DNA of 64,000 bases from Neomesorhizobium albiziae (GTDB lineage: Bacteria > Pseudomonadota > Alphaproteobacteria > Rhizobiales > Rhizobiaceae), in the NCBI RefSeq assembly GCF_900114255.1, contig NZ_FOSL01000004.1, positions 124,001 through 188,000 on the forward strand, written 5' to 3'. The notes beneath the pieces are model-generated. The model saw only the letters and a list, made by a program, of their open reading frames with translations. It ran no database searches and was not told where the DNA came from. Positions within the stretch are counted from its first letter, which is position 1; the number at the start of each line of letters is the position of its first letter. The translations under genes were made by a program, and so were the position numbers. Shown here piece after piece: positions 1 through 64,000 of the stretch.

Positions 1-742
1 ACAGATTGTCGGTGACGATGACGTCGAACTGCTTTGGCCAGCGCACCAGCTGCATGCCGCCGGCATCGGCCAGCATGTGGTCGAGCTTGACGTCGGAATA
101 CTTGGCCTTGTGCGTCTGCGTCACGACCTCGTTCCACAACACGCCGGACTTCATGACATTGCGCTTTTCCATCGAGGTGACGCGGTTTTGCCGCGTGCGC
201 GCCAGCTCGAAGGCAACGCCGGAAATGCGCTCGATCTCGAACGTGTCGTAGACCTGGGTGTCGATGCCGCGTTTCTGGCCGTTGCCAAGGTCGATGATTT
301 CCTTAGGTTCGCCGAAATAGACGCCGCCGGTCAGTTCGCGCACGATCAGGATGTCGAGGCCTTCGACCACTTCCTGCTTGAGCGACGAGGAGGCGGCGAG
401 CGCTGGGTAGCAGATCGCCGGACGCAGGTTGGCGAACAGTTCCATGTCCTTGCGCAAACGAAGCAGGCCGGCTTCGGGGCGAACCTCGTAGGGCACGGAA
501 TCCCATTTCGGCCCGCCGACGGCGCCGAACAGCACCGCGTCGGCCGCCATCGCCTTTGCCATGTCGGCGTCCGAAATCGCCGCGCCATGTGCGTCATAGG
601 CAGAGCCGCCGACTAGGCCTTCTTCGGTTTCGAAACCCGCGGAAAACTTCTCGTTCATCACCGCGATGAGTTTTCGGACCTCCGCCATCGCCTCGGGGCC
701 GATGCCGTCGCCGGCGAGGAGGAGCAGTTTTTTCGAAGCCAT
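1..742 (-). CDS. leuB: 3-isopropylmalate dehydrogenase, 3' part beyond window edge
   Basis: LeuB oxidises and decarboxylates 3-isopropylmalate in leucine biosynthesis (cytosolic, NAD-dependent). The ATG at 742-740 opens with [19 protein letters not shown], the conserved dinucleotide-binding start of the isopropylmalate/isocitrate dehydrogenase family. The frame stays open to base 1, so about 247 of the usual ~370 residues are visible and the C-terminus is missing. leuD lies upstream on the same strand, separated by a RidA-type gene and an exported unknown, which supports the leucine assignment over tartrate or isocitrate dehydrogenase. Confidence 0.93.
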
Positions 743-829
743 GAACATTTTTCCCAAGAAAGTGCCGTGAACCGCGGCCTTGCTACCCGGCGAACGCAGG
801 CTGCGCAAGGCGGAAAGGCGACGGGGCGG

Positions 830-1213
830 TCAGGAACGACGCTTCAGGGCGGTCACTTCGATCTCGATCAGCATCTCGGGCTTGTTGAGCTGGCAAACGA
901 TCATGGTTGCGGCCGGCCGGATCTCGCCGAAGGTCTCACCGAGGATCGGGAAGACAACATCCACAAAGGCCCGGTCGGTGATGTAATAATGCGCCCGCAC
1001 CACGTCGGCCATCGTGAATCCGCCTTCTTCAAGCGCGGCGCGGATCGTCGAAAGGCAGTTTCGCGTCTGTTCTTCGACGCTGTCGGGCATCGTCATCGTG
1101 GCATAGTTGTAGCCCGTGGTGCCGGAAACGAAGCACCATTCCCCATCGACCACCGCGCGCGAATAGCCGGCGGTCTTTTCGAACGGGGAACCGGTGGAGA
1201 TCAGTTTGCGCAT
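830..1213 (-). CDS. RidA/YjgF-YER057c-UK114 family protein
   Basis: A 127-residue protein of the RidA superfamily. Members with the key arginine hydrolyse reactive enamine/imine intermediates released by PLP enzymes. The N-terminal MRKLISTGSPFEKTAGYSRA and the C-terminal stretch ending CQLNKPEMLIEIEVTAL follow the family pattern, and length is typical. It lies between leuB and an exported unknown on the same strand, so it may be co-transcribed with the leucine genes. It looks more like the divergent subgroup than archetypal RidA, so deaminase activity is inferred only. Confidence 0.85.
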   Translation of the reverse strand: MRKLISTGSPFEKTAGYSRAVVDGEWCFVSGTTGYNYATMTMPDSVEEQTRNCLSTIRAALEEGGFTMADVVRAHYYITDRAFVDVVFPILGETFGEIRPAATMIVCQLNKPEMLIEIEVTALKRRS

Positions 1214-1231
1214 CGGGTGTGCCTTCGTTGG

Positions 1232-2074
1232 CTACTGCTTCGCCGTGAGCGCGCTGTTCATCGTGTCACGGATTTCGGCCGGCCATTCACCGAGCGCCGG
1301 CCATGCCTTTGGTTCGGGCTGATCGCTCTGCTGGGCGAAGTAGAGCTTCTTTGCCTTTGGATCGACCGCCATGAACCCGTCATAGGTGCCGCAGGCATGC
1401 GGAATGCAGCCGCTGGCGGAGAAGACGCCGGACGGCATCTTCTCGGTGCCGCCATTGACCATGAGGCTTGTCGCAAAGTTGGTCATGTCGCTGCCGAGCA
1501 ATTTCTGGGCGGCCTTGTAGACCGCTTCGTTCCTGAAGGCTCCGATAATGCCGTCGACGAACTGCTGGGGATCGAGGTCGGCCCAATCGGTGCCGGGCTG
1601 CGGCGCGTAGGTGAGGTCGCCGTGCACCTGCAAGCCGGTGTCTGGCGCCCACACCTTCACCGGCAGGGTCTCGCCAGGCAAGGGGTAAGGCACGAAGAAG
1701 ATGCTGTTTTCCGTGACCGCCGCCGGAGGCGCTCCGCAATCGTCGGCGCCGATGGAGATGCTCTGGATATCGCCGTCCTTCGGCTTCCAGACCAGAACCG
1801 CCGCCAGGCCGCAGGCATTGCCGCCGTCGCCGACATCGAAGAGTGCGACCTTGACGCCGGCGAGGTCGACAATCTTGTCGAAATAGGCGACGTAATTGCG
1901 CGCCAGTTCCTTGCCGTCAAAGGCGACGATCTTTTCCTGGTCCGCGTTCTCGGTGATCGTCAGCGTGCCGCCCTCGAAAGGGATCGGCGCCTGCTTTTCG
2001 TCCTGCGCAACGGCAAAGCCACCCAGACCGAAGGAAATCAGCGCTCCGGCGGCCAGTCGCGAAAAGAGCCTCAT
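1232..2074 (-). CDS. exported protein of unknown function
   Basis: A 280-residue protein with a clear Sec signal peptide (MRLFSRLAAGALISFGLGGFAVAQ, cleavage near residue 23). The mature part has no motif I recognise. It carries scattered cysteines (GNACGL, DDCGAPP, SGCIPHACGTYDG) that could form periplasmic disulfides. It lies 18 bases upstream of the RidA gene on the same strand and about 60 bases downstream of leuD. Periplasmic location is inferred from the signal peptide; the link to leucine metabolism is positional only. Confidence 0.75.
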   Translation of the reverse strand: MRLFSRLAAGALISFGLGGFAVAQDEKQAPIPFEGGTLTITENADQEKIVAFDGKELARNYVAYFDKIVDLAGVKVALFDVGDGGNACGLAAVLVWKPKDGDIQSISIGADDCGAPPAAVTENSIFFVPYPLPGETLPVKVWAPDTGLQVHGDLTYAPQPGTDWADLDPQQFVDGIIGAFRNEAVYKAAQKLLGSDMTNFATSLMVNGGTEKMPSGVFSASGCIPHACGTYDGFMAVDPKAKKLYFAQQSDQPEPKAWPALGEWPAEIRDTMNSALTAKQ

Positions 2075-2131
2075 CCGGTCCTCCGTCTTGCTGTGGAACA
2101 GCTGGTCGACTGAGTGGAATCGAAGCTGGAC

Positions 2132-2737
2132 CTATGCCCAGGGCCGGCTTTCGGCGTTGCGCTTCTCGAAGCTGGCGATCGCCGGGGCCTTCTCGAGCGT
2201 CAGGCCGATGTCGTCGAGCCCGTTCAGCAGGCAATGCCGCTTGAAGTCGTCGAGCTCGAACTTGATCATGCCGCCATCGGGACCGCGGATTTCCATAACT
2301 TCGAGATCGACTGAGACAGTGGCGTTGGCGCCGCGCTCGGCATCGTCCATCAGCTTGTCTAGGTTTTCCTGGCTGACGGTGATCGGCAAGATGCCGTTCT
2401 TGAAGCAGTTGTTGTAGAAGATGTCGGCGAACGAGGTGGAAATCACGCAGCGGATGCCGAAATCGAGCAACGCCCAAGGCGCATGCTCGCGGCTCGAACC
2501 GCAGCCGAAATTGTCGCCGGCAACGAGGATCTGCGCGTTGCGGTAGGCCGGCTTGTTGAGCACGAAGTCGGGGTTTTCCGAGCCGTCGTCGTTGTAGCGC
2601 ATCTCTGCGAAAAGGCCGGTGCCGAGACCGGTTCGTTTGATGGTCTTGAGATAATCCTTGGGAATGATCATGTCGGTGTCGACATTGACGATCGGCAAGG
2701 GCGCCGCGACGCCGGTGAGTTTGGTGAACTTTTCCAT
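2132..2737 (-). CDS. leuD: 3-isopropylmalate dehydratase small subunit
   Basis: LeuD pairs with LeuC to isomerise 2-isopropylmalate to 3-isopropylmalate. The 201-residue length is standard. Diagnostic stretches are [20 protein letters not shown] near the start and [17 protein letters not shown] around residues 73-90, the swivelling-domain signature. leuC is not in the window; leuB follows downstream with two genes between. A hairpin at 2803-2828 separates leuD from the gene upstream of it, so leuD probably starts its own transcript. Confidence 0.96.
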
Positions 2738-2802
2738 GGCTTTTCTGCCCGTCGATTTTCCGAAAATTCGGCCTACGCTTTACACAAGGATGGCTGCAAA
2801 GC

Positions 2803-2828
2803 AAAGGGCGGCTTTTTAGCCGCCCTTT
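2803..2828 (-). terminator. intrinsic terminator after the 3.2 kb small gene
   Basis: A perfect 10-bp stem (AAAGGGCGGC / GCCGCCCTTT) with a 6-base loop, lying 6 bases past the stop of the minus-strand gene at 2835-3266 and upstream of leuD. The following sequence is only moderately T-rich in the minus direction. Confidence 0.7.
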
Positions 2829-2834
2829 GAAACG

Positions 2835-3266
2835 TCAGGCCCTGTGAAGCGTCATCACGCCGGTTTCGGTGCCGGTCAGCCGCCGCGAGCGTCCGTCGGC
2901 TCCCACCACCATCTGCACGCGCCGCCGCTCGGCGGCGAAATGCTGCGAGGTGGAGGCGTTCACCGGCGGATTGAAAGCAACGGTCACGCGCCACAGATCG
3001 GGCTTGATCGTTTCTTCCAGGCCGATGACGCGGCCGTGCGCCGGGGCGCCGTTGAAAGTGCCGGACACCTTTTCACCAACAGCAAAGGGGACGGAGGTTC
3101 CCTCCGTCGCCGGACGCGCGGCAAGCGTGTTCCAGTCGCGCGCGCCGTTCTGCCTGGCGACGAGTTCCAGTGCCTTGGTATGGGACACGGTTATGCCATC
3201 GGCAGCCAGTGCGTCGCGCAGCTTGCGGGCATGATTCTTGTAGTCGGATGACAATTCTCTGGTCAT
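2835..3266 (-). CDS. glyoxalase-superfamily-associated small protein
   Basis: A 143-residue soluble protein with no signal peptide. The N-terminal 50 residues (KNHARKLRDALAADGITVSH, then ALELVARQNGARDWNTLAA) match a module I recognise from proteins annotated as glyoxalase-related. The C-terminal half (residues 60-143) is basic and beta-rich with no metal-binding motif visible. It is monocistronic: a terminator follows and the next gene upstream is 250 bases away. The family link comes from memory of the N-terminal pattern; enzymatic activity should not be assumed. Confidence 0.55.
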   Translation of the reverse strand: MTRELSSDYKNHARKLRDALAADGITVSHTKALELVARQNGARDWNTLAARPATEGTSVPFAVGEKVSGTFNGAPAHGRVIGLEETIKPDLWRVTVAFNPPVNASTSQHFAAERRRVQMVVGADGRSRRLTGTETGVMTLHRA

Positions 3267-3522
3267 CGTGGTTCGCTCCTTCGCGTTATGCGAACGGCTT
3301 GTTTCGAACGGGGCCCGCTTTGCCGTTTCGGCCGTCGCATCGACAGGGGAAACGAACTTTTCAAGAGGAAGCTTTACCAGAGCCTTGCGGCCGCGGACGG
3401 CAGGGGCTTCCCGCCCAGGCCGCGCAGATAGTGATTCGACGGCATTGCGTCAATGGCAGCATGCGCCACCCCGAACCCCGGCCTGCCATGGGCGTGTGTC
3501 GACGTGCCTCGACCGAGCGGAA

Positions 3523-5397
3523 CTATACGATCGGCGCTGGTGTCGACCGCATCTCGATGCTCCATTTCCGCAGCTTGCCGACATCGGCTCTGACGCGGTC
3601 GGAGACGTTCAGTGTCCAGTTGCCTTTGATCGGCTGGCCAACCATGCTGCTCAAGACACCGCCGGGCGTCGCGGAATCATAGGTCGCCACCAGATTGTCG
3701 GTGGATCCACCAAGCTGGGGATGCAGGACCGTGCTGCGGCCGGCCGGTGATGTCAGGGCCACCCGAAGGTCGCCGATAAAAGTGTGCTGGATATCGACGG
3801 AGACCTTGATCTGGGCAACCGTCCCGGATTTGGCAATCGCAATCGCGCTGGAAATGCCGGCCGTTCGATTGTCGGGGATGGACACCATCGGGTTTGCGTC
3901 GCCTGCAACGACCACATCGGGTTGCGCCGTTCCGACCTTGAATTTGATGATCTGGCCCGGCGCCGAAATGTCGGAGATGATCAGTCCGGAATCGCGGCCG
4001 TCCCATTCCCGCGAATTCGGTGAGGACGTGGCGGAGAGCGCGATGCCGGCGACCGCCGAATAGAGATCGTCGCCGTCACCCTGGTTGGCGTCGCGTTCGA
4101 GGTCCTGGCGACCGTCGGCCTGCAACAAAGCGCATTGATAATGTTTCGCGGCGGTTCCTTGCTGGAATTCGTTCGAGCCAAGGGTATCGCAGTGATAGAC
4201 GGCGAGCCCGCTCGCCGGCAGGCCACGGTCGAGTTCCATCCTCGATCGGTTCTCGACCAGAAAATATTCGTTGGGCTTGGACGTGCGGTACTTCATCACC
4301 GTGTTGTAGTCGCCCTGGCTCGCTTCCTGGGGGGCGGCGGTACTCAGGTCGATCTCGTTGTCGCACCAGCCGGCGAGGTCGCGCAGATAAGCGCATACCG
4401 GTGATGGGCTGCGTCCGTTGTCGTTGTGGTTTCCCGACCCCATCAGGCAATAACTACCGATGCCGGAACTCTTAACGCTGTCGCCATCGCGTTCGCCATA
4501 GTCGTACATGTCGGGAAAACGGCACAGAAGATGCCCGTTCTCGTGGCAGAAAGTGCCGATGCTGAGATCGGCCGGCGTGCGGCCGAGGCTGGTCAGCAGA
4601 TAGAGGTCGGTGCGCATCGTGCCGAAACGCAGGTCGATGTGGAAGTTGTGCGGCCATAATTCGCCGCGATACTGAGTCTGGCCCGCATACATCACGTTCA
4701 AGGCGTCGACGACGTTCTCGTTGCGGGAATCGAATTGCTTGAGGTTCAGCCCGGACGCCACGGCAAGTTGCAGCGCCTCCTCCACCAACAGGTTGTTGAC
4801 GTAGAATTCCCGGTTCCTGCTCAAGGTGAAAGGACCGACGACGACGTTGGCGTAGTCGAGCTTTCCGCTGGATACGCGCTCGAAATACTTCTTGGCGGAG
4901 CTTATGTTGCCGTTGCGCGTAAAATTGGCGCCGTTCAGCATGTCGTCGACATCGGCGCGCGTGACGGTGCTCGCCAGGTCCTTGAAGTTGACCAGGATCG
5001 TCAAGCCCTTGACGGCGCCTACCGAAAGTATCCGCCCTTCGAGCAAACCCTGATGGGGCCCGAACGTGAGCGCCCTGGCCTCTTCCCGGTGGCCGCCGGC
5101 CATGGCGGAACGGCGCATCATGCGCGCTTTTGCACGCGCGACCACGGTGTCCTGCGATTCCTGCAAATGGCGGGCCAGGTAGTCCGGCGCCCGCTTCGAG
5201 AGCGCTATTCCGGTAGAACGGAAGCTTCCCGCGGAGAGCCGGGCGTAACAAAAGAGGCCCAACTCGTCGTCGTAGACCGTGGAGTATCCATCCAGGTTCT
5301 CATAGCGCGCATAGTGCTCGTCGCCGAACACCCGAAGGGCGATGTCGGGTCCTTTTGCCTGCCCAAACGTCAGGACTTCACCAAATATCGCGCTCAT
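3523..5397 (-). CDS. M6 family (immune inhibitor A-like) metalloprotease with P domain
   Basis: A 624-residue zinc metalloprotease. Residues 10-65 are a propeptide-like module (GDEHYARYENLDGYSTVYDD). The catalytic domain spans about 115-490 with HENGH at 285-289, followed by RFPDMYDYG, the M6 signature. Residues 500-620 are a P/Homo B domain as in proprotein convertases (IGDLRVALTSPAGR, GNWTLNVSD). The ATG at 5397 is chosen because AAGGAGGAGTGAGG precedes it; the frame stays open further upstream but overlaps the preceding gene. No Sec or Tat signal is visible, odd for a family usually secreted. The preceding small gene ends 5 bases upstream, so the two are surely co-transcribed. Confidence 0.88.
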   Translation of the reverse strand: MSAIFGEVLTFGQAKGPDIALRVFGDEHYARYENLDGYSTVYDDELGLFCYARLSAGSFRSTGIALSKRAPDYLARHLQESQDTVVARAKARMMRRSAMAGGHREEARALTFGPHQGLLEGRILSVGAVKGLTILVNFKDLASTVTRADVDDMLNGANFTRNGNISSAKKYFERVSSGKLDYANVVVGPFTLSRNREFYVNNLLVEEALQLAVASGLNLKQFDSRNENVVDALNVMYAGQTQYRGELWPHNFHIDLRFGTMRTDLYLLTSLGRTPADLSIGTFCHENGHLLCRFPDMYDYGERDGDSVKSSGIGSYCLMGSGNHNDNGRSPSPVCAYLRDLAGWCDNEIDLSTAAPQEASQGDYNTVMKYRTSKPNEYFLVENRSRMELDRGLPASGLAVYHCDTLGSNEFQQGTAAKHYQCALLQADGRQDLERDANQGDGDDLYSAVAGIALSATSSPNSREWDGRDSGLIISDISAPGQIIKFKVGTAQPDVVVAGDANPMVSIPDNRTAGISSAIAIAKSGTVAQIKVSVDIQHTFIGDLRVALTSPAGRSTVLHPQLGGSTDNLVATYDSATPGGVLSSMVGQPIKGNWTLNVSDRVRADVGKLRKWSIEMRSTPAPIV

Positions 5398-5401
5398 TTC
5401 C

Positions 5402-5740
5402 TCACTCCTCCTTTGGCGCGGCGTGCGACCGTTGCTCCATCTGCTGCGTGCGATCCCGGATCTTTCGGGTCCTGACTTCGTCGGACTCGGCGGCGTGCCG
5501 TTCCACACCCGGCGGAGGCGGCGACGCGACAGACACGCCCGTCGAGACAAACCTGCCCTCGACCACCAGCGCATAGCAAAACAGCCCAAGCGCCTCATCG
5601 TAGATGGCCGGGAATCCGTCAGGGGTTTCGTAAGAGGCGTAGAGTTCGGTGCCGTTGACGATGAGGTCTACGTCCGGACCGTTGGCCTGTCCCATGGAGG
5701 CCTTTTCGCGAAACGCACCGACCATCGGACAGTCCCTCAC
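5402..5740 (-). CDS. stand-alone copy of the M6 protease N-terminal module
   Basis: A 112-residue protein whose residues 16-68 align without gaps to residues 11-63 of the downstream M6 protease, with about 30 of 53 positions identical (shared GQA.GPD, E.YA.YE..DG, YD..LGLFCYA, STG). The rest is a charged, proline-containing tail (SPPPPGVERHAAESDEVRTR). No protease domain follows and no signal peptide is seen. Alternative starts are the methionines at residues 6 and 16. It is translated just upstream of the protease. It could be a split-off propeptide acting in trans as chaperone or inhibitor; that is inference. Confidence 0.75.
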   Translation of the reverse strand: MRDCPMVGAFREKASMGQANGPDVDLIVNGTELYASYETPDGFPAIYDEALGLFCYALVVEGRFVSTGVSVASPPPPGVERHAAESDEVRTRKIRDRTQQMEQRSHAAPKEE

Positions 5741-5776
5741 AATCTGCCGCTATTCGGCACAATATTCGCGTCGTAA

Positions 5777-5805
5777 AATATCATCCCAGACAATTTCCAT
5801 GTCAA
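5777..5805 (-). promoter_or_regulatory. sigma70-type promoter for the M6 protease pair
   Basis: On the minus strand, TTGACA at 5805-5800 and GATATT at 5782-5777 are separated by exactly 17 bases in an AT-rich stretch. Initiation would fall near 5770, about 30 bases before the first start codon of the small gene at 5740. The match to a canonical housekeeping promoter is unusually good for an alphaproteobacterium. Confidence 0.65.
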
Positions 5806-6017
5806 TTCAAATATATTTTCAGGTTATTCTTACGCAACGAAATGATTTTAAAGTATGCATGAAGGGAATTGTATGAGATTTTCATGGTGAACGATGGCAA
5901 AGACTGGCGATCCGTAACCTTGGCCTCGATCGATTCTCCTGGCTTCGCAGCATAGGGTTCATAACCCGCGATCCAGCGATCGGAGCCGCCGATGGCGTGA
6001 GTCGGGGACGCGCCGGG

Positions 6018-8039
6018 TTAGTTGCCGCTGAACAACCGGCCGATGTTGGATCCGTTGCGCTGGTCTTCGACCCGGCGATTGATGATCCGCGTTCCGAACA
6101 AATGCGAGGCGACGCCAAGGGCCAGTATGGCGAGCGAACTGCCCGCACCAGGCAGCAGGAGATTGGCTGCCCCCGAGAGCAGGCCCGTCAACGGGTTCGT
6201 GGCAGGCACCTCCGTGCTTTCCATGGTTTGAACCGGTGCCGATGCCTGTTGAGCCGGATTGGATCGCAGATACAGCCTGTCCAGGTCGTTGATCTTGACT
6301 ACGGCACTGTTGGTCTGAGCGGTGTTGAGGCCGAAAAAAGACCGGTATTCGCTCGACGCGAACGGGCTCATCGCATGGGCAATCTGCTGGTCGACCGGCG
6401 CGGTGATAGTGGTGGCCGTGGGCGATGGTCGCGGAGGCGGCTGCTGGGCGCCGGTTCCCATATATTCGTTCAAGGCAAAATTACCCAGGCCCAACGCCCC
6501 AAGCAGGGACGTAATCTTCGCGACCAGATTGGACCGGTCAGCGTTCGCTATGATCTGCGAACCTTTCTTTCGCAGATCGTCGGCTGTAGCGGTCAAGCGA
6601 CCTTCGGCGAGCGGACGCCCCGGCGCGTCGCGCAACGCCGCCCAGGTCGCGGCATCGACCGAGCCGATAGTGTCGGTGGCGACCTTGTAGTCGAGCTGGA
6701 ATGCCGACACCGCCCCGGCGGTCAGCGAACCATAGACCCCGTCGATCGTACCGACCTGATAGTTGCGCCGGCTCAGCGCCTCCTGCAGCGCACTGACGGC
6801 TGGTCCCCGATCTCCCGGCTTGAGCACGGGTTCTGGGATCTGCTGCGGCATGGACGAACCGCTGAGTTTTTGCATAAGCATCTCGAAGAGTTTGTTGATG
6901 TCGGTCGGCTGCTCGAAGACCGGACCTGGAATGGGAACGTCATCAGAAAATGTGCCACGAGCATCGTAAGCCCCAAGGATTGCACCCGCGCTGACGGACA
7001 CAAGACTGGCCCATTCATTGCGAAGACCAGTGATGTCCCGGCCCCTGCGCTTGATCAGCGCCACGGCCAGACGGTCCTGCAACTGGGCCGAATAAAGCTC
7101 GCTTCCCGACAGTCCGAGCTCTTTCCTCAGGCCTCGCAAGGTCTTCCGCACGATCTGATAACGACCCAGCGCGGATGAGTTGAAGTTGTTGGCCGGATGG
7201 TCGAGCATTGCGGTTTGCAGCGCGTCGATCTGATCCAGCGACATCAGGGTCAAGGTCTTCTCGCCGCCTGAAAACCGCCCATAGCCGAGCGATGTGTCAT
7301 ATCCGCGCCCGGGACGATGGGCGGTTCCTTCATGACCGGCGATGAAATCTAGAAACGGACGGAAGCGCGCAACCTGGCTCATGTCGACCATCGAATCGGT
7401 CTCCCACAAATCGTCGTTGACATCGAAGACCGACAGCGGGTCGGTCTCCGGGGCAATGGATCCACTTTCTTCTTCGAATTCCGCAATCAGGGTCTCGTCG
7501 AAGCCCCTGACAGTCGATGTATCGATGCCGCGGGCCAGTTCCTGGGGCGACACATCGATATGGAAATGCATCGCATCTTTTTTTTTCACCCAGTCCCCGC
7601 CCCAGCCGAACAGTCGGTTCTTGCCGAGCGTGCGAACGGCGAGGACATCCTCGATCATTTCGATCGGCATGTCGGTATCGGCGGCGTTTATCGAAACGTC
7701 ATGCGCGCGCTCTATTTGGGTCGCCTTTTTCGAAAACCACACCTTTCGATGGTTAGGCGTTTTCCTGACAGGATTTGTGTCGGCGTTGACGTCTATGGCG
7801 ATACCGAATGCGTGGAGGCTCCGCGTCGTCGTTTCGGCTATGTTCCTGGGGAAATACCCATGTGTATGTTCAGATCGAATAATATAATTATGCGCGTTCA
7901 TAATTGCTTCGAGCGCACTCCAGGCCGCAACAGTCGGCCGTGCGACACGAATTATTGCTGGACCGAAGGAGATTTCGGTCATCAGGTCTTCGTTGCTGTC
8001 GTAAGCTTTCCAGACTCGGCGTTGCTCAGACTCGCTCAA
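6018..8039 (-). CDS. modular cell-wall hydrolase: M15 peptidase, phage-type muramidase, PG-binding domain
   Basis: A 673-residue protein. Residues 45-165 form an M15 (VanY-like) D,D-carboxypeptidase domain with LHAFGIAIDVN at 75-85 and MHFHID at 157-162. Residues 226-340 resemble phage GH104-like muramidases (FIAGHEG with Glu237; ALGRYQIV at 290-297; QDRLAVALI). Residues 405-470 are a PG_binding_1 repeat (GDRGPAVSALQEAL, GVYGSLT). A Pro/Ala/Thr-rich linker leads to one hydrophobic segment at about 625-649 and a basic tail. The start is TTG at 8039, supported by GGAGG five bases upstream. No N-terminal signal is visible. A run of nine A sits in codons 152-154. The architecture suggests an endolysin or effector. 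Confidence 0.82.
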   Translation of the reverse strand: MSESEQRRVWKAYDSNEDLMTEISFGPAIIRVARPTVAAWSALEAIMNAHNYIIRSEHTHGYFPRNIAETTTRSLHAFGIAIDVNADTNPVRKTPNHRKVWFSKKATQIERAHDVSINAADTDMPIEMIEDVLAVRTLGKNRLFGWGGDWVKKKDAMHFHIDVSPQELARGIDTSTVRGFDETLIAEFEEESGSIAPETDPLSVFDVNDDLWETDSMVDMSQVARFRPFLDFIAGHEGTAHRPGRGYDTSLGYGRFSGGEKTLTLMSLDQIDALQTAMLDHPANNFNSSALGRYQIVRKTLRGLRKELGLSGSELYSAQLQDRLAVALIKRRGRDITGLRNEWASLVSVSAGAILGAYDARGTFSDDVPIPGPVFEQPTDINKLFEMLMQKLSGSSMPQQIPEPVLKPGDRGPAVSALQEALSRRNYQVGTIDGVYGSLTAGAVSAFQLDYKVATDTIGSVDAATWAALRDAPGRPLAEGRLTATADDLRKKGSQIIANADRSNLVAKITSLLGALGLGNFALNEYMGTGAQQPPPRPSPTATTITAPVDQQIAHAMSPFASSEYRSFFGLNTAQTNSAVVKINDLDRLYLRSNPAQQASAPVQTMESTEVPATNPLTGLLSGAANLLLPGAGSSLAILALGVASHLFGTRIINRRVEDQRNGSNIGRLFSGN

Positions 8040-8382
8040 GTTTGCCTCCGGCTACCTATGCAAACAAGTCTGGATGATAGATAAAATACCTATCTCAGTT
8101 TTGTTGTCCTGATCAATAACATACGATCATATCATCTTATAAAGGACTTGTTCTGTTAATCTCTTCACATGTAGAGTGGAAAACAATCGTGATTTAAAGT
8201 ATGAGAAGCCAAGAATTTCGATCTGAAACCGGGACCGCCTGTTCTCGGCTAATCCGGAAGGTTGGGGGATGACGCCGCCCCCGCTTTAACATGAGAGTGG
8301 CCCGGCCGCGTCCGGTTCGCAGAAAGCCCGGCGGCGGAGGCAACCACTTGCACGGCTGGCGCTGGCAAGGCAAGAAGACCCC
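8040..8382. other. AT-rich intergenic region between divergent genes
   Basis: A 343-base gap between the minus-strand hydrolase and the plus-strand lyase gene. Bases 8085-8215 are visibly AT-rich, unlike the surrounding DNA. It must hold the promoters for both directions, but no convincing -35/-10 pair or operator was identified, and no ORF or RNA fold was seen. Confidence 0.5.
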
Positions 8383-9264
8383 ATGATGCCAGACAAGATG
8401 AGATTGCGCCGCTCCGTGCTTTATGTCCCGGCTTCAAACGGTAAGGCGCTGGCGAAACTTCCGACGCTTGCCTGCGACGCCGCCATCATCGATCTCGAAG
8501 ATGCGGTCGCACCACAAGACAAGATTTCCGCGCGCGAGAGCCTGCCTGGTCTTTTCGCGGAACGGGCTGCCGGCCCGCGGGAACTTGTCATCCGCGTCAA
8601 TCCGCTTTCCGGCGAATGGGGCGCCGACGACCTTCAAGCCGCACTTGCCTGCGCGCCAGACGGCATCCTCTTGCCCAAGGTGGAGACGCCGCGCGACATT
8701 CTTGAAGCCGGCGATGTGCTTGACGACAACGACGCTGCCGACACGCTGCGGCTCTGGGCAATGGTGGAGACGCCGCGGGCGCTTCTCAACATCGGCGCCA
8801 TCGCCGAACTCGGGCGCGATCCGGCTTCGCGGCTCGCCTGCCTGGTTGCCGGAACCAACGACCTGGTCAAGGAAACTCGCATTCTCGCGACGCCTGACCG
8901 GCGTTATCTCATGCCGTGGCTGATGCAGATGGTGCTGGCGGCGCGCGCCGGCGGCCTCGACATACTCGACGGCGTCAGCAACGATTTCCGAGATGCGGAG
9001 GCCTTCGCCGCAGAGTGCGCAGTGGCAGCCGCGATGGGTTTCGACGGCAAGACGCTCATCCACCCCAATCAGATCGAGCCGGCAAACGTGGCCTTTTCGC
9101 CGTCTTCGGAAGCACTTGACGAAGCCCGCGAAATCGTCGCCGCCTTCGCAGTGGCTGAAAATGTAGGCAAGGGCGTGATCGCACTCGGCGGCAGGATGAT
9201 CGAACGCCTGCATCTCCAGCAGGCCGAAAATTTGCTTGCGAAGGCAGCTTCGATCGGAAAATGA
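8383..9264 (+). CDS. HpcH/HpaI aldolase/citrate lyase (CitE-like CoA-ester lyase) family protein
   Basis: A 293-residue TIM-barrel lyase of the CitE/MclA family, which cleaves or forms C-C bonds in (acyl)malyl- or citramalyl-CoA esters using Mg2+. Signatures are RRSVLYVPASNGKAL near the start, DAAIIDLEDAVAPQDK at about 30-45 (acidic metal ligands), LPKVETPRDI, and FDGKTLIHPNQIEPAN. No CitD or CitF partner is nearby, so a stand-alone CoA-ester lyase is more likely than citrate lyase. Start could be 8383, 8386 or 8398; no strong Shine-Dalgarno decides. The substrate cannot be told from sequence. Confidence 0.85.
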   Translation: MMPDKMRLRRSVLYVPASNGKALAKLPTLACDAAIIDLEDAVAPQDKISARESLPGLFAERAAGPRELVIRVNPLSGEWGADDLQAALACAPDGILLPKVETPRDILEAGDVLDDNDAADTLRLWAMVETPRALLNIGAIAELGRDPASRLACLVAGTNDLVKETRILATPDRRYLMPWLMQMVLAARAGGLDILDGVSNDFRDAEAFAAECAVAAAMGFDGKTLIHPNQIEPANVAFSPSSEALDEAREIVAAFAVAENVGKGVIALGGRMIERLHLQQAENLLAKAASIGK

Positions 9265-9297
9265 TGCATCGAACGGCGAACGCTGCAGGATGAAGCT

Positions 9298-9504
9298 ATG
9301 AAACTCTATCGTTTCCTGACCGGCCCGGACGATGCCAGCTTCTGCCACAAGGTCAGTGCAGCGGTGAACAAGGGCTGGCACCTGTTCGGTTCGCCGACCT
9401 ATGCGTTCGATGCCGAAACCAAGACGATGCGCTGCGGCCAGGCCGTGGTGAAGGATATCGACGGCGTCGACTACGAGCCAGGCCTTAAGCTCAGCGACTT
9501 CTAG
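9298..9504 (+). CDS. DUF1737 domain protein
   Basis: A 68-residue protein with the DUF1737 pattern: MKLYRFLTGPDDASFCHKV, then NKGWHLFGSPTYAFD. Function is unknown; family members are small cytosolic proteins common in alphaproteobacteria. It starts 34 bases after the CitE-like gene on the same strand and probably shares its transcript. It is convergent with the metallopeptidase gene that ends at 9647. Confidence 0.8.
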   Translation: MKLYRFLTGPDDASFCHKVSAAVNKGWHLFGSPTYAFDAETKTMRCGQAVVKDIDGVDYEPGLKLSDF

Positions 9505-9646
9505 AATCTGATCGCGAAAGGCGGACCTTGTTCCAATTGATCGGAACGGATGGTTCCGGGCAGCTTCCCGCTTGTTACAGCCTGGACCTGAGGGCGTCGT
9601 ATTGGGCTTGCAAGGTGTCGGCCATCGCTTCGTCGCGGCTTGGCGA

Positions 9647-10087
9647 TTACCTCTGGTCGGCAGCCTGGTCGGCGGCTTCCTCGATGCGCTCCATGTCGTC
9701 GTCGCTGAGGCCGAAGTGATGGCCGATTTCGTGGATCAGGACATGGGTTATGATATCGCCCAACGTCTCTTCGTTTTCCGCCCAATAGTCGAGAATGGCG
9801 CGGCGGTAGAGCGTGACGCGGTTGGGACCTTCGCCAGTCTGCGGGTTCCAGCGCTCGGCGATGCCACGGCCCTCGAACAAGCCCAGAAGGTCGAACGGGG
9901 TCTCGAGCGACAGATCGTCCATGATCTCGTCGGTCGGGAATTCGGCCATCTGGATGACAATTTCGCCGGTAAGGGTGCGGAATTCGCTGGGCAGGTGGGC
10001 ATAAGCTTCAAGCGCCAGCAACTCCAACTCGTCGATCGACGGGGAGAGCTGATCATGCCAAGCGCGGGTCTGATAGATACGGGCCAT
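9647..10087 (-). CDS. small zincin-type metallopeptidase
   Basis: A 146-residue protein of the metallopeptidase family formerly DUF1025. The zinc motif HEIGHHFG with the following acidic stretch SDDDMERIEEAAD lies near the C-terminus. The ATG at 10087 (MARIYQTRAW) is preferred because AGAGGA precedes it; an in-frame ATG seven codons upstream lacks this. No signal peptide, so cytosolic. Many alphaproteobacteria carry a single copy; physiological substrates are not known. Confidence 0.85.
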   Translation of the reverse strand: MARIYQTRAWHDQLSPSIDELELLALEAYAHLPSEFRTLTGEIVIQMAEFPTDEIMDDLSLETPFDLLGLFEGRGIAERWNPQTGEGPNRVTLYRRAILDYWAENEETLGDIITHVLIHEIGHHFGLSDDDMERIEEAADQAADQR

Positions 10088-10249
10088 TTTATCCTCTGAA
10101 CCCGGCATATAGCCTTTTGCAATTCGGCTTTCGAGGTTTTTGCATTCTTTTGAATAATTTAGCGGATTTGCACCCGAGCCGGACCAGAAACGAGGAATAA
10201 ATTCTCCCTCAAGGCGCTTGACTCTCCGAGTAGGCTCTGGAATCTATTA

Positions 10250-10264
10250 GAACATAACAGGAAC
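10250..10264 (+). promoter_or_regulatory. LexA (SOS) operator upstream of imuA
   Basis: GAACATAACAGGAAC is an exact match to the alphaproteobacterial LexA box, GAAC-N7-GAAC. It ends 23 bases before the imuA start codon, placing it over or beside the expected promoter. This position fits repression of the imuA-imuB-dnaE2 cassette and induction by DNA damage. Confidence 0.92.
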
Positions 10265-10287
10265 ATCAACCCAGGAAGCAGACCGTC

Positions 10288-11274
10288 ATGGCGTCAAACG
10301 TCGTGGCGCAGGCGGCTGTTTTTGCCTTGCGCCGGAAAATAGCGAAGATCGAGGGAACGCTGCCCGAGAAGCTCGTCGCTGCGGGAGTGGCGATACTGCA
10401 TCCAAGCGGCAGCGCCTGGGCTGAAGCGGGAGCCTCGGGCTTTCTCCACACGGGCGTGGCGCGCCTGGACAATGTGTTGGGCGGTGGGGTGCCGGCCGCT
10501 GCCCTGACCGAGATCCACGGCGGCGAAATGCGCGATGCCGGCGCCGTTACGGGATTTGCCCTCGCGCTGGCGAGCCTTTCGAGAAACCGTGAACCCGATA
10601 GGGAAAAGCGGTTCCTGGTCCTCTGGATCGGGATGAGCCAGGCATTTGCCGAAACAGGCTTCCCCCATGCGCCCGGGCTGGGGGCTCTCACCGGGCTTGC
10701 ACCGGACGAAATCATCATCGCGCAAGCGCCGAAACTCACTGACGCGCTGTGGATTGCCGAAGAAGCCGCCAGGCTGAGGGAATTGTCGGCGGTTTTCCTG
10801 GAAATCCACGGCAATCCCGTCCGCCTCGACCTCACCGCCACGCGGCGCTTGCATCGGCGCGCGCAGCTTGCGGGAAGACCGGTCTTTTTGCTTCGCCAGG
10901 CAGCCCGGGCAGAGCCGACGGCCGCACCCCTCCGCCTGGTCGTTTCGCCCGCCCCCGCCACCGCGCGCAGCACGCTCACCGGCCCGCTTGCTGACACGAT
11001 CGGTTGTCCGGCCTTCACGGTGACGGTCAGCAAAAGCCGTACGGCCCTGCCGGGGCAATTCATCTTGGAGTGGAACCCCCATGAACGCGCATTTCAGGAA
11101 AGACAGCCAGAGAATTCTCGCCCTGTGGTTTCCGCACCTGCCGTCCGACCGGATATTTCGCCAGCGGCTGGGGCGGTCGTGGCGTTCAAATCCGCCCGCC
11201 CGGCGGCCGCCGTTGCTCATCAGCCATCGCGACAACAACACCCAGCGCATCGCGGCGCTCGACGAACAGGCTGA
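10288..11274 (+). CDS. imuA: ImuA, RecA-like accessory protein of the SOS mutasome
   Basis: ImuA is a RecA/SulA-like protein needed with ImuB and DnaE2 for damage-induced mutagenesis. The 328-residue frame begins MASNVVAQAAVFALRRKIAK and has the RecA-like stretch TGVARLDNVLGGGVPAAALTEIHGG at residues 52-76. The typical domain ends near residue 262 (FILEWNPHERAF). The remaining ~65 residues are low-complexity (Pro/Ala/Arg) and overlap the imuB start by 194 bases, unusually long. A LexA box lies just upstream. Role is established for the family; the C-terminal tail may be dispensable. Confidence 0.92.
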   Translation: MASNVVAQAAVFALRRKIAKIEGTLPEKLVAAGVAILHPSGSAWAEAGASGFLHTGVARLDNVLGGGVPAAALTEIHGGEMRDAGAVTGFALALASLSRNREPDREKRFLVLWIGMSQAFAETGFPHAPGLGALTGLAPDEIIIAQAPKLTDALWIAEEAARLRELSAVFLEIHGNPVRLDLTATRRLHRRAQLAGRPVFLLRQAARAEPTAAPLRLVVSPAPATARSTLTGPLADTIGCPAFTVTVSKSRTALPGQFILEWNPHERAFQERQPENSRPVVSAPAVRPDISPAAGAVVAFKSARPAAAVAHQPSRQQHPAHRGARRTG

Positions 11275-12661
11275 GGCGCTTCGGCTGAAGCGCGGCATGG
11301 GCATCGCCGACGCCCGCGCCATGTATCCTTCGGTGGAGGTCGTCGAGGCGGAGCCGGCGGCTGACCGCAGCCTGCTCGAAAGCCTGGCCGACTGGTGCGA
11401 CCGCTACACGCCTCTGGTGGCCATAGAAGGGGCTGACGGACTTTTCCTCGACATCAGCGGCTGCGCTCATCTCTTTGGCGGCGAAAGGCCGATGCTGGAT
11501 GATGTGCTTGCCCGCCTTTTCCAGCAGGGGTTTCATGCCCGGGCCGGCCTTGCCTCGACACCTGGCGCTGCCTGGGCGGCTGCGCGTTTCCTGGGCGCCG
11601 GAATCGTTGCACCCGGCAAGGAGGATCAGCTCCTGGCTCCGCTGCCGCTTACCGCCTTGCGCATCGAGCCGGCCGTGCGGGTGAGCCTCGAAAGTGTGGG
11701 CCTGCGCACGGCGGGCGCCGTCATGTCGGCGCCGAGGGCGCCACTTGCCCGCCGGTTCGGCAAGCAGTTGCTGATCCGCCTCGACCAGGCGCGCGGCCAG
11801 ATCGAAGAAGCGATCTCGCCGCGCCTGCCGGTGCCCGCACTTTCCGTCGAACGCCAGCCCGTCGAACCCATCGTGCTGACCGAAGACATAAAGGCCTTGA
11901 CCGGCCTGCTCGCCGAGACGCTCAGGAAGGATCTTGAACGACGCGGCGAAGGCGCCCGGATCCTGCAACTGACGCTGTTTCGTGTCGATGGCGCCGTCTG
12001 CCGTATCGTCATCGGAACCTCGCGGCCGATGCGCGAGCCATCGCTGATCGGCCGCCTGTTTCAGGAGAAGCTTGCGGCAATCGAAAGCGACATCGATGCA
12101 GGATATGGCTTCGAGCTTGTCCGCCTCTCGGCACTCGCCGTCGCTGACTTCGAGATGGAACAGGCCGATCTCGCCGGCGGCGCGGAGGGCAATGACGAAG
12201 CGCTCGCGGTCTTTGCCGATCGGGTCCGGGCGCGGCTCGGTGAGCAGGCCGTGCTGAAGCCTGTCGCGGTCGAGAGCCATATTCCGGAACGCTCGATCGT
12301 CATGGTGCCCTTTGCGGAAGTTTCTGAAAGAAACGATCGGGAAAGGGGTCCCGTGCCTGGTCCGGCGGATCGTCCGCTACGCCTCTTTCGGCATCCCGAG
12401 CCCGTCGAGGTCGCGGCGACCGAAGTGCCGGAAGGCCCGCCGCTCCATTTTCGCTGGCGACGTGTCCTGCACAAGGTCGCACGTTCGGAAGGTCCAGAAC
12501 GCATTGCGCCCGAATGGTGGCATGAAGGGAAAGACATGCCGACGCGCGATTATTTCCGTGTCGAGGATGGTGACGGGCGTCGCTACTGGCTCTACCGGCA
12601 AGGCCTTTACGGCGCTTCACAGGAAGCGCCGCGTTGGTTCATGCATGGGATTTTCGCATGA
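11081..12661 (+). CDS. imuB: ImuB, Y-family-like mutasome scaffold
   Basis: ImuB (526 residues) is an inactive Y-family polymerase homologue that links DnaE2 to the beta clamp. Visible signatures include ALWFPHLPSDR at 14-24, RGMGIADARAMYP, GLFLDISGCAHLFGGE and RAGLASTPGAAWAAARF. The C-terminus carries the WRRVLHKVARSEGPERIAPEWW motif region typical of ImuB. The start MNAHFRKD lies inside imuA (194-base overlap in another frame). Its stop overlaps the dnaE2 start as ATGA, implying translational coupling. Confidence 0.93.
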   Translation: MNAHFRKDSQRILALWFPHLPSDRIFRQRLGRSWRSNPPARRPPLLISHRDNNTQRIAALDEQAEALRLKRGMGIADARAMYPSVEVVEAEPAADRSLLESLADWCDRYTPLVAIEGADGLFLDISGCAHLFGGERPMLDDVLARLFQQGFHARAGLASTPGAAWAAARFLGAGIVAPGKEDQLLAPLPLTALRIEPAVRVSLESVGLRTAGAVMSAPRAPLARRFGKQLLIRLDQARGQIEEAISPRLPVPALSVERQPVEPIVLTEDIKALTGLLAETLRKDLERRGEGARILQLTLFRVDGAVCRIVIGTSRPMREPSLIGRLFQEKLAAIESDIDAGYGFELVRLSALAVADFEMEQADLAGGAEGNDEALAVFADRVRARLGEQAVLKPVAVESHIPERSIVMVPFAEVSERNDRERGPVPGPADRPLRLFRHPEPVEVAATEVPEGPPLHFRWRRVLHKVARSEGPERIAPEWWHEGKDMPTRDYFRVEDGDGRRYWLYRQGLYGASQEAPRWFMHGIFA

Positions 12662-15600
12662 ATGCGACCGTCTCCATTCCTTATGCCGAATTCGCCGTCC
12701 AGTCGAATTTCTCGTTTCTGCGCGCCGCCTCCAAGCCGGAAGAGCTGGTGGTCACGGCCAAGATGCTCGGCCTTTCCGCCATCGGGCTTGCCGATCGCAA
12801 CTCCGTCGCGGGCGTCGTCCGCGCCTGGCAGCAGACGAAGGTGGAGAAACTTCCTTATCATCCTGGCAGCCGTCTGGTTTTTGCCGACGGCAGTCCGGAC
12901 GTGCTGGCCTATCCCCGCGACCGCAAGGGATGGGGTCATCTGTGCCGGATGCTGACGCAAGCCAATATGCGCGGGGAAAAGGGCGCGCCGGTTCTTCGCC
13001 GCAGTGATCTCTTCGAATGGGGCGATCGATTGTCACTTGCCGTCCTGCCGGATGTCGAGACAGCGCCGGAGAGCCAGCTGGAATTCCTGCATGCACTGAA
13101 AAGCCGCTTCGGCGACGCTGTTTGGCTGGCCGTGTCGCCGGCCTATTCGGGCAATGATCGCTTCAGGCTGGAGCAGGCGGCCAGCATGGCAAACATAGCT
13201 CGGCTCCCGCTGATGGCGGTGAACGACGTGCTTTATCATGTGCCCGCCCGCCGCCCGCTTCAGGATGTGTTGACGGCCATCAGGCTGAATAAGCATGTCG
13301 CGGAAGTGGGCCTTGAATTGACAAGGAACGCGGAGCGTTTCTTGAAACCGCAGGGCGAGATGGCCCGGCTTTTCCGCCGTTATCCCGAGGCAATCGCCGA
13401 GACGCTTCGGTTCGCCGCAACCCTGAAATTCTCGCTGAGCGATCTTCATTACAATTATCCGGACGAACCGACGGAATCGGGCCTGGAGCCGCAGGAAGAA
13501 CTGGAGAGGCTGACCTGGGAGGGTGCAAAATTCCGCTATCCCGACGGGGTTCCGGACAAGGTCGAAAGGATCATCCGCCATGAACTCGAAACAGTCCGGG
13601 AGCTTAATTACGCCCGCTATTTCCTGACCGTTCACGACATCATCAAATTCGCCCGCTCGCAGGACATTCTCTGCCAGGGGCGCGGTTCCGCCGCCAACTC
13701 GGTCATCTGCTATTGCCTGCGCATCACCGATGTCGGGCCCGACATCATTGACACTTTGTTTGAGCGTTTCATCTCCAAGGAGCGCGACGAGCCGCCCGAC
13801 ATCGACGTCGATTTCGAGCACGAAAAACGCAAACCCGTCATGGATTACATCTATAACAAATACAGCGAGAAACACACGTCGCTGGCAGCCGCCGTCGTCA
13901 GCTATCGCGGGCGTTCAGCATTGCGCGAAGTCGCCAAGGCGATGGGCCTGTCCGACGATGTCCGCAGCGCGCTTTCGGGATCGATCTGGGGCTGGTCTTC
14001 ATCCGAACTCGGCAAGAGGGAAGCCGACGCCGGTGGGCTGAACGACGCCAACCTGCTGGCGAAACATGTCATCGATCTCGCCAATGACATCATGGGATTT
14101 CCCCGTCACCTCTCCCAACATGTCGGTGGCTTCGTCATCACCAAGGACAGGTTGGACGAGATCGTTCCGATCATGAAGACCGCCATGGACGACCGCAAGA
14201 TGGTCGAGTGGGACAAGGACGATCTCGACGCCGTCAAGATTCTCAAGGTCGATATCCTGGCGCTGGGCATGCTGTCGTGCCTGCGCCGCGCTTTCGCGCT
14301 GCTGCACCAGCATTATGACGCTCCGGACGATCATGGCCGTCCAGTCGAACTCGCGACGATCAAGCAGGAGGACCAGAACGTCTACGACATGATCTGCCGC
14401 GCCGACACGCTGGGTGTCTTCCAGATCGAGTCGCGTGCCCAGATGTCGATGCTGCCCCGCCTGAAGCCAAAAACCTTCTACGATCTGGTCATCGAAGTGG
14501 CGATCGTCAGGCCGGGCCCGATCCAGGGAAACATGGTGCATCCCTATTTGCGGCGAAGACAGGGGAAGGAAAAACCCGACTACCCGAAGCCGGAGCTGCA
14601 GGAAATCCTCGGCAGGACGCTCGGCGTCCCCCTCTTCCAAGAACAGGCGATGAAGATCGCCATCGTCGCCGGCGGCTTCAAGCCGGGCGAGGCCGACCAG
14701 CTTCGCCGAGCGATGGCGACCTTCAAGCGGACCGGGACCATCGGCAATTATCGCCAGAAGATGATTGATGGCATGGTTGGCCGTGGCTACGAGAAAGAGT
14801 TTGCCGAGCGCTGTTTCAAGCAGATCGAGGGTTTCGGCGAATATGGTTTTCCGGAGAGCCACGCAGCGGCTTTCGGCTTGCTTGTCTATGCCTCCTGCTG
14901 GTTCAAGACCTATTATCCCGATGTCTTCTGCGCCGCGATCCTGAATTCCCAACCGATGGGTTTTTATCAGCCGGCGCAACTTGTTCGCGATGCACAGGAC
15001 CATGGTGTCGAAATTCTTCCCGTCGACATCAACGGCTCCGACTGGGATTGCCTGCTCGAAGAACGCTCCTTCGACGGATCGCGCATCATCGCGCGGCATG
15101 CCGGGATGCGTGATGTGATCCGAACCACCCGCGCCGTCAGGCTGGGTTTCCGGCAGGTCAAGGGGCTTCCAAAGGAACGTATGGAGCAGTTCGTTCTGCG
15201 CCGCGGAGAAGGTTACGAATCGGTCAGAGATATCTGGTTGCGTTCAGGTCTCGACGTGGACGAGATCGAACGGCTGGCGCAGGCGGATGCCTTCCGGTCG
15301 ATCGGCCTCAGCCGCCGCGATGCGCTTTGGGCGGTTCGCGCGCTGGGCGGGAAAACTGCCGCCGAACGCCTGCCGTTGTTCGATCGGCCTGACCTGTGGA
15401 TGCGAGACCATGAACCCGAGACAAGACTGCCGGTCATGCCGCTCGGCCAGCACGTCATCCATGATTACCAATCGCTCGGGCTTTCACTCAAGGCGCACCC
15501 GGTTTCCTTCCTGCGCCATCGGCTCGACCAATCGGGCGTCACACCCAATGCCCGGCTCACCATGGTGTCGGATGGCCGCCGTGTCTCGGTCGCCGGTCTC

Positions 15601-16026
15601 GTGCTGGTGCGGCAACGCCCCGGCACGGGAAATGCGATCTTCCTGACGCTCGAAGACGAGCAGGCGGTTGCCAATGTCATCATCTGGCAAAGGGTCTTCG
15701 ACCGTTACCGTTCGGTTGTCATGGGCTCCCGCTTCGTGCGTGTCCATGGCCGTCTCCAGTCGGAATCCGACGTCATCCACATCGTCGCAGAGAGGATCGA
15801 GGACCTCTCGTCATGGCTCGGCGAACTGACCGAGGAAGCGCAGGCGCCGGGCGGTGCGAAGCCCGAAGCAGGGTTGCACAATGTCCGCCAGAATATTCTG
15901 AAAAGGAGCGAATCGCGGTCGAAATTGCTGAGCCGCGAACCCGAATTCCAGAATTCGGCGCCAAGTTACGATGAGCTTTCGGAGAAAACCGAGAGGGCCA
16001 TGCCGAAGGGGCGGAACTTTCACTGA
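12658..16026 (+). CDS. dnaE2: error-prone DNA polymerase DnaE2 (ImuC)
   Basis: DnaE2 is the C-family polymerase that performs translesion synthesis in the SOS mutasome. It is 1122 residues. An N-terminal PHP domain begins PYAEFAVQSNFSFLRAASKP; the palm acidic motif is PPDIDVDFEHEKR; RGSAANSVICYCL and LGVFQIESRAQMSMLPRLKP are typical C-family motifs. The C-terminal OB fold has RRVSVAGLVLVRQRPGTG. The ATG at 12658 overlaps the imuB stop (ATGA); an in-frame ATG eight codons earlier lies inside imuB. A short basic tail follows residue 1070. Confidence 0.96.
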   Translation: MNATVSIPYAEFAVQSNFSFLRAASKPEELVVTAKMLGLSAIGLADRNSVAGVVRAWQQTKVEKLPYHPGSRLVFADGSPDVLAYPRDRKGWGHLCRMLTQANMRGEKGAPVLRRSDLFEWGDRLSLAVLPDVETAPESQLEFLHALKSRFGDAVWLAVSPAYSGNDRFRLEQAASMANIARLPLMAVNDVLYHVPARRPLQDVLTAIRLNKHVAEVGLELTRNAERFLKPQGEMARLFRRYPEAIAETLRFAATLKFSLSDLHYNYPDEPTESGLEPQEELERLTWEGAKFRYPDGVPDKVERIIRHELETVRELNYARYFLTVHDIIKFARSQDILCQGRGSAANSVICYCLRITDVGPDIIDTLFERFISKERDEPPDIDVDFEHEKRKPVMDYIYNKYSEKHTSLAAAVVSYRGRSALREVAKAMGLSDDVRSALSGSIWGWSSSELGKREADAGGLNDANLLAKHVIDLANDIMGFPRHLSQHVGGFVITKDRLDEIVPIMKTAMDDRKMVEWDKDDLDAVKILKVDILALGMLSCLRRAFALLHQHYDAPDDHGRPVELATIKQEDQNVYDMICRADTLGVFQIESRAQMSMLPRLKPKTFYDLVIEVAIVRPGPIQGNMVHPYLRRRQGKEKPDYPKPELQEILGRTLGVPLFQEQAMKIAIVAGGFKPGEADQLRRAMATFKRTGTIGNYRQKMIDGMVGRGYEKEFAERCFKQIEGFGEYGFPESHAAAFGLLVYASCWFKTYYPDVFCAAILNSQPMGFYQPAQLVRDAQDHGVEILPVDINGSDWDCLLEERSFDGSRIIARHAGMRDVIRTTRAVRLGFRQVKGLPKERMEQFVLRRGEGYESVRDIWLRSGLDVDEIERLAQADAFRSIGLSRRDALWAVRALGGKTAAERLPLFDRPDLWMRDHEPETRLPVMPLGQHVIHDYQSLGLSLKAHPVSFLRHRLDQSGVTPNARLTMVSDGRRVSVAGLVLVRQRPGTGNAIFLTLEDEQAVANVIIWQRVFDRYRSVVMGSRFVRVHGRLQSESDVIHIVAERIEDLSSWLGELTEEAQAPGGAKPEAGLHNVRQNILKRSESRSKLLSREPEFQNSAPSYDELSEKTERAMPKGRNFH

Positions 16027-16064
16027 AGCGGCGGCGCCGCGCAAACTCTGGCCGGCGCGGAGGA

Positions 16065-16286
16065 TCAGCCGGAGCCCGGTTTGGCATCGTCATCCGAAAC
16101 GATCTGCCGCGCCTCGGAGGGCAGCATGATCGGGATGCCGTCGCGCACCGGATAGGCGAGCTTCGCCACTTTCGAGATCAGCTCTGATGAGGCAGGATTC
16201 CACACCAGCGGACCCTTGGTGAGCGGACAGGCCAATAGTTCGAGAAGTTTGGTGTCGATCTTGGCATCGCGGGCAAGGTCGGTCAT
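16065..16286 (-). CDS. Trm112/UPF0434 family protein
   Basis: A 73-residue protein of the Trm112 family, zinc-ribbon-like proteins that stabilise methyltransferases in eukaryotes and archaea; the bacterial role is poorly known. [17 protein letters not shown] and [17 protein letters not shown] are the conserved halves. GAAGGA lies 6 bases before the ATG at 16286, so it is preferred. An upstream in-frame ATG at 16322 overlaps the LON-domain stop as ATGA and would add 12 residues. Co-transcribed with the LON-domain gene. Confidence 0.87.
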
Positions 16287-16318
16287 GGGATCCTTCGCCG
16301 GTTGAGGAGGTGTTTCCC

Positions 16319-16990
16319 TCATTGCAGGCTCGTGCCGAAATCATCCTGATCGCGCGCCAACGCCATTTCGGTGATCGCGATCAGCGTTTCGGCACGTGTC
16401 TTGAGGTCAGGTGCTTCCAGCAGCGCCTGTTTTTCTGCAGCTCCGTAGGGTGCCATCATCGACAATGCGTTGACCAGCATGGCGTTCTCGGCCCGGCTCA
16501 CGCTCTCCCAGTCCGCCTCGAGGCCATTGGCGTCGAGATAAGCGCGAAAAGCCTTCAGCAACGCCGGACGATTGACCTCGCCAGCGCCGTGCTCCTCGCG
16601 GAGGTCGGCGCCGAAAGACGCGATGCGGCACTGGCGGAACGGCGTCTTGACCGAGAGTTCGGAGATAACCCTGAAACGGCACACGCCCTGAAGGGCAATG
16701 AGGTAGCGACCGTCGCCCGTCTCGGCGAGCGAGGTGATACGGCCGAGGCAGCCCACCTTGCAAAGCAGCGGCTCTCCATCCTCGCGAACTGCATTGTCGA
16801 GGCTAGGTTGCACCATGCCGATCAGCCGCCGCCCGCTCATGGCGTCGTCGACCATCTGCAGATATCGGGGCTCGAAGATATTCAGCGGCATGCGCCCGCC
16901 GGGCAGCAGCAGGGCAGCCGCGAGCGGAAAAACCGGGACAACGGTCGGAACATCCGAACTGCGCCGATAGTGAGCATTGCCCGCCTGCAC
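16319..16990 (-). CDS. LON substrate-binding-domain protein
   Basis: A 223-residue protein consisting of the LON N-terminal domain alone, without the AAA+ or protease parts. Motifs are [27 protein letters not shown] and GMVQPS. The GTG at 16990 ([15 protein letters not shown]) is chosen because the protein then begins as in family members; the upstream ATG at 17116 would overlap the thioredoxin gene. Function of stand-alone LON-domain proteins is unknown, possibly substrate recognition. It lies between cnoX-like and Trm112-like genes in one minus-strand run. Confidence 0.85.
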
Positions 16991-17042
16991 GCCAAATCTC
17001 CAGTTCAGCCCATGCGCGCGGGAGCGAATGCGCCCGCGATGC

Positions 17043-18050
17043 TTAAGAAAAGAGCACCGACGAAAGTTTCCGCCGCGCCGCCAGGGTCGCATCGTCGGCC
17101 ATGCCCCAAGCTTCAAAGAACTTCAGCAGCTGGGTGCGGGCGCCATCATCATTCCAGGCGCGGTCGGCCTTGACGATCGCCAGCAGATTGTCGGCGGCCT
17201 CGGTGCGCTTGCCCTGCGCGTTCTGGACCATCGCCAGATCGAAGCGCGCCTGATGATCACCGGGGTTTGCGACGAGACGCTTTTCGAATTCGGCGGGATT
17301 GCCCAGTTCATCGGCCTGCTTTGCCAGCGCCATCTTTGCGCGGACGGCTGCAAGCACAGGGACATCCTGCTTGTCTTCAGGCGCGGTTGCCAGAAGCTCC
17401 TCGGCGGCAGCCGAATCGCCCGCCTCGAAAAGCAGATCGGCCAGGCCGGCCATGGCTTCGACATTGTCCGGGACTTCCTGGAGCATGGCGGAATAGATGT
17501 CGGCTGCCGTCTGGGCGTCGCCGGTTTCGCGGGCCTCGGCGGCTGCCTTCAGCGCGTCGGCTATGCCAGGTTGTGCGCCGTCCTTGCCGGCGACCTTCTG
17601 AATGAAATCACGAATCTGGGTTTCGGGGATGGCGCCCATGAAGCCATCGACGGGCTGACCGTTCTTGAAGGCGATTACTGCGGGGATCGACTGGATGCCC
17701 AGCTGGCCAGCGATCGAGGGGTGGTCGTCGATGTTCATCTTGACCAGCTTGACGCGCCCGCGCGCCTCACGAATCGCCTTTTCCAGGGCTGGGGTCAGCT
17801 GCTTGCAGGGGCCGCACCAGGGCGCCCAGAAGTCGACCAGCACCGGCTGCTTGCGCGATTCCTGGATGACATCCTGCGCAAAGGTCGCGGTGGTTGTGTC
17901 CCTGATAAGGTCGGCAGGCGCCGCGAGACCAAGCCCGGCGCCGTTTTCGGGCTCGCGCGGCGTCGAGCCGTTCTGCGCCGTCGAACCGAACTGAACGCTG
18001 GGAGCCGAGTACTGGCCCGCGCCGCTGTAAGGATTGTCCCGTCCGCTCAT
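17043..18050 (-). CDS. thioredoxin-domain chaperedoxin (CnoX/YbbN-like)
   Basis: A 335-residue protein: a flexible N-terminal 45 residues, a thioredoxin domain (about 48-155) with FWAPWCGPCKQ (Cys79, Cys82), then a TPR-like region to the end. This is the CnoX/YbbN layout, a holdase that protects proteins from oxidative aggregation. Unlike E. coli CnoX, which lacks one active-site cysteine, both are present, so redox activity is likely. It heads the minus-strand run with the LON-domain and Trm112-like genes. Confidence 0.9.
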   Translation of the reverse strand: MSGRDNPYSGAGQYSAPSVQFGSTAQNGSTPREPENGAGLGLAAPADLIRDTTTATFAQDVIQESRKQPVLVDFWAPWCGPCKQLTPALEKAIREARGRVKLVKMNIDDHPSIAGQLGIQSIPAVIAFKNGQPVDGFMGAIPETQIRDFIQKVAGKDGAQPGIADALKAAAEARETGDAQTAADIYSAMLQEVPDNVEAMAGLADLLFEAGDSAAAEELLATAPEDKQDVPVLAAVRAKMALAKQADELGNPAEFEKRLVANPGDHQARFDLAMVQNAQGKRTEAADNLLAIVKADRAWNDDGARTQLLKFFEAWGMADDATLAARRKLSSVLFS

Positions 18051-18129
18051 CTCAGCCCTTTCGATCGCACAGACCTGCTGCCGACATTTTTCACACGCCG
18101 CCGCAGCTTCGTTCGCCCCAATGTGGCAA

Positions 18130-18633
18130 TCATTCCGACACTTTCAAGATAGCAGGTTCGTGCCCAGTTGCCCGGAGGAATCGCACGAGATCGCCGGCCG
18201 TTATCGAGGTGGTCGCCGTGTTGGTCAGCGGGTGCGCGTTGATGACCTCATGTTCCATGAGGCCGCTGTCGATCACGACCTGCACCTTGCCTTGCGCATC
18301 GTTGATGGCGCCGAACGCCGTTACCGCGCCCGGCATCACGCCCAGAAGATCAAGCAGCGCTTCCGGCTTTCCGAACGACACGCGGCTTGCCGCGCCGATC
18401 TTCTGGTGGACCGATTTGAGGTCGACGGTCGCCTCTTCATCCACCGTGACCAGGAAGAAATTGTCCTTCCTATCCTTCAGGAAAAGGTTCTTGGTGTGAC
18501 CGCCGGCAATTTCGCCCCGCAAAGCCTGCGAATCGGCCACGGTGAAGAGCGGTGGATGGGTAACCGTCCTCACCTCGATCCCCAATCCGTCGAGGAAGGC
18601 AAACAATTCTTCGGTGGATTTGGGCATCGGCAT
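18130..18633 (-). CDS. YbaK/ProX-type aminoacyl-tRNA deacylase
   Basis: A 167-residue trans-editing enzyme of the prolyl-tRNA deacylase (PrdX/ProXp) family that hydrolyses mischarged tRNAs. Signatures are VRTVTHPPLFTVADS, GGHTKNLFLKDRKDNFFL (the conserved Lys) and PGAVTAFGAIND. The ATG at 18633 gives the usual length; an ATG two codons later and one 25 codons upstream are alternatives. Stand-alone rather than fused to ProRS. Whether it clears Ala-tRNA-Pro specifically is inferred from the family. Confidence 0.88.
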   Translation of the reverse strand: MPMPKSTEELFAFLDGLGIEVRTVTHPPLFTVADSQALRGEIAGGHTKNLFLKDRKDNFFLVTVDEEATVDLKSVHQKIGAASRVSFGKPEALLDLLGVMPGAVTAFGAINDAQGKVQVVIDSGLMEHEVINAHPLTNTATTSITAGDLVRFLRATGHEPAILKVSE

Positions 18634-18771
18634 TGGTTCCGGTTGAGCGGACCGATCTATTTCCAATGCCGCGCCGGGACAAGAGAAAACGCCGCGCCCG
18701 GGCAGCATTGCGCTAAGCCGGGAGGCTTTCGAAGCCGTTTTGTCGCGGGTTCAAAATGTCTGTTTTCCCTG

Positions 18772-18800
18772 TTGCATTCGCTTCGCTCTTCGGCCATATA
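18772..18800 (+). promoter_or_regulatory. promoter of tRNA-Gly
   Basis: TTGCAT (18772-18777) and CATATA (18795-18800) are spaced 17 bases apart. Transcription would begin about 20 bases before the tRNA at 18829. Matches to the -35 and -10 consensus are moderate, but spacing and position fit. Confidence 0.6.
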
Positions 18801-18828
18801 AGCGCGGCTTGCGGCAGACGCCGCGCGA

Positions 18829-18903
18829 GCGGGTGTAGCTCAGGGGTAGAGCACAACCTTGCCAAGGTTGGGGTCGAGCGTTCGAATCGCTTCACCCGCT
18901 CCA
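18829..18903 (+). tRNA. tRNA-Gly (anticodon GCC)
   Basis: A 75-base cloverleaf including an encoded CCA. The acceptor stem GCGGGTG pairs with CACCCGC, the anticodon arm CAACC-TTGCCAA-GGTTG carries GCC, and the T loop is TTCGAAT. A promoter lies upstream and a strong terminator 20 bases downstream, so it is a single-gene transcript. Confidence 0.97.
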
Positions 18904-18922
18904 ATAACTTCTCCACGAAAAG

Positions 18923-18945
18923 GCCGCGGTTTTCCGCGGCTTTTT
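18923..18945 (+). terminator. intrinsic terminator of tRNA-Gly
   Basis: Perfect 7-bp stem GCCGCGG / CCGCGGC with a TTTT loop, followed directly by TTTTT. It sits 20 bases after the tRNA 3' end. Confidence 0.9.
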
Positions 18946-19084
18946 CGTTTTCTGGCAGGGCATTCCCGGCCGAAAACAGCGGCGTTCTACCCGATTTTTC
19001 GGTGTCGGATAGCCATGACCATACTCCCAAGGTGTAGCGGGTCGGACGCGGATTTTGGATCCGAAGAAGTGGGAAGCCGCCGGT

Positions 19085-19801
19085 TCAGCGGCGGCTTTCG
19101 GCGATCTCGGCAACCAGGCCGACGAGTTCCCCGATATGGCCGAGCCGGCGGAAGCGCGGTTCGCCCACGGGTTCTTCGACCCGCTCCGCCACCCAGGTGA
19201 GGTCGTGCGGGATATAGGCGCCCCAGCTTCCAGCCTGTATCGCCGGCACGATGTCCGACTTCAGCGAATTCCCGACCATCATGCTGTGCTCCGGGCCGCC
19301 GTGGCGGCCGAAGATGCGCTCGTAGGTGGCGATGTTCTTGTCGCTGACGATTTCGACGGCGTCGAACAGTTCACCCAATCCGGATTGCGCAAGCTTGCGC
19401 TCCTGGTCGAAAAGATCACCCTTGGTGATCAGCACCAGGTGGAACGAGCCGGCAAGCTGTTCCAGCGTTTCGCGAACCAGCGGCAAGGTCTCGACCGGAT
19501 GGCTCAGCATTTCCCGCCCGGCGGCAAGAATTTCGCCGATGGTCGCCGCCGACACCCGCCCGGCGGTCAGCTCGATTGCTGTCTCGATCATCGACAGTGT
19601 GAAACCCTTGATGCCGAAACCGTAGAGTTGCAGGTTGCGTTTCTCGGCCTCCAGCAATCTGCCGGATAGCTGCTCGGGCTCGGCATAATCGGCCAGAAGT
19701 GCGGCAAAGCGCTGTTCGGTCAGCCGGTAGAAATGCTCGTTCTGCCAGAGCGTGTCGTCGGCGTCGAAGCCGATAGTGGACAGGGAAGCTGCTGGCGACA
19801 T
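19085..19801 (-). CDS. HAD-superfamily hydrolase
   Basis: A 238-residue HAD phosphatase. Motif I is GFDADDTLW (nucleophile Asp), motif II LVLITKG, motif III the Lys in FDQERKLAQ, and motif IV MVGNSLKSDIVPA. A cap is inserted after motif I (about residues 20-95). The substrate is unknown; the motif I sequence DADDTLW is typical of YjjG-like nucleotidase relatives. Monocistronic between tRNA-Gly and the divergent holA. Confidence 0.87.
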   Translation of the reverse strand: MSPAASLSTIGFDADDTLWQNEHFYRLTEQRFAALLADYAEPEQLSGRLLEAEKRNLQLYGFGIKGFTLSMIETAIELTAGRVSAATIGEILAAGREMLSHPVETLPLVRETLEQLAGSFHLVLITKGDLFDQERKLAQSGLGELFDAVEIVSDKNIATYERIFGRHGGPEHSMMVGNSLKSDIVPAIQAGSWGAYIPHDLTWVAERVEEPVGEPRFRRLGHIGELVGLVAEIAESRR

Positions 19802-19933
19802 TGAGATTTCTCGAACCAGTTATGATGTTTGCGACACTACGCCGGCAGGCCGCTGGGCTTCAACGGTTCATCGGGCTGCTAAAATCACAGGGATAACGAT
19901 TCATCGCGCCGGAATATTGTGTTAGCGAGGACC

Positions 19934-20980
19934 ATGGCTCAGAAAAAGGCGCATGAGGTCGATGGCTGGCTGGCCCGGCGCGACCCGCAGAAATCGATCC
20001 TGCTGTTTTACGGCCCCGACCGTGGGCTCGTGTCGGAGCGTGCCCGCAAGATCGCGGCTTCGACCGGCCTGTCGGCCGACGATCCATTTTCCGTGGTCCG
20101 CCTTGACGCTTCGGAAATCGACCAGACGCCGGGCCGCCTGATCGACGAAGCACGAACGGTGCCGATGTTTTCGGACCGGCGGCTGATCTGGGTGCGCAAT
20201 GCCGGCGCGCAGAAGGGCCTCGCCGACGACGTTAAGGTGCTTGCGGCGCAGCCGCCGCGCGACGCCGTCATTCTGATCGAAGCCGGCGACCTGAAGAAGG
20301 GCGCACCCCTTCGCGCCACCGTGGAGGCGTCGGAGCATGCGATGGCGCTACCCTGCTATGCCGACGAGAGCCGCGGCATCGACAGCCTGATCGACGAGGA
20401 GTTGCAGAAGGCCGGCCTTTCCATCGCGCTGGAGGCGCGGCAGGCGCTGAAGCGCAGCCTGGGAGGCGACCGGCTGGCGTCGCGCGGGGAGCTGGAGAAG
20501 CTTGCTCTTTATGCGGGTGAGAAGAAGCAGATCACGCTGGACGACGTGAAGCTGATGATCGGCGATGTCGCGGGCCTGTCGCTGGACGATGCCATCGATG
20601 CAACGCTCGAAGGCAAGCCGGCCGATTTCGACATCGCCTTCGCCAGGTTCGGGGGCGGCCAGGCTGCGAGCCAGGTGCTGGGTGCGGCGATGCGGCAATT
20701 CCATGCCCTGCAAGCGATGCGCGGGGCCATGGATGCCGACGGGCGCAATGCGGCTTCCGTGGTCGCCTCGGCGCGGCCGCCGGTCTTTTTCACGCGCCGC
20801 AAGACCGTGGAGAGCGCGCTGATGCGATGGAACTCGGAATCGATCGTGCGCGCGCTGGCGTCCCTGCAGGCAGCGGTGCTGCAGGCGCGCCGGCGCGCCG
20901 ACCTTGCGGAAGCGATCGCCCGGCAGGCGCTGCTCGCCATCACCATCGAGAGCGCCAGGCAGCGCGACCGTCACGGATAG
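19934..20980 (+). CDS. holA: DNA polymerase III delta subunit
   Basis: HolA (348 residues) opens the beta clamp within the clamp-loader complex. ILLFYGPDRGLVSERARKI near residue 22 is the family start, followed by the delta-type RLDASEID and RRLIWVRNAG stretches. The C-terminal helical collar region (ASQVLGAAMRQFHALQAMR) is recognisable. The ATG at 19934 (MAQKKAHEVDGW) is preferred over a GTG five codons earlier, as GAGG lies just ahead of it. A GNAT gene follows 27 bases downstream. Confidence 0.93.
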   Translation: MAQKKAHEVDGWLARRDPQKSILLFYGPDRGLVSERARKIAASTGLSADDPFSVVRLDASEIDQTPGRLIDEARTVPMFSDRRLIWVRNAGAQKGLADDVKVLAAQPPRDAVILIEAGDLKKGAPLRATVEASEHAMALPCYADESRGIDSLIDEELQKAGLSIALEARQALKRSLGGDRLASRGELEKLALYAGEKKQITLDDVKLMIGDVAGLSLDDAIDATLEGKPADFDIAFARFGGGQAASQVLGAAMRQFHALQAMRGAMDADGRNAASVVASARPPVFFTRRKTVESALMRWNSESIVRALASLQAAVLQARRRADLAEAIARQALLAITIESARQRDRHG

Positions 20981-21007
20981 AAGCCGCCAAGTGGGCGCAG
21001 GCTCAGC

Positions 21008-21487
21008 ATGTACAAAATCATCGACGGCACGAAGACACATCTCGACGCTGCGGCGCAGATCTGGGCCGAGGCGACCAGCGCCCGGGACGGGGATGATGAT
21101 GTCGCACAGCTCGACCTTTCGCGACCGGTGATGGCACGGGTGCTGGAAAGTTCCGCGCGCGCGTTTCTGCTCGTTGCCGTCGATAGCAAGGGGACGGCGA
21201 CCGGCTTTGCAGCCATTGCACCGGTTCCCGGCGAAGTCGAATCCGCGGAGCTCCATTATGTCGGCGTGAACCCACGCGCCTGGGGCGGTGGCGTCGGCAA
21301 GGACTTGATGGCCGCCATCCCCAATGTGCTGAAGGAGCGGGGGTTCTCGACGGCGAAGCTTTCCGTTTATTCCGACAATCCGCGCGCGGTCATTCTTTAT
21401 GAAAAGATGGGCTGGCGCCGTCACGGCGCCCCGACGCCGCATGCCAGGTCGGGCCGGCTGGAGCAGGAATACCGGCTCTCGCTCTGA
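21008..21487 (+). CDS. GNAT family N-acetyltransferase
   Basis: A 159-residue single-domain acetyltransferase. The acetyl-CoA motif is VNPRAWGGGVGKDLMAAI (about 92-109), followed by AKLSVYSDNPRAVILYEKMGWRR, the classic GNAT C-terminal motif B. It follows holA closely on the same strand. Acceptor substrate cannot be predicted. Confidence 0.9.
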   Translation: MYKIIDGTKTHLDAAAQIWAEATSARDGDDDVAQLDLSRPVMARVLESSARAFLLVAVDSKGTATGFAAIAPVPGEVESAELHYVGVNPRAWGGGVGKDLMAAIPNVLKERGFSTAKLSVYSDNPRAVILYEKMGWRRHGAPTPHARSGRLEQEYRLSL

Positions 21488-21649
21488 CGGGCCGCCGCGA
21501 CACGTGGGCGCGGCAGCGTGACGCCGCCGCGTAGCTGTGATATGTGGCGCCGCAATCTTATTTTTGCGCATGTCGTTATCGCAAAACCGCTGCACACTTT
21601 TGCGCGACATGCTTTCGCCGGAAACTTCTCTATCCACGCCAGACCGATC

Positions 21650-22885
21650 ATGACGCTTTCGCTCGACATCACCGATGACAAGACCCGGGCGGCACTTGCC
21701 TCTCGCACGGCTGCGCCCGCAAAAGCGTCGCTGATCGGGCTGACGCGCGCCGAACTCGGCGAGGCGCTGCTCGCCGCCGGCGTCGTGCCGGAGCGCCAGG
21801 TGAAGATGCGCGTCCAGCAGCTCTGGCATTGGCTCTATGTGCGAGGCGTCTCCGATTTCGGCCACATGTTCAACATCTCGAAGGATCTGCGCAGCGAACT
21901 GGCGAAGCATTTCACCATCGCCCGGCCGGAGATCGTCGAAGAACAGATTTCGTCTGACGGCACCCGCAAATGGCTGTTCCGGTTTCCCGCGCGGGGAGCA
22001 GGCAGGCCTGTGGAGATCGAAACGGTCTATATCCCGGAAGAAGGCCGCGGCACGCTGTGCATCTCCAGCCAGGTCGGCTGCACGCTGACCTGCTCTTTTT
22101 GCCATACCGGCACCCAGAAGCTGGTGCGCAACCTGACGGCGGAAGAAATCCTGACCCAGCTGATGACGGCGCGCGACCGGCTTGGCGATTTTCCCGACCG
22201 CGACACGCCGGACGGCGCCATCGTGCCGGCTGAAGGCCGCAAGGTCTCGAATATCGTCATGATGGGCATGGGCGAGCCGCTCTACAATTTCGAGGAGGTC
22301 AAGAAGGCGCTGCTGATCGCCTCGGATGGCGACGGCCTGTCGTTGTCGAAGCGGCGCATCACCCTGTCGACCTCCGGCGTGGTGCCGGAAATCTTCCGCA
22401 CCGGCGACGAGATCGGTGTCATGCTGGCAATCTCGCTGCATGCCACCAACAACGATCTGCGCGACCTGCTGGTGCCGATCAACAAGAAGTATCCGCTTGA
22501 GCAACTGATCGACGCCTGCCGCAAATATCCGGGCCTGTCGAATGCGCGTCGCATTACCTTCGAGTATGTGATGCTGAAGGATGTCAACGACAGCCTCGAC
22601 GACGCCAAGGCGCTGATCAAGCTCCTGAAGGGCATTCCGGCCAAGATCAACCTGATCCCGTTCAATCCCTGGCCCGGCACCAACTACCAGTGCTCGGATT
22701 GGGAGACGATCGAGAAATTCGCCGACTACATCAACAATGCCGGTTACGCCTCGCCGATCCGCACGCCGCGCGGACGTGACATCCTTGCCGCCTGCGGCCA
22801 GCTGAAATCGGAGTCGGAGCGGCTGAAGAAGCATGAGCGCCTGGCGCTCGAAGCCATGATGATCGCCGGGCACGGCGAGGCGTGA
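21650..22885 (+). CDS. rlmN: 23S rRNA A2503 / tRNA A37 C2-methyltransferase (radical SAM)
   Basis: RlmN (411 residues) methylates C2 of A2503 in 23S rRNA and A37 of some tRNAs. The radical-SAM cluster motif [13 protein letters not shown] is present, as are [12 protein letters not shown] and [13 protein letters not shown]. The methyl-carrying cysteine is likely in the C-terminal ILAACGQL. The ATG at 21650 ([11 protein letters not shown]) is preferred; the open frame extends 44 codons upstream through sequence that does not resemble the family. Its stop overlaps the next gene's GTG start. Confidence 0.95.
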
Positions 22886-23337
22886 GCGGGCTTCTGCTGA
22901 TCCTCGGCAGGCTTTTCATGATCCTTGTCGGCTACGTTGCGGCGGCGCTTGCCGCTAGCGCCTTCCTCAATCTGCTGCTTATCGGCATGCTCGACCTACC
23001 GGCCGACGTGCTGCCAGACGCGATCCGAGGCAGCTCCATCGTCGCGGTACCCTTCATCGCGATGTTCGTCGCCTGGCTGGCTTTCACGCCGGCGCTGGTT
23101 TTCATCGCGATTGCGGAACTTTCCGGCAAGCGCGACTGGCTCTTTCATGCCATCGGCGGCGGCGTGGTGGCCGCCGTCGTTACCGCCGGCTATTTCTGGC
23201 AGTCGTCAGGCCCCGGCGACTGGAGCGTCGGCAACCCGATCATCGCGCTCGCGCTGGTCGGCAGCGGCCTTGTCGGCGGCATCGCCTATTGGGCGGTCGC
23301 AGGGCGCATGGCCGGCGGCTGGCGTTCGGCGCGGTAA
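22882..23337 (+). CDS. small integral membrane protein
   Basis: A 151-residue protein with four predicted hydrophobic segments (about 4-30, 50-75, 88-108, 120-140). It begins with GTG overlapping the rlmN stop (GTGA), so translation is probably coupled. I recognise it only as a rhizobial membrane protein that follows rlmN; function unknown. Confidence 0.75.
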
Positions 23338-23407
23338 TCCCTGCAGCCGGCATTGCCTCCGGAAAAGCGTTTGACTAGCCTGTCGCGTGATCCGAGGGAG
23401 ACAGGCG

Positions 23408-24313
23408 ATGGCAACTGCGGACTATTACGAAACCCTCGATCCGCGCTTTTCCCGGCTTTTCAACAGCAGTGCCCATGTCGACAAGCTGTTCACCGGCTGT
23501 CGCTGGGCCGAAGGCACGGTTTATTTTCCCGCCGGCCGCTACCTGCTGTGGTCCGACATCCCCAACAACCGCATGCTGCGCTACGACGAGACAAACGGCC
23601 AGGTCAGCGTGTTCCGCGAGCCCTGCGGCAACACCAACGGCCATACCGTCGACCGCCAGGGCCGGCTTGTCTCATGCGAACATTCGGGCCGGCGCGTCAG
23701 CCGCACCGAGCATGACGGTTCGATCACCGCGATTGCTGAACGCTGGCAGGGCAAGCGGCTGAATTCTCCCAACGATGTCGTGGTGAAATCGGACGGCTCG
23801 ATCTGGTTCACCGACCCGACCTACGGCATCGATTCCGACTATGAGGGCGACAAGGCCGAGAGCGAAATAGGCCGGTCGCAGGTCTATCGGGTCGACCCGG
23901 CGAGGGGCGAGGTAGAGGCCGTCATCACCGACATGATCCAGCCAAACGGGCTCGCCTTCTCCGTTGACGAGACCAGGCTTTATGTCAGCGACACCGGACG
24001 CAGCGACAATCCCGTGCATATGCGCGTCTTCGATGTCGACGGCGCCAAGGTTTCCAACGGTCGGCCCTTCGCCAATTGCACCGTCGGCGTCTTCGATGGA
24101 TTCCGTCTGGACACCGAAGGCCGTATCTGGACCAGCGCCGGCGACGGCATCCACTGCTACGATCCCGACGGCACGCTGATCGGCAAGGTCAAGGTGCCGG
24201 AGGAGACCGCCAACTGCGTGTTCGGCGGCATCAAGCGCAATTGCCTCTATATCGCCGGCACGACATCGCTCTACATGGTGCGGCTAATGGTCAATGGAGC
24301 GAAGACGTTCTGA
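23408..24313 (+). CDS. SMP-30/gluconolactonase-like beta-propeller hydrolase
   Basis: A 301-residue SMP-30 family protein; members hydrolyse sugar lactones with a divalent metal. Motifs are GCRWAEGTVYFP (metal-binding Glu), LNSPNDVVVKSDGSIWFTDP (Asn/Asp ligands), PNGLAFSVDETRLYVSDT and FDGFRLDTEGRIWTSAGDG. The ATG at 23408 follows a GAGGGAGA Shine-Dalgarno; an upstream ATG seven codons earlier overlaps it. Cytosolic. Convergent with lysE 37 bases downstream. Substrate inferred only by family. Confidence 0.9.
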   Translation: MATADYYETLDPRFSRLFNSSAHVDKLFTGCRWAEGTVYFPAGRYLLWSDIPNNRMLRYDETNGQVSVFREPCGNTNGHTVDRQGRLVSCEHSGRRVSRTEHDGSITAIAERWQGKRLNSPNDVVVKSDGSIWFTDPTYGIDSDYEGDKAESEIGRSQVYRVDPARGEVEAVITDMIQPNGLAFSVDETRLYVSDTGRSDNPVHMRVFDVDGAKVSNGRPFANCTVGVFDGFRLDTEGRIWTSAGDGIHCYDPDGTLIGKVKVPEETANCVFGGIKRNCLYIAGTTSLYMVRLMVNGAKTF

Positions 24314-24350
24314 TCATCCGCGACGAGCTGCCAAGCAGCTCCCGGCGGAG

Positions 24351-24992
24351 CTACTTCGCCTGCGCGGTGAGAATCTTCAGCGCGAAGGCGGAAAACACAC
24401 CTGCAAAGAGATAGTCGACCGCTCGCGTCACCTTCGGGCTTTTCCGGAGCAGGCCGGCGAACTTGTCGGCGGCGATCACCATCGGCGTCGTTAGCGGCAG
24501 CGACAGCGGAATGAACAGCAGGCCGAGGAAGAACAGCTTGCCCGGCGCGTGCGGATCGCTGGTCGACACGAATTGCGGCAGGAAGGTCATGAAGAACAGG
24601 ATTATCTTCGGGTTCAGGAGATTGATCCCCAGCCCCATCGCCCAGTTCTGGAACAGCGAACGCCGCTCGCCGCTTTTCTTCTCCGGCGAAAACGCCGAGC
24701 CGTGACGGATCGCCTGGTAGGCGAGCCAGACCAGATAGCCGGCGCCGCCGATCTTGAGCGCGAGGAAGGCCTCCGGCGAAGCGACGATCAGCGCCGACAG
24801 TCCGAGCGCCACCAGCGTCGTGTGGACGATGATGCCGCTCATCGCGCCGAACATGCATGCAAAGCCTGCGGCGCGCCCTTCCGAAAGCGCCCGTCCGACG
24901 AACAGCGTCATGTCGGGACCCGGCGTGATGGCGATGACGAAGGTCGCGATGGCGAACTGGAGGATGATCGGCCAGTCGGGGATGAACGTCAT
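24351..24992 (-). CDS. LysE family translocator
   Basis: A 213-residue inner-membrane exporter of the LysE/RhtB family with six hydrophobic segments. The family N-terminus AITPGPDMTLFVGRAL is present, as are KIGGAGYLVWLAYQAIR and LLNPKIILFFMTFLPQF. Members export amino acids or homoserine lactones; the substrate here is unknown. It is divergent from the TRAP transporter, with about 170 bases between. Confidence 0.92.
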   Translation of the reverse strand: MTFIPDWPIILQFAIATFVIAITPGPDMTLFVGRALSEGRAAGFACMFGAMSGIIVHTTLVALGLSALIVASPEAFLALKIGGAGYLVWLAYQAIRHGSAFSPEKKSGERRSLFQNWAMGLGINLLNPKIILFFMTFLPQFVSTSDPHAPGKLFFLGLLFIPLSLPLTTPMVIAADKFAGLLRKSPKVTRAVDYLFAGVFSAFALKILTAQAK

Positions 24993-25163
24993 GGAAGGCT
25001 CCGCAGCTTCAGGCGCTCTTTCCTATAGTCGAAGCCGAAGGCGTCTGAAAGAGCCACGCATCTGTGTACGCATTTCCAACCTTAGACTGGGTTGCGTAAC
25101 GTCCTGTATTAAATATGCTAACCAGCGCACAAAACAAAAAACAAGTTCTGGGAGGAGCTTCAA

Positions 25164-26291
25164 ATGACCGAGAAATCGATTTCGCGGCGGCGTTTCCTCG
25201 CTACCTCGACCGTCGCCGGTGCGGCTGCGGCGGGTACGCTTGCAGCGCCGGCGGTGGCCACCGCGCAAAGCCCCGTCACCATCAAGATGCAGACATCCTG
25301 GCCGGCCTCCGACATCTGGATGGATTTTGCCCGCCAGTACATCGAGCGCGTGGAAAAAATGTCGGGTGGCCGCTTGAAGTTCGAGTTGCTGCCGGCCGGC
25401 GCGGTCGTCGGCGCATTCCAGGTGCTCGATGGCGTGAATGACGGCGTCATCGATGCCGCCCACACGGTGCCGGTCTACTGGTACGGCAAGCACAAGGCGG
25501 CGTCGCTGTTCGGCACGGGGCCGGTGTTCGGCGGCAGCGCAACCACCATGCTCGGCTGGTTCCACCAGGGCGGTGGCAAGGACTTCTACCGCGAACTTAC
25601 CCAGGACATCCTCAAGCTCAATGTGGTCGGCTTCTATGGTTTCCCGATGCCGGCGCAACCCTTCGGCTGGTTCAAGAATCCGGTCACCGGTGTGGCGGAC
25701 GTCAACGGCTTCAAATACCGCACCGTTGGCCTCGCGGCGGATCTCATGCAGAACATGGGCATGAGCGTCGCCCAGCTTCCGGGTGGTGAAATCGTGCCGG
25801 CCATGGAGCGCGGCGTCATCGACGCCTTCGAGTTCAACAACCCGTCGTCGGATCTGCGCTTCGGCTCGCAGGACGTCGCCAAGCATTACATGCTGTCGTC
25901 CTATCATCAGGCCAGCGAATCCTTCGAATTCCTCTTCAACAAGGATGTCTTCGACGACCTCGACGACGACCTGAAGGCTATCCTGGAATATGGCGTCGAA
26001 GCGGTCAGCACCGCCAACACCGCGTTTGCGCTCGACAATTATTCGGCCGATCTGCAGAAGCTGCAGGCCGAGCACGGCGTCACCGTGCACCGCACGCCGA
26101 AGGAAATCCTCGATGCACAGCTGAAGGCCTGGGATGCCATCATCCCGATGCTGGAGGCCGACGAATTCATGAAGCGGGTGCTAGACAGCCAGCGGGCGTG
26201 GGTCGAACGCGTGGTGTTTTATGAATTGATGAATTCCCCCGATCTGGCGCTTGCCTACGAGCACTATTACCCCGGGAAACTGAAGCTCTGA
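25164..26291 (+). CDS. TRAP transporter substrate-binding protein (DctP type)
   Basis: A 375-residue periplasmic solute receptor. It has a Tat-type signal peptide (SRRRFLATSTVAGAAAAGTL) cleaved near ATAQ. TSWPASDIWMDFARQYIERV and PGGEIVPAMERGVIDAFEFN follow the DctP/SmoM pattern for TRAP receptors of mannitol/chloroaromatic or carboxylate type. A GGGAGGAG Shine-Dalgarno precedes the ATG. It is followed by a large hairpin and the two permease genes. The ligand is probably an organic acid; not determined. Confidence 0.92.
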   Translation: MTEKSISRRRFLATSTVAGAAAAGTLAAPAVATAQSPVTIKMQTSWPASDIWMDFARQYIERVEKMSGGRLKFELLPAGAVVGAFQVLDGVNDGVIDAAHTVPVYWYGKHKAASLFGTGPVFGGSATTMLGWFHQGGGKDFYRELTQDILKLNVVGFYGFPMPAQPFGWFKNPVTGVADVNGFKYRTVGLAADLMQNMGMSVAQLPGGEIVPAMERGVIDAFEFNNPSSDLRFGSQDVAKHYMLSSYHQASESFEFLFNKDVFDDLDDDLKAILEYGVEAVSTANTAFALDNYSADLQKLQAEHGVTVHRTPKEILDAQLKAWDAIIPMLEADEFMKRVLDSQRAWVERVVFYELMNSPDLALAYEHYYPGKLKL

Positions 26292-26306
26292 CACGTCGGT
26301 GCAACA

Positions 26307-26335
26307 CGAGCCGGCAGGCCAATCCTGCCGGCTCG
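26307..26335 (+). repeat. stem-loop between dctP and dctQ
   Basis: A perfect 12-bp inverted repeat CGAGCCGGCAGG / CCTGCCGGCTCG with a CCAAT loop, directly after the receptor gene and before the small permease. No T-run follows. Such hairpins typically protect or attenuate so that the receptor is made in excess over the permease. Confidence 0.75.
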
Positions 26336-26343
26336 CTTTCGGG

Positions 26344-27000
26344 ATGCCCGACATGATCCGTTACATCGCATTCGCCGACGCGCTGTCGGCGTGGTTCGGC
26401 AAGGTCTTCGCCTGGTGCGTGCTGGCGATGACGCTCGGCGTCGGCTACGAGGTCGTCGTCCGCTATCTCTTCAGCGCGCCGACGTCGTGGGCGTTCGACC
26501 TGAGCTATATGCTTTACGGCACCATGTTCATGATGGCGGGCGCCTACACGCTGTCGCGCGACGGCCATGTGCGAGGCGACTTCATCTACCGGCTCTGGAA
26601 ACCCCGTACCCAGGCAGCGGTGGAACTGACGCTCTATTTTCTTTTTTTCTTTCCAGGCGTAACCGCACTTGTGCTGGCCGGCTGGAAGTATGCAGCGCGC
26701 AGCTGGAGCTATCTCGAAGTGAGCTCCAACAGCCCGGCCGGTATCCCGATCTTTCAGTTCAAGTCGGTCATCGTGGCGGCTGGCATCCTGCTCTTCCTGC
26801 AAGGCATCGCGCAGGTGTTCCGCTGCATCATCTGTTTGCGCAACGGTCAATGGCCGGCAGCGGCCAGCGACGTCGAGGAAACCGAAAAGCTGCTGATGGA
26901 AACCAAGAGCCTCGACGCGCTGCATGATGGAGCCGGGGCCATCGAACTGCCGCCCGGGTTGAACCCGGGCGAATCCCGCGACAACGGAGATCGCAAATGA
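26344..27000 (+). CDS. TRAP transporter small permease (DctQ type)
   Basis: A 218-residue membrane protein with four hydrophobic segments, the DctQ fold. YEVVVRYLFSAPTSWAFDLSYML and AGAYTLSRDGHVRGDFIY match the conserved DctQ motifs. The ATG at 26344 (MPDMIRYIAF) lies just after the hairpin; an ATG three codons later is possible. The stop overlaps dctM as ATGA. The C-terminus carries a ~45-residue soluble tail. Confidence 0.9.
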   Translation: MPDMIRYIAFADALSAWFGKVFAWCVLAMTLGVGYEVVVRYLFSAPTSWAFDLSYMLYGTMFMMAGAYTLSRDGHVRGDFIYRLWKPRTQAAVELTLYFLFFFPGVTALVLAGWKYAARSWSYLEVSSNSPAGIPIFQFKSVIVAAGILLFLQGIAQVFRCIICLRNGQWPAAASDVEETEKLLMETKSLDALHDGAGAIELPPGLNPGESRDNGDRK

Positions 27001-28418
27001 CCGACCCTCAAGTCGCGGTCGGCATGCTGCTGATCCTTATCCTGGCGATCTTTCTCGGCTTTCCGGTCGCATTCACCTTGATGGCGCTGGGCGTCGGCGT
27101 CGGTTACTACGCCTATTTCGATGCACACCGCATGTGGCGCACCTATGAACGCGCGATGGAAGCCGGCGCCGACGGCTGGACGCTGACCGAAACCTGGCTC
27201 GGCGGCTTCTTCAACAACCGCATCTTCGATCTTTTCGTCAATCAGACCTTTTCGGTGATGTCCAACGATGTGCTGACCGCCATCCCGCTGTTCCTGTTCA
27301 TGGGCTACATCGTCGAACGCGCCAACATCGTCGACCGGCTGTTTTCGACACTCTACATCGCCTCGCATCGCATCCCCGGCTCGATGGCGGTGGCGGCCCT
27401 TGTCACCTGCACCCTGTTCGCGACCGCCACCGGCATCGTCGGCGCCGTCGTCACATTGATGGGACTTCTCGCCTTCCCGGCGATGCTCAAGGCCAAATAC
27501 GATGTCCGATACGCCTCCGGTGTAATCTGCGCCGGCGGCACGCTCGGCATTCTCATTCCACCGTCGATCCTGCTGATCGTTTATGCCGCCACTTCGGGTG
27601 TCTCTGTGGTGCGCATGTATGCCGCGGCACTTTTCCCTGGTCTGCTGCTCGCGGGGCTTTACCTCGTCTATGTCATCGTCCGTGCCTTATGGAACCCCGC
27701 CCTGGCGCCGAAACCCAGCAAGGACGATATCGGCGACCACAGTTTCCTCGAAATCAGCTGGATGATGTTCACCTCCTTCGTGCCGTTGGCGGCGCTCATC
27801 CTGGCCGTTCTCGGCGCCATCCTTTTCGGTATCGCGACACCATCCGAGGCCGCGGCGGTCGGCGCCTTCGGCGGACTGCTGCTCGCCGCCGCCTACCGCG
27901 CGCTCACTTGGCAGCGGCTGAAGGAATCCGTTTATCTTACCGCCCGCACCTCGGCCATGGTTTGCTGGCTTTTCGTCGGCTCGGCCACCTTTGCCTCGGT
28001 CTTCGCCTATCTCGGCGGCCAGCAACTCATCAGCGATTTCGTCACCGGCCTCGACATGTCGCCGCTCATGTTCCTTATCCTCGTTCAGCTGATCATCTTC
28101 ATCCTCGGCTGGCCACTGGAATGGACGGAGATTATCGTCATCTTCATCCCGATCTTCCTGCCGCTACTGCCGCATTTCGGCATCGATCCGCTGTTCTTCG
28201 GCATTCTTGTCGCCGTGAACCTGCAGACGGCGTTCCTGTCGCCGCCCATGGCGATGTCGGCCTATTACCTGAAAGGCATATCACCGGCCCATGTCCGGCT
28301 GTCCGACATCTTTGCCGGCATGATGCCCTACATGCTGATCGTCATCCTGTGCATGGTGATCGTCTATCTGTTCCCCGGCATCGTCTATTGGCTGCCGAAT
28401 GTGGTCTACGGGCGGTGA
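26997..28418 (+). CDS. TRAP transporter large permease (DctM type)
   Basis: A 473-residue permease with about 12-14 hydrophobic segments, catalysing Na+- or H+-coupled uptake with DctQ. FLGFPVAFTLMALGVGVGYY, CAGGTLGILIPPSILLIVYA and the C-terminal NLQTAFLSPPMAMSAYYLKG are DctM signatures. Start overlaps the dctQ stop. About 45 residues between the first two segments (FDAHRMWRTYERAM) form an insertion seen in some subfamilies. Confidence 0.93.
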   Translation: MTDPQVAVGMLLILILAIFLGFPVAFTLMALGVGVGYYAYFDAHRMWRTYERAMEAGADGWTLTETWLGGFFNNRIFDLFVNQTFSVMSNDVLTAIPLFLFMGYIVERANIVDRLFSTLYIASHRIPGSMAVAALVTCTLFATATGIVGAVVTLMGLLAFPAMLKAKYDVRYASGVICAGGTLGILIPPSILLIVYAATSGVSVVRMYAAALFPGLLLAGLYLVYVIVRALWNPALAPKPSKDDIGDHSFLEISWMMFTSFVPLAALILAVLGAILFGIATPSEAAAVGAFGGLLLAAAYRALTWQRLKESVYLTARTSAMVCWLFVGSATFASVFAYLGGQQLISDFVTGLDMSPLMFLILVQLIIFILGWPLEWTEIIVIFIPIFLPLLPHFGIDPLFFGILVAVNLQTAFLSPPMAMSAYYLKGISPAHVRLSDIFAGMMPYMLIVILCMVIVYLFPGIVYWLPNVVYGR

Positions 28419-28436
28419 GGAATGGAGGCAAACGGG

Positions 28437-28607
28437 ATGAAAAAGACCAATCTGGCGTCCGCGGTTTTCGCCTATCTCTGCTTCGCCGGGTTCCTCGGCC
28501 TTCTTGCCTGGTTCGTGCCACGGCTCGACCTTGTCGTGGTGATCTCGATCGTGCTCGCTTTGGCGCTCTACGACCTCTGGACCGAACTAAGCGCCCGCAG
28601 GCGCTGA
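28437..28607 (+). CDS. small two-segment membrane protein following dctM
   Basis: A 56-residue protein: a short basic start (MKKTNLASAV), two hydrophobic segments (about 8-26 and 31-48) and a charged end (TELSARRR). The ATG at 28437 has GGAGG nine bases upstream; an ATG at 28422 is an alternative. It starts 18 bases after dctM on the same strand, so it is likely part of the TRAP operon. No family is recognised. Confidence 0.65.
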   Translation: MKKTNLASAVFAYLCFAGFLGLLAWFVPRLDLVVVISIVLALALYDLWTELSARRR

Positions 28608-28689
28608 CCGCCGCCGTTCTCTCTTGCGTTGTCCGGAAACGGCGTGATACCTCGCCTCGCGAAACCTCCCTCGCGTGGAACCGTCGAAA

Positions 28690-29913
28690 ATGTCCAAGTG
28701 GAAAGACGTCAAGAAGGTCGTGCTCGCTTACTCCGGCGGTCTCGATACCTCGATCATCCTGAAGTGGTTGCAGACCGAGCTCGGTGCGGAAGTCGTCACC
28801 TTCACGGCCGACCTCGGCCAGGGCGGCGAGCTCGAGCCGGCCCGTCGGAAGGCCGAGCTAATGGGTATCAAGGATATCCGCATCGTGGATGTCCGCGAGG
28901 AATTCGTCTCCGACTTCGTCTTCCCGATGTTCCGCGCCAATGCTGTCTATGAAGGCACATATCTGCTCGGTACCTCGATCGCCCGGCCACTAATCTCCAA
29001 GCACCTGGTCGACATCGCCCGCGAAACCGGCGCCGACGCCATCGCCCACGGCGCCACCGGCAAAGGCAACGACCAGGTTCGTTTCGAACTGTCCGCCTAT
29101 GCCCTCAATCCGGACATCAAGGTCATCGCGCCGTGGCGCGACTGGTCGTTCAAGTCACGCACCGACCTTCTGCATTTCGCCGAACAGCACCAGATCCCGG
29201 TGCCGAAGGATAAGCGGGGCGAGGCGCCGTTTTCGGTCGATGCCAACCTCCTGCACTCGTCCTCCGAGGGCAAGGTGCTGGAGGACCCGTGGAACGAGCC
29301 GCCGGAATATGTCCACCAGCGCACCGTCTCGCCGATGGACGCGCCGGATGCGGCGACCGAGATCGTGGTTGAGTTCAAGAACGGCGACCCGGTCGCTCTC
29401 AACAGCAAGACGCTCTCGCCGGCGACGTTGCTTGCAGCACTTAACGATCTTGGCCGCGACAACGGCATCGGCCGTCTCGACCTTGTCGAAAACCGCTTCG
29501 TCGGCATGAAGTCGCGCGGCGTCTATGAGACGCCCGGCGGCACCATCCTGCTTGCCGCTCACCGCGCCATCGAATCGATCACGCTCGACCGCGGCGCGGC
29601 GCATCTCAAGGACGAGCTGATGCCGCGCTACGCGGAGCTGATCTACAACGGCTTCTGGTTCTCGCCGGAGCGCGAGATGCTGCAGGCGCTGATCGACAAG
29701 AGCCAAGGGGATGTCGAGGGCGAGGTTCGGCTGAAGCTCTACAAGGGCAACGTCATCGTCACCGGCCGCCGCTCGGCGAAATCGCTCTATTCGGACGCGC
29801 TGGTCACCTTCGAGGACGACCGCGGCGCTTACGACCAGAAGGACGCCGCCGGCTTCATCCGTCTCAATGCGTTGCGGTTGCGCACGTTGGCGGCACGCGA
29901 CCGCAAGGGCTGA
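28690..29913 (+). CDS. argG: argininosuccinate synthase
   Basis: ArgG (407 residues) condenses citrulline and aspartate with ATP in arginine synthesis. The PP-loop [15 protein letters not shown] begins at about residue 12, then [29 protein letters not shown] and SPERE near the C-terminus. The ATG at 28690 ([11 protein letters not shown]) is preferred over one five codons earlier. No arginine-pathway neighbours are present, as is common in this group. Confidence 0.97.
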
Positions 29914-29918
29914 GCCCG

Positions 29919-30446
29919 ATGTCGCGTTGCCGGCGCGCCGCTTTCGCGCTTTTTGCGACGCTCATCGCGCCGGCCGCCGCGCAGGATTTCGATCCGTCGA
30001 CACTCGACCTTGCCGGGCTGGTCGAATGCAAGGCCGACGTAAAGGCCTATAACAGATTTGCCTTCTGGCTGACCGGCAAGGAGAACGATGCGCTGCGAAA
30101 GCTCGACTGGACGGAAATGGACAGCGGCAATCCGCTGCTTGGCCAGTTCAAGCTGCCCAAGCCGGTCAACGTGTTCGGCTACGAGACCGACAGCGTCGTC
30201 TTCACAAGCTCGGGGCTGATGGCGGTACTCGACAATGTCTCGCCGCAAGGTCTCGCCGACAAACTCGGCATCTCGCCGATGACGGCTTCGCCTGACAAAT
30301 TTCTCGGTGAAAAGGCGATCGTCGAAAAGAGCGAGGAAGAGGCCGGCATCACCCTGAAGACGCGCATCGCGCTCAACATTTCCACGGTCGATTCACATCC
30401 TGGCAAGACGCTGGTCGGGTGTTCCTACCAGATCGAAGTGCAGTAA
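29919..30446 (+). CDS. exported protein of unknown function
   Basis: A 175-residue protein with a signal peptide (RRAAFALFATLIAPAAAQ, cleaved after about residue 22). The mature part is mixed alpha/beta without a recognised domain, ending GKTLVGCSYQIEVQ. It starts 5 bases after argG and ends at a strong terminator, so it is probably read from the argG transcript. Two cysteines in the mature part could form a disulfide. Confidence 0.72.
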   Translation: MSRCRRAAFALFATLIAPAAAQDFDPSTLDLAGLVECKADVKAYNRFAFWLTGKENDALRKLDWTEMDSGNPLLGQFKLPKPVNVFGYETDSVVFTSSGLMAVLDNVSPQGLADKLGISPMTASPDKFLGEKAIVEKSEEEAGITLKTRIALNISTVDSHPGKTLVGCSYQIEVQ

Positions 30447-30481
30447 TCCCGGCAGTCGAACCGCTTCCCGCCAAGAAAGAA

Positions 30482-30505
30482 AAAACCCGGCGCAAGCCGG
30501 GTTTT
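30482..30505. terminator. bidirectional intrinsic terminator
   Basis: Stem AAAACCCGGC / GCCGGGTTTT with a GCAA loop, between the convergent gene ending at 30446 and the lytic transglycosylase ending at 30522. The A and T tails serve both directions. Confidence 0.85.
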
Positions 30506-30521
30506 GAAAGGCTTCAGGTCT

Positions 30522-31319
30522 TCAGAGGCCGTCGATCTCGGCGCCGATACGGGCGATCGCCTGCTGATAGACGCTTGCAGCATTCCAGCCCGCGATTGCG
30601 CCCATGTTGCCCGCATAGCCTGCGCCGGCCTGCCAGCCGTGCGCCCTCAGGAAGTTGGCGGTGGACATCAGCGCCGTGCTCTTGTCGCGCAGGTTCCGGT
30701 TGCCGACGCCATATTTTACGACATTCCCGGGCAGGAACTGGGTGTGACCAATCTCGCCATGCATGGCGCCGACCGAGCCGGCGCTCAGCGCTCCGCGATC
30801 GACCAGCTGGAGTGCCGCAACGGCGTGAGGCGTGAAGAAGCCCGGGCGGCGGCAGTCATATGCAAGCGTCAAAATGGCCGAGACCGTATTCTGCTTGCCC
30901 ATGTAGGAACCGAAGCCAGTCTCCATGCCCCATATGGCGAGCAATACGCCCGGCGGCACACCGTAGGTGCTTTCGATCTGGTTGAAGAGAGCGGCATTCG
31001 ACTTCTTCAACGAGCGGCCTTTGGAAATGATCGCGGCAGCGCCACGGCGCTGCATGAAAGATTCCACCGAACCGCTGAACGCCTTGTGGACGGCGCGGTC
31101 GGCCTTGATGGTTGCCGTAGCGTATTTTGCGCCGGCCAGCGCTGAAAGGCCCTTGTTCTTGACGCCAGCAGCCCTTGCCTCCTGTGCGAAATCCGCCTTC
31201 CACTGTTCGAAGCCGCTTGCGTTGTCGCCGCATTGTGCAGCGTAAGCCTCGCCGCCGGCCAGCCCAAACATGGCGCACATTGCGGCAGCAAACAGTTTAA
31301 CCTTGGCAGATCGTGCCAT
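30522..31319 (-). CDS. lytic murein transglycosylase (MltB/SLT_2 type)
   Basis: A 265-residue periplasmic enzyme that cleaves peptidoglycan glycan strands to 1,6-anhydro ends. A signal peptide (residues 1-27, ending AYA) precedes the domain. The catalytic Glu lies in AIWGMETGFGSYMGK; GEIGHTQFLPGNVVKYG and RAHGWQAGAGY are MltB-type motifs. The ATG at 31319 has CCAGGAGA upstream; the frame extends further without a plausible start. No lipobox, so soluble periplasmic. Confidence 0.92.
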   Translation of the reverse strand: MARSAKVKLFAAAMCAMFGLAGGEAYAAQCGDNASGFEQWKADFAQEARAAGVKNKGLSALAGAKYATATIKADRAVHKAFSGSVESFMQRRGAAAIISKGRSLKKSNAALFNQIESTYGVPPGVLLAIWGMETGFGSYMGKQNTVSAILTLAYDCRRPGFFTPHAVAALQLVDRGALSAGSVGAMHGEIGHTQFLPGNVVKYGVGNRNLRDKSTALMSTANFLRAHGWQAGAGYAGNMGAIAGWNAASVYQQAIARIGAEIDGL

Positions 31320-31652
31320 GCTGTTCTCCTGGAGAAATTGCTTGATCATGTCCCTAATCGGGATTTTGCCCGCATTTACTTGGTTTGTCATCGTTAACAT
31401 CAAGTTTAAGCCAAACCATTCCGGTGGGCGGATAGGCAAAATCCTCTTCGGGATCAAGTGCAGGAAGGTCACGGCGAATAACTTTCTGCGGGGATGCCGC
31501 TATTGTGAACGGTTGGGCTGGCGTTAGACGCCTATGACCGCGAGCCGGACATGATCGACCGCGAGTCAGCCAGGTACCGACCATTTTGGACGGAACAAAA
31601 CCCTCTTAACCGGGGTTAGTGCCCTCGAAGGGGTACAAACTGGAGTGATATC
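31320..31652. other. intergenic region between divergent envelope genes
   Basis: A 333-base gap between the divergent transglycosylase and SH3-domain genes. It contains a candidate EcfG-type promoter at 31592-31617 and a short TAACC-GG-GGTTA palindrome. No ORF with coding character was seen. Confidence 0.5.
31592..31617 (+). promoter_or_regulatory. candidate EcfG (general stress) promoter
   Basis: GGAAC (31592-31596), 17 bases, then GGTT (31614-31617), against the alphaproteobacterial EcfG consensus GGAAC-N16/17-CGTT. It lies 35 bases upstream of the SH3/DUF1236 gene start. One -10 base differs from consensus. Confidence 0.45.
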
Positions 31653-32312
31653 ATGAAACCGAAGCTCGTTGTTTCGGCGGCGGCCCTTGGCATGCTCGCT
31701 ATGTCTGGCGCGGCTTTCGCCGCCAGCGCTACCGCCACCACGGATCTGAACATTCGTGCAGGACCGGGTCCTCAATATGAGGTTGTGGGCGTCGTCGGTG
31801 CCGGCCAGGCGACCGAGATCACGGGATGCCTCGACGGCAGCAAATGGTGCCAGATTGCGTCCAATGGCGGCAAAGGATGGGTCTATTCCGATTATCTGAC
31901 GTCCGATTTCGGCGGTAAACAGGTCGTGCTCACCGAACGCCCGGCCAATTCCGTCACTATCCTGCCGCCGGATGGCGGTACCGAAGGCGCTGCCGTGGGT
32001 GGCGCTACCGGGGCAGTGGCAGGTGCGCTGATCGGCGGTCCCATCGGCGCCGCAGTCGGCGGCGTCGCCGGCCTGGCAGTAGGCGGGGCAGCTGGCAACG
32101 CCGCTGAACCGCCGGCGCAGGTGCGCACCTATGTCACCGAAAACCGCGTCGATCCGGTCTACCTGGACGGCGAAGTGGTGGTTGGCGCCGGCATCCCCGA
32201 CAATGTCGAAATCCGTGAGATTCCGGATTACGAATACCGCTATGTCTATGTGAACGGCCAACCCGCACTGGTCGACCCCGGCAGCCGCCGCATCGTCTAC
32301 GTGATGCGCTAA
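31653..32312 (+). CDS. exported SH3 and DUF1236 domain protein with glycine-zipper segment
   Basis: A 219-residue exported protein. Signal peptide 1-23 (ending AAFA); bacterial SH3 domain about 26-85 (LNIRAGPGPQYEVVGVV, GWVYSDYL); glycine-zipper-like stretch about 110-150 (GGATGAVAGALIGGPIGAAV); DUF1236 at the C-terminus (YVYVNGQPALVDPGSRRIV). Such proteins are periplasmic or outer-membrane associated in rhizobia; the exact role is unknown. A strong terminator follows. Confidence 0.87.
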   Translation: MKPKLVVSAAALGMLAMSGAAFAASATATTDLNIRAGPGPQYEVVGVVGAGQATEITGCLDGSKWCQIASNGGKGWVYSDYLTSDFGGKQVVLTERPANSVTILPPDGGTEGAAVGGATGAVAGALIGGPIGAAVGGVAGLAVGGAAGNAAEPPAQVRTYVTENRVDPVYLDGEVVVGAGIPDNVEIREIPDYEYRYVYVNGQPALVDPGSRRIVYVMR

Positions 32313-32333
32313 GGCACCGACATCGACGCAAAG

Positions 32334-32361
32334 AAAAGCCGGGCGTGTTGCCCGGCTTTTT
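32334..32361. terminator. bidirectional intrinsic terminator
   Basis: AAAAGCCGGGC / GCCCGGCTTTTT with a 5-base loop, between the convergent SH3-domain gene and the IalB gene. Confidence 0.88.
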
Positions 32362-32380
32362 CCATCTCCGACAGGCCGGG

Positions 32381-32884
32381 TTATTTGCAGCTGGCGATCG
32401 ACTGCAGGGCGGCCGAAATGCCCTTCAGCGAGAAAATGTAGTTGGTCGGATTGCCGCGGCCGGACTTGGCGGCGATCTTCATGTCGGCGCCGCCCTTCAT
32501 GGCGGCGATCAGCTGCGGCTCCTCGGCGGCGTTTTCCATCCAGGCGGATTTGCCGCGCGTGAACATCGAAAACGACTTGTTGCCAACGGTAACGGAAACC
32601 TTGGAATTGGCCTGAAAATCGTAAGACGCGATGAACTGCGGTTCGAAGGAAACGTTCTGGCCCGGCTTCTGGCTGACGAAGAAGAAGATATCCCCGTGGT
32701 CGAGCGTCGACGGTTGCTTGTCGGTCGGCACGGTCAGCACGTAGCAGACCTTGCCGTTCTGCGCCTGGTAGCTGTAGGTGCCCCACGCATTGTGCTGGCC
32801 GATCTTGGTGGCCGACTGGGCGAGCGCCGGTGTGGCCGCCGCGACCAGAACCAAGCCGGTGAGAGTGGAAATCAATCCGCGCAT
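32381..32884 (-). CDS. invasion-associated locus B (IalB) family protein
   Basis: A 167-residue exported protein with signal peptide MRGLISTLTGLVLVAAATPALAQ. The mature part has the IalB fold pattern: WGTYSYQAQNGKVCYVLTVP and KSAWMENAAEEPQLIAAMKGG, with a cysteine at each end likely to pair. Named after Bartonella erythrocyte invasion, but widespread in free-living alphaproteobacteria with unknown periplasmic role. The ATG at 32884 gives the signal peptide its normal start. Confidence 0.88.
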   Translation of the reverse strand: MRGLISTLTGLVLVAAATPALAQSATKIGQHNAWGTYSYQAQNGKVCYVLTVPTDKQPSTLDHGDIFFFVSQKPGQNVSFEPQFIASYDFQANSKVSVTVGNKSFSMFTRGKSAWMENAAEEPQLIAAMKGGADMKIAAKSGRGNPTNYIFSLKGISAALQSIASCK

Positions 32885-33161
32885 CGTCTCAAATCTATCC
32901 CTGTCTGTCGTGTGGCGGCGAGCGGGCTGTTCCCCGTTCAGGCCCATTTGCTTTATTTTGAATTAATCGCAGTTACCAAAGGGTGAACCATCCCGGAAAA
33001 AGGCGATTCGGATCCTCCAGTATGGTCCCCGCCGGCCACAGGCGTGCGTAGTAGTCCCTGTGACCGTCATCAAAACCCAGAAAGCGGCAAGAGTTTGACT
33101 TTTGTTTCAACAGGAAACCGCGTGTCAACCCGCTCCGAAAACGGGTTGGCGCTGCCTCTCG

Positions 33162-33527
33162 TCAGGCACTTTCGGCCAGCGCGCGTTTGGCGGCGGCGCG
33201 GTGGGCTGGGGTCAGATGCGCCCGGATGGTCGAGATCGCGGCGGTCAGCACGGCGATGTCGTCGGTAAAGCCGAGGCCGACGATCACGTCGGGAATGGCA
33301 TCGGCCGGCATGACGAAGTAGGCGAGCGCCGCGATCAGGATGCCCTTGGCGCGCATCGGCGTGCGCGTGTCGAGCGCACAATAATAAGCGGCGACGACCT
33401 CTTCCATGAACGGCACCTGGCGCGCCGCCTTCTTAGCCGTCTGCCAGAACTTTTCGCGCACTTCCCGCTCGCGGCGGGCATTGTCGCCGCCGAAACCGAA
33501 AAAGTCGAAATTCCTGTTCTTCGCCAT
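33162..33527 (-). CDS. DUF1232 (YkvA-like) protein
   Basis: A 121-residue protein. DUF1232 covers about residues 50-95: ALAYFVMPADAIPDVIVGLGFTDD, with a hydrophobic hairpin. The N-terminal region is basic (KNRNFDFFGFGGDNARRERE). The ATG at 33527 is preferred to upstream in-frame starts, which run toward the divergent phosphatase. Function unknown; probably membrane-associated. Confidence 0.87.
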   Translation of the reverse strand: MAKNRNFDFFGFGGDNARREREVREKFWQTAKKAARQVPFMEEVVAAYYCALDTRTPMRAKGILIAALAYFVMPADAIPDVIVGLGFTDDIAVLTAAISTIRAHLTPAHRAAAKRALAESA

Positions 33528-33679
33528 CGCATTTTTACTCCTCGCGCAGAAATGTGGGAATTCCTGCAGGCCCTGCAAGATGAAATCGGCATGCAGGTGC
33601 CGAATCGCCGTCGCAATGATGGAGTGTTCTTTTTCCCAACGATTTCGTGTTATCCCGGCGATAGTTCCGGAGGAAACCA

Positions 33680-34198
33680 ATGTCGGCAAGGCCGCCCGCT
33701 TCCATTCTGTTCGTCTGCCTGGGCAACATATGCCGCTCGCCGCTGGCGGAAGGCGTTTTCCGCTCGGTCGTCGAGGCGCGCGGCATGAGCGGCAAGGTAT
33801 TCATCGATTCGGCCGGCACCGGCGGCTGGCACCAGGGGTCGGCTCCGGACCCGCGGTCGATCGCCATCGCGGCGCGCCATGACATCGACATTGCCGGGCA
33901 GAAAGCGCGAAAGGTGCTGCGGGACGATTTCGAGCGTTTCGACCTGCTGCTGGGCATGGACCGGTCGAACACCGACGACCTGAGGGCCATGGCTCCGGCT
34001 CATGCGAAGGACCGGGTGCATCTCTTCCTGGAATTCGCCAACGGCAAGGCCGGTGACGTGCCTGATCCCTATTATGGGGGACCGGATGGGTTTGCCGATG
34101 TCTACCGCATGATCCGCGATGCTTCCGGCGCGATGGCTGACAGGTTGGGCTGGCGGATATCGGCGCCGCCAAGAGGCCAGGCTTCCTCGATAATGTAG
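33680..34198 (+). CDS. low-molecular-weight protein-tyrosine phosphatase
   Basis: A 172-residue phosphatase. The P-loop CLGNICRSP (C-X5-R-S) is at about residues 13-21 and the general-acid motif DPYY at about 131-134. GGAGGAA precedes the ATG. The C-terminal ~32 codons overlap the convergent thpR gene by 97 bases. Cytosolic; bacterial members often control exopolysaccharide kinases, but no such genes are adjacent. Confidence 0.92.
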   Translation: MSARPPASILFVCLGNICRSPLAEGVFRSVVEARGMSGKVFIDSAGTGGWHQGSAPDPRSIAIAARHDIDIAGQKARKVLRDDFERFDLLLGMDRSNTDDLRAMAPAHAKDRVHLFLEFANGKAGDVPDPYYGGPDGFADVYRMIRDASGAMADRLGWRISAPPRGQASSIM

Positions 34199-34698
34199 GG
34201 GCCGCCGCCGACCGAATCGCGCGACGACATCAGCACGAACCGTCCCACCTTGAACGGCATGGCGGCGAAATTGCCGCGCGCCGAAAGGTAATGCGCGACA
34301 TCTGCCGGGCTTGTATTCCGCAGCCGCGCCAGCGTGACATGCGGAGCGAATTTGCGGGGGTCTGATGGGATGCCGATGCGCTGGCAGATGCGCTCGATCT
34401 CGGCCTGCAGTGCGTTGAGATCGGGCGATGGCGCGGTGCCCGCCCATACCGCATGCGGTTTCTTGGAACCGAAGGCGCCGACACCGGACAGGGTGAGCGA
34501 GAAAGATGGCCGTCGCACCCGGTCCAGCGCGTTGGCGATCTCGTCGGCCACATGGCCTTCGATATCGCCTATGAACCGCAAGGTGAGATGATAGTTCTCG
34601 ACATCGATCCAGCGCGCACCGGGCAGGCCTCCGCGCAGGAGGGACAAGGACATCGCGGCATCGCGCGGAATTTCGAGGGCGGTGAAAAGTCGCGGCAT
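34102..34698 (-). CDS. thpR: RNA 2',3'-cyclic phosphodiesterase
   Basis: A 198-residue 2H phosphoesterase that opens 2',3'-cyclic phosphates on RNA. The two catalytic HxT motifs are in ENYHLTLRFIG (about 36-46) and FAPHVTLARLR (about 122-132). Length is typical. The 3' end overlaps the opposite-strand phosphatase by 97 bases, with both reading frames intact. Confidence 0.92.
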   Translation of the reverse strand: MPRLFTALEIPRDAAMSLSLLRGGLPGARWIDVENYHLTLRFIGDIEGHVADEIANALDRVRRPSFSLTLSGVGAFGSKKPHAVWAGTAPSPDLNALQAEIERICQRIGIPSDPRKFAPHVTLARLRNTSPADVAHYLSARGNFAAMPFKVGRFVLMSSRDSVGGGPYIIEEAWPLGGADIRQPNLSAIAPEASRIMR

Positions 34699-34844
34699 GG
34701 CTAACCTCCCCGAATCGAACTGTCACCCTAGCGAATCACCGAAGTAAGGCAGGAGCAAGCTGTTTGTTTGACGGTGCCGGGGGATCCAAAGTTTCGAGTC
34801 ACAAGATGTTCCCCGGTGCGCTTCGCTTATGTGTCTCCTTTAGC

Positions 34845-35486
34845 TCAAGAATCGTTCGGCTTTGCGGCGATCAGCTTTTCGACCAACGGCAGTACGCGTT
34901 CGACCATAAGGTCGATGCCGGCGGTATTGGGATGCATGCCGTCCTCAAGCAGCAGAGTACGGTCTGCGGCGACGCCGTCGAGAAAGAATGGATAGAATGC
35001 CACATTATGTTTCTCGGCCAGGCGCGGAAAGATGCCGTTGAACGCGGCGGCGTAATCCGGCCCGAGATTGGGCGCGGCGACCATGCCGACCAGCAGCACT
35101 GCCATGCCCCGTTGCTTCAGCCGGGCGATCATGGCGTCGAGATTCTTCTCGGTCACTTCGGGCGCAATGCCGCGAAGCATATCGTTGGCGCCAAGTTCGA
35201 GGATGACCAATTGTGCGTTGTCGGGCACCGACCAGTCGAGGCGCGACAGGCCTCCACTTGTCGTGTCTCCGGAAACGCCGGCATTGGCGATCACGACATC
35301 GTGACCCTTCTTCTGTAGCGCTGCCTGCAACTTTTCGGGAAAACCTTCGCCGGGGCCGAGACCGAAGCCCGCCATCAGACTGTCGCCGAATCCGACGATC
35401 TTGTAGGGCTCGGACGATGCCGGGACAGTTGCCAGAATTGCGAAAAATGCTGCGAAAGCCAATATTGCCAACTGTTTGAAAGCCAT
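34845..35486 (-). CDS. tesA: SGNH-family arylesterase / acyl-CoA thioesterase I-like
   Basis: A 213-residue exported hydrolase with signal peptide to about residue 26. SGNH blocks are visible: GFGDSLMAGFG (catalytic Ser), GVSGDTTSGGL (Gly), ELGANDMLRG (Asn) and DGMHPNTAGID (Asp/His). The ATG at 35486 is preferred over a TTG three codons upstream. It is divergent from a ybbA-ybbP type ABC pair, the same arrangement as E. coli tesA-ybbA-ybbP, which supports the TesA name. Confidence 0.9.
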   Translation of the reverse strand: MAFKQLAILAFAAFFAILATVPASSEPYKIVGFGDSLMAGFGLGPGEGFPEKLQAALQKKGHDVVIANAGVSGDTTSGGLSRLDWSVPDNAQLVILELGANDMLRGIAPEVTEKNLDAMIARLKQRGMAVLLVGMVAAPNLGPDYAAAFNGIFPRLAEKHNVAFYPFFLDGVAADRTLLLEDGMHPNTAGIDLMVERVLPLVEKLIAAKPNDS

Positions 35487-35550
35487 GAAGCGCAACCCAT
35501 ATGACGAAAACTGTTTCCGCCTCTTCTAACCCATATAGGATCGATCCGCA

Positions 35551-36249
<699 letters not shown>

Positions 36250-36253
36250 CCCC

Positions 36254-38803
36254 ATGCCGTTCGGGCGGACATTCAAACTTGCCCTCCGTTTCTCGCTGCG
36301 CGAGATGCGTGGCGGCTTTTCCGGATTCTTTATATTTCTCACCTGCATCGCGCTTGGCGTGGCGGCGATCGGCGGCGTCAATTCGGTGGCGCGGGCGATC
36401 ACTGCCGGCGTTGCCAATGAAGGCCAGGTGCTGCTCGGCGCCGATATCAGGTTCGAACTAAACCAGCGCGAGGTGACGGCGCCAGAGCGGGTGTTCCTCG
36501 ACGGGCTCGGCGCGGTGGCAGAAAGCGCCTCGATGCGCTCGATGGCGCGGCTTGAAAACGGCTCCGACCAGACGCTTGCCGAGGTGAAAGCGGTCGACCC
36601 CGCCTATCCTCTTTACGGCGCACTTCAAACGGAACCGCAACTCGACCTTGCTGAACTCTTCGACGCAAAAGCCGGCGTTTATGGCGCGGCCGCACCCGAC
36701 CTGTTGTTCGAGCGGCTTGGCCTGAAGCTTGGCGACCGGGTGAAGGTTGGCACCACGACCTTCGAATTGCGAGCCAGACTTGTGACCGAGCCCGACGCGG
36801 TTTCCGACGGTTTCGGCTTTGCGCCGCGTCTTCTGCTGTCGATGGAGGGTTTGCGCGCTTCAGGCCTGATCCAGCCAGGCAGCCTGGTGGAGTTCGCCTA
36901 CAAGATAAGGCTGCCCGCCGGCAGCAGCGAGGCTGATCTGGCCACCATTCGCGAGCGTGCAACGGCGGAGTTTCCGCAGGCCGGCTGGAGTATCCGCACG
37001 CGCAGCAACGCCGCACCCGCGCTGTCGTCCAACATCGAACGTTTCTCGCAGTTCCTGACGCTGGTCGGGCTCACCGCCCTGGTGGTAGGCGGCGTTGGCG
37101 TTGCCAACGCCGTGCGTGCCTATCTCGACGGCAAGCGCAGCGTTATCGCCACCTTCAAGAGCCTTGGCGCCTCCGGCGGCTTTGTGTTCACCGTGTATCT
37201 CGTGCAGATCCTGCTGATTGCCGGCATCGGGATCGTTGCCGGTCTGGTCCTTGGCGCGCTGATGCCCTTCGCTGCGAGCGCAGCGCTTCGATCGCTGATT
37301 CCTGTGCCGGCCGAAACCGGCATCTATCCCGGCGCCCTGGGCAGCGCTGCGCTTTTCGGCCTGCTGGTAACGCTCGCCTTCGCGCTTCTGCCGCTCGGCC
37401 GGGCGCGCGACGTGCCGGCGACAGCGCTGTTTCGCGAAATGGGTTTCGAGGGGCGTGGCTTGCCGCATCTCGCCTATGTCCTGACCGCGCTGGGGATCGC
37501 TGCGGTGCTTGCCGCGCTTGCCATCATGTTTTCAGGCGATCGCCGGATCGCCTCGATCTTCGTCGGGGCCACGGTGTTTTCCTTCATAGTTCTGCGCAGC
37601 GTCGGTTGGCTGGTCCAATGGGTCGCGCGCAAAAGTCCGCGCGTGCGGTCGACCGCGCTTCGGCTGGCGATCGGCAACATTCACCGGCCGGGCGCGCTGA
37701 CGCCTTCGGTCGTGTTGTCACTCGGGTTGGGGTTGACGCTGCTCGTCACTCTGGCGCTGATCGACGGCAATCTACGCCGGCAGATCGCCGGCAGCCTGCC
37801 AGAACGGGCGCCGAATTTCTTCTTCGTCGACATCCAGAGCACGGAGGTTGAGAATTTCACGCGGCTTGTCGAAAACGAGGCCCCCGGCGGCAAGCTGATG
37901 CGGGTGCCTATGCTGCGCGGCCGCGTTGTCGCTCTAAATGGCGTCAACGTGCAGAAGATGACAGTGCCGGCCGAGGGCGCCTGGGTGCTGCGCGGCGACC
38001 GCGGCATTACCTATTCCGACACCATTCCCGAGAACGCCACCCTTTCGGAGGGTGCCTGGTGGCCGAAAGACTATTCGGGTGAGCCGCTGGTTTCGTTTTC
38101 AGCCGAGGAAGCGAAGGCGATCGGTCTGAAGATCGGCGACACGGTGACGGTGAATGTGCTCGGCCGCGACATAACGGCCAGAATCGCCAGCTTCCGTCAG
38201 GTGGAATGGGAATCGATGGGCATCAACTTCGTCATGGTGTTTTCGCCCAACGCCTTTGCGGGTGCACCGCATTCCTGGCTGGCGACACTCAGCCTGGACA
38301 ACGCCACCGCTGCCGACGAATCGCGCATCCTGAACGCGGTGACGCGCGCCTTTCCCGCGGTCACCACGGTGCGGGTGAAGGACGCGCTCGATGTGGTCAA
38401 TCGTCTCGTCGGCCAACTCGGCACGGCGGTCCGCGCGGCGGCAAGCGTGGCGCTGATCGCCTCGGTGCTGGTGCTTTCGGGCGCGCTGGCCGCCGGCAAC
38501 CGCGCCCGCATCCATGACGCGGTTGTGCTGAAGACGCTCGGTGCGACGCGAAAGACACTGATATCGGCCTTTTCGCTGGAATATATGCTGATCGGGCTGG
38601 CGACGGCGATCTTCGCACTGTTGGCCGGGGGCGTCGCGGCATGGTTCGTGGTGGCACGGATCATGATGCTGCCCTCGCATTTCCTGCCCGAGGTTGCGCT
38701 TGGCACGATCGTTTTCGCGCTGGTGCTGACCGTCGGGTTCGGCCTTGCCGGCACGTGGCGCGTGCTCGGACACAAGGCTGCACCCGTGCTGCGGAATCTC
38801 TGA
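36254..38803 (+). CDS. FtsX-like ABC permease (YbbP type)
   Basis: An 849-residue membrane protein with an N-terminal transmembrane segment (about 22-45), a large periplasmic domain, FtsX-like transmembrane blocks (about 255-430), a second periplasmic domain and a last FtsX block (about 720-840). The duplicated layout and length match YbbP. Starts 4 bases after the ATPase. Thought to work with TesA-type esterases on lipids or toxic acyl compounds; substrate unknown. Confidence 0.9.
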   Translation: MPFGRTFKLALRFSLREMRGGFSGFFIFLTCIALGVAAIGGVNSVARAITAGVANEGQVLLGADIRFELNQREVTAPERVFLDGLGAVAESASMRSMARLENGSDQTLAEVKAVDPAYPLYGALQTEPQLDLAELFDAKAGVYGAAAPDLLFERLGLKLGDRVKVGTTTFELRARLVTEPDAVSDGFGFAPRLLLSMEGLRASGLIQPGSLVEFAYKIRLPAGSSEADLATIRERATAEFPQAGWSIRTRSNAAPALSSNIERFSQFLTLVGLTALVVGGVGVANAVRAYLDGKRSVIATFKSLGASGGFVFTVYLVQILLIAGIGIVAGLVLGALMPFAASAALRSLIPVPAETGIYPGALGSAALFGLLVTLAFALLPLGRARDVPATALFREMGFEGRGLPHLAYVLTALGIAAVLAALAIMFSGDRRIASIFVGATVFSFIVLRSVGWLVQWVARKSPRVRSTALRLAIGNIHRPGALTPSVVLSLGLGLTLLVTLALIDGNLRRQIAGSLPERAPNFFFVDIQSTEVENFTRLVENEAPGGKLMRVPMLRGRVVALNGVNVQKMTVPAEGAWVLRGDRGITYSDTIPENATLSEGAWWPKDYSGEPLVSFSAEEAKAIGLKIGDTVTVNVLGRDITARIASFRQVEWESMGINFVMVFSPNAFAGAPHSWLATLSLDNATAADESRILNAVTRAFPAVTTVRVKDALDVVNRLVGQLGTAVRAAASVALIASVLVLSGALAAGNRARIHDAVVLKTLGATRKTLISAFSLEYMLIGLATAIFALLAGGVAAWFVVARIMMLPSHFLPEVALGTIVFALVLTVGFGLAGTWRVLGHKAAPVLRNL

Positions 38804-39043
38804 CCGGGCTGTCGCCTCCGGGCCTGGATGCTGGTTACACGGTAAAATCCATGTGAAAGGGGGTTCCCGCGTCTGGGAATGTATGAGAATCGTTCTTCAC
38901 GAGGGGTTTCGGACCGTAACGGGTCTTGTCCTCGCCTCAAAGAATCATCATATTTGGCGGCAGGCATGCTGGAGTCCCGCCAGCGGCGCCTGGGTTTGTT
39001 GAAAACCCGACACCGGACGGGGCAGAAGCAACAGAGGAACTAA

Positions 39044-39823
39044 ATGGCTGACCTTCGCAATTATCAGGCACGCGTCGCCGCCGCGGGGACCCGCGCGGAT
39101 GCGTCCATCGACGAGGGCCTGCGCGCCTACATGGTCAAGGTTTACAACCTGATGGCGCTTGGCCTCGCAATCACCGGCCTGGCCGCGCTCGGCACCATGA
39201 TGGTGGCCACCACCAACGACCCGTCCGCCGCCGTGGCGACGCTGGCCAACGGCAAGATGCTGACCAACGTCGGCGTCGCGCTTTATGGCTCGCCGCTGAA
39301 GTGGGTTGTCATGCTGGCCCCGCTCGGCATGGTGTTTTTCCTGAGCGCGCGCATCCAGGCGATGAGCACCTCCGCCGCGCAGACCGCATTCTGGGTCTTC
39401 GCCGGCCTGATGGGCCTGTCGCTGTCGTCGATCTTCCTGGTCTACACCGCGCAGAGCATCACGCAGACGTTCTTCATTACGGCCGCCGCCTTCGGTGCGC
39501 TGTCGCTGTGGGGCTACACCACCAAGCGTGATCTGACCGGCATGGGCACGTTCCTGTTCATGGGCGTGATCGGCCTGATCATCGCGATGGTGGTCAACAT
39601 CTTCCTGCAGTCGTCTGCTCTGCAGTTCGCCATCTCGGCGATCGGCGTGCTGGTCTTCTCCGGCCTCACTGCCTACGACACGCAGAAGATCAAGGAAATG
39701 TACTGGGAAGGCGACGATGTGCTCGTCTCCGGTCGCAAGGCGATCATGGGCGCGCTGACGCTCTACCTCGACTTCATCAACCTGTTCACCTTCCTGCTGT
39801 CGTTCCTCGGCAACCGCGAATAG
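39044..39823 (+). CDS. Bax inhibitor-1 / YccA family membrane protein
   Basis: A 259-residue protein with seven hydrophobic segments from about residue 33. The family motifs ALGLAITGLAAL near the start and FSGLTAYDTQKIKEMY (acidic pore residue) near the end are present, and GALTLYLDFINLFTFLLSFLG closes the protein. YccA relatives modulate FtsH; others are Ca2+ leak channels. Monocistronic with a strong terminator. Confidence 0.93.
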   Translation: MADLRNYQARVAAAGTRADASIDEGLRAYMVKVYNLMALGLAITGLAALGTMMVATTNDPSAAVATLANGKMLTNVGVALYGSPLKWVVMLAPLGMVFFLSARIQAMSTSAAQTAFWVFAGLMGLSLSSIFLVYTAQSITQTFFITAAAFGALSLWGYTTKRDLTGMGTFLFMGVIGLIIAMVVNIFLQSSALQFAISAIGVLVFSGLTAYDTQKIKEMYWEGDDVLVSGRKAIMGALTLYLDFINLFTFLLSFLGNRE

Positions 39824-39847
39824 GCGGAACTGGACCAACTGATTCGG

Positions 39848-39880
39848 AAAGGGCGGCCTATAGCCGCCCTTTCTTTTTGC
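39848..39880 (+). terminator. intrinsic terminator after the BI-1 gene
   Basis: Stem AAAGGGCGGC / GCCGCCCTTT with a CTATA loop followed by CTTTTT, 25 bases after the BI-1 stop codon. Confidence 0.88.
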
Positions 39881-39927
39881 GCCCATCTCTGCTGCCGTTA
39901 CGAGCAGAAAAACAACGTGCATAATTT

Positions 39928-40497
39928 ATGAGCAGTATTCTGATACGTTCGGCGATAGCGACCGACCTCGATCGGATCACGGAAATTTACGCCGATGCGG
40001 TGACCAATGGCACCGCCAGTTACGAACTGGAATCACCGTCGCGGAGGGAAATGGAAGCCCGATTCGCGGCGCTGAGGGACGGCGGTTTTCCCTACATCGT
40101 CGCGGAGGATGGTGGCCGGCTTGCCGCCTATGCCTATGCCGGTCCGTTCCGGCCGCGACCGGCCTACCGATTCATTGTCGAAGATTCGATCTATGTCGCG
40201 CCCGAGGCCAAAGGGCGAGGGATCGGTCGGCTCTTGCTGGAGCGGCTGATCGTTGAATGCGAATCGGCGGGCTTCCGGCAAATGATAGCCGTGATCGGTG
40301 ACGGGGGTCCGCAAAGCCCCTCCGTGAGGCTGCATGAAAGGCTCGGGTTTCGCCACTCCGGCGTCCTGGAGGGCTCCGGCTACAAGCACGGACGCTGGCT
40401 GGACACAGTGTTCATGCAATTGTCGATGAATGGCGGCAATGCGGCGGCGCCGGATCCCGAATCACTGCCGGAGCGGCGTTTCCGGGAAAAAGCTTGA
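39928..40497 (+). CDS. GNAT acetyltransferase, phosphinothricin N-acetyltransferase type
   Basis: A 189-residue acetyltransferase of the Pat/Bar/MnaT group. IRSAIATDLDRITEIYADAV and GTASYELESPS match the group start; YVAPEAKGRGIGRLLLERL binds acetyl-CoA; HERLGFRHSGVLEGSGYKHGRWLDT is the group C-terminus. These enzymes acetylate phosphinothricin or methionine analogues. Convergent with the DUF2794 gene 13 bases downstream. Confidence 0.88.
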   Translation: MSSILIRSAIATDLDRITEIYADAVTNGTASYELESPSRREMEARFAALRDGGFPYIVAEDGGRLAAYAYAGPFRPRPAYRFIVEDSIYVAPEAKGRGIGRLLLERLIVECESAGFRQMIAVIGDGGPQSPSVRLHERLGFRHSGVLEGSGYKHGRWLDTVFMQLSMNGGNAAAPDPESLPERRFREKA

Positions 40498-40510
40498 AAA
40501 ATCAGGCCGT

Positions 40511-40897
40511 TCAGGCTTCCACCAGGCGCAGCCGCTTGTCGAAAACGCCAAGCACGCTGGCGAGCTCATGGCCTCGTTTCAGGATCAGGCCGGTCGGCGC
40601 GACGACAAAGAAGGCGCCCTGCTTGCGTGCCAGCTTCGGGTTCTTGACGATCTGGAAAAGCGCCGTCTCGCTGGCGCGGCGGAAAACAGAAAACACAGCG
40701 CGATCGGCGAGATGATCAATGGCGTAGTCCCGCCATTCGTTGGCGGCGACCATGCGCCCATAGAGCCTCAGAATCAGATCGAGTTCGAGACGGTTGAAAG
40801 AAACCGGGAGCTCCATTCGTTCGCGCCTTGCCTCATGGAGCGGGATCAATATTGCGGATTCGTCCCTATCCTCCGCTCCGGCCCCGCGATCGGTCAT
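40511..40897 (-). CDS. DUF2794 domain protein
   Basis: A 128-residue soluble protein. The family core VSFNRLELDLILRLYGRMVA, ANEWRDYAIDHLADRAVF and PKLARKQGAFFVVAP spans most of the length. The ATG at 40897 (MTDRGAGAEDRD) is preferred; the open frame upstream lacks coding character and the ATG has AAGG nearby. Function unknown; the family is largely restricted to alphaproteobacteria. Confidence 0.85.
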   Translation of the reverse strand: MTDRGAGAEDRDESAILIPLHEARRERMELPVSFNRLELDLILRLYGRMVAANEWRDYAIDHLADRAVFSVFRRASETALFQIVKNPKLARKQGAFFVVAPTGLILKRGHELASVLGVFDKRLRLVEA

Positions 40898-40991
40898 GCA
40901 ACTTGGCCTTCCATGACAATTTGGCGACAAGCGGAGTTTGCCTGTTCGTCGGGGAAATGCAAGTCCAAGCAGAGGTTGTAAGCCGGACGGT

Positions 40992-41010
40992 TTGTTACAG
41001 ATTGTTACAG
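40992..41010. repeat. tandem TTGTTACAG motif upstream of DUF2794
   Basis: TTGTTACAG occurs twice at 10-base spacing (40992-41000 and 41002-41010), about 95 bases upstream of the DUF2794 start and about 90 bases before the candidate small RNA. One helical turn of spacing is what a dimeric regulator would need. The same 9-mer recurs at 50341-50349. Confidence 0.4.
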
Positions 41011-41099
41011 GATATCTCACGAAGCAGGACATAATGTCGGAATTGGTGATGACCGCGCCACAATATTGCCGCAAATAATCCCGGCTTTTGCCTCAATGT

Positions 41100-41283
41100 C
41101 TGACGAACATCCCCTTGTTGCCTGAGACGGTTCGGTCCGGCACCGGCTCCGTAAACCCCAAGCCCCCCGCCCACGGGGCCATGGCCGGATCGAACCAACC
41201 CGGGCTTTCCGTGTGGAAAGCCTGGTGCGACGATCCCAAATCCTTGCGACCGGTGTCAGTTTGCCTGGCGCCGGTTTTTCTTT
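41100..41283 (+). ncRNA. candidate structured small RNA with intrinsic terminator
   Basis: A plus-strand noncoding stretch with three stems. Stem 1 pairs GGTTCGGTCCGGC (41129-41141) with GCCGGATCGAACC (41184-41196), with one wobble. Stem 2 is GGCTTTCC-GTGT-GGAAAGCC (about 41203-41222). Stem 3 is an 11-bp terminator, ACCGGTGTCAG (41249-41259) with CTGGCGCCGGT (41265-41275), followed by TTTTC and more T. The terminator works only in the plus direction, yet no plus-strand gene ends nearby. The 5' end is a guess and no known RNA family was recognised. Confidence 0.5.
41249..41280 (+). terminator. plus-strand intrinsic terminator of the candidate small RNA
   Basis: Eleven-bp stem with two G-U wobbles, 5-base loop, then five T, a C and three T. 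The nearest plus-strand gene ends 750 bases upstream with a convergent gene between, so it probably belongs to a noncoding transcript. Confidence 0.65.
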
Positions 41284-41319
41284 GCCGGGTTCCCATTGGA
41301 AAGGGAATAACGGCTGGTA

Positions 41320-42069
41320 TCACATGCCGGGAAGCTTGATGACGGTAGCGCCCAGTATTGGCCCCGGCGTGCCATCCTTGCCGGCGGATTGCAGCAGCAC
41401 CGCACAATTGGCGCCCTTCTTGGCCATGTCACTGACCGGCATCTCGAAGCGGGTGGGATCGCCGCGCCACATGCCGGCGGTCTGGATCTCTTTCACGGCA
41501 TTCCAGTAGCTGACGGTTTTACCGGTGTTTTCGCCGCGTGTGATGACGACCGGTTTCACCTGGTCGTAATAGACCAGTACGACACGCGCCTCCTCGGCGG
41601 GCTCGTTAGCCGAATCAACCTGGATGACGACGCTATCCCCTGAGCGTGTCGCGGAAACGCCGACCTTCATTCCTATGCCGGCCTTTTCCATGCCCTCGAG
41701 CGCGTCGGAGACTTCGGAACGGATCGCACCATTGACATGGGCACGTCCGTTGATGACGGCTTGCGGCGTGTAGACCGAGCGGGTGCCGAACGATTTCATG
41801 TAGTCATATTGGCGTTGCGTGCCTTCGGCCGAACCCAACGTGTCCTGCCAGCCAAGATAGTCCCAGTAATTGACGTGGTAGGCGAGTGCGACAACACTGC
41901 CTTCCCGCGCCAGATCGGCGAACACGGCGTCGGCAGGCGGACATGAACTGCAGCCCTGACTGGTGAACAATTCGATCACGCCGCGCGGTTTTTGCGGCTC
42001 CTGCGCCGCGGCAAGGCCCGGAAGGACCAACGCCAGGGCGGCCAGCCCGAAAAATCTGCCCAAGTCCAT
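41320..42069 (-). CDS. DUF1223 thioredoxin-like exported protein
   Basis: A 249-residue protein with signal peptide (LGRFFGLAALALVLPGLAAAQ). DUF1223 begins GVIELFTSQGCSSCPPAD, a thioredoxin-like CxxC, followed by ALAYHVNYWDYLGW and YTPQAVINGRAHVNG. Likely a periplasmic or secreted thiol protein of unknown role. The ATG at 42069 starts the signal peptide; the frame runs further upstream into the divergent intergenic region. Confidence 0.88.
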   Translation of the reverse strand: MDLGRFFGLAALALVLPGLAAAQEPQKPRGVIELFTSQGCSSCPPADAVFADLAREGSVVALAYHVNYWDYLGWQDTLGSAEGTQRQYDYMKSFGTRSVYTPQAVINGRAHVNGAIRSEVSDALEGMEKAGIGMKVGVSATRSGDSVVIQVDSANEPAEEARVVLVYYDQVKPVVITRGENTGKTVSYWNAVKEIQTAGMWRGDPTRFEMPVSDMAKKGANCAVLLQSAGKDGTPGPILGATVIKLPGM

Positions 42070-42190
42070 AGCAATTCCAACCCTTGCCGGCTTCGCGGCT
42101 GTTATCGTTGCAAAACAATTGACAGAAGCCGGTCTCAACAGGAAGTCACGTTGCGGTGAGAGATTTGGACGCAACCGAAAGGCGCTCGTG

Positions 42191-43114
42191 ATGAGGATTT
42201 CGAAGAAAAGCATGCGTCCCGACGCAGGCGCGCGACGGCTGCAGGCCGATCAGATATCGGAACTGGTGGTGATCGATCGCGACGGCGCGCAGCCACGTCT
42301 TGTCTACGACACCCGCGAGCTGATCGAAGCGCCTAACTGGACACCGGACGGCCAATGGCTGGTCTACAATGGCGACGGTCGTCTCTTCCGCATTTCGCCG
42401 GACGGCGGCGACGGGCCGCATCGCATCAACAGTACGCCGGTCGAGAACCTCAACAACGATCATGTGATCGCGCCGGACGGGCAAAGCATCTTCGTCAGCG
42501 CCAATGATGGCCATCTCTACGTGTTGCCGATAGCCGGTGGCGAGCCCGCCAGGGTCTCCGGAGACAATGAGAGGTCAGGCGGTTTGCGCCACTATCTGCA
42601 TGGCATCTCGCCCGACGGGGGCTCGCTCGCTTATGTCGGGCTGGAGCGCGGGCCGGAAGGCCATTCTACAACCTGGATCTGCACCATGCCGGCGACGGGC
42701 GGCGCCAGCGCCTTTCTCACTGACGGGGGTTGCCCGGTCGACGGACCGGAGTTTTCTGCGGACGGAGAGTGGATCTATTTCAACTCGGAAGCGGCGGCGA
42801 CGCAACCCGGCCACGCGCAGATATTCCGCATGCGCCGCGATGGCAGCGCAGTGGAGCAGCTGACCCACGATGCGCGGGTCAACTGGTTTCCGCATCCATC
42901 GCCGGATGGCTTGCTGGTGGCATATCTGAGCTATCCCAAAGGGACGACCGGGCATCCCGCTGACCGCGAGGTGATCTTGCGCGTAATGGATCCGGAGGGG
43001 AAGGACGGCCGCGATCTCGACGCCTTCAACGGCGGCCAGGGTACGATCAACGTCAATTCCTGGTCGCCCGATTCGCGCTACCTCGCCTATGTGCGTTATC
43101 CCCGCTACGGCTGA
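42191..43114 (+). CDS. TolB-like beta-propeller protein
   Basis: A 307-residue protein built of WD40-like PD40 repeats: APNWTPDGQWLVYNGDGRLF, HVIAPDGQSIFVSANDG, GISPDGGSLAYVG, PEFSADGEWIYFNSE, PHPSPDGLLVAYLSYP and SWSPDSRYLAYV. No signal peptide, so probably cytosolic and not TolB itself. The ATG at 42191 (MRISKKSMRPD) avoids overlapping the divergent DUF1223 gene. Some homologues sit with glycosidases; none here. Confidence 0.85.
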   Translation: MRISKKSMRPDAGARRLQADQISELVVIDRDGAQPRLVYDTRELIEAPNWTPDGQWLVYNGDGRLFRISPDGGDGPHRINSTPVENLNNDHVIAPDGQSIFVSANDGHLYVLPIAGGEPARVSGDNERSGGLRHYLHGISPDGGSLAYVGLERGPEGHSTTWICTMPATGGASAFLTDGGCPVDGPEFSADGEWIYFNSEAAATQPGHAQIFRMRRDGSAVEQLTHDARVNWFPHPSPDGLLVAYLSYPKGTTGHPADREVILRVMDPEGKDGRDLDAFNGGQGTINVNSWSPDSRYLAYVRYPRYG

Positions 43115-43150
43115 GCAGGCGAACATGAAGGGTGCGTCCCGCCGATGGAA

Positions 43151-43179
43151 GAAGGCCCGCGATGAGATCGCGGGCCTTC
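43151..43179. terminator. bidirectional terminator between the TolB-like gene and acnA
   Basis: A 13-bp perfect stem GAAGGCCCGCGAT / ATCGCGGGCCTTC with a GAG loop, between convergent genes. T-rich sequence (TTCATTT) follows in the plus direction. Confidence 0.8.
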
Positions 43180-43210
43180 TTCATTTCAGCGATTGCGTTC
43201 GGCTTTGCCC

Positions 43211-45904
<2,694 letters not shown>

Positions 45905-46191
45905 GTGCGATCCATCCTTGTCTGTTCAGCCTGAAAGGGAACGGACTCCGATGGGCATGCAATCACGCGCAAAGGTGCGGGTACGGCCATTTCCGCTGTC
46001 CGCTCCCAAGCAACCCGAGCCGTTCAAGGCGGCGCGTGCGCTGGTTCGGCGCAAATTCGTTTGCCACGCCGACCGCTGGCGTGGTTGTTGCGCATATAAA
46101 GAGTTTCTTGGAAGAGTTCCAGAGAGATAAAACGCAATTTTGCTGCGATGCGAAGCTGCTGCGACGGATCGCCTTGGACGATGGGGAAAGC

Positions 46192-46815
46192 ATGCGGCTG
46201 ATCGCCGAAAATCTCAGCGGCGAGCGTGGCGGCGAGGCGGTTTTTGCCGGTGTCGGTTTCGATCTGGCCGCCGGCGAGAGCCTGACCGTCACTGGCCCCA
46301 ACGGCGCGGGCAAATCGACGCTGCTGAGAGTGATCGCCGGGCTTCTGCCGACGGCGGCAGGTAATGTACGGCTCGACGGCGGCGGCGAGGAATGGCCGAC
46401 GGTGGCTGCGTCCAGTCACTATCTCGGCCACCAGAACGCCATGAAGACGGCGCTGAGCGTGGCCGAGAATCTGCGCTTCTGGCAGGATTTTGCCGGCCAG
46501 CCGCAGCTTGGCGTCGGCGAGGCGCTGGAAATGGTGGGGCTCGGTGGTCTCGACCACCTGCCCTACGGCTACCTTTCGACCGGCCAGCGGCGCCGCGCGG
46601 CGATCGCCAAGCTCCTGGTCAGCTACCGCCCGATATGGCTGCTCGACGAGCCGACCGCCGGGCTGGACAAGGCATCCGAAGCCCAGTTTTCGGCGCTGAT
46701 GCGGGTTCATCTGGAAGACGGAGGGATCGTCATCGCCGCAACGCATCTGCCGCTCGGGCTTGAGGGAGCGAAGACGCTGGAGATGGGAGGCTCACCCTCC
46801 CCTATGCCATGCTAG
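46192..46815 (+). CDS. ccmA: cytochrome c biogenesis ATP-binding protein CcmA
   Basis: CcmA (207 residues) powers release of haem-loaded CcmE from CcmCD. Walker A GPNGAGKSTLLR, signature-like YLSTGQRRRAAIAKLL and Walker B WLLDEPTAGLD are intact. The ATG at 46192 (MRLIAENLSGERGG) gives the normal length; upstream in-frame codons are not family-like. First gene of ccmABCDG, overlapping ccmB by 7 bases, and divergent from acnA. Confidence 0.95.
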   Translation: MRLIAENLSGERGGEAVFAGVGFDLAAGESLTVTGPNGAGKSTLLRVIAGLLPTAAGNVRLDGGGEEWPTVAASSHYLGHQNAMKTALSVAENLRFWQDFAGQPQLGVGEALEMVGLGGLDHLPYGYLSTGQRRRAAIAKLLVSYRPIWLLDEPTAGLDKASEAQFSALMRVHLEDGGIVIAATHLPLGLEGAKTLEMGGSPSPMPC

Positions 46816-47474
46816 CACTCTTCTTCCGCGACATCAGGCTTGGTATCCGCGCGGGCGGCGGGGCGCTGACCGGCGTCCTGTTCTTCCTCGCCGTCATCGC
46901 GACGATCCCGTTTGGCGTCGGCCCGGATCTCAACCTGCTTTCCCGCATCGGTCCGGCCATACTCTGGATCGGCGCGTTGCTTGCCAGCCTGCTCGGCCTC
47001 GACCGGTTGTTCCAGGCCGACCGCGAGGATGGCTCCCTCGACCTTCTGATCCTCGCCGAGGGCCGGCACATGCTGGCGTTCACGGTCTTCGTCAAATGTC
47101 TGGCGCACTGGACGGCGAGCGTGCTGCCGCTGGTGGTAGCAGCGCCCTTCCTCGGCCTGTTCATGAACATGAAGCCGGCCGGCATCGGCGCGGCGGCGCT
47201 GACGCTTCTCGTCGGCACGCCGGCCATCACTTTCATCGGCGCGGTGGGGGCCGCAGTCACCGTCGTGCTGCCGCGCGGCGGCCTGCTCATTTCAGTTTTG
47301 GTGCTGCCGCTGGTGATCCCGGTGCTGATCTTCGGCGTTTCGGCAAGTTACGCGGCGGTGGCCGAGCCTGATCCCTTCCTGCCGCCTTTCCTCATTCTTG
47401 CCGCGCTGACGTTGTTTCTTGCCGTCATCGGGCCGGTGGCCGCAGCTCTGGCGCTGCGCTATGCCGCAGACTAG
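46809..47474 (+). CDS. ccmB: haem exporter protein CcmB
   Basis: CcmB (221 residues) is the membrane partner of CcmA with six hydrophobic segments. FFRDIRLGIRAGGGALTGVLFFL at the start and PRGGLLISVLVLPLVIPVLIF are typical. The 7-base overlap with ccmA implies translational coupling. ccmC follows 64 bases downstream. Confidence 0.95.
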   Translation: MLALFFRDIRLGIRAGGGALTGVLFFLAVIATIPFGVGPDLNLLSRIGPAILWIGALLASLLGLDRLFQADREDGSLDLLILAEGRHMLAFTVFVKCLAHWTASVLPLVVAAPFLGLFMNMKPAGIGAAALTLLVGTPAITFIGAVGAAVTVVLPRGGLLISVLVLPLVIPVLIFGVSASYAAVAEPDPFLPPFLILAALTLFLAVIGPVAAALALRYAAD

Positions 47475-47538
47475 ACCCGACTATTATACGAGACCGGTCG
47501 ATTGCGGGCAGGCCTGCCGCCCTCTATTTTGAAACACG

Positions 47539-48303
47539 ATGAGCCAAAGCAGCGCAACGATCAGAAGTTTTGCCGACCTCGCCAACCCGACGCGGTTCCT
47601 GGCGCTGGCCGATCGTTTGGTGCCGTGGTTCGGCGGCATCGCCGCGGTGCTTCTTGCAATCGGCCTCTATATGGGCTTCACAGCGCCCGAAGACTTCCAG
47701 CAAGGCATCACCGTGCGCATCATGTATATCCACGTGCCTTTCGCCTGGCTCGCCATGATGTGTTACACGCTGATGGCTCTGTCGGCGCTCGGCACCCTGG
47801 TGTGGCGGCATCCGCTGGCCGATGTGGCGCTCAAGGCCGCCGCCCCGGTCGGCGCGGTCTTCACCGCTCTGGCGCTGATCACTGGCTCGATATGGGGCAA
47901 GCCGATGTGGGGCACCTGGTGGGTATGGGACGCCCGGCTGACCTCTGTGTTCGTACTGTTCCTGATGTATCTCGGCATCATCGCGCTGACCCGGGCGCTT
48001 GACGATCCGGCGCGTGCCGCCCGCGCCGCCGCGATCATCACGCTGGTCGGCTTCATCAACATCCCAATCATCAAGTTTTCCGTCGACTGGTGGAACACGC
48101 TGCATCAGCCGGCCTCTGTGTTCCGGCTCGACGGGCCGACCATTCATCCAAGCCTTCTGTGGCCGCTGCTGGTGATGGCGCTGGGGTTCACCATGCTGTT
48201 CTTCACACTGCACCTGATGGCGATGCGCAACGAGATCTGGCGTCGCCGTGTCTCCGCCATGCAGCGCGTCGAAGCACGCCGCGCCGAGCGGCAGGGCGCG
48301 TAG
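47539..48303 (+). CDS. ccmC: haem-handling membrane protein CcmC
   Basis: CcmC (254 residues) presents haem to CcmE at the periplasmic face. The tryptophan-rich WWD motif GTWWVWDARLTS and flanking histidines (YIHVPFAW; WWNTLHQPAS) are present with six transmembrane segments. ccmD follows immediately, its ATG directly after the ccmC stop codon. Confidence 0.96.
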   Translation: MSQSSATIRSFADLANPTRFLALADRLVPWFGGIAAVLLAIGLYMGFTAPEDFQQGITVRIMYIHVPFAWLAMMCYTLMALSALGTLVWRHPLADVALKAAAPVGAVFTALALITGSIWGKPMWGTWWVWDARLTSVFVLFLMYLGIIALTRALDDPARAARAAAIITLVGFINIPIIKFSVDWWNTLHQPASVFRLDGPTIHPSLLWPLLVMALGFTMLFFTLHLMAMRNEIWRRRVSAMQRVEARRAERQGA

Positions 48304-48477
48304 ATGTCAGCGCACGCACTTTATGTCGCCGCCGCCTACGGCATTTCGGTGCTGGCGATCGCCGGCCTGATCGGCTGGATTCTTGTCGATCAGCGGGCGC
48401 GAAAGCGCGAAGCGGCCGATCTCGAGGCAAGCGGCGTGCGCCGCCGCTCCCAGCGCAAGGCCGGGACAACGGCATGA
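48304..48477 (+). CDS. ccmD: small haem-exporter protein CcmD
   Basis: A 57-residue protein starting MSAHALYVAAAYGISVLAI: one transmembrane segment then a basic, arginine-rich tail (DQRARKREAADLE, RRRSQRK). This is the CcmD pattern, and it lies exactly between ccmC and ccmG. The start follows the ccmC stop and the end overlaps ccmG as ATGA. CcmD is needed for release of holo-CcmE. Confidence 0.92.
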   Translation: MSAHALYVAAAYGISVLAIAGLIGWILVDQRARKREAADLEASGVRRRSQRKAGTTA

Positions 48478-49049
48478 GCGTGCAACCCGACAGCGCGCCG
48501 AAACCGCGGCGGATCTTTGTCCTCCTGCCGCTGCTCCTGTTCCTTGGACTTGCCGCGGTGTTTTTCGCGCAACTGATTTCCGGCCGCGACATTTCTGCAG
48601 TGCCGTCCGCGCTGATCGGGCAACCCGCACCGCAGACCAGCTTGCCGCCACTGGAAGGCAGCAATCTGCCCGGGCTCGAATCGGCGGATTTCGCCGGCAA
48701 GGTGACGCTGGTCAATGTCTGGGCCTCGTGGTGCGCGCCCTGCCGCCAGGAGCACCCGCTGCTCTACGAGCTTTCGCGGGACCAGCGCTTCACCATTGCC
48801 GGACTGAACTACAAGGACCGCCCTGAAAACGCCCGGCGTTTCCTAGGCGAGCTCGGCAACCCGTACAAGGCGATCGGCGTCGACGATGCTGGCCGGGCGG
48901 CGATCAACTGGGGCGTCTACGGCGTTCCCGAGACCTTCCTGGTCGGCAAGGACGGCAAGATCGCCTACAAACATGTCGGGCCGCTGAGCCCGGAATCGAT
49001 TGCCGGGGAAGTGATGCCGCAGATCGAAAAGGCGCTCGCGGCGCAATAA
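48474..49049 (+). CDS. ccmG: thiol:disulfide interchange protein CcmG/DsbE
   Basis: CcmG (191 residues) is a membrane-anchored periplasmic thioredoxin that reduces apocytochrome c cysteines. Transmembrane anchor about 13-34; active site VWASWCAPCRQEHP about 83-96; cis-Pro loop YGVPETFLV. The ATG overlaps the ccmD stop (ATGA). Last gene of the ccm run; ccmE, ccmF and ccmH are not here. Confidence 0.95.
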   Translation: MSVQPDSAPKPRRIFVLLPLLLFLGLAAVFFAQLISGRDISAVPSALIGQPAPQTSLPPLEGSNLPGLESADFAGKVTLVNVWASWCAPCRQEHPLLYELSRDQRFTIAGLNYKDRPENARRFLGELGNPYKAIGVDDAGRAAINWGVYGVPETFLVGKDGKIAYKHVGPLSPESIAGEVMPQIEKALAAQ

Positions 49050-49170
49050 TTCTGCCTGCAATCCGCTTTCGCCCCGGGGGCGTGCGAATCGCTCGATTTT
49101 CCAATACGTTCTCATACGGTCGCTTGGGAGAGGGCGCCGTAACGGCGCATGCGGCCATGGGGAGGCATTC

Positions 49171-50064
49171 ATGCAGGACAGTTCCGCGCTCATCATCTTT
49201 CTGCCGCTCGCGCTCGGCATCATCATGCTCGGCCTCGGCCTGTCGCTGACGGTTCAGGATTTCCGCAATGTCGCGGAAAAACCCAAGGCCGTGATTGTGG
49301 CGCTGATTTGCCAGACGGTCATCCTGCCGCTGGCCTGTCTCGGCGTCGTTTATTTCTTCGGGCTGGAGCCAGCGCTTGCCGTAGGCATGATGCTGCTTGC
49401 GGCGAGTCCAGGTGGCACCTCGGCCAATCTCTACAGCCATCTGGCTGATGGCGATGTGGCGCTGAACATCTCGCTGACGGCGATCAATTCTGCGTTGTCG
49501 ATCGTTACGTTGCCGCTGATCGTCAACTGGTCGCTGGCGCATTTCTTCACTGAAGGGCAGGCAATCCCGCTACAGTTCGCCAAGGTCTTGCAGGTGTTTG
49601 TCATCGTGCTTGGCCCGGTGCTGATCGGCATGTGGGTGCGCAGCCGATTTCCGGCTTTCGCCGAGCGCATGGCGCGCCCGGTGAAGATTTTCTCTATGCT
49701 GTTCCTGTTCGCTGTGGTGGCGGTGGCGCTGATCCAGGAATGGCAGACGCTGCTGATCTGGGGGCCGATCGTCGGTCTCGCCACGCTCGCCTTCAACCTG
49801 ATCAGTCTTGGCGTCGGCTATTTCGTACCTCGCGCGGTGGGCATCGAAAAACGCCAGGCCACCGCCATCGGCATGGAGATAGGCATCCACAACGGCACAC
49901 TGGCCATCGCAATTGCGCTGAGCCCGCTGCTGCTCAACAATGCGACGATGGCCGTTCCGGCGGCGATTTACGGGCTAATAGCCTTTATGACCGCGGCGAT
50001 CTTCGGATACTGGCTGAAAAAGAGGCAGACGGGCGCGGTGGCCGAAGGTAAGGCGGCGCACTGA
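49171..50064 (+). CDS. bile acid:sodium symporter (BASS) family transporter
   Basis: A 297-residue membrane protein with about nine hydrophobic segments. GLSLTVQDFRNVAEKPKAV, LLAASPGGTSANLYSHLADG (Na+-binding discontinuous helix) and EIGIHNGTLAIAIAL match BASS proteins. Bacterial members carry organic anions such as pantoate or ketoacids rather than bile acids; the substrate here is not known. Monocistronic. Confidence 0.9.
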   Translation: MQDSSALIIFLPLALGIIMLGLGLSLTVQDFRNVAEKPKAVIVALICQTVILPLACLGVVYFFGLEPALAVGMMLLAASPGGTSANLYSHLADGDVALNISLTAINSALSIVTLPLIVNWSLAHFFTEGQAIPLQFAKVLQVFVIVLGPVLIGMWVRSRFPAFAERMARPVKIFSMLFLFAVVAVALIQEWQTLLIWGPIVGLATLAFNLISLGVGYFVPRAVGIEKRQATAIGMEIGIHNGTLAIAIALSPLLLNNATMAVPAAIYGLIAFMTAAIFGYWLKKRQTGAVAEGKAAH

Positions 50065-50123
50065 AACAGTGCGCCGCGCCCCGCGCCCCAAGAGCCGGGC
50101 GGTTCTCCGCCGGCTCCGGACCG

Positions 50124-50291
50124 TCATTTTCCGTAGATATCCAGATAAGCGTGACGCAGCATTTCGCCGCGGTCGGCGCCCATGTCGGCGAGGTCGCGCT
50201 GGGTCAGCGACTGGATTTCCTCGACCATCCGGTTGTAGCGCGTGCGCTTGGCCAGACGGCTTCTGGCGTTATTGAGCAGAGATGCAATCAT
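50124..50291 (-). CDS. DUF1127 small protein
   Basis: A 55-residue protein beginning MIASLLNNARSRLAKRTRYN, with QSLTQRDLADMGADRGEM, the DUF1127 core. AAAGGAAA lies 7 bases before the ATG. Small arginine-rich DUF1127 proteins in Agrobacterium and Rhodobacter act in RNA turnover, phosphate and carbon physiology. Monocistronic; a TTACAG-T-CTGTAA palindrome lies 50 bases upstream of the start. Confidence 0.88.
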   Translation of the reverse strand: MIASLLNNARSRLAKRTRYNRMVEEIQSLTQRDLADMGADRGEMLRHAYLDIYGK

Positions 50292-50340
50292 GGCGGTTTC
50301 CTTTCATGGCCTGTCTTGCGACGGCCGCAGTGAACCTCCC

Positions 50341-50356
50341 TTGTTACAGTCTGTAA
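50341..50356. promoter_or_regulatory. TTACAG-T-CTGTAA palindrome upstream of the DUF1127 gene
   Basis: A perfect 13-base palindrome (50344-50356) preceded by TTG, giving TTGTTACAG, the same 9-mer found twice at 40992-41010. Position, 50-65 bases upstream of the DUF1127 start, suits an operator. The cognate regulator is unknown. Confidence 0.4.
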
Positions 50357-50490
50357 TATTGGCCTTATCATGCTGCGATGCAATATCGGATAGTGCAACG
50401 CAGCAATGCACTTGCCGCATGGCTGCGCGCCAAGCTATGCACAAATTAGAAGCAGCTTGATGGAGATAGCGGCAATTCCGGCGGGCCGGC

Positions 50491-51105
50491 CTACCACATC
50501 GATTTTTGGTAGGCCTCGTCGAGCCAGCGGTCGGTCTCGCCGGCGCACTGGTCGAGCACCAGCTGGTCTTTCAATATCTGGCCGAGCGTCGGCAACATGG
50601 CGCGGTCGGGCCAGCTTTCGGGCCGCCACAGTTCGGAGCGCATGAACGCCTTGGCGCAATGCATGTAGGCCGCCTTCACTCTGACGACGATGATGCTGAT
50701 CGGCGGCTTGCCGTCGTGGGCAAGCCGCTCGCGCAAGGTCGGATCGGCCGTGATCCTGGCTTCGCCGTTGATGCGCAGCGTCTCGTTCATGCCTGGAATC
50801 AGGAACAGCAACCCTATCGCAGGGTCGCGCAGCAGGTTTTCCAGTGTGTCGAGCCGGTTGTTTCCCGGCCGGTCGGGGATGGCGATGGTGGTGTCGTCGA
50901 GGACTTCGACAAAGCCAGGCCGGTCGCCCTTCGGCGTCACATCGGCATTGCCGGCGCCGTCGGTCGAGCCGATCAGCACGAACGGGCTCTTGCCGATGAA
51001 GGAGCGGCAATGGCCGTCCAGCCGCTTCAATTCCTTGCGGACAGCGTTTTCACCAGGTTGCTTGTATAGGCTGCGCAACTCTTCCTGTGTCGAGATGAAT
51101 TGCAT
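50491..51105 (-). CDS. pyridoxamine 5'-phosphate oxidase family flavoprotein
   Basis: A 204-residue split-barrel flavin-binding protein of the PNPOx-like MSMEG_1061 type. FIGKSPFVLIGSTDGAGNADVTPKGDRPGF and IAIPDRPGNNRLDTLENLLRDPAIGLLFLIPG are the core blocks. The ATG at 51105 (MQFISTQEELRSLY) is preferred over an upstream start that overlaps the yciB end region. Substrate unknown; it is not the PdxH enzyme itself. Confidence 0.87.
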   Translation of the reverse strand: MQFISTQEELRSLYKQPGENAVRKELKRLDGHCRSFIGKSPFVLIGSTDGAGNADVTPKGDRPGFVEVLDDTTIAIPDRPGNNRLDTLENLLRDPAIGLLFLIPGMNETLRINGEARITADPTLRERLAHDGKPPISIIVVRVKAAYMHCAKAFMRSELWRPESWPDRAMLPTLGQILKDQLVLDQCAGETDRWLDEAYQKSMW

Positions 51106-51127
51106 CAGGCCTCTCCCGGCTTGGCGT

Positions 51128-51778
51128 CTATTTGCGGATCCGCTCATCCAGCGAATGGCGCATGATCAGCGGCATCTGGCTGAAGGTGAACAGAAGCGTG
51201 ATCGGCATGATGCCCCAGACCTTGAACGCCACCCATGTATCGGTCGGAAACGAACGCCAGACGACCTCGTTCACAAGGGCCAGGAACAGGAAAAACAGAC
51301 CCCAGCGCAAGGTGAGCTTGCGCCAGCCCTCGGCGTCCAGCCGGAACGCCGAATCGAAGACGTAGCCCAGCAGCGACTTGCCGAAGAAAAGGCCGCCGAG
51401 CAGAACGCCGCCAAACAGTGTGTTGACGATGGTCGGCTTCATCTTGATGAAGATGTCATCCTGCAGATAGAGCGTCAGCGCGCCGAACACGAAGACCACG
51501 ACGCCGGACACAAGCGGCATGATCGGCAGCGTGTGGGTGAGTAGCCAGGACACTGCGAGCGCAATCGCCGTCGCCACCATGAACAGGCCCGTGGCGATGA
51601 AGATCGGTCCGCCGAGTTCGGCCAGAGCCGGAAACCTTGTCGCCAGCCATTCGCCACGCGTGTTGGCGAAGAAGAAGATCATCAACGGCCCGAGCTCCAG
51701 CGCAAGCTTCAGCAGCGGGTTGATTTCTTTCCTCTTCGGATCGGAAGGGTCGCGTTCGAGAATGGGTTCGTTCGTCAC
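51128..51778 (-). CDS. yciB: inner membrane septation protein A
   Basis: YciB/IspZ (216 residues) is a multi-pass inner-membrane protein linked to septation and envelope integrity. [20 protein letters not shown] and the closing [23 protein letters not shown] are typical, with five hydrophobic segments. It starts with GTG directly abutting the ftsY TGA, so reinitiation is likely. Part of the dapF-mtaB-ftsY-yciB run. Confidence 0.93.
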
Positions 51779-53659
51779 TCATGCAACTCCCGCGATCGCC
51801 TTGGCGAAATCGCTAGCCGAAAAGGGTTCGAGGTCGTCGACCTGCTCGCCGACGCCGATGAAATAGACCGGCAGTTTATGCTTGGCGGCGATCGCCACCA
51901 AGATGCCGCCGCGCGCGGTGCCGTCGAGTTTTGTCATCACCAGGCCGTTGACGCCGGCGACATTGCGGAAAATCTCGACCTGGTTGAGGGCGTTCTGGCC
52001 GGTGGTCGCGTCGACCGTTTGCAAGACGGTATGCGGCGCTTCCGGATCGAGCTTTCCAAGCACGCGCACGATCTTTTCCAGCTCGGCCATAAGCTCGGTT
52101 CTGTTTTGCAACCGGCCTGCGGTGTCGATGATCAGCACGTCGGAGCCGGCTTCCTTCGCCTTTTCGAAGGCGTCGTAGGCGAGGCCCGCCGCATCGGCGC
52201 CGAGCTTCGAGGCGACCACCGGCGAGCCGGTGCGTTCACCCCAGATTTTGAGCTGTTCGATCGCCGCGGCGCGGAACGTGTCGCCGGCTGCCAGCGTCAC
52301 CGAAAGGCCGCCGCTCACCAGCTTGGCGGCGAGCTTGCCGATGGTGGTGGTCTTGCCGGTGCCGTTGACGCCGACCACCAGGATGACATGCGGCTTGTGC
52401 GACAGGTCGAGCTCAAGCGGCAGCGCGACAGGGCCGAGCACCTTTTCGACCTCCTGCGCCATGATGGCGCGGACTTCCGACTCCGACACGTCCTTGCCAT
52501 AGCGGCCGGACGCCAGCGAATCGGTAATTCGGATCGCCGTTTCCATGCCGAGATCGGCGCGAATCAACACATCTTCGAGATCCTGCAGCGTATCTTCGTC
52601 GAGCTTGCGCTTGGTGAAGACGCCGGCGATGTTGGACGACAGTTCCTTAGACGAACGCGACAGGCCCTGCCGCAGCCGCTGGAACCAGGTGGTTTTCGGG
52701 GCGGGCTCCGGTGCCTTCTGCAGTTCGGCCTTTTTCTCGACGGCCTTGGAGACGGTGACTTTGCCTTCGGCGGGTTTGGTCTGCGGGGCCGGAGTGACAG
52801 ATGCTGCAATCGATATCTCGGCGGCATCCGCCGGGAAATGCCCCTCTCCCCGCAACAGCGGGGCGAGGGGGGCGTCAGCGGAAGTGCTTGGCGGCGCTTC
52901 CGGCAATGCCGAAGGAGGTGAGGCGGGAAGGCGATCGGCTTCTTTCTTTCCGGAGGGAAGGTCCGGCAGTGGGGCGACCTCGGAAATCTCAATGGCTTCC
53001 GGCTCGGGCGCGATTTCGCGCAGCACCGGCCGCGTCTCGAGCGGCGGCTGGCGCACGGGGGGTGGAACTTCCGCCGGCGGCAATTCTGGCTCGGAGGGCT
53101 CGGCCGGCTCGGGAACTTCTACTGGCGCCGGCTCAGGCGGCTGCGACGGAGCGGGAACCTCTTCCGGTGCCGGTTCCGGTTCGGGCACGGCAGGCGGAAC
53201 CGGAATCTCGACCGGCGCTGGTTCGGGGGCTTCCGGAGCAGGAACCTCCTGGGGCGCGGGTTCAGGGGCTGGCGGAGCTTCCGGCTCCGGGGTCTCCGCC
53301 GGCTGAACTTCCGGCTCGGGCTCGGTGGGGATTTCCCGCGGAGCGGGTACGGGCCCCGGCGCTGGAGCAGGAATCTCGACAGGAGCTGGCGCCGGTATGG
53401 CCGGAGTTGGCGCGGGCGCGGGTTCCTCTGGCGTCGGTTCGGGTTCGGCCGGGGCGGGCGCCGGCTCTTCTGGCGGCAGCGGCGGCAGGACGTCCGATCC
53501 CTCGACGGGCTTCGTCTCGACTGGCGGCTGCGTCTCGGCCTTCAGATCCTTCAGCGCCTCGAAATTCAGCGGCGGCAGCGGCGCCGTTTCGTCGATCTTT
53601 TCCTCGATGACTTCCTTCTTGCCGAAGGAAAAGACTTTCTTGATGAACCCAAATGCCAT
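51779..53659 (-). CDS. ftsY: signal recognition particle receptor FtsY
   Basis: FtsY (626 residues) is the GTPase receptor for SRP-ribosome complexes at the membrane. The NG domain occupies the C-terminal ~310 residues: G1 GVNGTGKTTTIGKLA, AAGDTFRAAAIEQLKIW, DTAGRLQNR and TKLDGTARGG. The N-terminal membrane-targeting helix (MAFGFIKKVFSFGKKEV) is followed by ~200 residues of Pro/Glu/Ala repeats (PAPAEPEPTPEEPAPAP and similar). This linker makes it far longer than typical (~300-500). It lies 12 bases after mtaB. Confidence 0.95.
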   Translation of the reverse strand: MAFGFIKKVFSFGKKEVIEEKIDETAPLPPLNFEALKDLKAETQPPVETKPVEGSDVLPPLPPEEPAPAPAEPEPTPEEPAPAPTPAIPAPAPVEIPAPAPGPVPAPREIPTEPEPEVQPAETPEPEAPPAPEPAPQEVPAPEAPEPAPVEIPVPPAVPEPEPAPEEVPAPSQPPEPAPVEVPEPAEPSEPELPPAEVPPPVRQPPLETRPVLREIAPEPEAIEISEVAPLPDLPSGKKEADRLPASPPSALPEAPPSTSADAPLAPLLRGEGHFPADAAEISIAASVTPAPQTKPAEGKVTVSKAVEKKAELQKAPEPAPKTTWFQRLRQGLSRSSKELSSNIAGVFTKRKLDEDTLQDLEDVLIRADLGMETAIRITDSLASGRYGKDVSESEVRAIMAQEVEKVLGPVALPLELDLSHKPHVILVVGVNGTGKTTTIGKLAAKLVSGGLSVTLAAGDTFRAAAIEQLKIWGERTGSPVVASKLGADAAGLAYDAFEKAKEAGSDVLIIDTAGRLQNRTELMAELEKIVRVLGKLDPEAPHTVLQTVDATTGQNALNQVEIFRNVAGVNGLVMTKLDGTARGGILVAIAAKHKLPVYFIGVGEQVDDLEPFSASDFAKAIAGVA

Positions 53660-53671
53660 GCGTCGGTCCGT

Positions 53672-54955
53672 CTAGGCGGCTTGCAAGGCAAGCGGCGCGG
53701 CGATGAGGCGCTGGCCGTCATGGCCGGTGATTGCCGCTTCGACGATCTCGCCGGGCTGGGCGGCGGAAATCGCGGCAAGAGTGAACCCCTCGGTACGGCC
53801 AAGGCCATCACGCTCGATCAGGATCGACTGGCGCGTACCGGCGAGTGCGCCGAGATGTTTCTGGTAGGCGGCTTCGCCTGCGGCGCGCAGCCTCGCGGCG
53901 CGTTCCTTGATGACCGTGCGCGCAAGCTGCGGCATGCGCGCGGCGGGCGTGCCCTCGCGCGGCGAGAACGGGAAGACATGGAGATGCGTCAGCCCGCATT
54001 CCTCGACGATATTCAGCGAATTCTCGAACATTTCGGCGGTTTCGGTCGGGAAACCCGCGATGATGTCGGCACCGAAGACGATGTTTTCGCGCAATTTCCG
54101 GACGTTCTCGCAGAAACGGATCGAATCGTCGCGCAGGTGACGGCGCTTCATGCGTTTCAGGATCATGTCGTCGCCAGCCTGCAGCGACAGATGCAGATGC
54201 GGCATCAGGCGCGGCTCGGTGGCGATGGCGTCGAGCAGTTCGTCGTCGGCCTCGATGGAATCGATCGACGACAGGCGCAGCCTGCGCACGTCGGGCACCT
54301 GCCTGAGGATCGTCTTGACCAGTCTGCCGAGCTTCGGGGCGCCGGGAAGGTCGGCGCCAAAGCTTGTCATGTCGACGCCGGTCAGCACGATCTCGGCATA
54401 GCCGTTGCCGGCCAGCCGCTTCACCTGCTCGACCACCGCCCCCATCGGCACCGAGCGCGAATTGCCGCGCCCGTAGGGAATGATGCAGAAGGTGCAACGA
54501 TGGTCGCAGCCATTCTGCACCTGAACGAAGGCGCGGGCCCGGCCTTCGATGGCGTCGACCATGTGCGACGCGGTTTCCTTGACCGACATGATGTCGTTGA
54601 CGCGCGCCTTCTCGGTGTCGTTGACGCCGAAATCGGGCAAGGCGCGGTAGGAATGGGACTTCAGCTTCTCTTCATTGCCGAGCACCAGGTCGACTTCATC
54701 CATCGCGGTGAAGGCAGCCGGATCGGTTTGCGCGGCGCAGCCGGTGACGATGATGCGGGCGTTGGGGTTGTCGCGGCGGGCCTTGCGGATCGACTGCTTG
54801 GCCTGGCGCACGGCCTCGCCGGTGACGGCGCAGGTGTTGAAGATGACGGCGCCGTTCTTCAGCGCGCCAAGGCCGGCGGTTTCGGCCTCGCGGCGCATCA
54901 CCTCGGATTCATAGGTGTTCAGCCGGCAGCCGAAGGTGACGATTTCCACCGCCAT
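53672..54955 (-). CDS. mtaB: tRNA t6A37 methylthiotransferase MtaB
   Basis: MtaB (427 residues) converts t6A37 to ms2t6A37 in tRNA. The N-terminal domain has GCRLNTYESEVMRREAE and NTCAVTGEAVRQAK; the radical-SAM cluster motif is NGCDHRCTFCIIPYGRGNSRS (about 158-178); a TRAM-like C-terminus closes it. ATG overlaps the dapF stop by one base (TGATG). In one minus-strand operon with dapF, ftsY and yciB. Confidence 0.94.
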   Translation of the reverse strand: MAVEIVTFGCRLNTYESEVMRREAETAGLGALKNGAVIFNTCAVTGEAVRQAKQSIRKARRDNPNARIIVTGCAAQTDPAAFTAMDEVDLVLGNEEKLKSHSYRALPDFGVNDTEKARVNDIMSVKETASHMVDAIEGRARAFVQVQNGCDHRCTFCIIPYGRGNSRSVPMGAVVEQVKRLAGNGYAEIVLTGVDMTSFGADLPGAPKLGRLVKTILRQVPDVRRLRLSSIDSIEADDELLDAIATEPRLMPHLHLSLQAGDDMILKRMKRRHLRDDSIRFCENVRKLRENIVFGADIIAGFPTETAEMFENSLNIVEECGLTHLHVFPFSPREGTPAARMPQLARTVIKERAARLRAAGEAAYQKHLGALAGTRQSILIERDGLGRTEGFTLAAISAAQPGEIVEAAITGHDGQRLIAAPLALQAA

Positions 54956-55836
54956 CAGGCGACGTCCTGGCGGTCACGCGCCCATTTTCCGGTGGCGGGG
55001 TCGAACGTGCCGGAGAATTCCCATTCCGCCGGACCGGTCATGATCACGTGGTCGTCGGCCCGCCATTCGATCAGGAGAGGGCCTCCGGGAACTGTTACGG
55101 TGACAGTCCGGTCCGTGCGATTGGTTCGGGCGGCGCTCACGGCCGCGGCGCATGCGGCAGAGCCGCATGCCTTGGTGAGACCGGCGCCGCGTTCCCAGGT
55201 ACGGATGGTCATCGCGTCGCGCGCCGTCACCTGCGCGATGGTGATGTTGGCGCGCTCCGGGAATATCGGGTGGTTCTCGAGCAGCGGGCCGAAACGGTCG
55301 AGATCATAGGTCCAGACGTCGCGGTCGACCCAGAAAATGGCGTGCGGATTGCCCATCGACACGGCCGAGGGCGAATGCAGCACCGGCGCGTCGATCGGGC
55401 CGATTTGCAACTCGATCATGCGGGTATCGCGGAATTCTTCCGCAAGCGGAATGTCCTGCCAGCCAAACCGCGGCCTGCCCATGTCGACCGAAATCGTCCC
55501 GTCGGCATGTTCCTCGGCATTCAGGATGCCGGCGATGGTTTCGAAGGTGAAAATCTTCTGGCCGGTCTCTGCGGCCAGCGCCTGCACGACGCAACGCATG
55601 CCGTTGCCGCAGGCCTGCGCCATCGAGCCGTCGGAATTGATGATCTCGATGTAATTGAAGGTGCCCGGCGTGCGCGCATCATGAATCGCCATGATCTGGT
55701 CGAACCTGGTGGCCGGGTCGGTGTTGAGCGCGACAGCGGCGCCCGGCGTCACCCGATCGGCACGGCCGCGCATGTCGGCAACGATGATTTCGTTGCCGAG
55801 CCCGTTCATCTTGGCGAATTGTGCCGCGCTTGCCAT
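54955..55836 (-). CDS. dapF: diaminopimelate epimerase
   Basis: DapF (293 residues) converts LL- to meso-diaminopimelate for lysine and peptidoglycan. Both catalytic cysteine motifs are present: [13 protein letters not shown] and [28 protein letters not shown] is the usual start. The ATG at 55836 (MASAAQFAK) is chosen for family length; the frame is open far upstream but out of family sequence. It heads the run with mtaB. Confidence 0.96.
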
Positions 55837-55961
55837 CGATCCAGAATCTGTTGTCCGTTTGGCGCTATATGGCGGAAACGGCCATGAATTACCAGTGAAA
55901 GACGCCTGCGGCGCACCGCCGCCGGCCCGGCGACGCGCGGAACAGTAAATCCGTACGGCGT

Positions 55962-57017
55962 TCAACCGCCCGGTATGTCCCAGACCTCGCCGGGCAGCAT
56001 GGGCCGGAATCGATTTCGCGGCACGCCGTGGGCGCCGAGCGCTTCGAAAAGCTTTTCGCGCGGTTCGTCTATGGGTTCGTTGGTGAGCTGGAACGTGCCC
56101 CAATGGCAGCCGACGGCATGTTCGGCGTGGCAAAGCTGCATGCCGCGCACTGCTTCGTCGGGGTTCTGGTGCTGGCTTTCCATGAACCACCGGGGCTCGT
56201 AGGCCCCGATCGGCAGGATGGCGAGGCGGAAGCCTCGATGCTTCCGGGCCATCAGCCGGTAGTTGATGCCGGCGTGGAAGCCGGTATCGCCAGCGAAATA
56301 GATTTTTCCGGCAGCTGCCTCGATCACGAATCCGCACCAGAGCGCCATGCGGCGGTCGCGGGTCCCACGTGCCGACCAGTGATGCGCCGGCTCGATATGG
56401 ACGACCGTGTTCGCGGCAAGTTCGACCGTGTCGCCCCAATCGCTGACACAAATGCGCATGTCGGGGATGGCGGCGCGGATGATCGTGTCGTTGCCAAGCG
56501 GCGTCACCACCAGCGGATCGTGGGTTTGCTTCAGGCAACTGAGCGTCGCGAGGTCGAGATGATCGTAATGATTGTGACTGAGCAGCACGGCGTCGATGGA
56601 CGGCAAGGAATCGAAATCGATGCCGGGAGCATTGACGCGCTTCGGTCCGACGAAAGAAAGCGGCGAGACGCGGTTGGACCACACCGGGTCGGTCAACATG
56701 TTCAGCCCGGCAAATTGCACCAGCACGGTGGCGTGACCGACCATGGTGATGCGCAGTCCCGGCCCGGAAACCCTGGCCTGCGGTACGGCTTGTGGAAACG
56801 GGCTCGGCCAGCTTGCCGGCCATTTGGCGCGGCCGCCGCCGAATTGCCATCTCAGCAGATCGATGAAGCGGCCAGGCAGCCTGCCGTCGGGATTGAAGAA
56901 GACACGGCCATCGAAATGATCGGATTCGGGGCCGTCGAAATAGGGATTGCGCCGCAAGGGCCGTCTGCTTCGCGCGACACTTTCGGCCAATGCTGTCACT
57001 CCGACCGATTCCACCAT
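55962..57017 (-). CDS. MBL-fold metallo-hydrolase (NAPE-PLD-like)
   Basis: A 351-residue metallo-beta-lactamase-fold protein. HNHYDHLD (HxHxDH) at about 186-193 is the metal site; further ligands lie in [21 protein letters not shown] and [30 protein letters not shown] matches the NAPE-hydrolysing phospholipase D-like subgroup. The ATG at 57017 ([10 protein letters not shown]) has AAGGAG upstream; an ATG eight codons earlier is possible. No signal peptide; substrate unknown. Confidence 0.88.
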
Positions 57018-57293
57018 ATCGATATCGCTCCTTAGCCTCATCCTGGGAGAATGAGGAGGGGGTGCGCCCCGGCTAGGCAGCGTCGCAGTGTGCCGAACGC
57101 AGGAATTGACCATGGTGTTGCCCGGCAGGGAGGCCGGATTCAACGTCGAAGCCGGGGAAGGCGTTGCCAAATTGCAACAAATTTTTGGAGGAAACCCTAT
57201 TTTAACCACACGTAGTTGAAATCCTGCGGATATAGCCACTTTTATGGCGGCGGGACTGGCGGGGCGGCGCGCTTTGCGCAGCAGGAGGTTTGA

Positions 57294-57812
57294 ATGGCTT
57301 TTTCGAAGACTGGCCTTGTGGCGGCGACGCTTTTGTCGCTGGCTGCGGCTGGGTGCCAGAGCGATCGCATGTCGTCGCTCGACACGCCGGCACCGCTGCC
57401 GGCAGCGCCTGCGGGCAAGGTGACCGGCAGCCAGTTGCCGCCGCCGGCAACGCCCGACCCCTCGCAGTTCCCCGCCGCGCCGCAGCAACAGGCTGCCGCC
57501 GCGCCGATGACCACGCCTCCAGCCACTGCGCCGGACATCACGGCGGGCGGCGTCGCAGGCGTCTGGACCGCTTCGGTTTCGGGCCAGAGTTGCAAGGTGG
57601 CGACGCCGCAGACCAAATTCGGCGCCGGTTTCCGCGCCGGGCCGCTGCGCTGCCCCGCACCTATCGACGGTGTGAAGTCGTGGAACGTCGCCGGCAAGCA
57701 GCTGACGCTGCACGACGCCAACGGCGCGGTGCTGGCGCGTCTCTATTCCTCGGGTCCGGAAAAGTTCGACGGCCAGACCGAAAGCGGCCTGCCGATCTCG
57801 CTCAACCGCTAA
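57294..57812 (+). CDS. omp19: Omp19-type outer-membrane lipoprotein protease inhibitor
   Basis: A 172-residue lipoprotein. The lipobox is LAAAGC (Cys21). A Pro/Ala/Gln-rich linker (about 30-80) leads to an Inh/AprI inhibitor domain: VAGVWTASVSGQSCKVATPQ, then FRAGPLRCPAP (paired cysteines). The order and sequence match Brucella Omp19, an outer-membrane lipoprotein that inhibits host proteases. zapE follows 45 bases downstream, as next to omp19 in Brucella. In a non-pathogen the likely role is protection from own or environmental proteases. Confidence 0.9.
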   Translation: MAFSKTGLVAATLLSLAAAGCQSDRMSSLDTPAPLPAAPAGKVTGSQLPPPATPDPSQFPAAPQQQAAAAPMTTPPATAPDITAGGVAGVWTASVSGQSCKVATPQTKFGAGFRAGPLRCPAPIDGVKSWNVAGKQLTLHDANGAVLARLYSSGPEKFDGQTESGLPISLNR

Positions 57813-57857
57813 ATCGTCCTGTTCCCGCACCGGGACCGTCACGCAGAAGAATGATCG

Positions 57858-59063
57858 ATGCACCTGCGTGACGGCCTTCAGACACATCCTTCCGTTGCCC
57901 AGCGCTACCGTCATCTCGTCGAACTCGGCGAGATCGACAGCGATCCGGCGCAGCTTGCCGTCGCCGCGGCGCTCGACCGGCTGATCGTCGAGGTCGCCAG
58001 CAAACGGCTCGCTGCCAAGTCGAGCGCGCTCGGCTGGCTGTTCGGCAAGCGCCGCGACAGCGCCACGACGATCAAGGGCCTCTACATCCACGGCGGGGTC
58101 GGCCGCGGCAAGACCATGCTGATGGACCTCTATTTCGAGCTGGTGCCGGTGCGGCGCAAGCGGCGGGTGCATTTCAACGCCTTCATGGCGGATGTGCACG
58201 ACCGCATCCAGAAGCACCGGCAGGCGCGGAAGAACGGCACGGTCAGGGAAGACGATCCGATCCCGCCTGTCGCCAGGGCCTTGGCCGAGGAAGCGTGGGT
58301 GCTGTGCTTCGACGAGTTTTCGGTGACCGACATCGCCGACGCGATGGTGCTGTCGCGGCTGTTCTCCGTGCTGTTTTCCGAAGGCGTGGTGCTGGTCGCC
58401 ACCTCCAACGTGGCGCCGGACGATCTTTACCGCGACGGCCTGAACCGCCAGCTCTTCCTGCCGTTCGTCGGTCTTCTGAAGCGACAAACGGACGTCATGG
58501 CGCTGGATGCTGCCAGGGACTACCGGCTGGAGCGGCTGCACAACCTGCCAGTCTACATGACGCCCCTCGGCTCCGATACCGACCGCAAGATGGACGAGGC
58601 CTGGGAAGCGGCGAGCCACGGTTTTGCGGAGGCTCCCGCGGAGGTGACCGTGAAAGGTCGCCATGTCGCGGTGCCGCGGGCGGCAGGCCCCACGGCGCGC
58701 TTCGGGTTTGCCGATCTGTGCGAAAAGCCGCTGGCGGCGCGCGACTACCTGGCGATCGCGGCGCGATACGACACGATCTTCGTCGACCATGTGCCGGTGC
58801 TTGCCGAAGCCCGGCGCAACGAGGCCAAGAGGCTGATCCTGCTGATCGATACGCTTTACGACCAGCAGAAACGCCTGGTGATGAGCGCCGATGCGCCGCC
58901 GCAGGAGATCTATCGCGGAAAGCACGGCACCGAGACCTTCGAATTCCAGCGCACCGCGTCGCGCTTGATGGAGATGCAGAGCAAGGACTGGCTGGAAGCG
59001 TGGGCGGCGCGGCACCGGGCCGACGACAGCGCGGTGCCTTTCTCCCAGGAGGCGAGCAGGTGA
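57858..59063 (+). CDS. zapE: cell division ATPase ZapE (AFG1 family)
   Basis: ZapE (401 residues) is a Z-ring-associated AFG1-type ATPase. Walker A GGVGRGKTMLMDLYF (about 77-91), Walker B VLCFDEFSVTDIADA, and the conserved ATSNVAPDDLYRDGLNR and FADLCEKPLAARDYL blocks are intact. In Brucella and other Rhizobiales mdh usually follows; here a repeat-filled gap follows. Confidence 0.94.
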   Translation: MHLRDGLQTHPSVAQRYRHLVELGEIDSDPAQLAVAAALDRLIVEVASKRLAAKSSALGWLFGKRRDSATTIKGLYIHGGVGRGKTMLMDLYFELVPVRRKRRVHFNAFMADVHDRIQKHRQARKNGTVREDDPIPPVARALAEEAWVLCFDEFSVTDIADAMVLSRLFSVLFSEGVVLVATSNVAPDDLYRDGLNRQLFLPFVGLLKRQTDVMALDAARDYRLERLHNLPVYMTPLGSDTDRKMDEAWEAASHGFAEAPAEVTVKGRHVAVPRAAGPTARFGFADLCEKPLAARDYLAIAARYDTIFVDHVPVLAEARRNEAKRLILLIDTLYDQQKRLVMSADAPPQEIYRGKHGTETFEFQRTASRLMEMQSKDWLEAWAARHRADDSAVPFSQEASR

Positions 59064-59164
59064 GGCGCGTTCTGGCGTGACGTTTTCAGCCCGCTGACCT
59101 CCAGGCGCCGGCCCCCACCCTTAAGGGAGATGGAGGCGTGGCAGTCAGTTTCCTTCGCTCCCCT

Positions 59165-59410
59165 CCGGCATGCAAAGCCCCCTCTCCGGTTTGCTGCGCA
59201 AACCACCCTCCCGCTTCGCAGGGGCGAGGAACCCAAGCTGGAAGGACGCCGGTATCGCGGCGATCTCCCTCCTCCCTGCGAAGCAGACGGGTGGGGTTGC
59301 CGCTGCAGCGCCGGGCGTTCTGTTGATCGTTGTGAAGATTGCGCCGAGCACTGCCGATAACCCCCCTCTGGCTGCTTCGCAGCCATCTCCCCTCAAAGGG
59401 GGGAGATCAG
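59165..59410. repeat. mosaic of short hairpins, rhizobial intergenic repeat type
   Basis: Perfect stems include GGTTTGC-TGC-GCAAACC (59188-59204), GGCTGC-TTC-GCAGCC (59370-59384) and ATCTCCCC / GGGGAGAT (59385-59407). CTTCGCAG-type pieces recur. The look is that of the short palindromic units dispersed between genes in Mesorhizobium and relatives. Confidence 0.6.
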
Positions 59411-59847
59411 GGCCGCGCTTCTCCGTTGCCACGCCCCGTTTCGCGTCTGGCCATTGGGCTTTCCTGTTGCCCACGACTCGCTTTCTCGACCTGGCTTCGG
59501 CAATCGAGGCGTCGTGGGTAAGTGGGAAGCGGCGCCTGGGACCGTGCCGTTTCAAATTTATACGAGGCCCGGTCTCCCAGGCGCCGCCGGTGTGCTTGCC
59601 CTACCGCAAGCGAGCGCGGGTTTCTAGGCCCGCGAACTAGCCTCGGTCAGGGCCCGGATCTCGGGACATCCTCGCCCCAGCAGCGCCACCGTCAGCGCTG
59701 CCGATCCGGCACCGTCGCCCTCCCTGATACCCGGTGCGTACCAGGTTCCCGTGAGGGCGATGGCTGCATTATGCGGGAGCGGCAAAGGGGTGTGGATAAA
59801 AAGAAAAACAAAGACTGCTGACAGATGCTGACAATGCGGGGAACCGG

Positions 59848-60002
59848 CCTTCTCCCCTTGTGGGAGAAGGTGCCTGAGCGAGAGCGAAGGCGGATGAGGG
59901 GTATTTCCAGCCTGGATGCGTCGCGCTTCGCCCAGCACCCCTCATCCGACCTCGCCCTCGCAAAGCTCGGGCTCGGCCACCTTCTCCCACAAGGGGAGAA
60001 GG
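59848..60002. repeat. nested 155-base inverted repeat (RIME/REP-like)
   Basis: Outer arms of 25 bases are perfect inverted copies (59848-59872 and 59978-60002), each itself containing CTTCTCCC and GGGAGAAG palindromic halves. Inner arms CGGATGAGGGGT (59891-59902) and ACCCCTCATCCG (59937-59948) are also perfect. The whole unit could fold as a long cruciform or RNA rod. It resembles rhizobial intergenic mosaic elements and carries no ORF. Confidence 0.8.
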
Positions 60003-60269
60003 GAGAGGCGCGCGTTCTGCACCGTTCCCGCATCTCGCGACCGTCACGGATCTCCGGGTCTTCGCGACGGCCTTCGGCCTGCTTCGCTAGGGGTGACGAA
60101 GGGAGGGGCGCCGCCGCTAATCGTCAACGTTGGTGGTTTGCCGTGAACCGCTCGGCCACATCGCACGCGATTTCCTGAAAAGCGGCCCGTCTTGTCGCGA
60201 AAGACAGCGAACACACCGTCGACAGTCGCATTATGATGCGGCCTCCGACACAAGCATTCGAGCCTGCCG

Positions 60270-61174
60270 ATGATCGTTCGCCCGCGCCCCAGTTTCTGGA
60301 AACTCTTCTTCGTCATGCGGGGCTCCGTGGTGCCCCGCATCCTGCCGCAGATCTTCGGCTTTGCGCTTTACGGCGCGGCAGTCGTCGCCGTGGTGAAGGT
60401 GCTGAAACTCGATCTGGGCAATGCCGGCGTGGCGCCGTTCGCGCTGCTCGGCGTGGCGCTCTCGGTCTATATGGGGTTCCGCAACAACGCAGCCTATGAC
60501 CGCTGGTGGGAGGCCCGCAAGCTCTGGGGGCAGCTGGTCTTCGAGATCCGCAACCTGTCGCGCGCCGCCTCCGCGCTGATCTCAGACCGGGGCGAATTAC
60601 GGCCGCTGCTGATGGATTCCCTGGCTTTTTGCCACTTCCTGCGTGGCGAACTGCGCAAGGTCGATGCGCGCGGCGAGGCCCGTGCTTTTGTCGGCAATGA
60701 TGTGGATGCGATTCTTGCCGCATCCAACCAGCCGGACGCATTGTTGCGCCGCATGGGCCAGCGGATCGGCGCATTGAAACGCGGTGGCGCATTGGAGCCC
60801 AGGATTTCCGCATCCTCGACGAGCGGCTTTCCCAGCTCGCCGCCATGCAGGCCGGTTGCGAGCGCATCATGGGCACGCCGCTGCCTTTTGCCTACACGCT
60901 GCTCTTGCAGCGCACCGCCTATATCTTCTGCCTTCTCTTGCCCTTCGGCCTGGCTTTTTCGGCCGGCTGGGCAACACCGCTGTTCACGGCATTGATCGCC
61001 TACACGTTCTTCGGCCTCGACGCGCTTTCGGAAGAGCTGGAAGATCCGTTCGGCACCCAGGCCAACGATCTGGCGCTGGACGGGCTGTGCCGGGTCTGCG
61101 AAATTTCCGTGTTCGAGGCGCTGGGCGAGACACCGCCGCCAATGATCGCGGCGGAGAAGTTCTATTACTCCTGA
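60270..61174 (+). pseudogene. bestrophin family protein with a one-base frameshift
   Basis: A bestrophin/UPF0187-type membrane anion channel (~300 residues if intact). The first frame reads MIVRPRPSFWKLFFVMRGSV to about residue 175 with the family motif NNAAYDRWWEARKLWGQLV. It then shifts near 60795-60800. The continuation QDFRILDERLSQLAAMQ, then GTPLPFAYTLLLQR and PFGTQANDLALDGLCR, is in the frame starting two bases later. Adding one base after GAG at 60797 restores one frame. Either a real inactivating deletion or a sequencing error. Confidence 0.85.
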
Positions 61175-61189
61175 CGCCGGATTTGCGTT

Positions 61190-61229
61190 AGAGCGGAATG
61201 TATTCAGGCTGAACCAGGCATTCCGCTCT
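61190..61229. repeat. 11-bp inverted repeat, dispersed rhizobial motif
   Basis: AGAGCGGAATG (61190-61200) and CATTCCGCTCT (61219-61229) flank 18 bases, between the bestrophin and phosphoesterase genes. I recognise this AGAGCGGAATG palindrome as common between genes in Mesorhizobium. It may also act as a weak terminator; no T-run follows. Confidence 0.6.
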
Positions 61230-61314
61230 GTCCGTTGTTTAGCCGCATTTGTGCGACGCCAGGTGATCCCACCTGGCTGCAAAATGCTCCAGGAAGGGCC
61301 GGAGGAGCAGACCG

Positions 61315-62445
61315 GTGGCAGAATTTCTTTCGCGGCGCGATTTCACCGCAGGGCTGCTTGGCCTTGGCGGCGTTGCCATGGCCCATCCCTTGACGCTGTG
61401 GGCGCAGGAAGCCGGCAAGAGGCCAGCGATCGACGCCACCTTTCTCTTTGCCAGCGATATTCATGCCTGCCGCATGAGCCGCGGGCTTTCGCCGAACTGC
61501 CAGCAGGAGGGCAAGACGGATGCGAATCTGCTGCGCCATATCGCGGCCCTCAACAACATAACCCGGCAAACCTGGCCGGCCGCGATCGGCGGTATGGCCA
61601 CCAGCCTGGCAGGCGCGGGGCGCCGGGTCGGGTCGCCGCTCGGCCTTGTGATCGGCGGCGACATGACCGACGACGGCGGCGGCCAGATCGCCATGCCCAG
61701 CGAAGGAACGCAACTGCAGCAATTCAGCCATCGCTACCAGCAGGGCGTGGGGCCGGAGCGCGTCCACTTTCCGGTCTACACCGGCCTTGGCAATCACGAC
61801 CTCGACCAGGACGGGCCGCCGCCGCATGTCGACTGGTACCGCCGCGAACTGCGCGACTATGTCGAGATCAACCACCGGCCAAGCGTCTTCTTCAAGCCGC
61901 CGGTGCCGGCGGCGAACTACGATGTGGAAACCGACAGCTATTCCTGGAACTGGGGCGGCTTGCATCTCGTGCAGATGCATCGTTTCGCAGGCGATACAAA
62001 TAAGGGTGCGCCGGACAATCTGCCCTGGCTGAAGCAGGACCTGGCCGACAACGCCGGCGATGGCCGGCCGGTCGTCGTCTTTCAGCATTACGGCTGGGAT
62101 ACGTTTTCGATCGAACGTTGGGACCCGGCGGCGAGCACCTTCGACGACCATGGCAGCGGGCCGCCGCACTGGTGGAGTGACGCGCAGCGGCAAGCGATGG
62201 TGGCGGCGCTCTCCGGCTACAATGTCATCGGCGTCTTCCACGGCCACCAGCACGAGACGGCGATGATCTACGCCAGAGACGGCCTCGACCTGTTCAAGCC
62301 GAAGGCAGCCTATCTCGGCGGATTCGCGCTGGTGCGTGTGACGGAAACAGCCATGGACGTGGCGCTGGCCGAAGCCATCGACGCCACGGGCGATGTGAGG
62401 TTCACCGACGCGTTCAGCAAACCGGTCACCTGGAAGAAGAGATGA
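61315..62445 (+). CDS. Tat-exported calcineurin-like metallophosphoesterase
   Basis: A 376-residue phosphoesterase. A twin-arginine signal (LSRRDFTAGLLGLGGVAMA) leads to the metal motifs ASDIHACRM, IGGDMTDDGG, GLGNHDLD, VFQHYGWD and GVFHGHQHE, in the expected order. Start is GTG at 61315 with GGAGGAG upstream. Periplasmic; the substrate is unknown. The alpha/beta hydrolase gene follows 66 bases downstream on the same strand. Confidence 0.9.
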   Translation: MAEFLSRRDFTAGLLGLGGVAMAHPLTLWAQEAGKRPAIDATFLFASDIHACRMSRGLSPNCQQEGKTDANLLRHIAALNNITRQTWPAAIGGMATSLAGAGRRVGSPLGLVIGGDMTDDGGGQIAMPSEGTQLQQFSHRYQQGVGPERVHFPVYTGLGNHDLDQDGPPPHVDWYRRELRDYVEINHRPSVFFKPPVPAANYDVETDSYSWNWGGLHLVQMHRFAGDTNKGAPDNLPWLKQDLADNAGDGRPVVVFQHYGWDTFSIERWDPAASTFDDHGSGPPHWWSDAQRQAMVAALSGYNVIGVFHGHQHETAMIYARDGLDLFKPKAAYLGGFALVRVTETAMDVALAEAIDATGDVRFTDAFSKPVTWKKR

Positions 62446-62511
62446 GCGCGGCTTGCCCGATGCCAGCTGCTCGCGGAAGATGGGCTGGCTGTCCGGGAAT
62501 GGGAGAGAAGA

Positions 62512-63414
62512 ATGATTTCATCGATCGGCAAGGCTGCGCTCGCGCTGTCGCTCCTGTGGCTCGAGCTCGCGCCTGCGGCCCGCGCCACCGAGATTCCGGT
62601 TCCCACCCAAGCTGAGTGGGCCGACGCCAAGAAAACGGTGAAGCTGGCTAACGGCATTTCGCTGGCCTATGTCGAGATAGGCGACAGCGAGGGAAGCCCG
62701 ACGCTGCTGATCCACGGCTACACCGACAACAGCCGCTCATGGTCTCTGGTTGCGCCCTACATGAAGAAGCGGCGCCTGCTGGCGATAGACTTGCGCGGCC
62801 ACGGCAAGTCCGATGCGCCGGATTGCTGTTACGCCTATACGGACTTTGCCGACGATGCATCGCTGTTCCTGGATGCGATGGGCATCGCCAAGGCCGACGT
62901 GATCGGCCATTCGCTGGGGTCGCTGGCGGCACAGTTGCTCGCCGCCCAGCACCCAGACAAGGTGAAGAACCTGGTGCTGGTGAGTTCCACCACGGCGATC
63001 GGCGGCGGGCCGGGCTCGTGGCTTTGGGACAATGTCATGCCGCTTACCGCGCCGATCGACCCGGAAAGCCAGTTCATGAAGGACTGGTACGCCAATCCGA
63101 ACACGGTCGACGAAGACTTCTTGACCCGCGAGCGCACCGAGAGCGCCGCGGTGCCGATCCATGTCTGGCGCGGCGTCCTGTGGGGCACGGTCATCGACGA
63201 CCTGACGCCGATCGCGCCGCTGGTGAAGGCCCCGGTGCTGGTCCTGTGGGGTGAAAAGGATGGGCTGTTCGATCTCACGCATCAGGAGAAGCTGGAAAAG
63301 GCCTATCCGGATGCGGTGTTCCAGGTGTTTTCCGGCGCCGGCCACAACATGTTCTGGGAATTTCCCGACAAGGCGGCAAGCCTGATCAACGATTTCCTCG
63401 ACCTGGAACCATAG
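62512..63414 (+). CDS. exported alpha/beta hydrolase
   Basis: A 300-residue alpha/beta-fold hydrolase. Signal peptide to about residue 25 (ending ARA); HGYTDNSRSW oxyanion region; nucleophile elbow VIGHSLGSLAAQ; acid LWGEKDGLFD; catalytic His in GAGHNMFWEFP. Esterase, lactonase and haloalkane-type activities are all possible. Ends just before a strong terminator shared with the convergent rpsP. Confidence 0.9.
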   Translation: MISSIGKAALALSLLWLELAPAARATEIPVPTQAEWADAKKTVKLANGISLAYVEIGDSEGSPTLLIHGYTDNSRSWSLVAPYMKKRRLLAIDLRGHGKSDAPDCCYAYTDFADDASLFLDAMGIAKADVIGHSLGSLAAQLLAAQHPDKVKNLVLVSSTTAIGGGPGSWLWDNVMPLTAPIDPESQFMKDWYANPNTVDEDFLTRERTESAAVPIHVWRGVLWGTVIDDLTPIAPLVKAPVLVLWGEKDGLFDLTHQEKLEKAYPDAVFQVFSGAGHNMFWEFPDKAASLINDFLDLEP

Positions 63415-63437
63415 TCGCTGCATGCGCGACAAAAGAA

Positions 63438-63461
63438 AACGGCGGGCCGAAGCCCGCCGTT
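63438..63461. terminator. bidirectional terminator between the hydrolase gene and rpsP
   Basis: A 10-bp perfect stem AACGGCGGGC / GCCCGCCGTT with a CGAA loop. In the minus direction TTTTCTTTTG follows, giving a strong rpsP terminator. Confidence 0.9.
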
Positions 63462-63486
63462 GACCGAAATAAGCACCGACGGCCGC

Positions 63487-63882
63487 TTACGAAGCGGCGG
63501 CTTCCTCGGCAGGAGCGGCAGCGGCGGCGGCAATCGCGGCGGCAGCGTCGTCCTGTGCCTTCTTGATGGCGGCGGCGCGCTCCTGGGCCTTCTTGCCCGG
63601 CTCAGCCTTCTTCGGATTGGAGCGGGCGTCGCGCTTGGAGATGCCGGCCTCGTCGAGGAAGCGCAGCACGCGGTCGGTCGGCAGGGCGCCGTGGCCGAGC
63701 CAATGCTTGACCCGGTCGGCGTCGACCTTCACGCGTTCGCCGTCCTTGGGCAACAGCGGGTTCCACGAGCCGACGGTCTCGATGAAGCGGCCATCGCGCG
63801 GCGAACGGACGTCGGCGATGACGATGTGGTAGTAGGGACGCTTCTTGGAGCCCGCGCGGGCCAGACGAATTTTCAGTGACAT
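63487..63882 (-). CDS. rpsP: 30S ribosomal protein S16
   Basis: S16 (131 residues) is a 30S assembly protein. [35 protein letters not shown] and [18 protein letters not shown] are standard. The ~45-residue tail rich in Ala, Lys and Glu ([19 protein letters not shown], then [18 protein letters not shown]) is long compared with the ~80-residue E. coli protein, but such extensions are common in alphaproteobacteria. A probable chorismate mutase gene lies upstream. Confidence 0.97.
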
Positions 63883-63934
63883 TTTCTTTCTCCTAAAGGC
63901 AGTTCGGTTCGTTGTCTTGGGTTTGCGGTATTCT

Positions 63935-64000
63935 CTATTCGCCGCGCGTGGCGGCCGAATTCTTCAGGTCGACGCCGTTGGCGGCGATCTGCTCGTGGTG
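63935..64000 (-). CDS. C-terminal end of probable chorismate mutase
   Basis: Only the last 21 codons are visible, reading [20 protein letters not shown] plus Glu and a stop at 63937-63935. The HHEQIAA pattern fits the end of AroQ-type chorismate mutases, and in rhizobia that gene commonly lies between ffh and rpsP. Identification rests on this short tail and on synteny, so it is tentative. Confidence 0.5.

What the first reader, a model, noticed from the sequence alone, without database searches (positions are those of the whole stretch)
5402..5740. Stand-alone duplicate of the M6 protease N-terminal module, translated just before the protease
The 112-residue product aligns without gaps to protease residues 11-63, with about 30 of 53 identical, but has no catalytic domain. 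The two genes are 5 bases apart. A free propeptide-like domain co-expressed with its protease suggests a trans-acting inhibitor, chaperone or immunity protein. A decayed tandem duplicate of the protease is the alternative, but the frame is intact and has its own promoter and a strong Shine-Dalgarno for the next gene.
Basis: partly seen in the sequence, partly recalled or inferred. Interest (0 to 1): 0.65.

Follow-up and report, generated by a model that had tools for sequence, protein, structure and literature searches.

The report
Free copy of a protease's propeptide
Just before the gene for a protein-cutting enzyme sits a small gene that makes a separate copy of that enzyme's own front piece, and because the same two-gene pair is preserved in a distantly related bacterium, the small protein is probably a working partner, most likely a brake, of the enzyme rather than a leftover.

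Summary
On the minus strand, a 107-codon ORF (ATG at 5725, stop at 5402) is followed after 4 bases by a 624-residue M6-type metalloprotease (5397-3523).

The pair is not unique. Ca. Accumulibacter contiguus (Betaproteobacteria; the window looks alphaproteobacterial) has the same two genes: same small-gene length, ATG and 4-base gap, 67% identical small protein, 80% identical protease. The two small proteins form one clade and the two protease N-termini another, so the duplication predates the split. dN/dS of the small gene is about 0.16, so neutral decay is out. Elsewhere I saw the module only fused to M6 proteases; a free copy turned up in just these two genomes.

AlphaFold gives the small protein a confident fold of strands plus a C-terminal helix (pLDDT 88). 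The protease model failed (pLDDT 39), so contact with the catalytic cleft is untested.

Best reading: a free propeptide-like regulator, most likely a trans-inhibitor, of the signal-less protease beside it, analogous to stand-alone propeptide inhibitors of subtilases (MEROPS I9; malaria SUB1-ProM) and cathepsins. Inhibition is inferred, not shown.

The parts
5402..5725 (-). Small gene: 107-aa free copy of the M6 N-terminal module (ATG 5725, TGA 5402-5404); GTG 5740 is an in-frame alternative start that is less likely
   Evidence: AF2 model pLDDT 87.9
3523..5397 (-). M6-type metalloprotease, 624 aa, no recognisable signal peptide; N-terminal module (1-~100), catalytic domain, C-terminal P domain
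   Evidence: TIGR03296 E 1.7e-50; PF05547 E 5e-6 and PF01483 E 2.7e-19; hydropathy
5098..5397 (-). Fused copy of the module at the protease N-terminus (residues 1-100)
4192..5001 (-). M6 catalytic domain (protease residues 133-402)
4510..4545 (-). Zinc motif HENGHLLCRFPD (residues 285-296); H285, E286, H289 and D296 invariant in the four and in the seven proteases aligned
   Evidence: reading as zinc ligands is recalled M6/Asp-zincin knowledge
3553..3816 (-). Proprotein convertase P domain (residues 528-615)
5407..5413 (-). AAGGAGG Shine-Dalgarno for the protease, inside the end of the small gene; stop and next start are 4 bases apart
5777..5805 (-). Sigma-70-like promoter match upstream of the small gene (not above chance by number)

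Best explanation
The small protein is a free-standing, propeptide-derived regulator of the M6 protease translated right after it. Shown: it is an old duplicate of the protease N-terminal module, kept intact as part of a two-gene cassette in two distantly related bacteria, and predicted to fold by itself. Inferred: the module acts as a propeptide in M6 proteases; the free copy binds the catalytic domain in trans, most likely as an inhibitor made before the enzyme so that a protease without export signal cannot harm the cell; translational coupling keeps the two in step. A folding-chaperone role of the same binding is possible.
For: Homology over the whole module and a confident fold of its own, pLDDT 87.9. 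The same pair, order, 4-base spacing and small-gene length in Ca. Accumulibacter contiguus. Purifying selection: dN 0.222, dS 1.39 for the small gene versus dN 0.136, dS 1.71 for the protease, so similar age. Free copies form one clade (97/99), pair proteases another (88/91). 18 of 22 columns invariant in seven fused modules (five lineages, two of them as near-identical pairs) are kept in both free copies. In four secreted M6 relatives the module follows the signal peptide and precedes the catalytic domain, i.e. stands in propeptide position (L022, L023, L029, L034, judged by eye). Ten M6 proteins, own included, show no signal-peptide-like start by a crude hydropathy scan, while two signal-bearing controls do. 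Precedent: stand-alone propeptide-like inhibitors of subtilases, one encoded next to subtilase genes (PMC6993865, abstract and passages read).
Against: Only two genomes have the free copy; near relatives of the protease do without it. Four columns invariant in the fused modules are changed in both free copies (D26T, R31S/T, Y38F, L78A/V), and an always-aromatic position 24 became N or R; if these residues form the enzyme interface, the free copy may bind differently or not at all. No structure of the protease-module contact could be obtained. The propeptide role of this module is itself not demonstrated here. Fold search gave no solved structure with meaningful similarity.
Confidence: 0.5

Rival explanations
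1. Trans-acting folding chaperone: the free module helps the catalytic domain fold and is not a physiological inhibitor.
For: It is translated immediately before the protease with likely coupling; in mesophilic bacterial subtilases the propeptide is both chaperone and inhibitor (PMC10580911, start of abstract in the search listing only).
Against: The protease already carries its own copy of the module in cis, at least as well conserved (pN/pS 0.18 over residues 1-107 against 0.30 for the free copy), so a second chaperone looks redundant.
Confidence: 0.17
2. The module is a binding or targeting domain, not a propeptide; the free copy is an adaptor, a decoy or a subunit that pairs with the fused copy.
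For: The changes in the free copies (aromatic 24 to N/R, D26T, R31S/T) would fit a domain that no longer packs on a catalytic domain; no clear match to a solved fold points to an inhibitor.
Against: Its place between signal peptide and catalytic domain in four secreted M6 proteases is the propeptide place.
Confidence: 0.2
3. Antidote of a toxic protease: the pair is a mobile toxin-immunity cassette and the free module protects the producer or siblings.
For: Patchy distribution, accessory position between leuD and a citE-like gene, recombinase- and transposase-like fragments around the Accumulibacter pair (by eye), a related M6 without free copy on a phage-like contig, no recognisable signal peptides.
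Against: No toxicity data; fused-only relatives without signal peptide have no free module, so it is not generally needed; no PADLOC match at E <= 0.1 for the small protein or the protease.
Confidence: 0.1
4. Truncated, functionless tandem duplicate of the protease gene.
For: It is clearly a duplicate without catalytic domain and free copies are rare.
Against: dN/dS about 0.16, pN/pS 0.30 (95% bootstrap 0.21-0.44), intact frame, start, end and coupling signal in two lineages separated by dS above 1.
Confidence: 0.03

Closest known systems
Stand-alone subtilisin propeptide-like inhibitors (MEROPS I9: Pleurotus peptidase A inhibitor 1, yeast peptidase B inhibitor, Arabidopsis subtilisin propeptide-like inhibitor 1; also TgMIC5 and Plasmodium SUB1-ProM)
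   Same: Small free protein that mimics a protease propeptide; SUB1-ProM is encoded beside subtilase genes (PMC6993865, abstract and passages read).
   Different: Those target serine proteases (S8) and the examples named in the passages read are eukaryotic; here the module belongs to a bacterial M6 metalloprotease, is a direct paralogue of the neighbour's N-terminus, and inhibition is untested.
Cathepsin propeptide-like inhibitors (MEROPS I29: plant SnuCalCp proteins; crammer of Drosophila)
   Same: Free homologue of a protease propeptide (PMC6010012 and PMC3551606, search listing only).
   Different: Cysteine proteases, eukaryotes; that the fold differs and that crammer is filed under I29 are recalled.
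M6 metalloproteases with N-terminal module (TIGR03296; P-domain members)
   Same: Same module, fused, ahead of the catalytic domain.
   Different: No free second copy: each of the fused-only genomes found with the module profiles gave one match.

Membership tests
M6 metalloprotease (neighbour gene) | Matches the M6 domain model above its curated cut-off | tested here: met
   TIGR03296 172.5 bits, cut-off 110.8; PF05547 26.4 bits, cut-off 22
M6 metalloprotease (neighbour gene) | HExxH zinc motif with downstream Asp | tested here: met
   H285, E286, H289, D296 invariant; ligand roles recalled
Secreted M6 metalloproteases (a subset of M6; export is usual but not required by the model) | Signal peptide | tested here: not met
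   No hydrophobic N-terminus: max 12-residue Kyte-Doolittle 1.33 versus 1.93 and 2.11 in two signal-bearing relatives; a crude test
M6 N-terminal (propeptide-position) module (small gene) | Homology to the module over its length | tested here: met
   43/103 identical, E 3e-23; profile E 2e-49 in own genome, but that profile contained the protein itself
M6 N-terminal (propeptide-position) module (small gene) | Cleaved off during zymogen activation | not testable with these tools
   needs an experiment
Stand-alone propeptide-type protease inhibitor | Own gene without catalytic domain, homologous to or mimicking a propeptide | tested here: met
   the propeptide function of the module itself is inferred
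Stand-alone propeptide-type protease inhibitor | Inhibits the cognate protease | not testable with these tools
   protease model failed; needs an assay
MEROPS I9 inhibitor | Subtilisin-propeptide fold | tested here: inconclusive
   [quoted passage not shown] Foldseek and VIA-align gave no clear match to anything

The most novel reading that the evidence does not exclude
A horizontally spreading two-gene cassette in which an unusual export-signal-less, intracellular or injected/lysis-released M6 metalloprotease is held in check by a free, separately encoded copy of its own propeptide: a propeptide turned into an antidote, for a metalloprotease and in bacteria.
Probability: 0.25. Interest if true: 0.7.

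Novelty: new variant of a known kind. Interest (0 to 1): 0.47.

Why it matters
It would extend the 'propeptide set free as regulator' principle, known for subtilases and cathepsins, to the M6 metalloproteases, give a natural protein inhibitor for this family, and point to a group of M6 proteases without export signal whose control inside the cell is unexplained. My full-text searches listed no paper on a stand-alone M6 propeptide (open-licence PubMed Central only, and only the 1 to 15 best listings of each were seen).

Tried and rejected
Neutral decay: rejected by dN/dS and by conservation in a second, distantly related bacterium.

Cysteine switch: a Cys in the module (C50) is invariant in the first six sequences, which suggested an MMP-like switch, but it is Ser in L027/L028 and Val or Glu in L021, L015, L016; dropped.

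A third free copy: weak hits were examined or set aside. G589 (E 0.0036, open frame 179, L042) lies antisense to a longer unrelated-looking ORF and is taken as spurious. Among the longer ORFs listed for L007 and L008 I saw no M6. L009, L010, L011, L036 and L043 (E 0.001-0.01, each with a stop inside) were not opened and are not counted as modules.

Wider searches that found nothing: plasmids by the small protein (it missed the Acaryochloris and Pseudoalteromonas modules, so it is insensitive), phages by small protein and protease, viral contigs by the module and by one distant protease, PHROGs for the small protein and protease, Pfam and NCBIfam for the small protein. Three protease-based scans of viral contigs returned one and the same contig. 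Fold search of the small protein: best Foldseek E 1.4, best VIA-align Z 3.2 (PH-domain-like and flagellin pieces), not meaningful. Solved structures by sequence: for the protease profile only the P-domain region of a serine protease, for the module profile weak hits to carboxyl transferases (E 0.46-0.5).

Structure of the protease: only three sequences were admissible for the alignment; pLDDT 39.4, not used.

Full report
What is there. The small gene and the protease gene are on the minus strand. The small ORF runs from 5740 (GTG) or, more likely, 5725 (ATG) to the stop at 5402. Four bases further on starts a 624-residue protease gene (5397-3523). BLASTP of the two proteins gives 43 of 103 identical residues, E 3e-23 for this single comparison. 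The protease matches the M6 domain model TIGR03296 (172.5 bits, cut-off 110.8) and, at its C-terminus, the P domain PF01483. The small protein matches no Pfam family up to E 10, no NCBIfam up to E 1, no PHROG up to E 0.01 and no PADLOC model up to E 0.1. Neither protein has a strongly hydrophobic N-terminus, whereas two Pseudoalteromonas relatives with signal peptides do (a crude hydropathy test). The protease's ribosome-binding site AAGGAGG (5407-5413) lies in the last codons of the small gene, so coupled translation is likely (inference).

It recurs. A scan of contigs of 84,980 species with the small protein gave 55 pattern matches, of which one encodes a relative: Candidatus Accumulibacter contiguus, contig NZ_SPMX01000084.1 (L013), 67% identical over residues 6-112 of the longer reading. 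There, too, a 107-aa gene (5001-5324) is followed after 4 bases by a 616-aa M6 protease (5329-7179), which is 80% identical to the window's (493 of 616 aligned residues). Clear DNA similarity begins at the ATG, which supports that start. The scan needs exact short peptide matches, so more distant free copies would be missed. L013 is from a metagenome bin and its assignment to the species was not checked; NCBI places the species in Betaproteobacteria. The window's own organism is not told. Its aconitase is closest, at 82-84%, to Shinella, Bosea, Sinorhizobium and Rhizobium among plasmid records, and its error-prone polymerase is closest to Sinorhizobium and Rhizobium, so it is taken as alphaproteobacterial (inference).

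Selection and age. Between window and L013, Nei-Gojobori estimates are dN 0.222, dS 1.39 for the small gene and dN 0.136, dS 1.71 for the protease. pN/pS is 0.30 for the small gene (bootstrap 95% 0.21-0.44) and 0.185 for the protease (0.157-0.221). So the small gene is constrained, less tightly than the protease, and both genes diverged over a like time; with dS above 1 the estimates are rough. In a tree of 14 modules the two free copies form one group (97/99) and the two pair proteases another (88/91); deeper branching is unresolved and several branches are long. The duplication is therefore older than the split of the two lineages. 18 of 22 columns invariant in seven fused modules (five lineages) are kept in both free copies; D26, R31, Y38 and L78 are changed in both, and an always-aromatic position 24 is N or R. 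These changes could mean a solvent-exposed face in the free protein or a different interface; I cannot tell which.

How widespread. Single-protein search of the same family: 8 of 394 genomes with a match at E <= 0.01, own included; besides the own pair only G034 and G132 are strong, each with one match in a long frame, i.e. fused; five are weak. With the module profile A1: 2 of 385 genomes of the class (own pair and G400), 2 of 398 of the phylum (own pair and G800), 3 of 4 named handles (Accumulibacter pair, G034, G132), 1 of 121 in the Accumulibacter family, 1 of 2 in the genus. With the broader profile A6: 11 of 303 genomes of the class of the Accumulibacter genome, where the Accumulibacter small gene is the only short intact frame, nine further genomes have frames of 514 to 1299 codons (four of these nine loci were opened: L027, L028, L029, L034), and G1420 is a weak match with stops; 4 of 372 in the own class: the own pair, G400 (fused), a match taken as spurious (G589) and one with a stop (G669). 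Samples of these calls overlap. Free copies were thus seen in two genomes only. Fused modules without a recognisable export signal also occur in an Acaryochloris plasmid and on an IMG/VR contig, next to a recombinase-like gene and terminase-like genes (named by eye). In four secreted M6 proteases (L022, L023, L029, L034) the module follows the signal peptide, which is where a propeptide would stand. The own genome has no other M6 above the model's cut-off, and one weak match below it.

Setting. In four relatives the genes leuD and the citE-like gene are 0.6 to 3.8 kb apart, while here 5.6 kb separate them and hold a glyoxalase-like gene, the protease, the small gene and an M15/endolysin-like gene. 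The same-genus genome G059 has other genes in this place and no module match. So the pair is accessory. The island's G+C does not stand out (protease 0.609, small gene 0.636, window 0.624). The L013 pair (0.559 against 0.603 for the rest of the locus) lies among recombinase- and transposase-like fragments (identified by eye). Horizontal acquisition is the simplest account (inference).

Structure. With five admissible sequences AlphaFold2 models the small protein at mean pLDDT 87.9: six strands, then one helix at 82-101; the five models range from 73 to 88. No solved structure is convincingly similar.

Mechanism. Free proteins resembling a propeptide are known as inhibitors of subtilases; the malaria protein SUB1-ProM is a potent inhibitor encoded beside subtilase genes (PMC6993865, abstract and passages read). 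By analogy the small protein most likely binds the catalytic domain of its neighbour and restrains it, with chaperoning as a main alternative. What is shown is homology, conservation as a pair, constraint and a predicted fold of its own. What is inferred is the propeptide role, the binding and the inhibition.

Verdict. A real, constrained free propeptide-like module kept together with an M6 protease in two distant bacteria: a new variant of a known kind of regulator, rare so far, with function untested.

Noticed in passing
window 6018-7958 (or 8039), minus strand: Large protein with M15 peptidase, endolysin-like and peptidoglycan-binding parts and a C-terminal hydrophobic stretch, directly upstream of the pair on the same strand; looks like a cell-wall-cutting enzyme without a signal peptide.
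   Followed up: partly
L024 5001-6488: An M6 protease without recognisable signal peptide, 51% identical to the window's over residues 1-489, on an IMG/VR contig between a recombinase-like gene and terminase-like genes: possibly a phage-borne M6 protease (neighbours named by eye).
   Followed up: partly
window 2737-8383: The interval between leuD and the citE-like gene is a variable site among relatives, 0.6-3.8 kb in four genomes against 5.6 kb here.
   Followed up: partly
L013 3790-4614, 7086-9915: Reverse-transcriptase-like, recombinase-like and transposase-like remnants flank the pair in Accumulibacter (recognised by eye).
   Followed up: no
L021, L015, L016, L027, L028, L005, L006: M6 proteases without recognisable export signal are spread over at least two phyla (Pseudomonadota and, in Acaryochloris, Cyanobacteriota); how they leave the cell or what they cut inside is unexplained.
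   Followed up: partly
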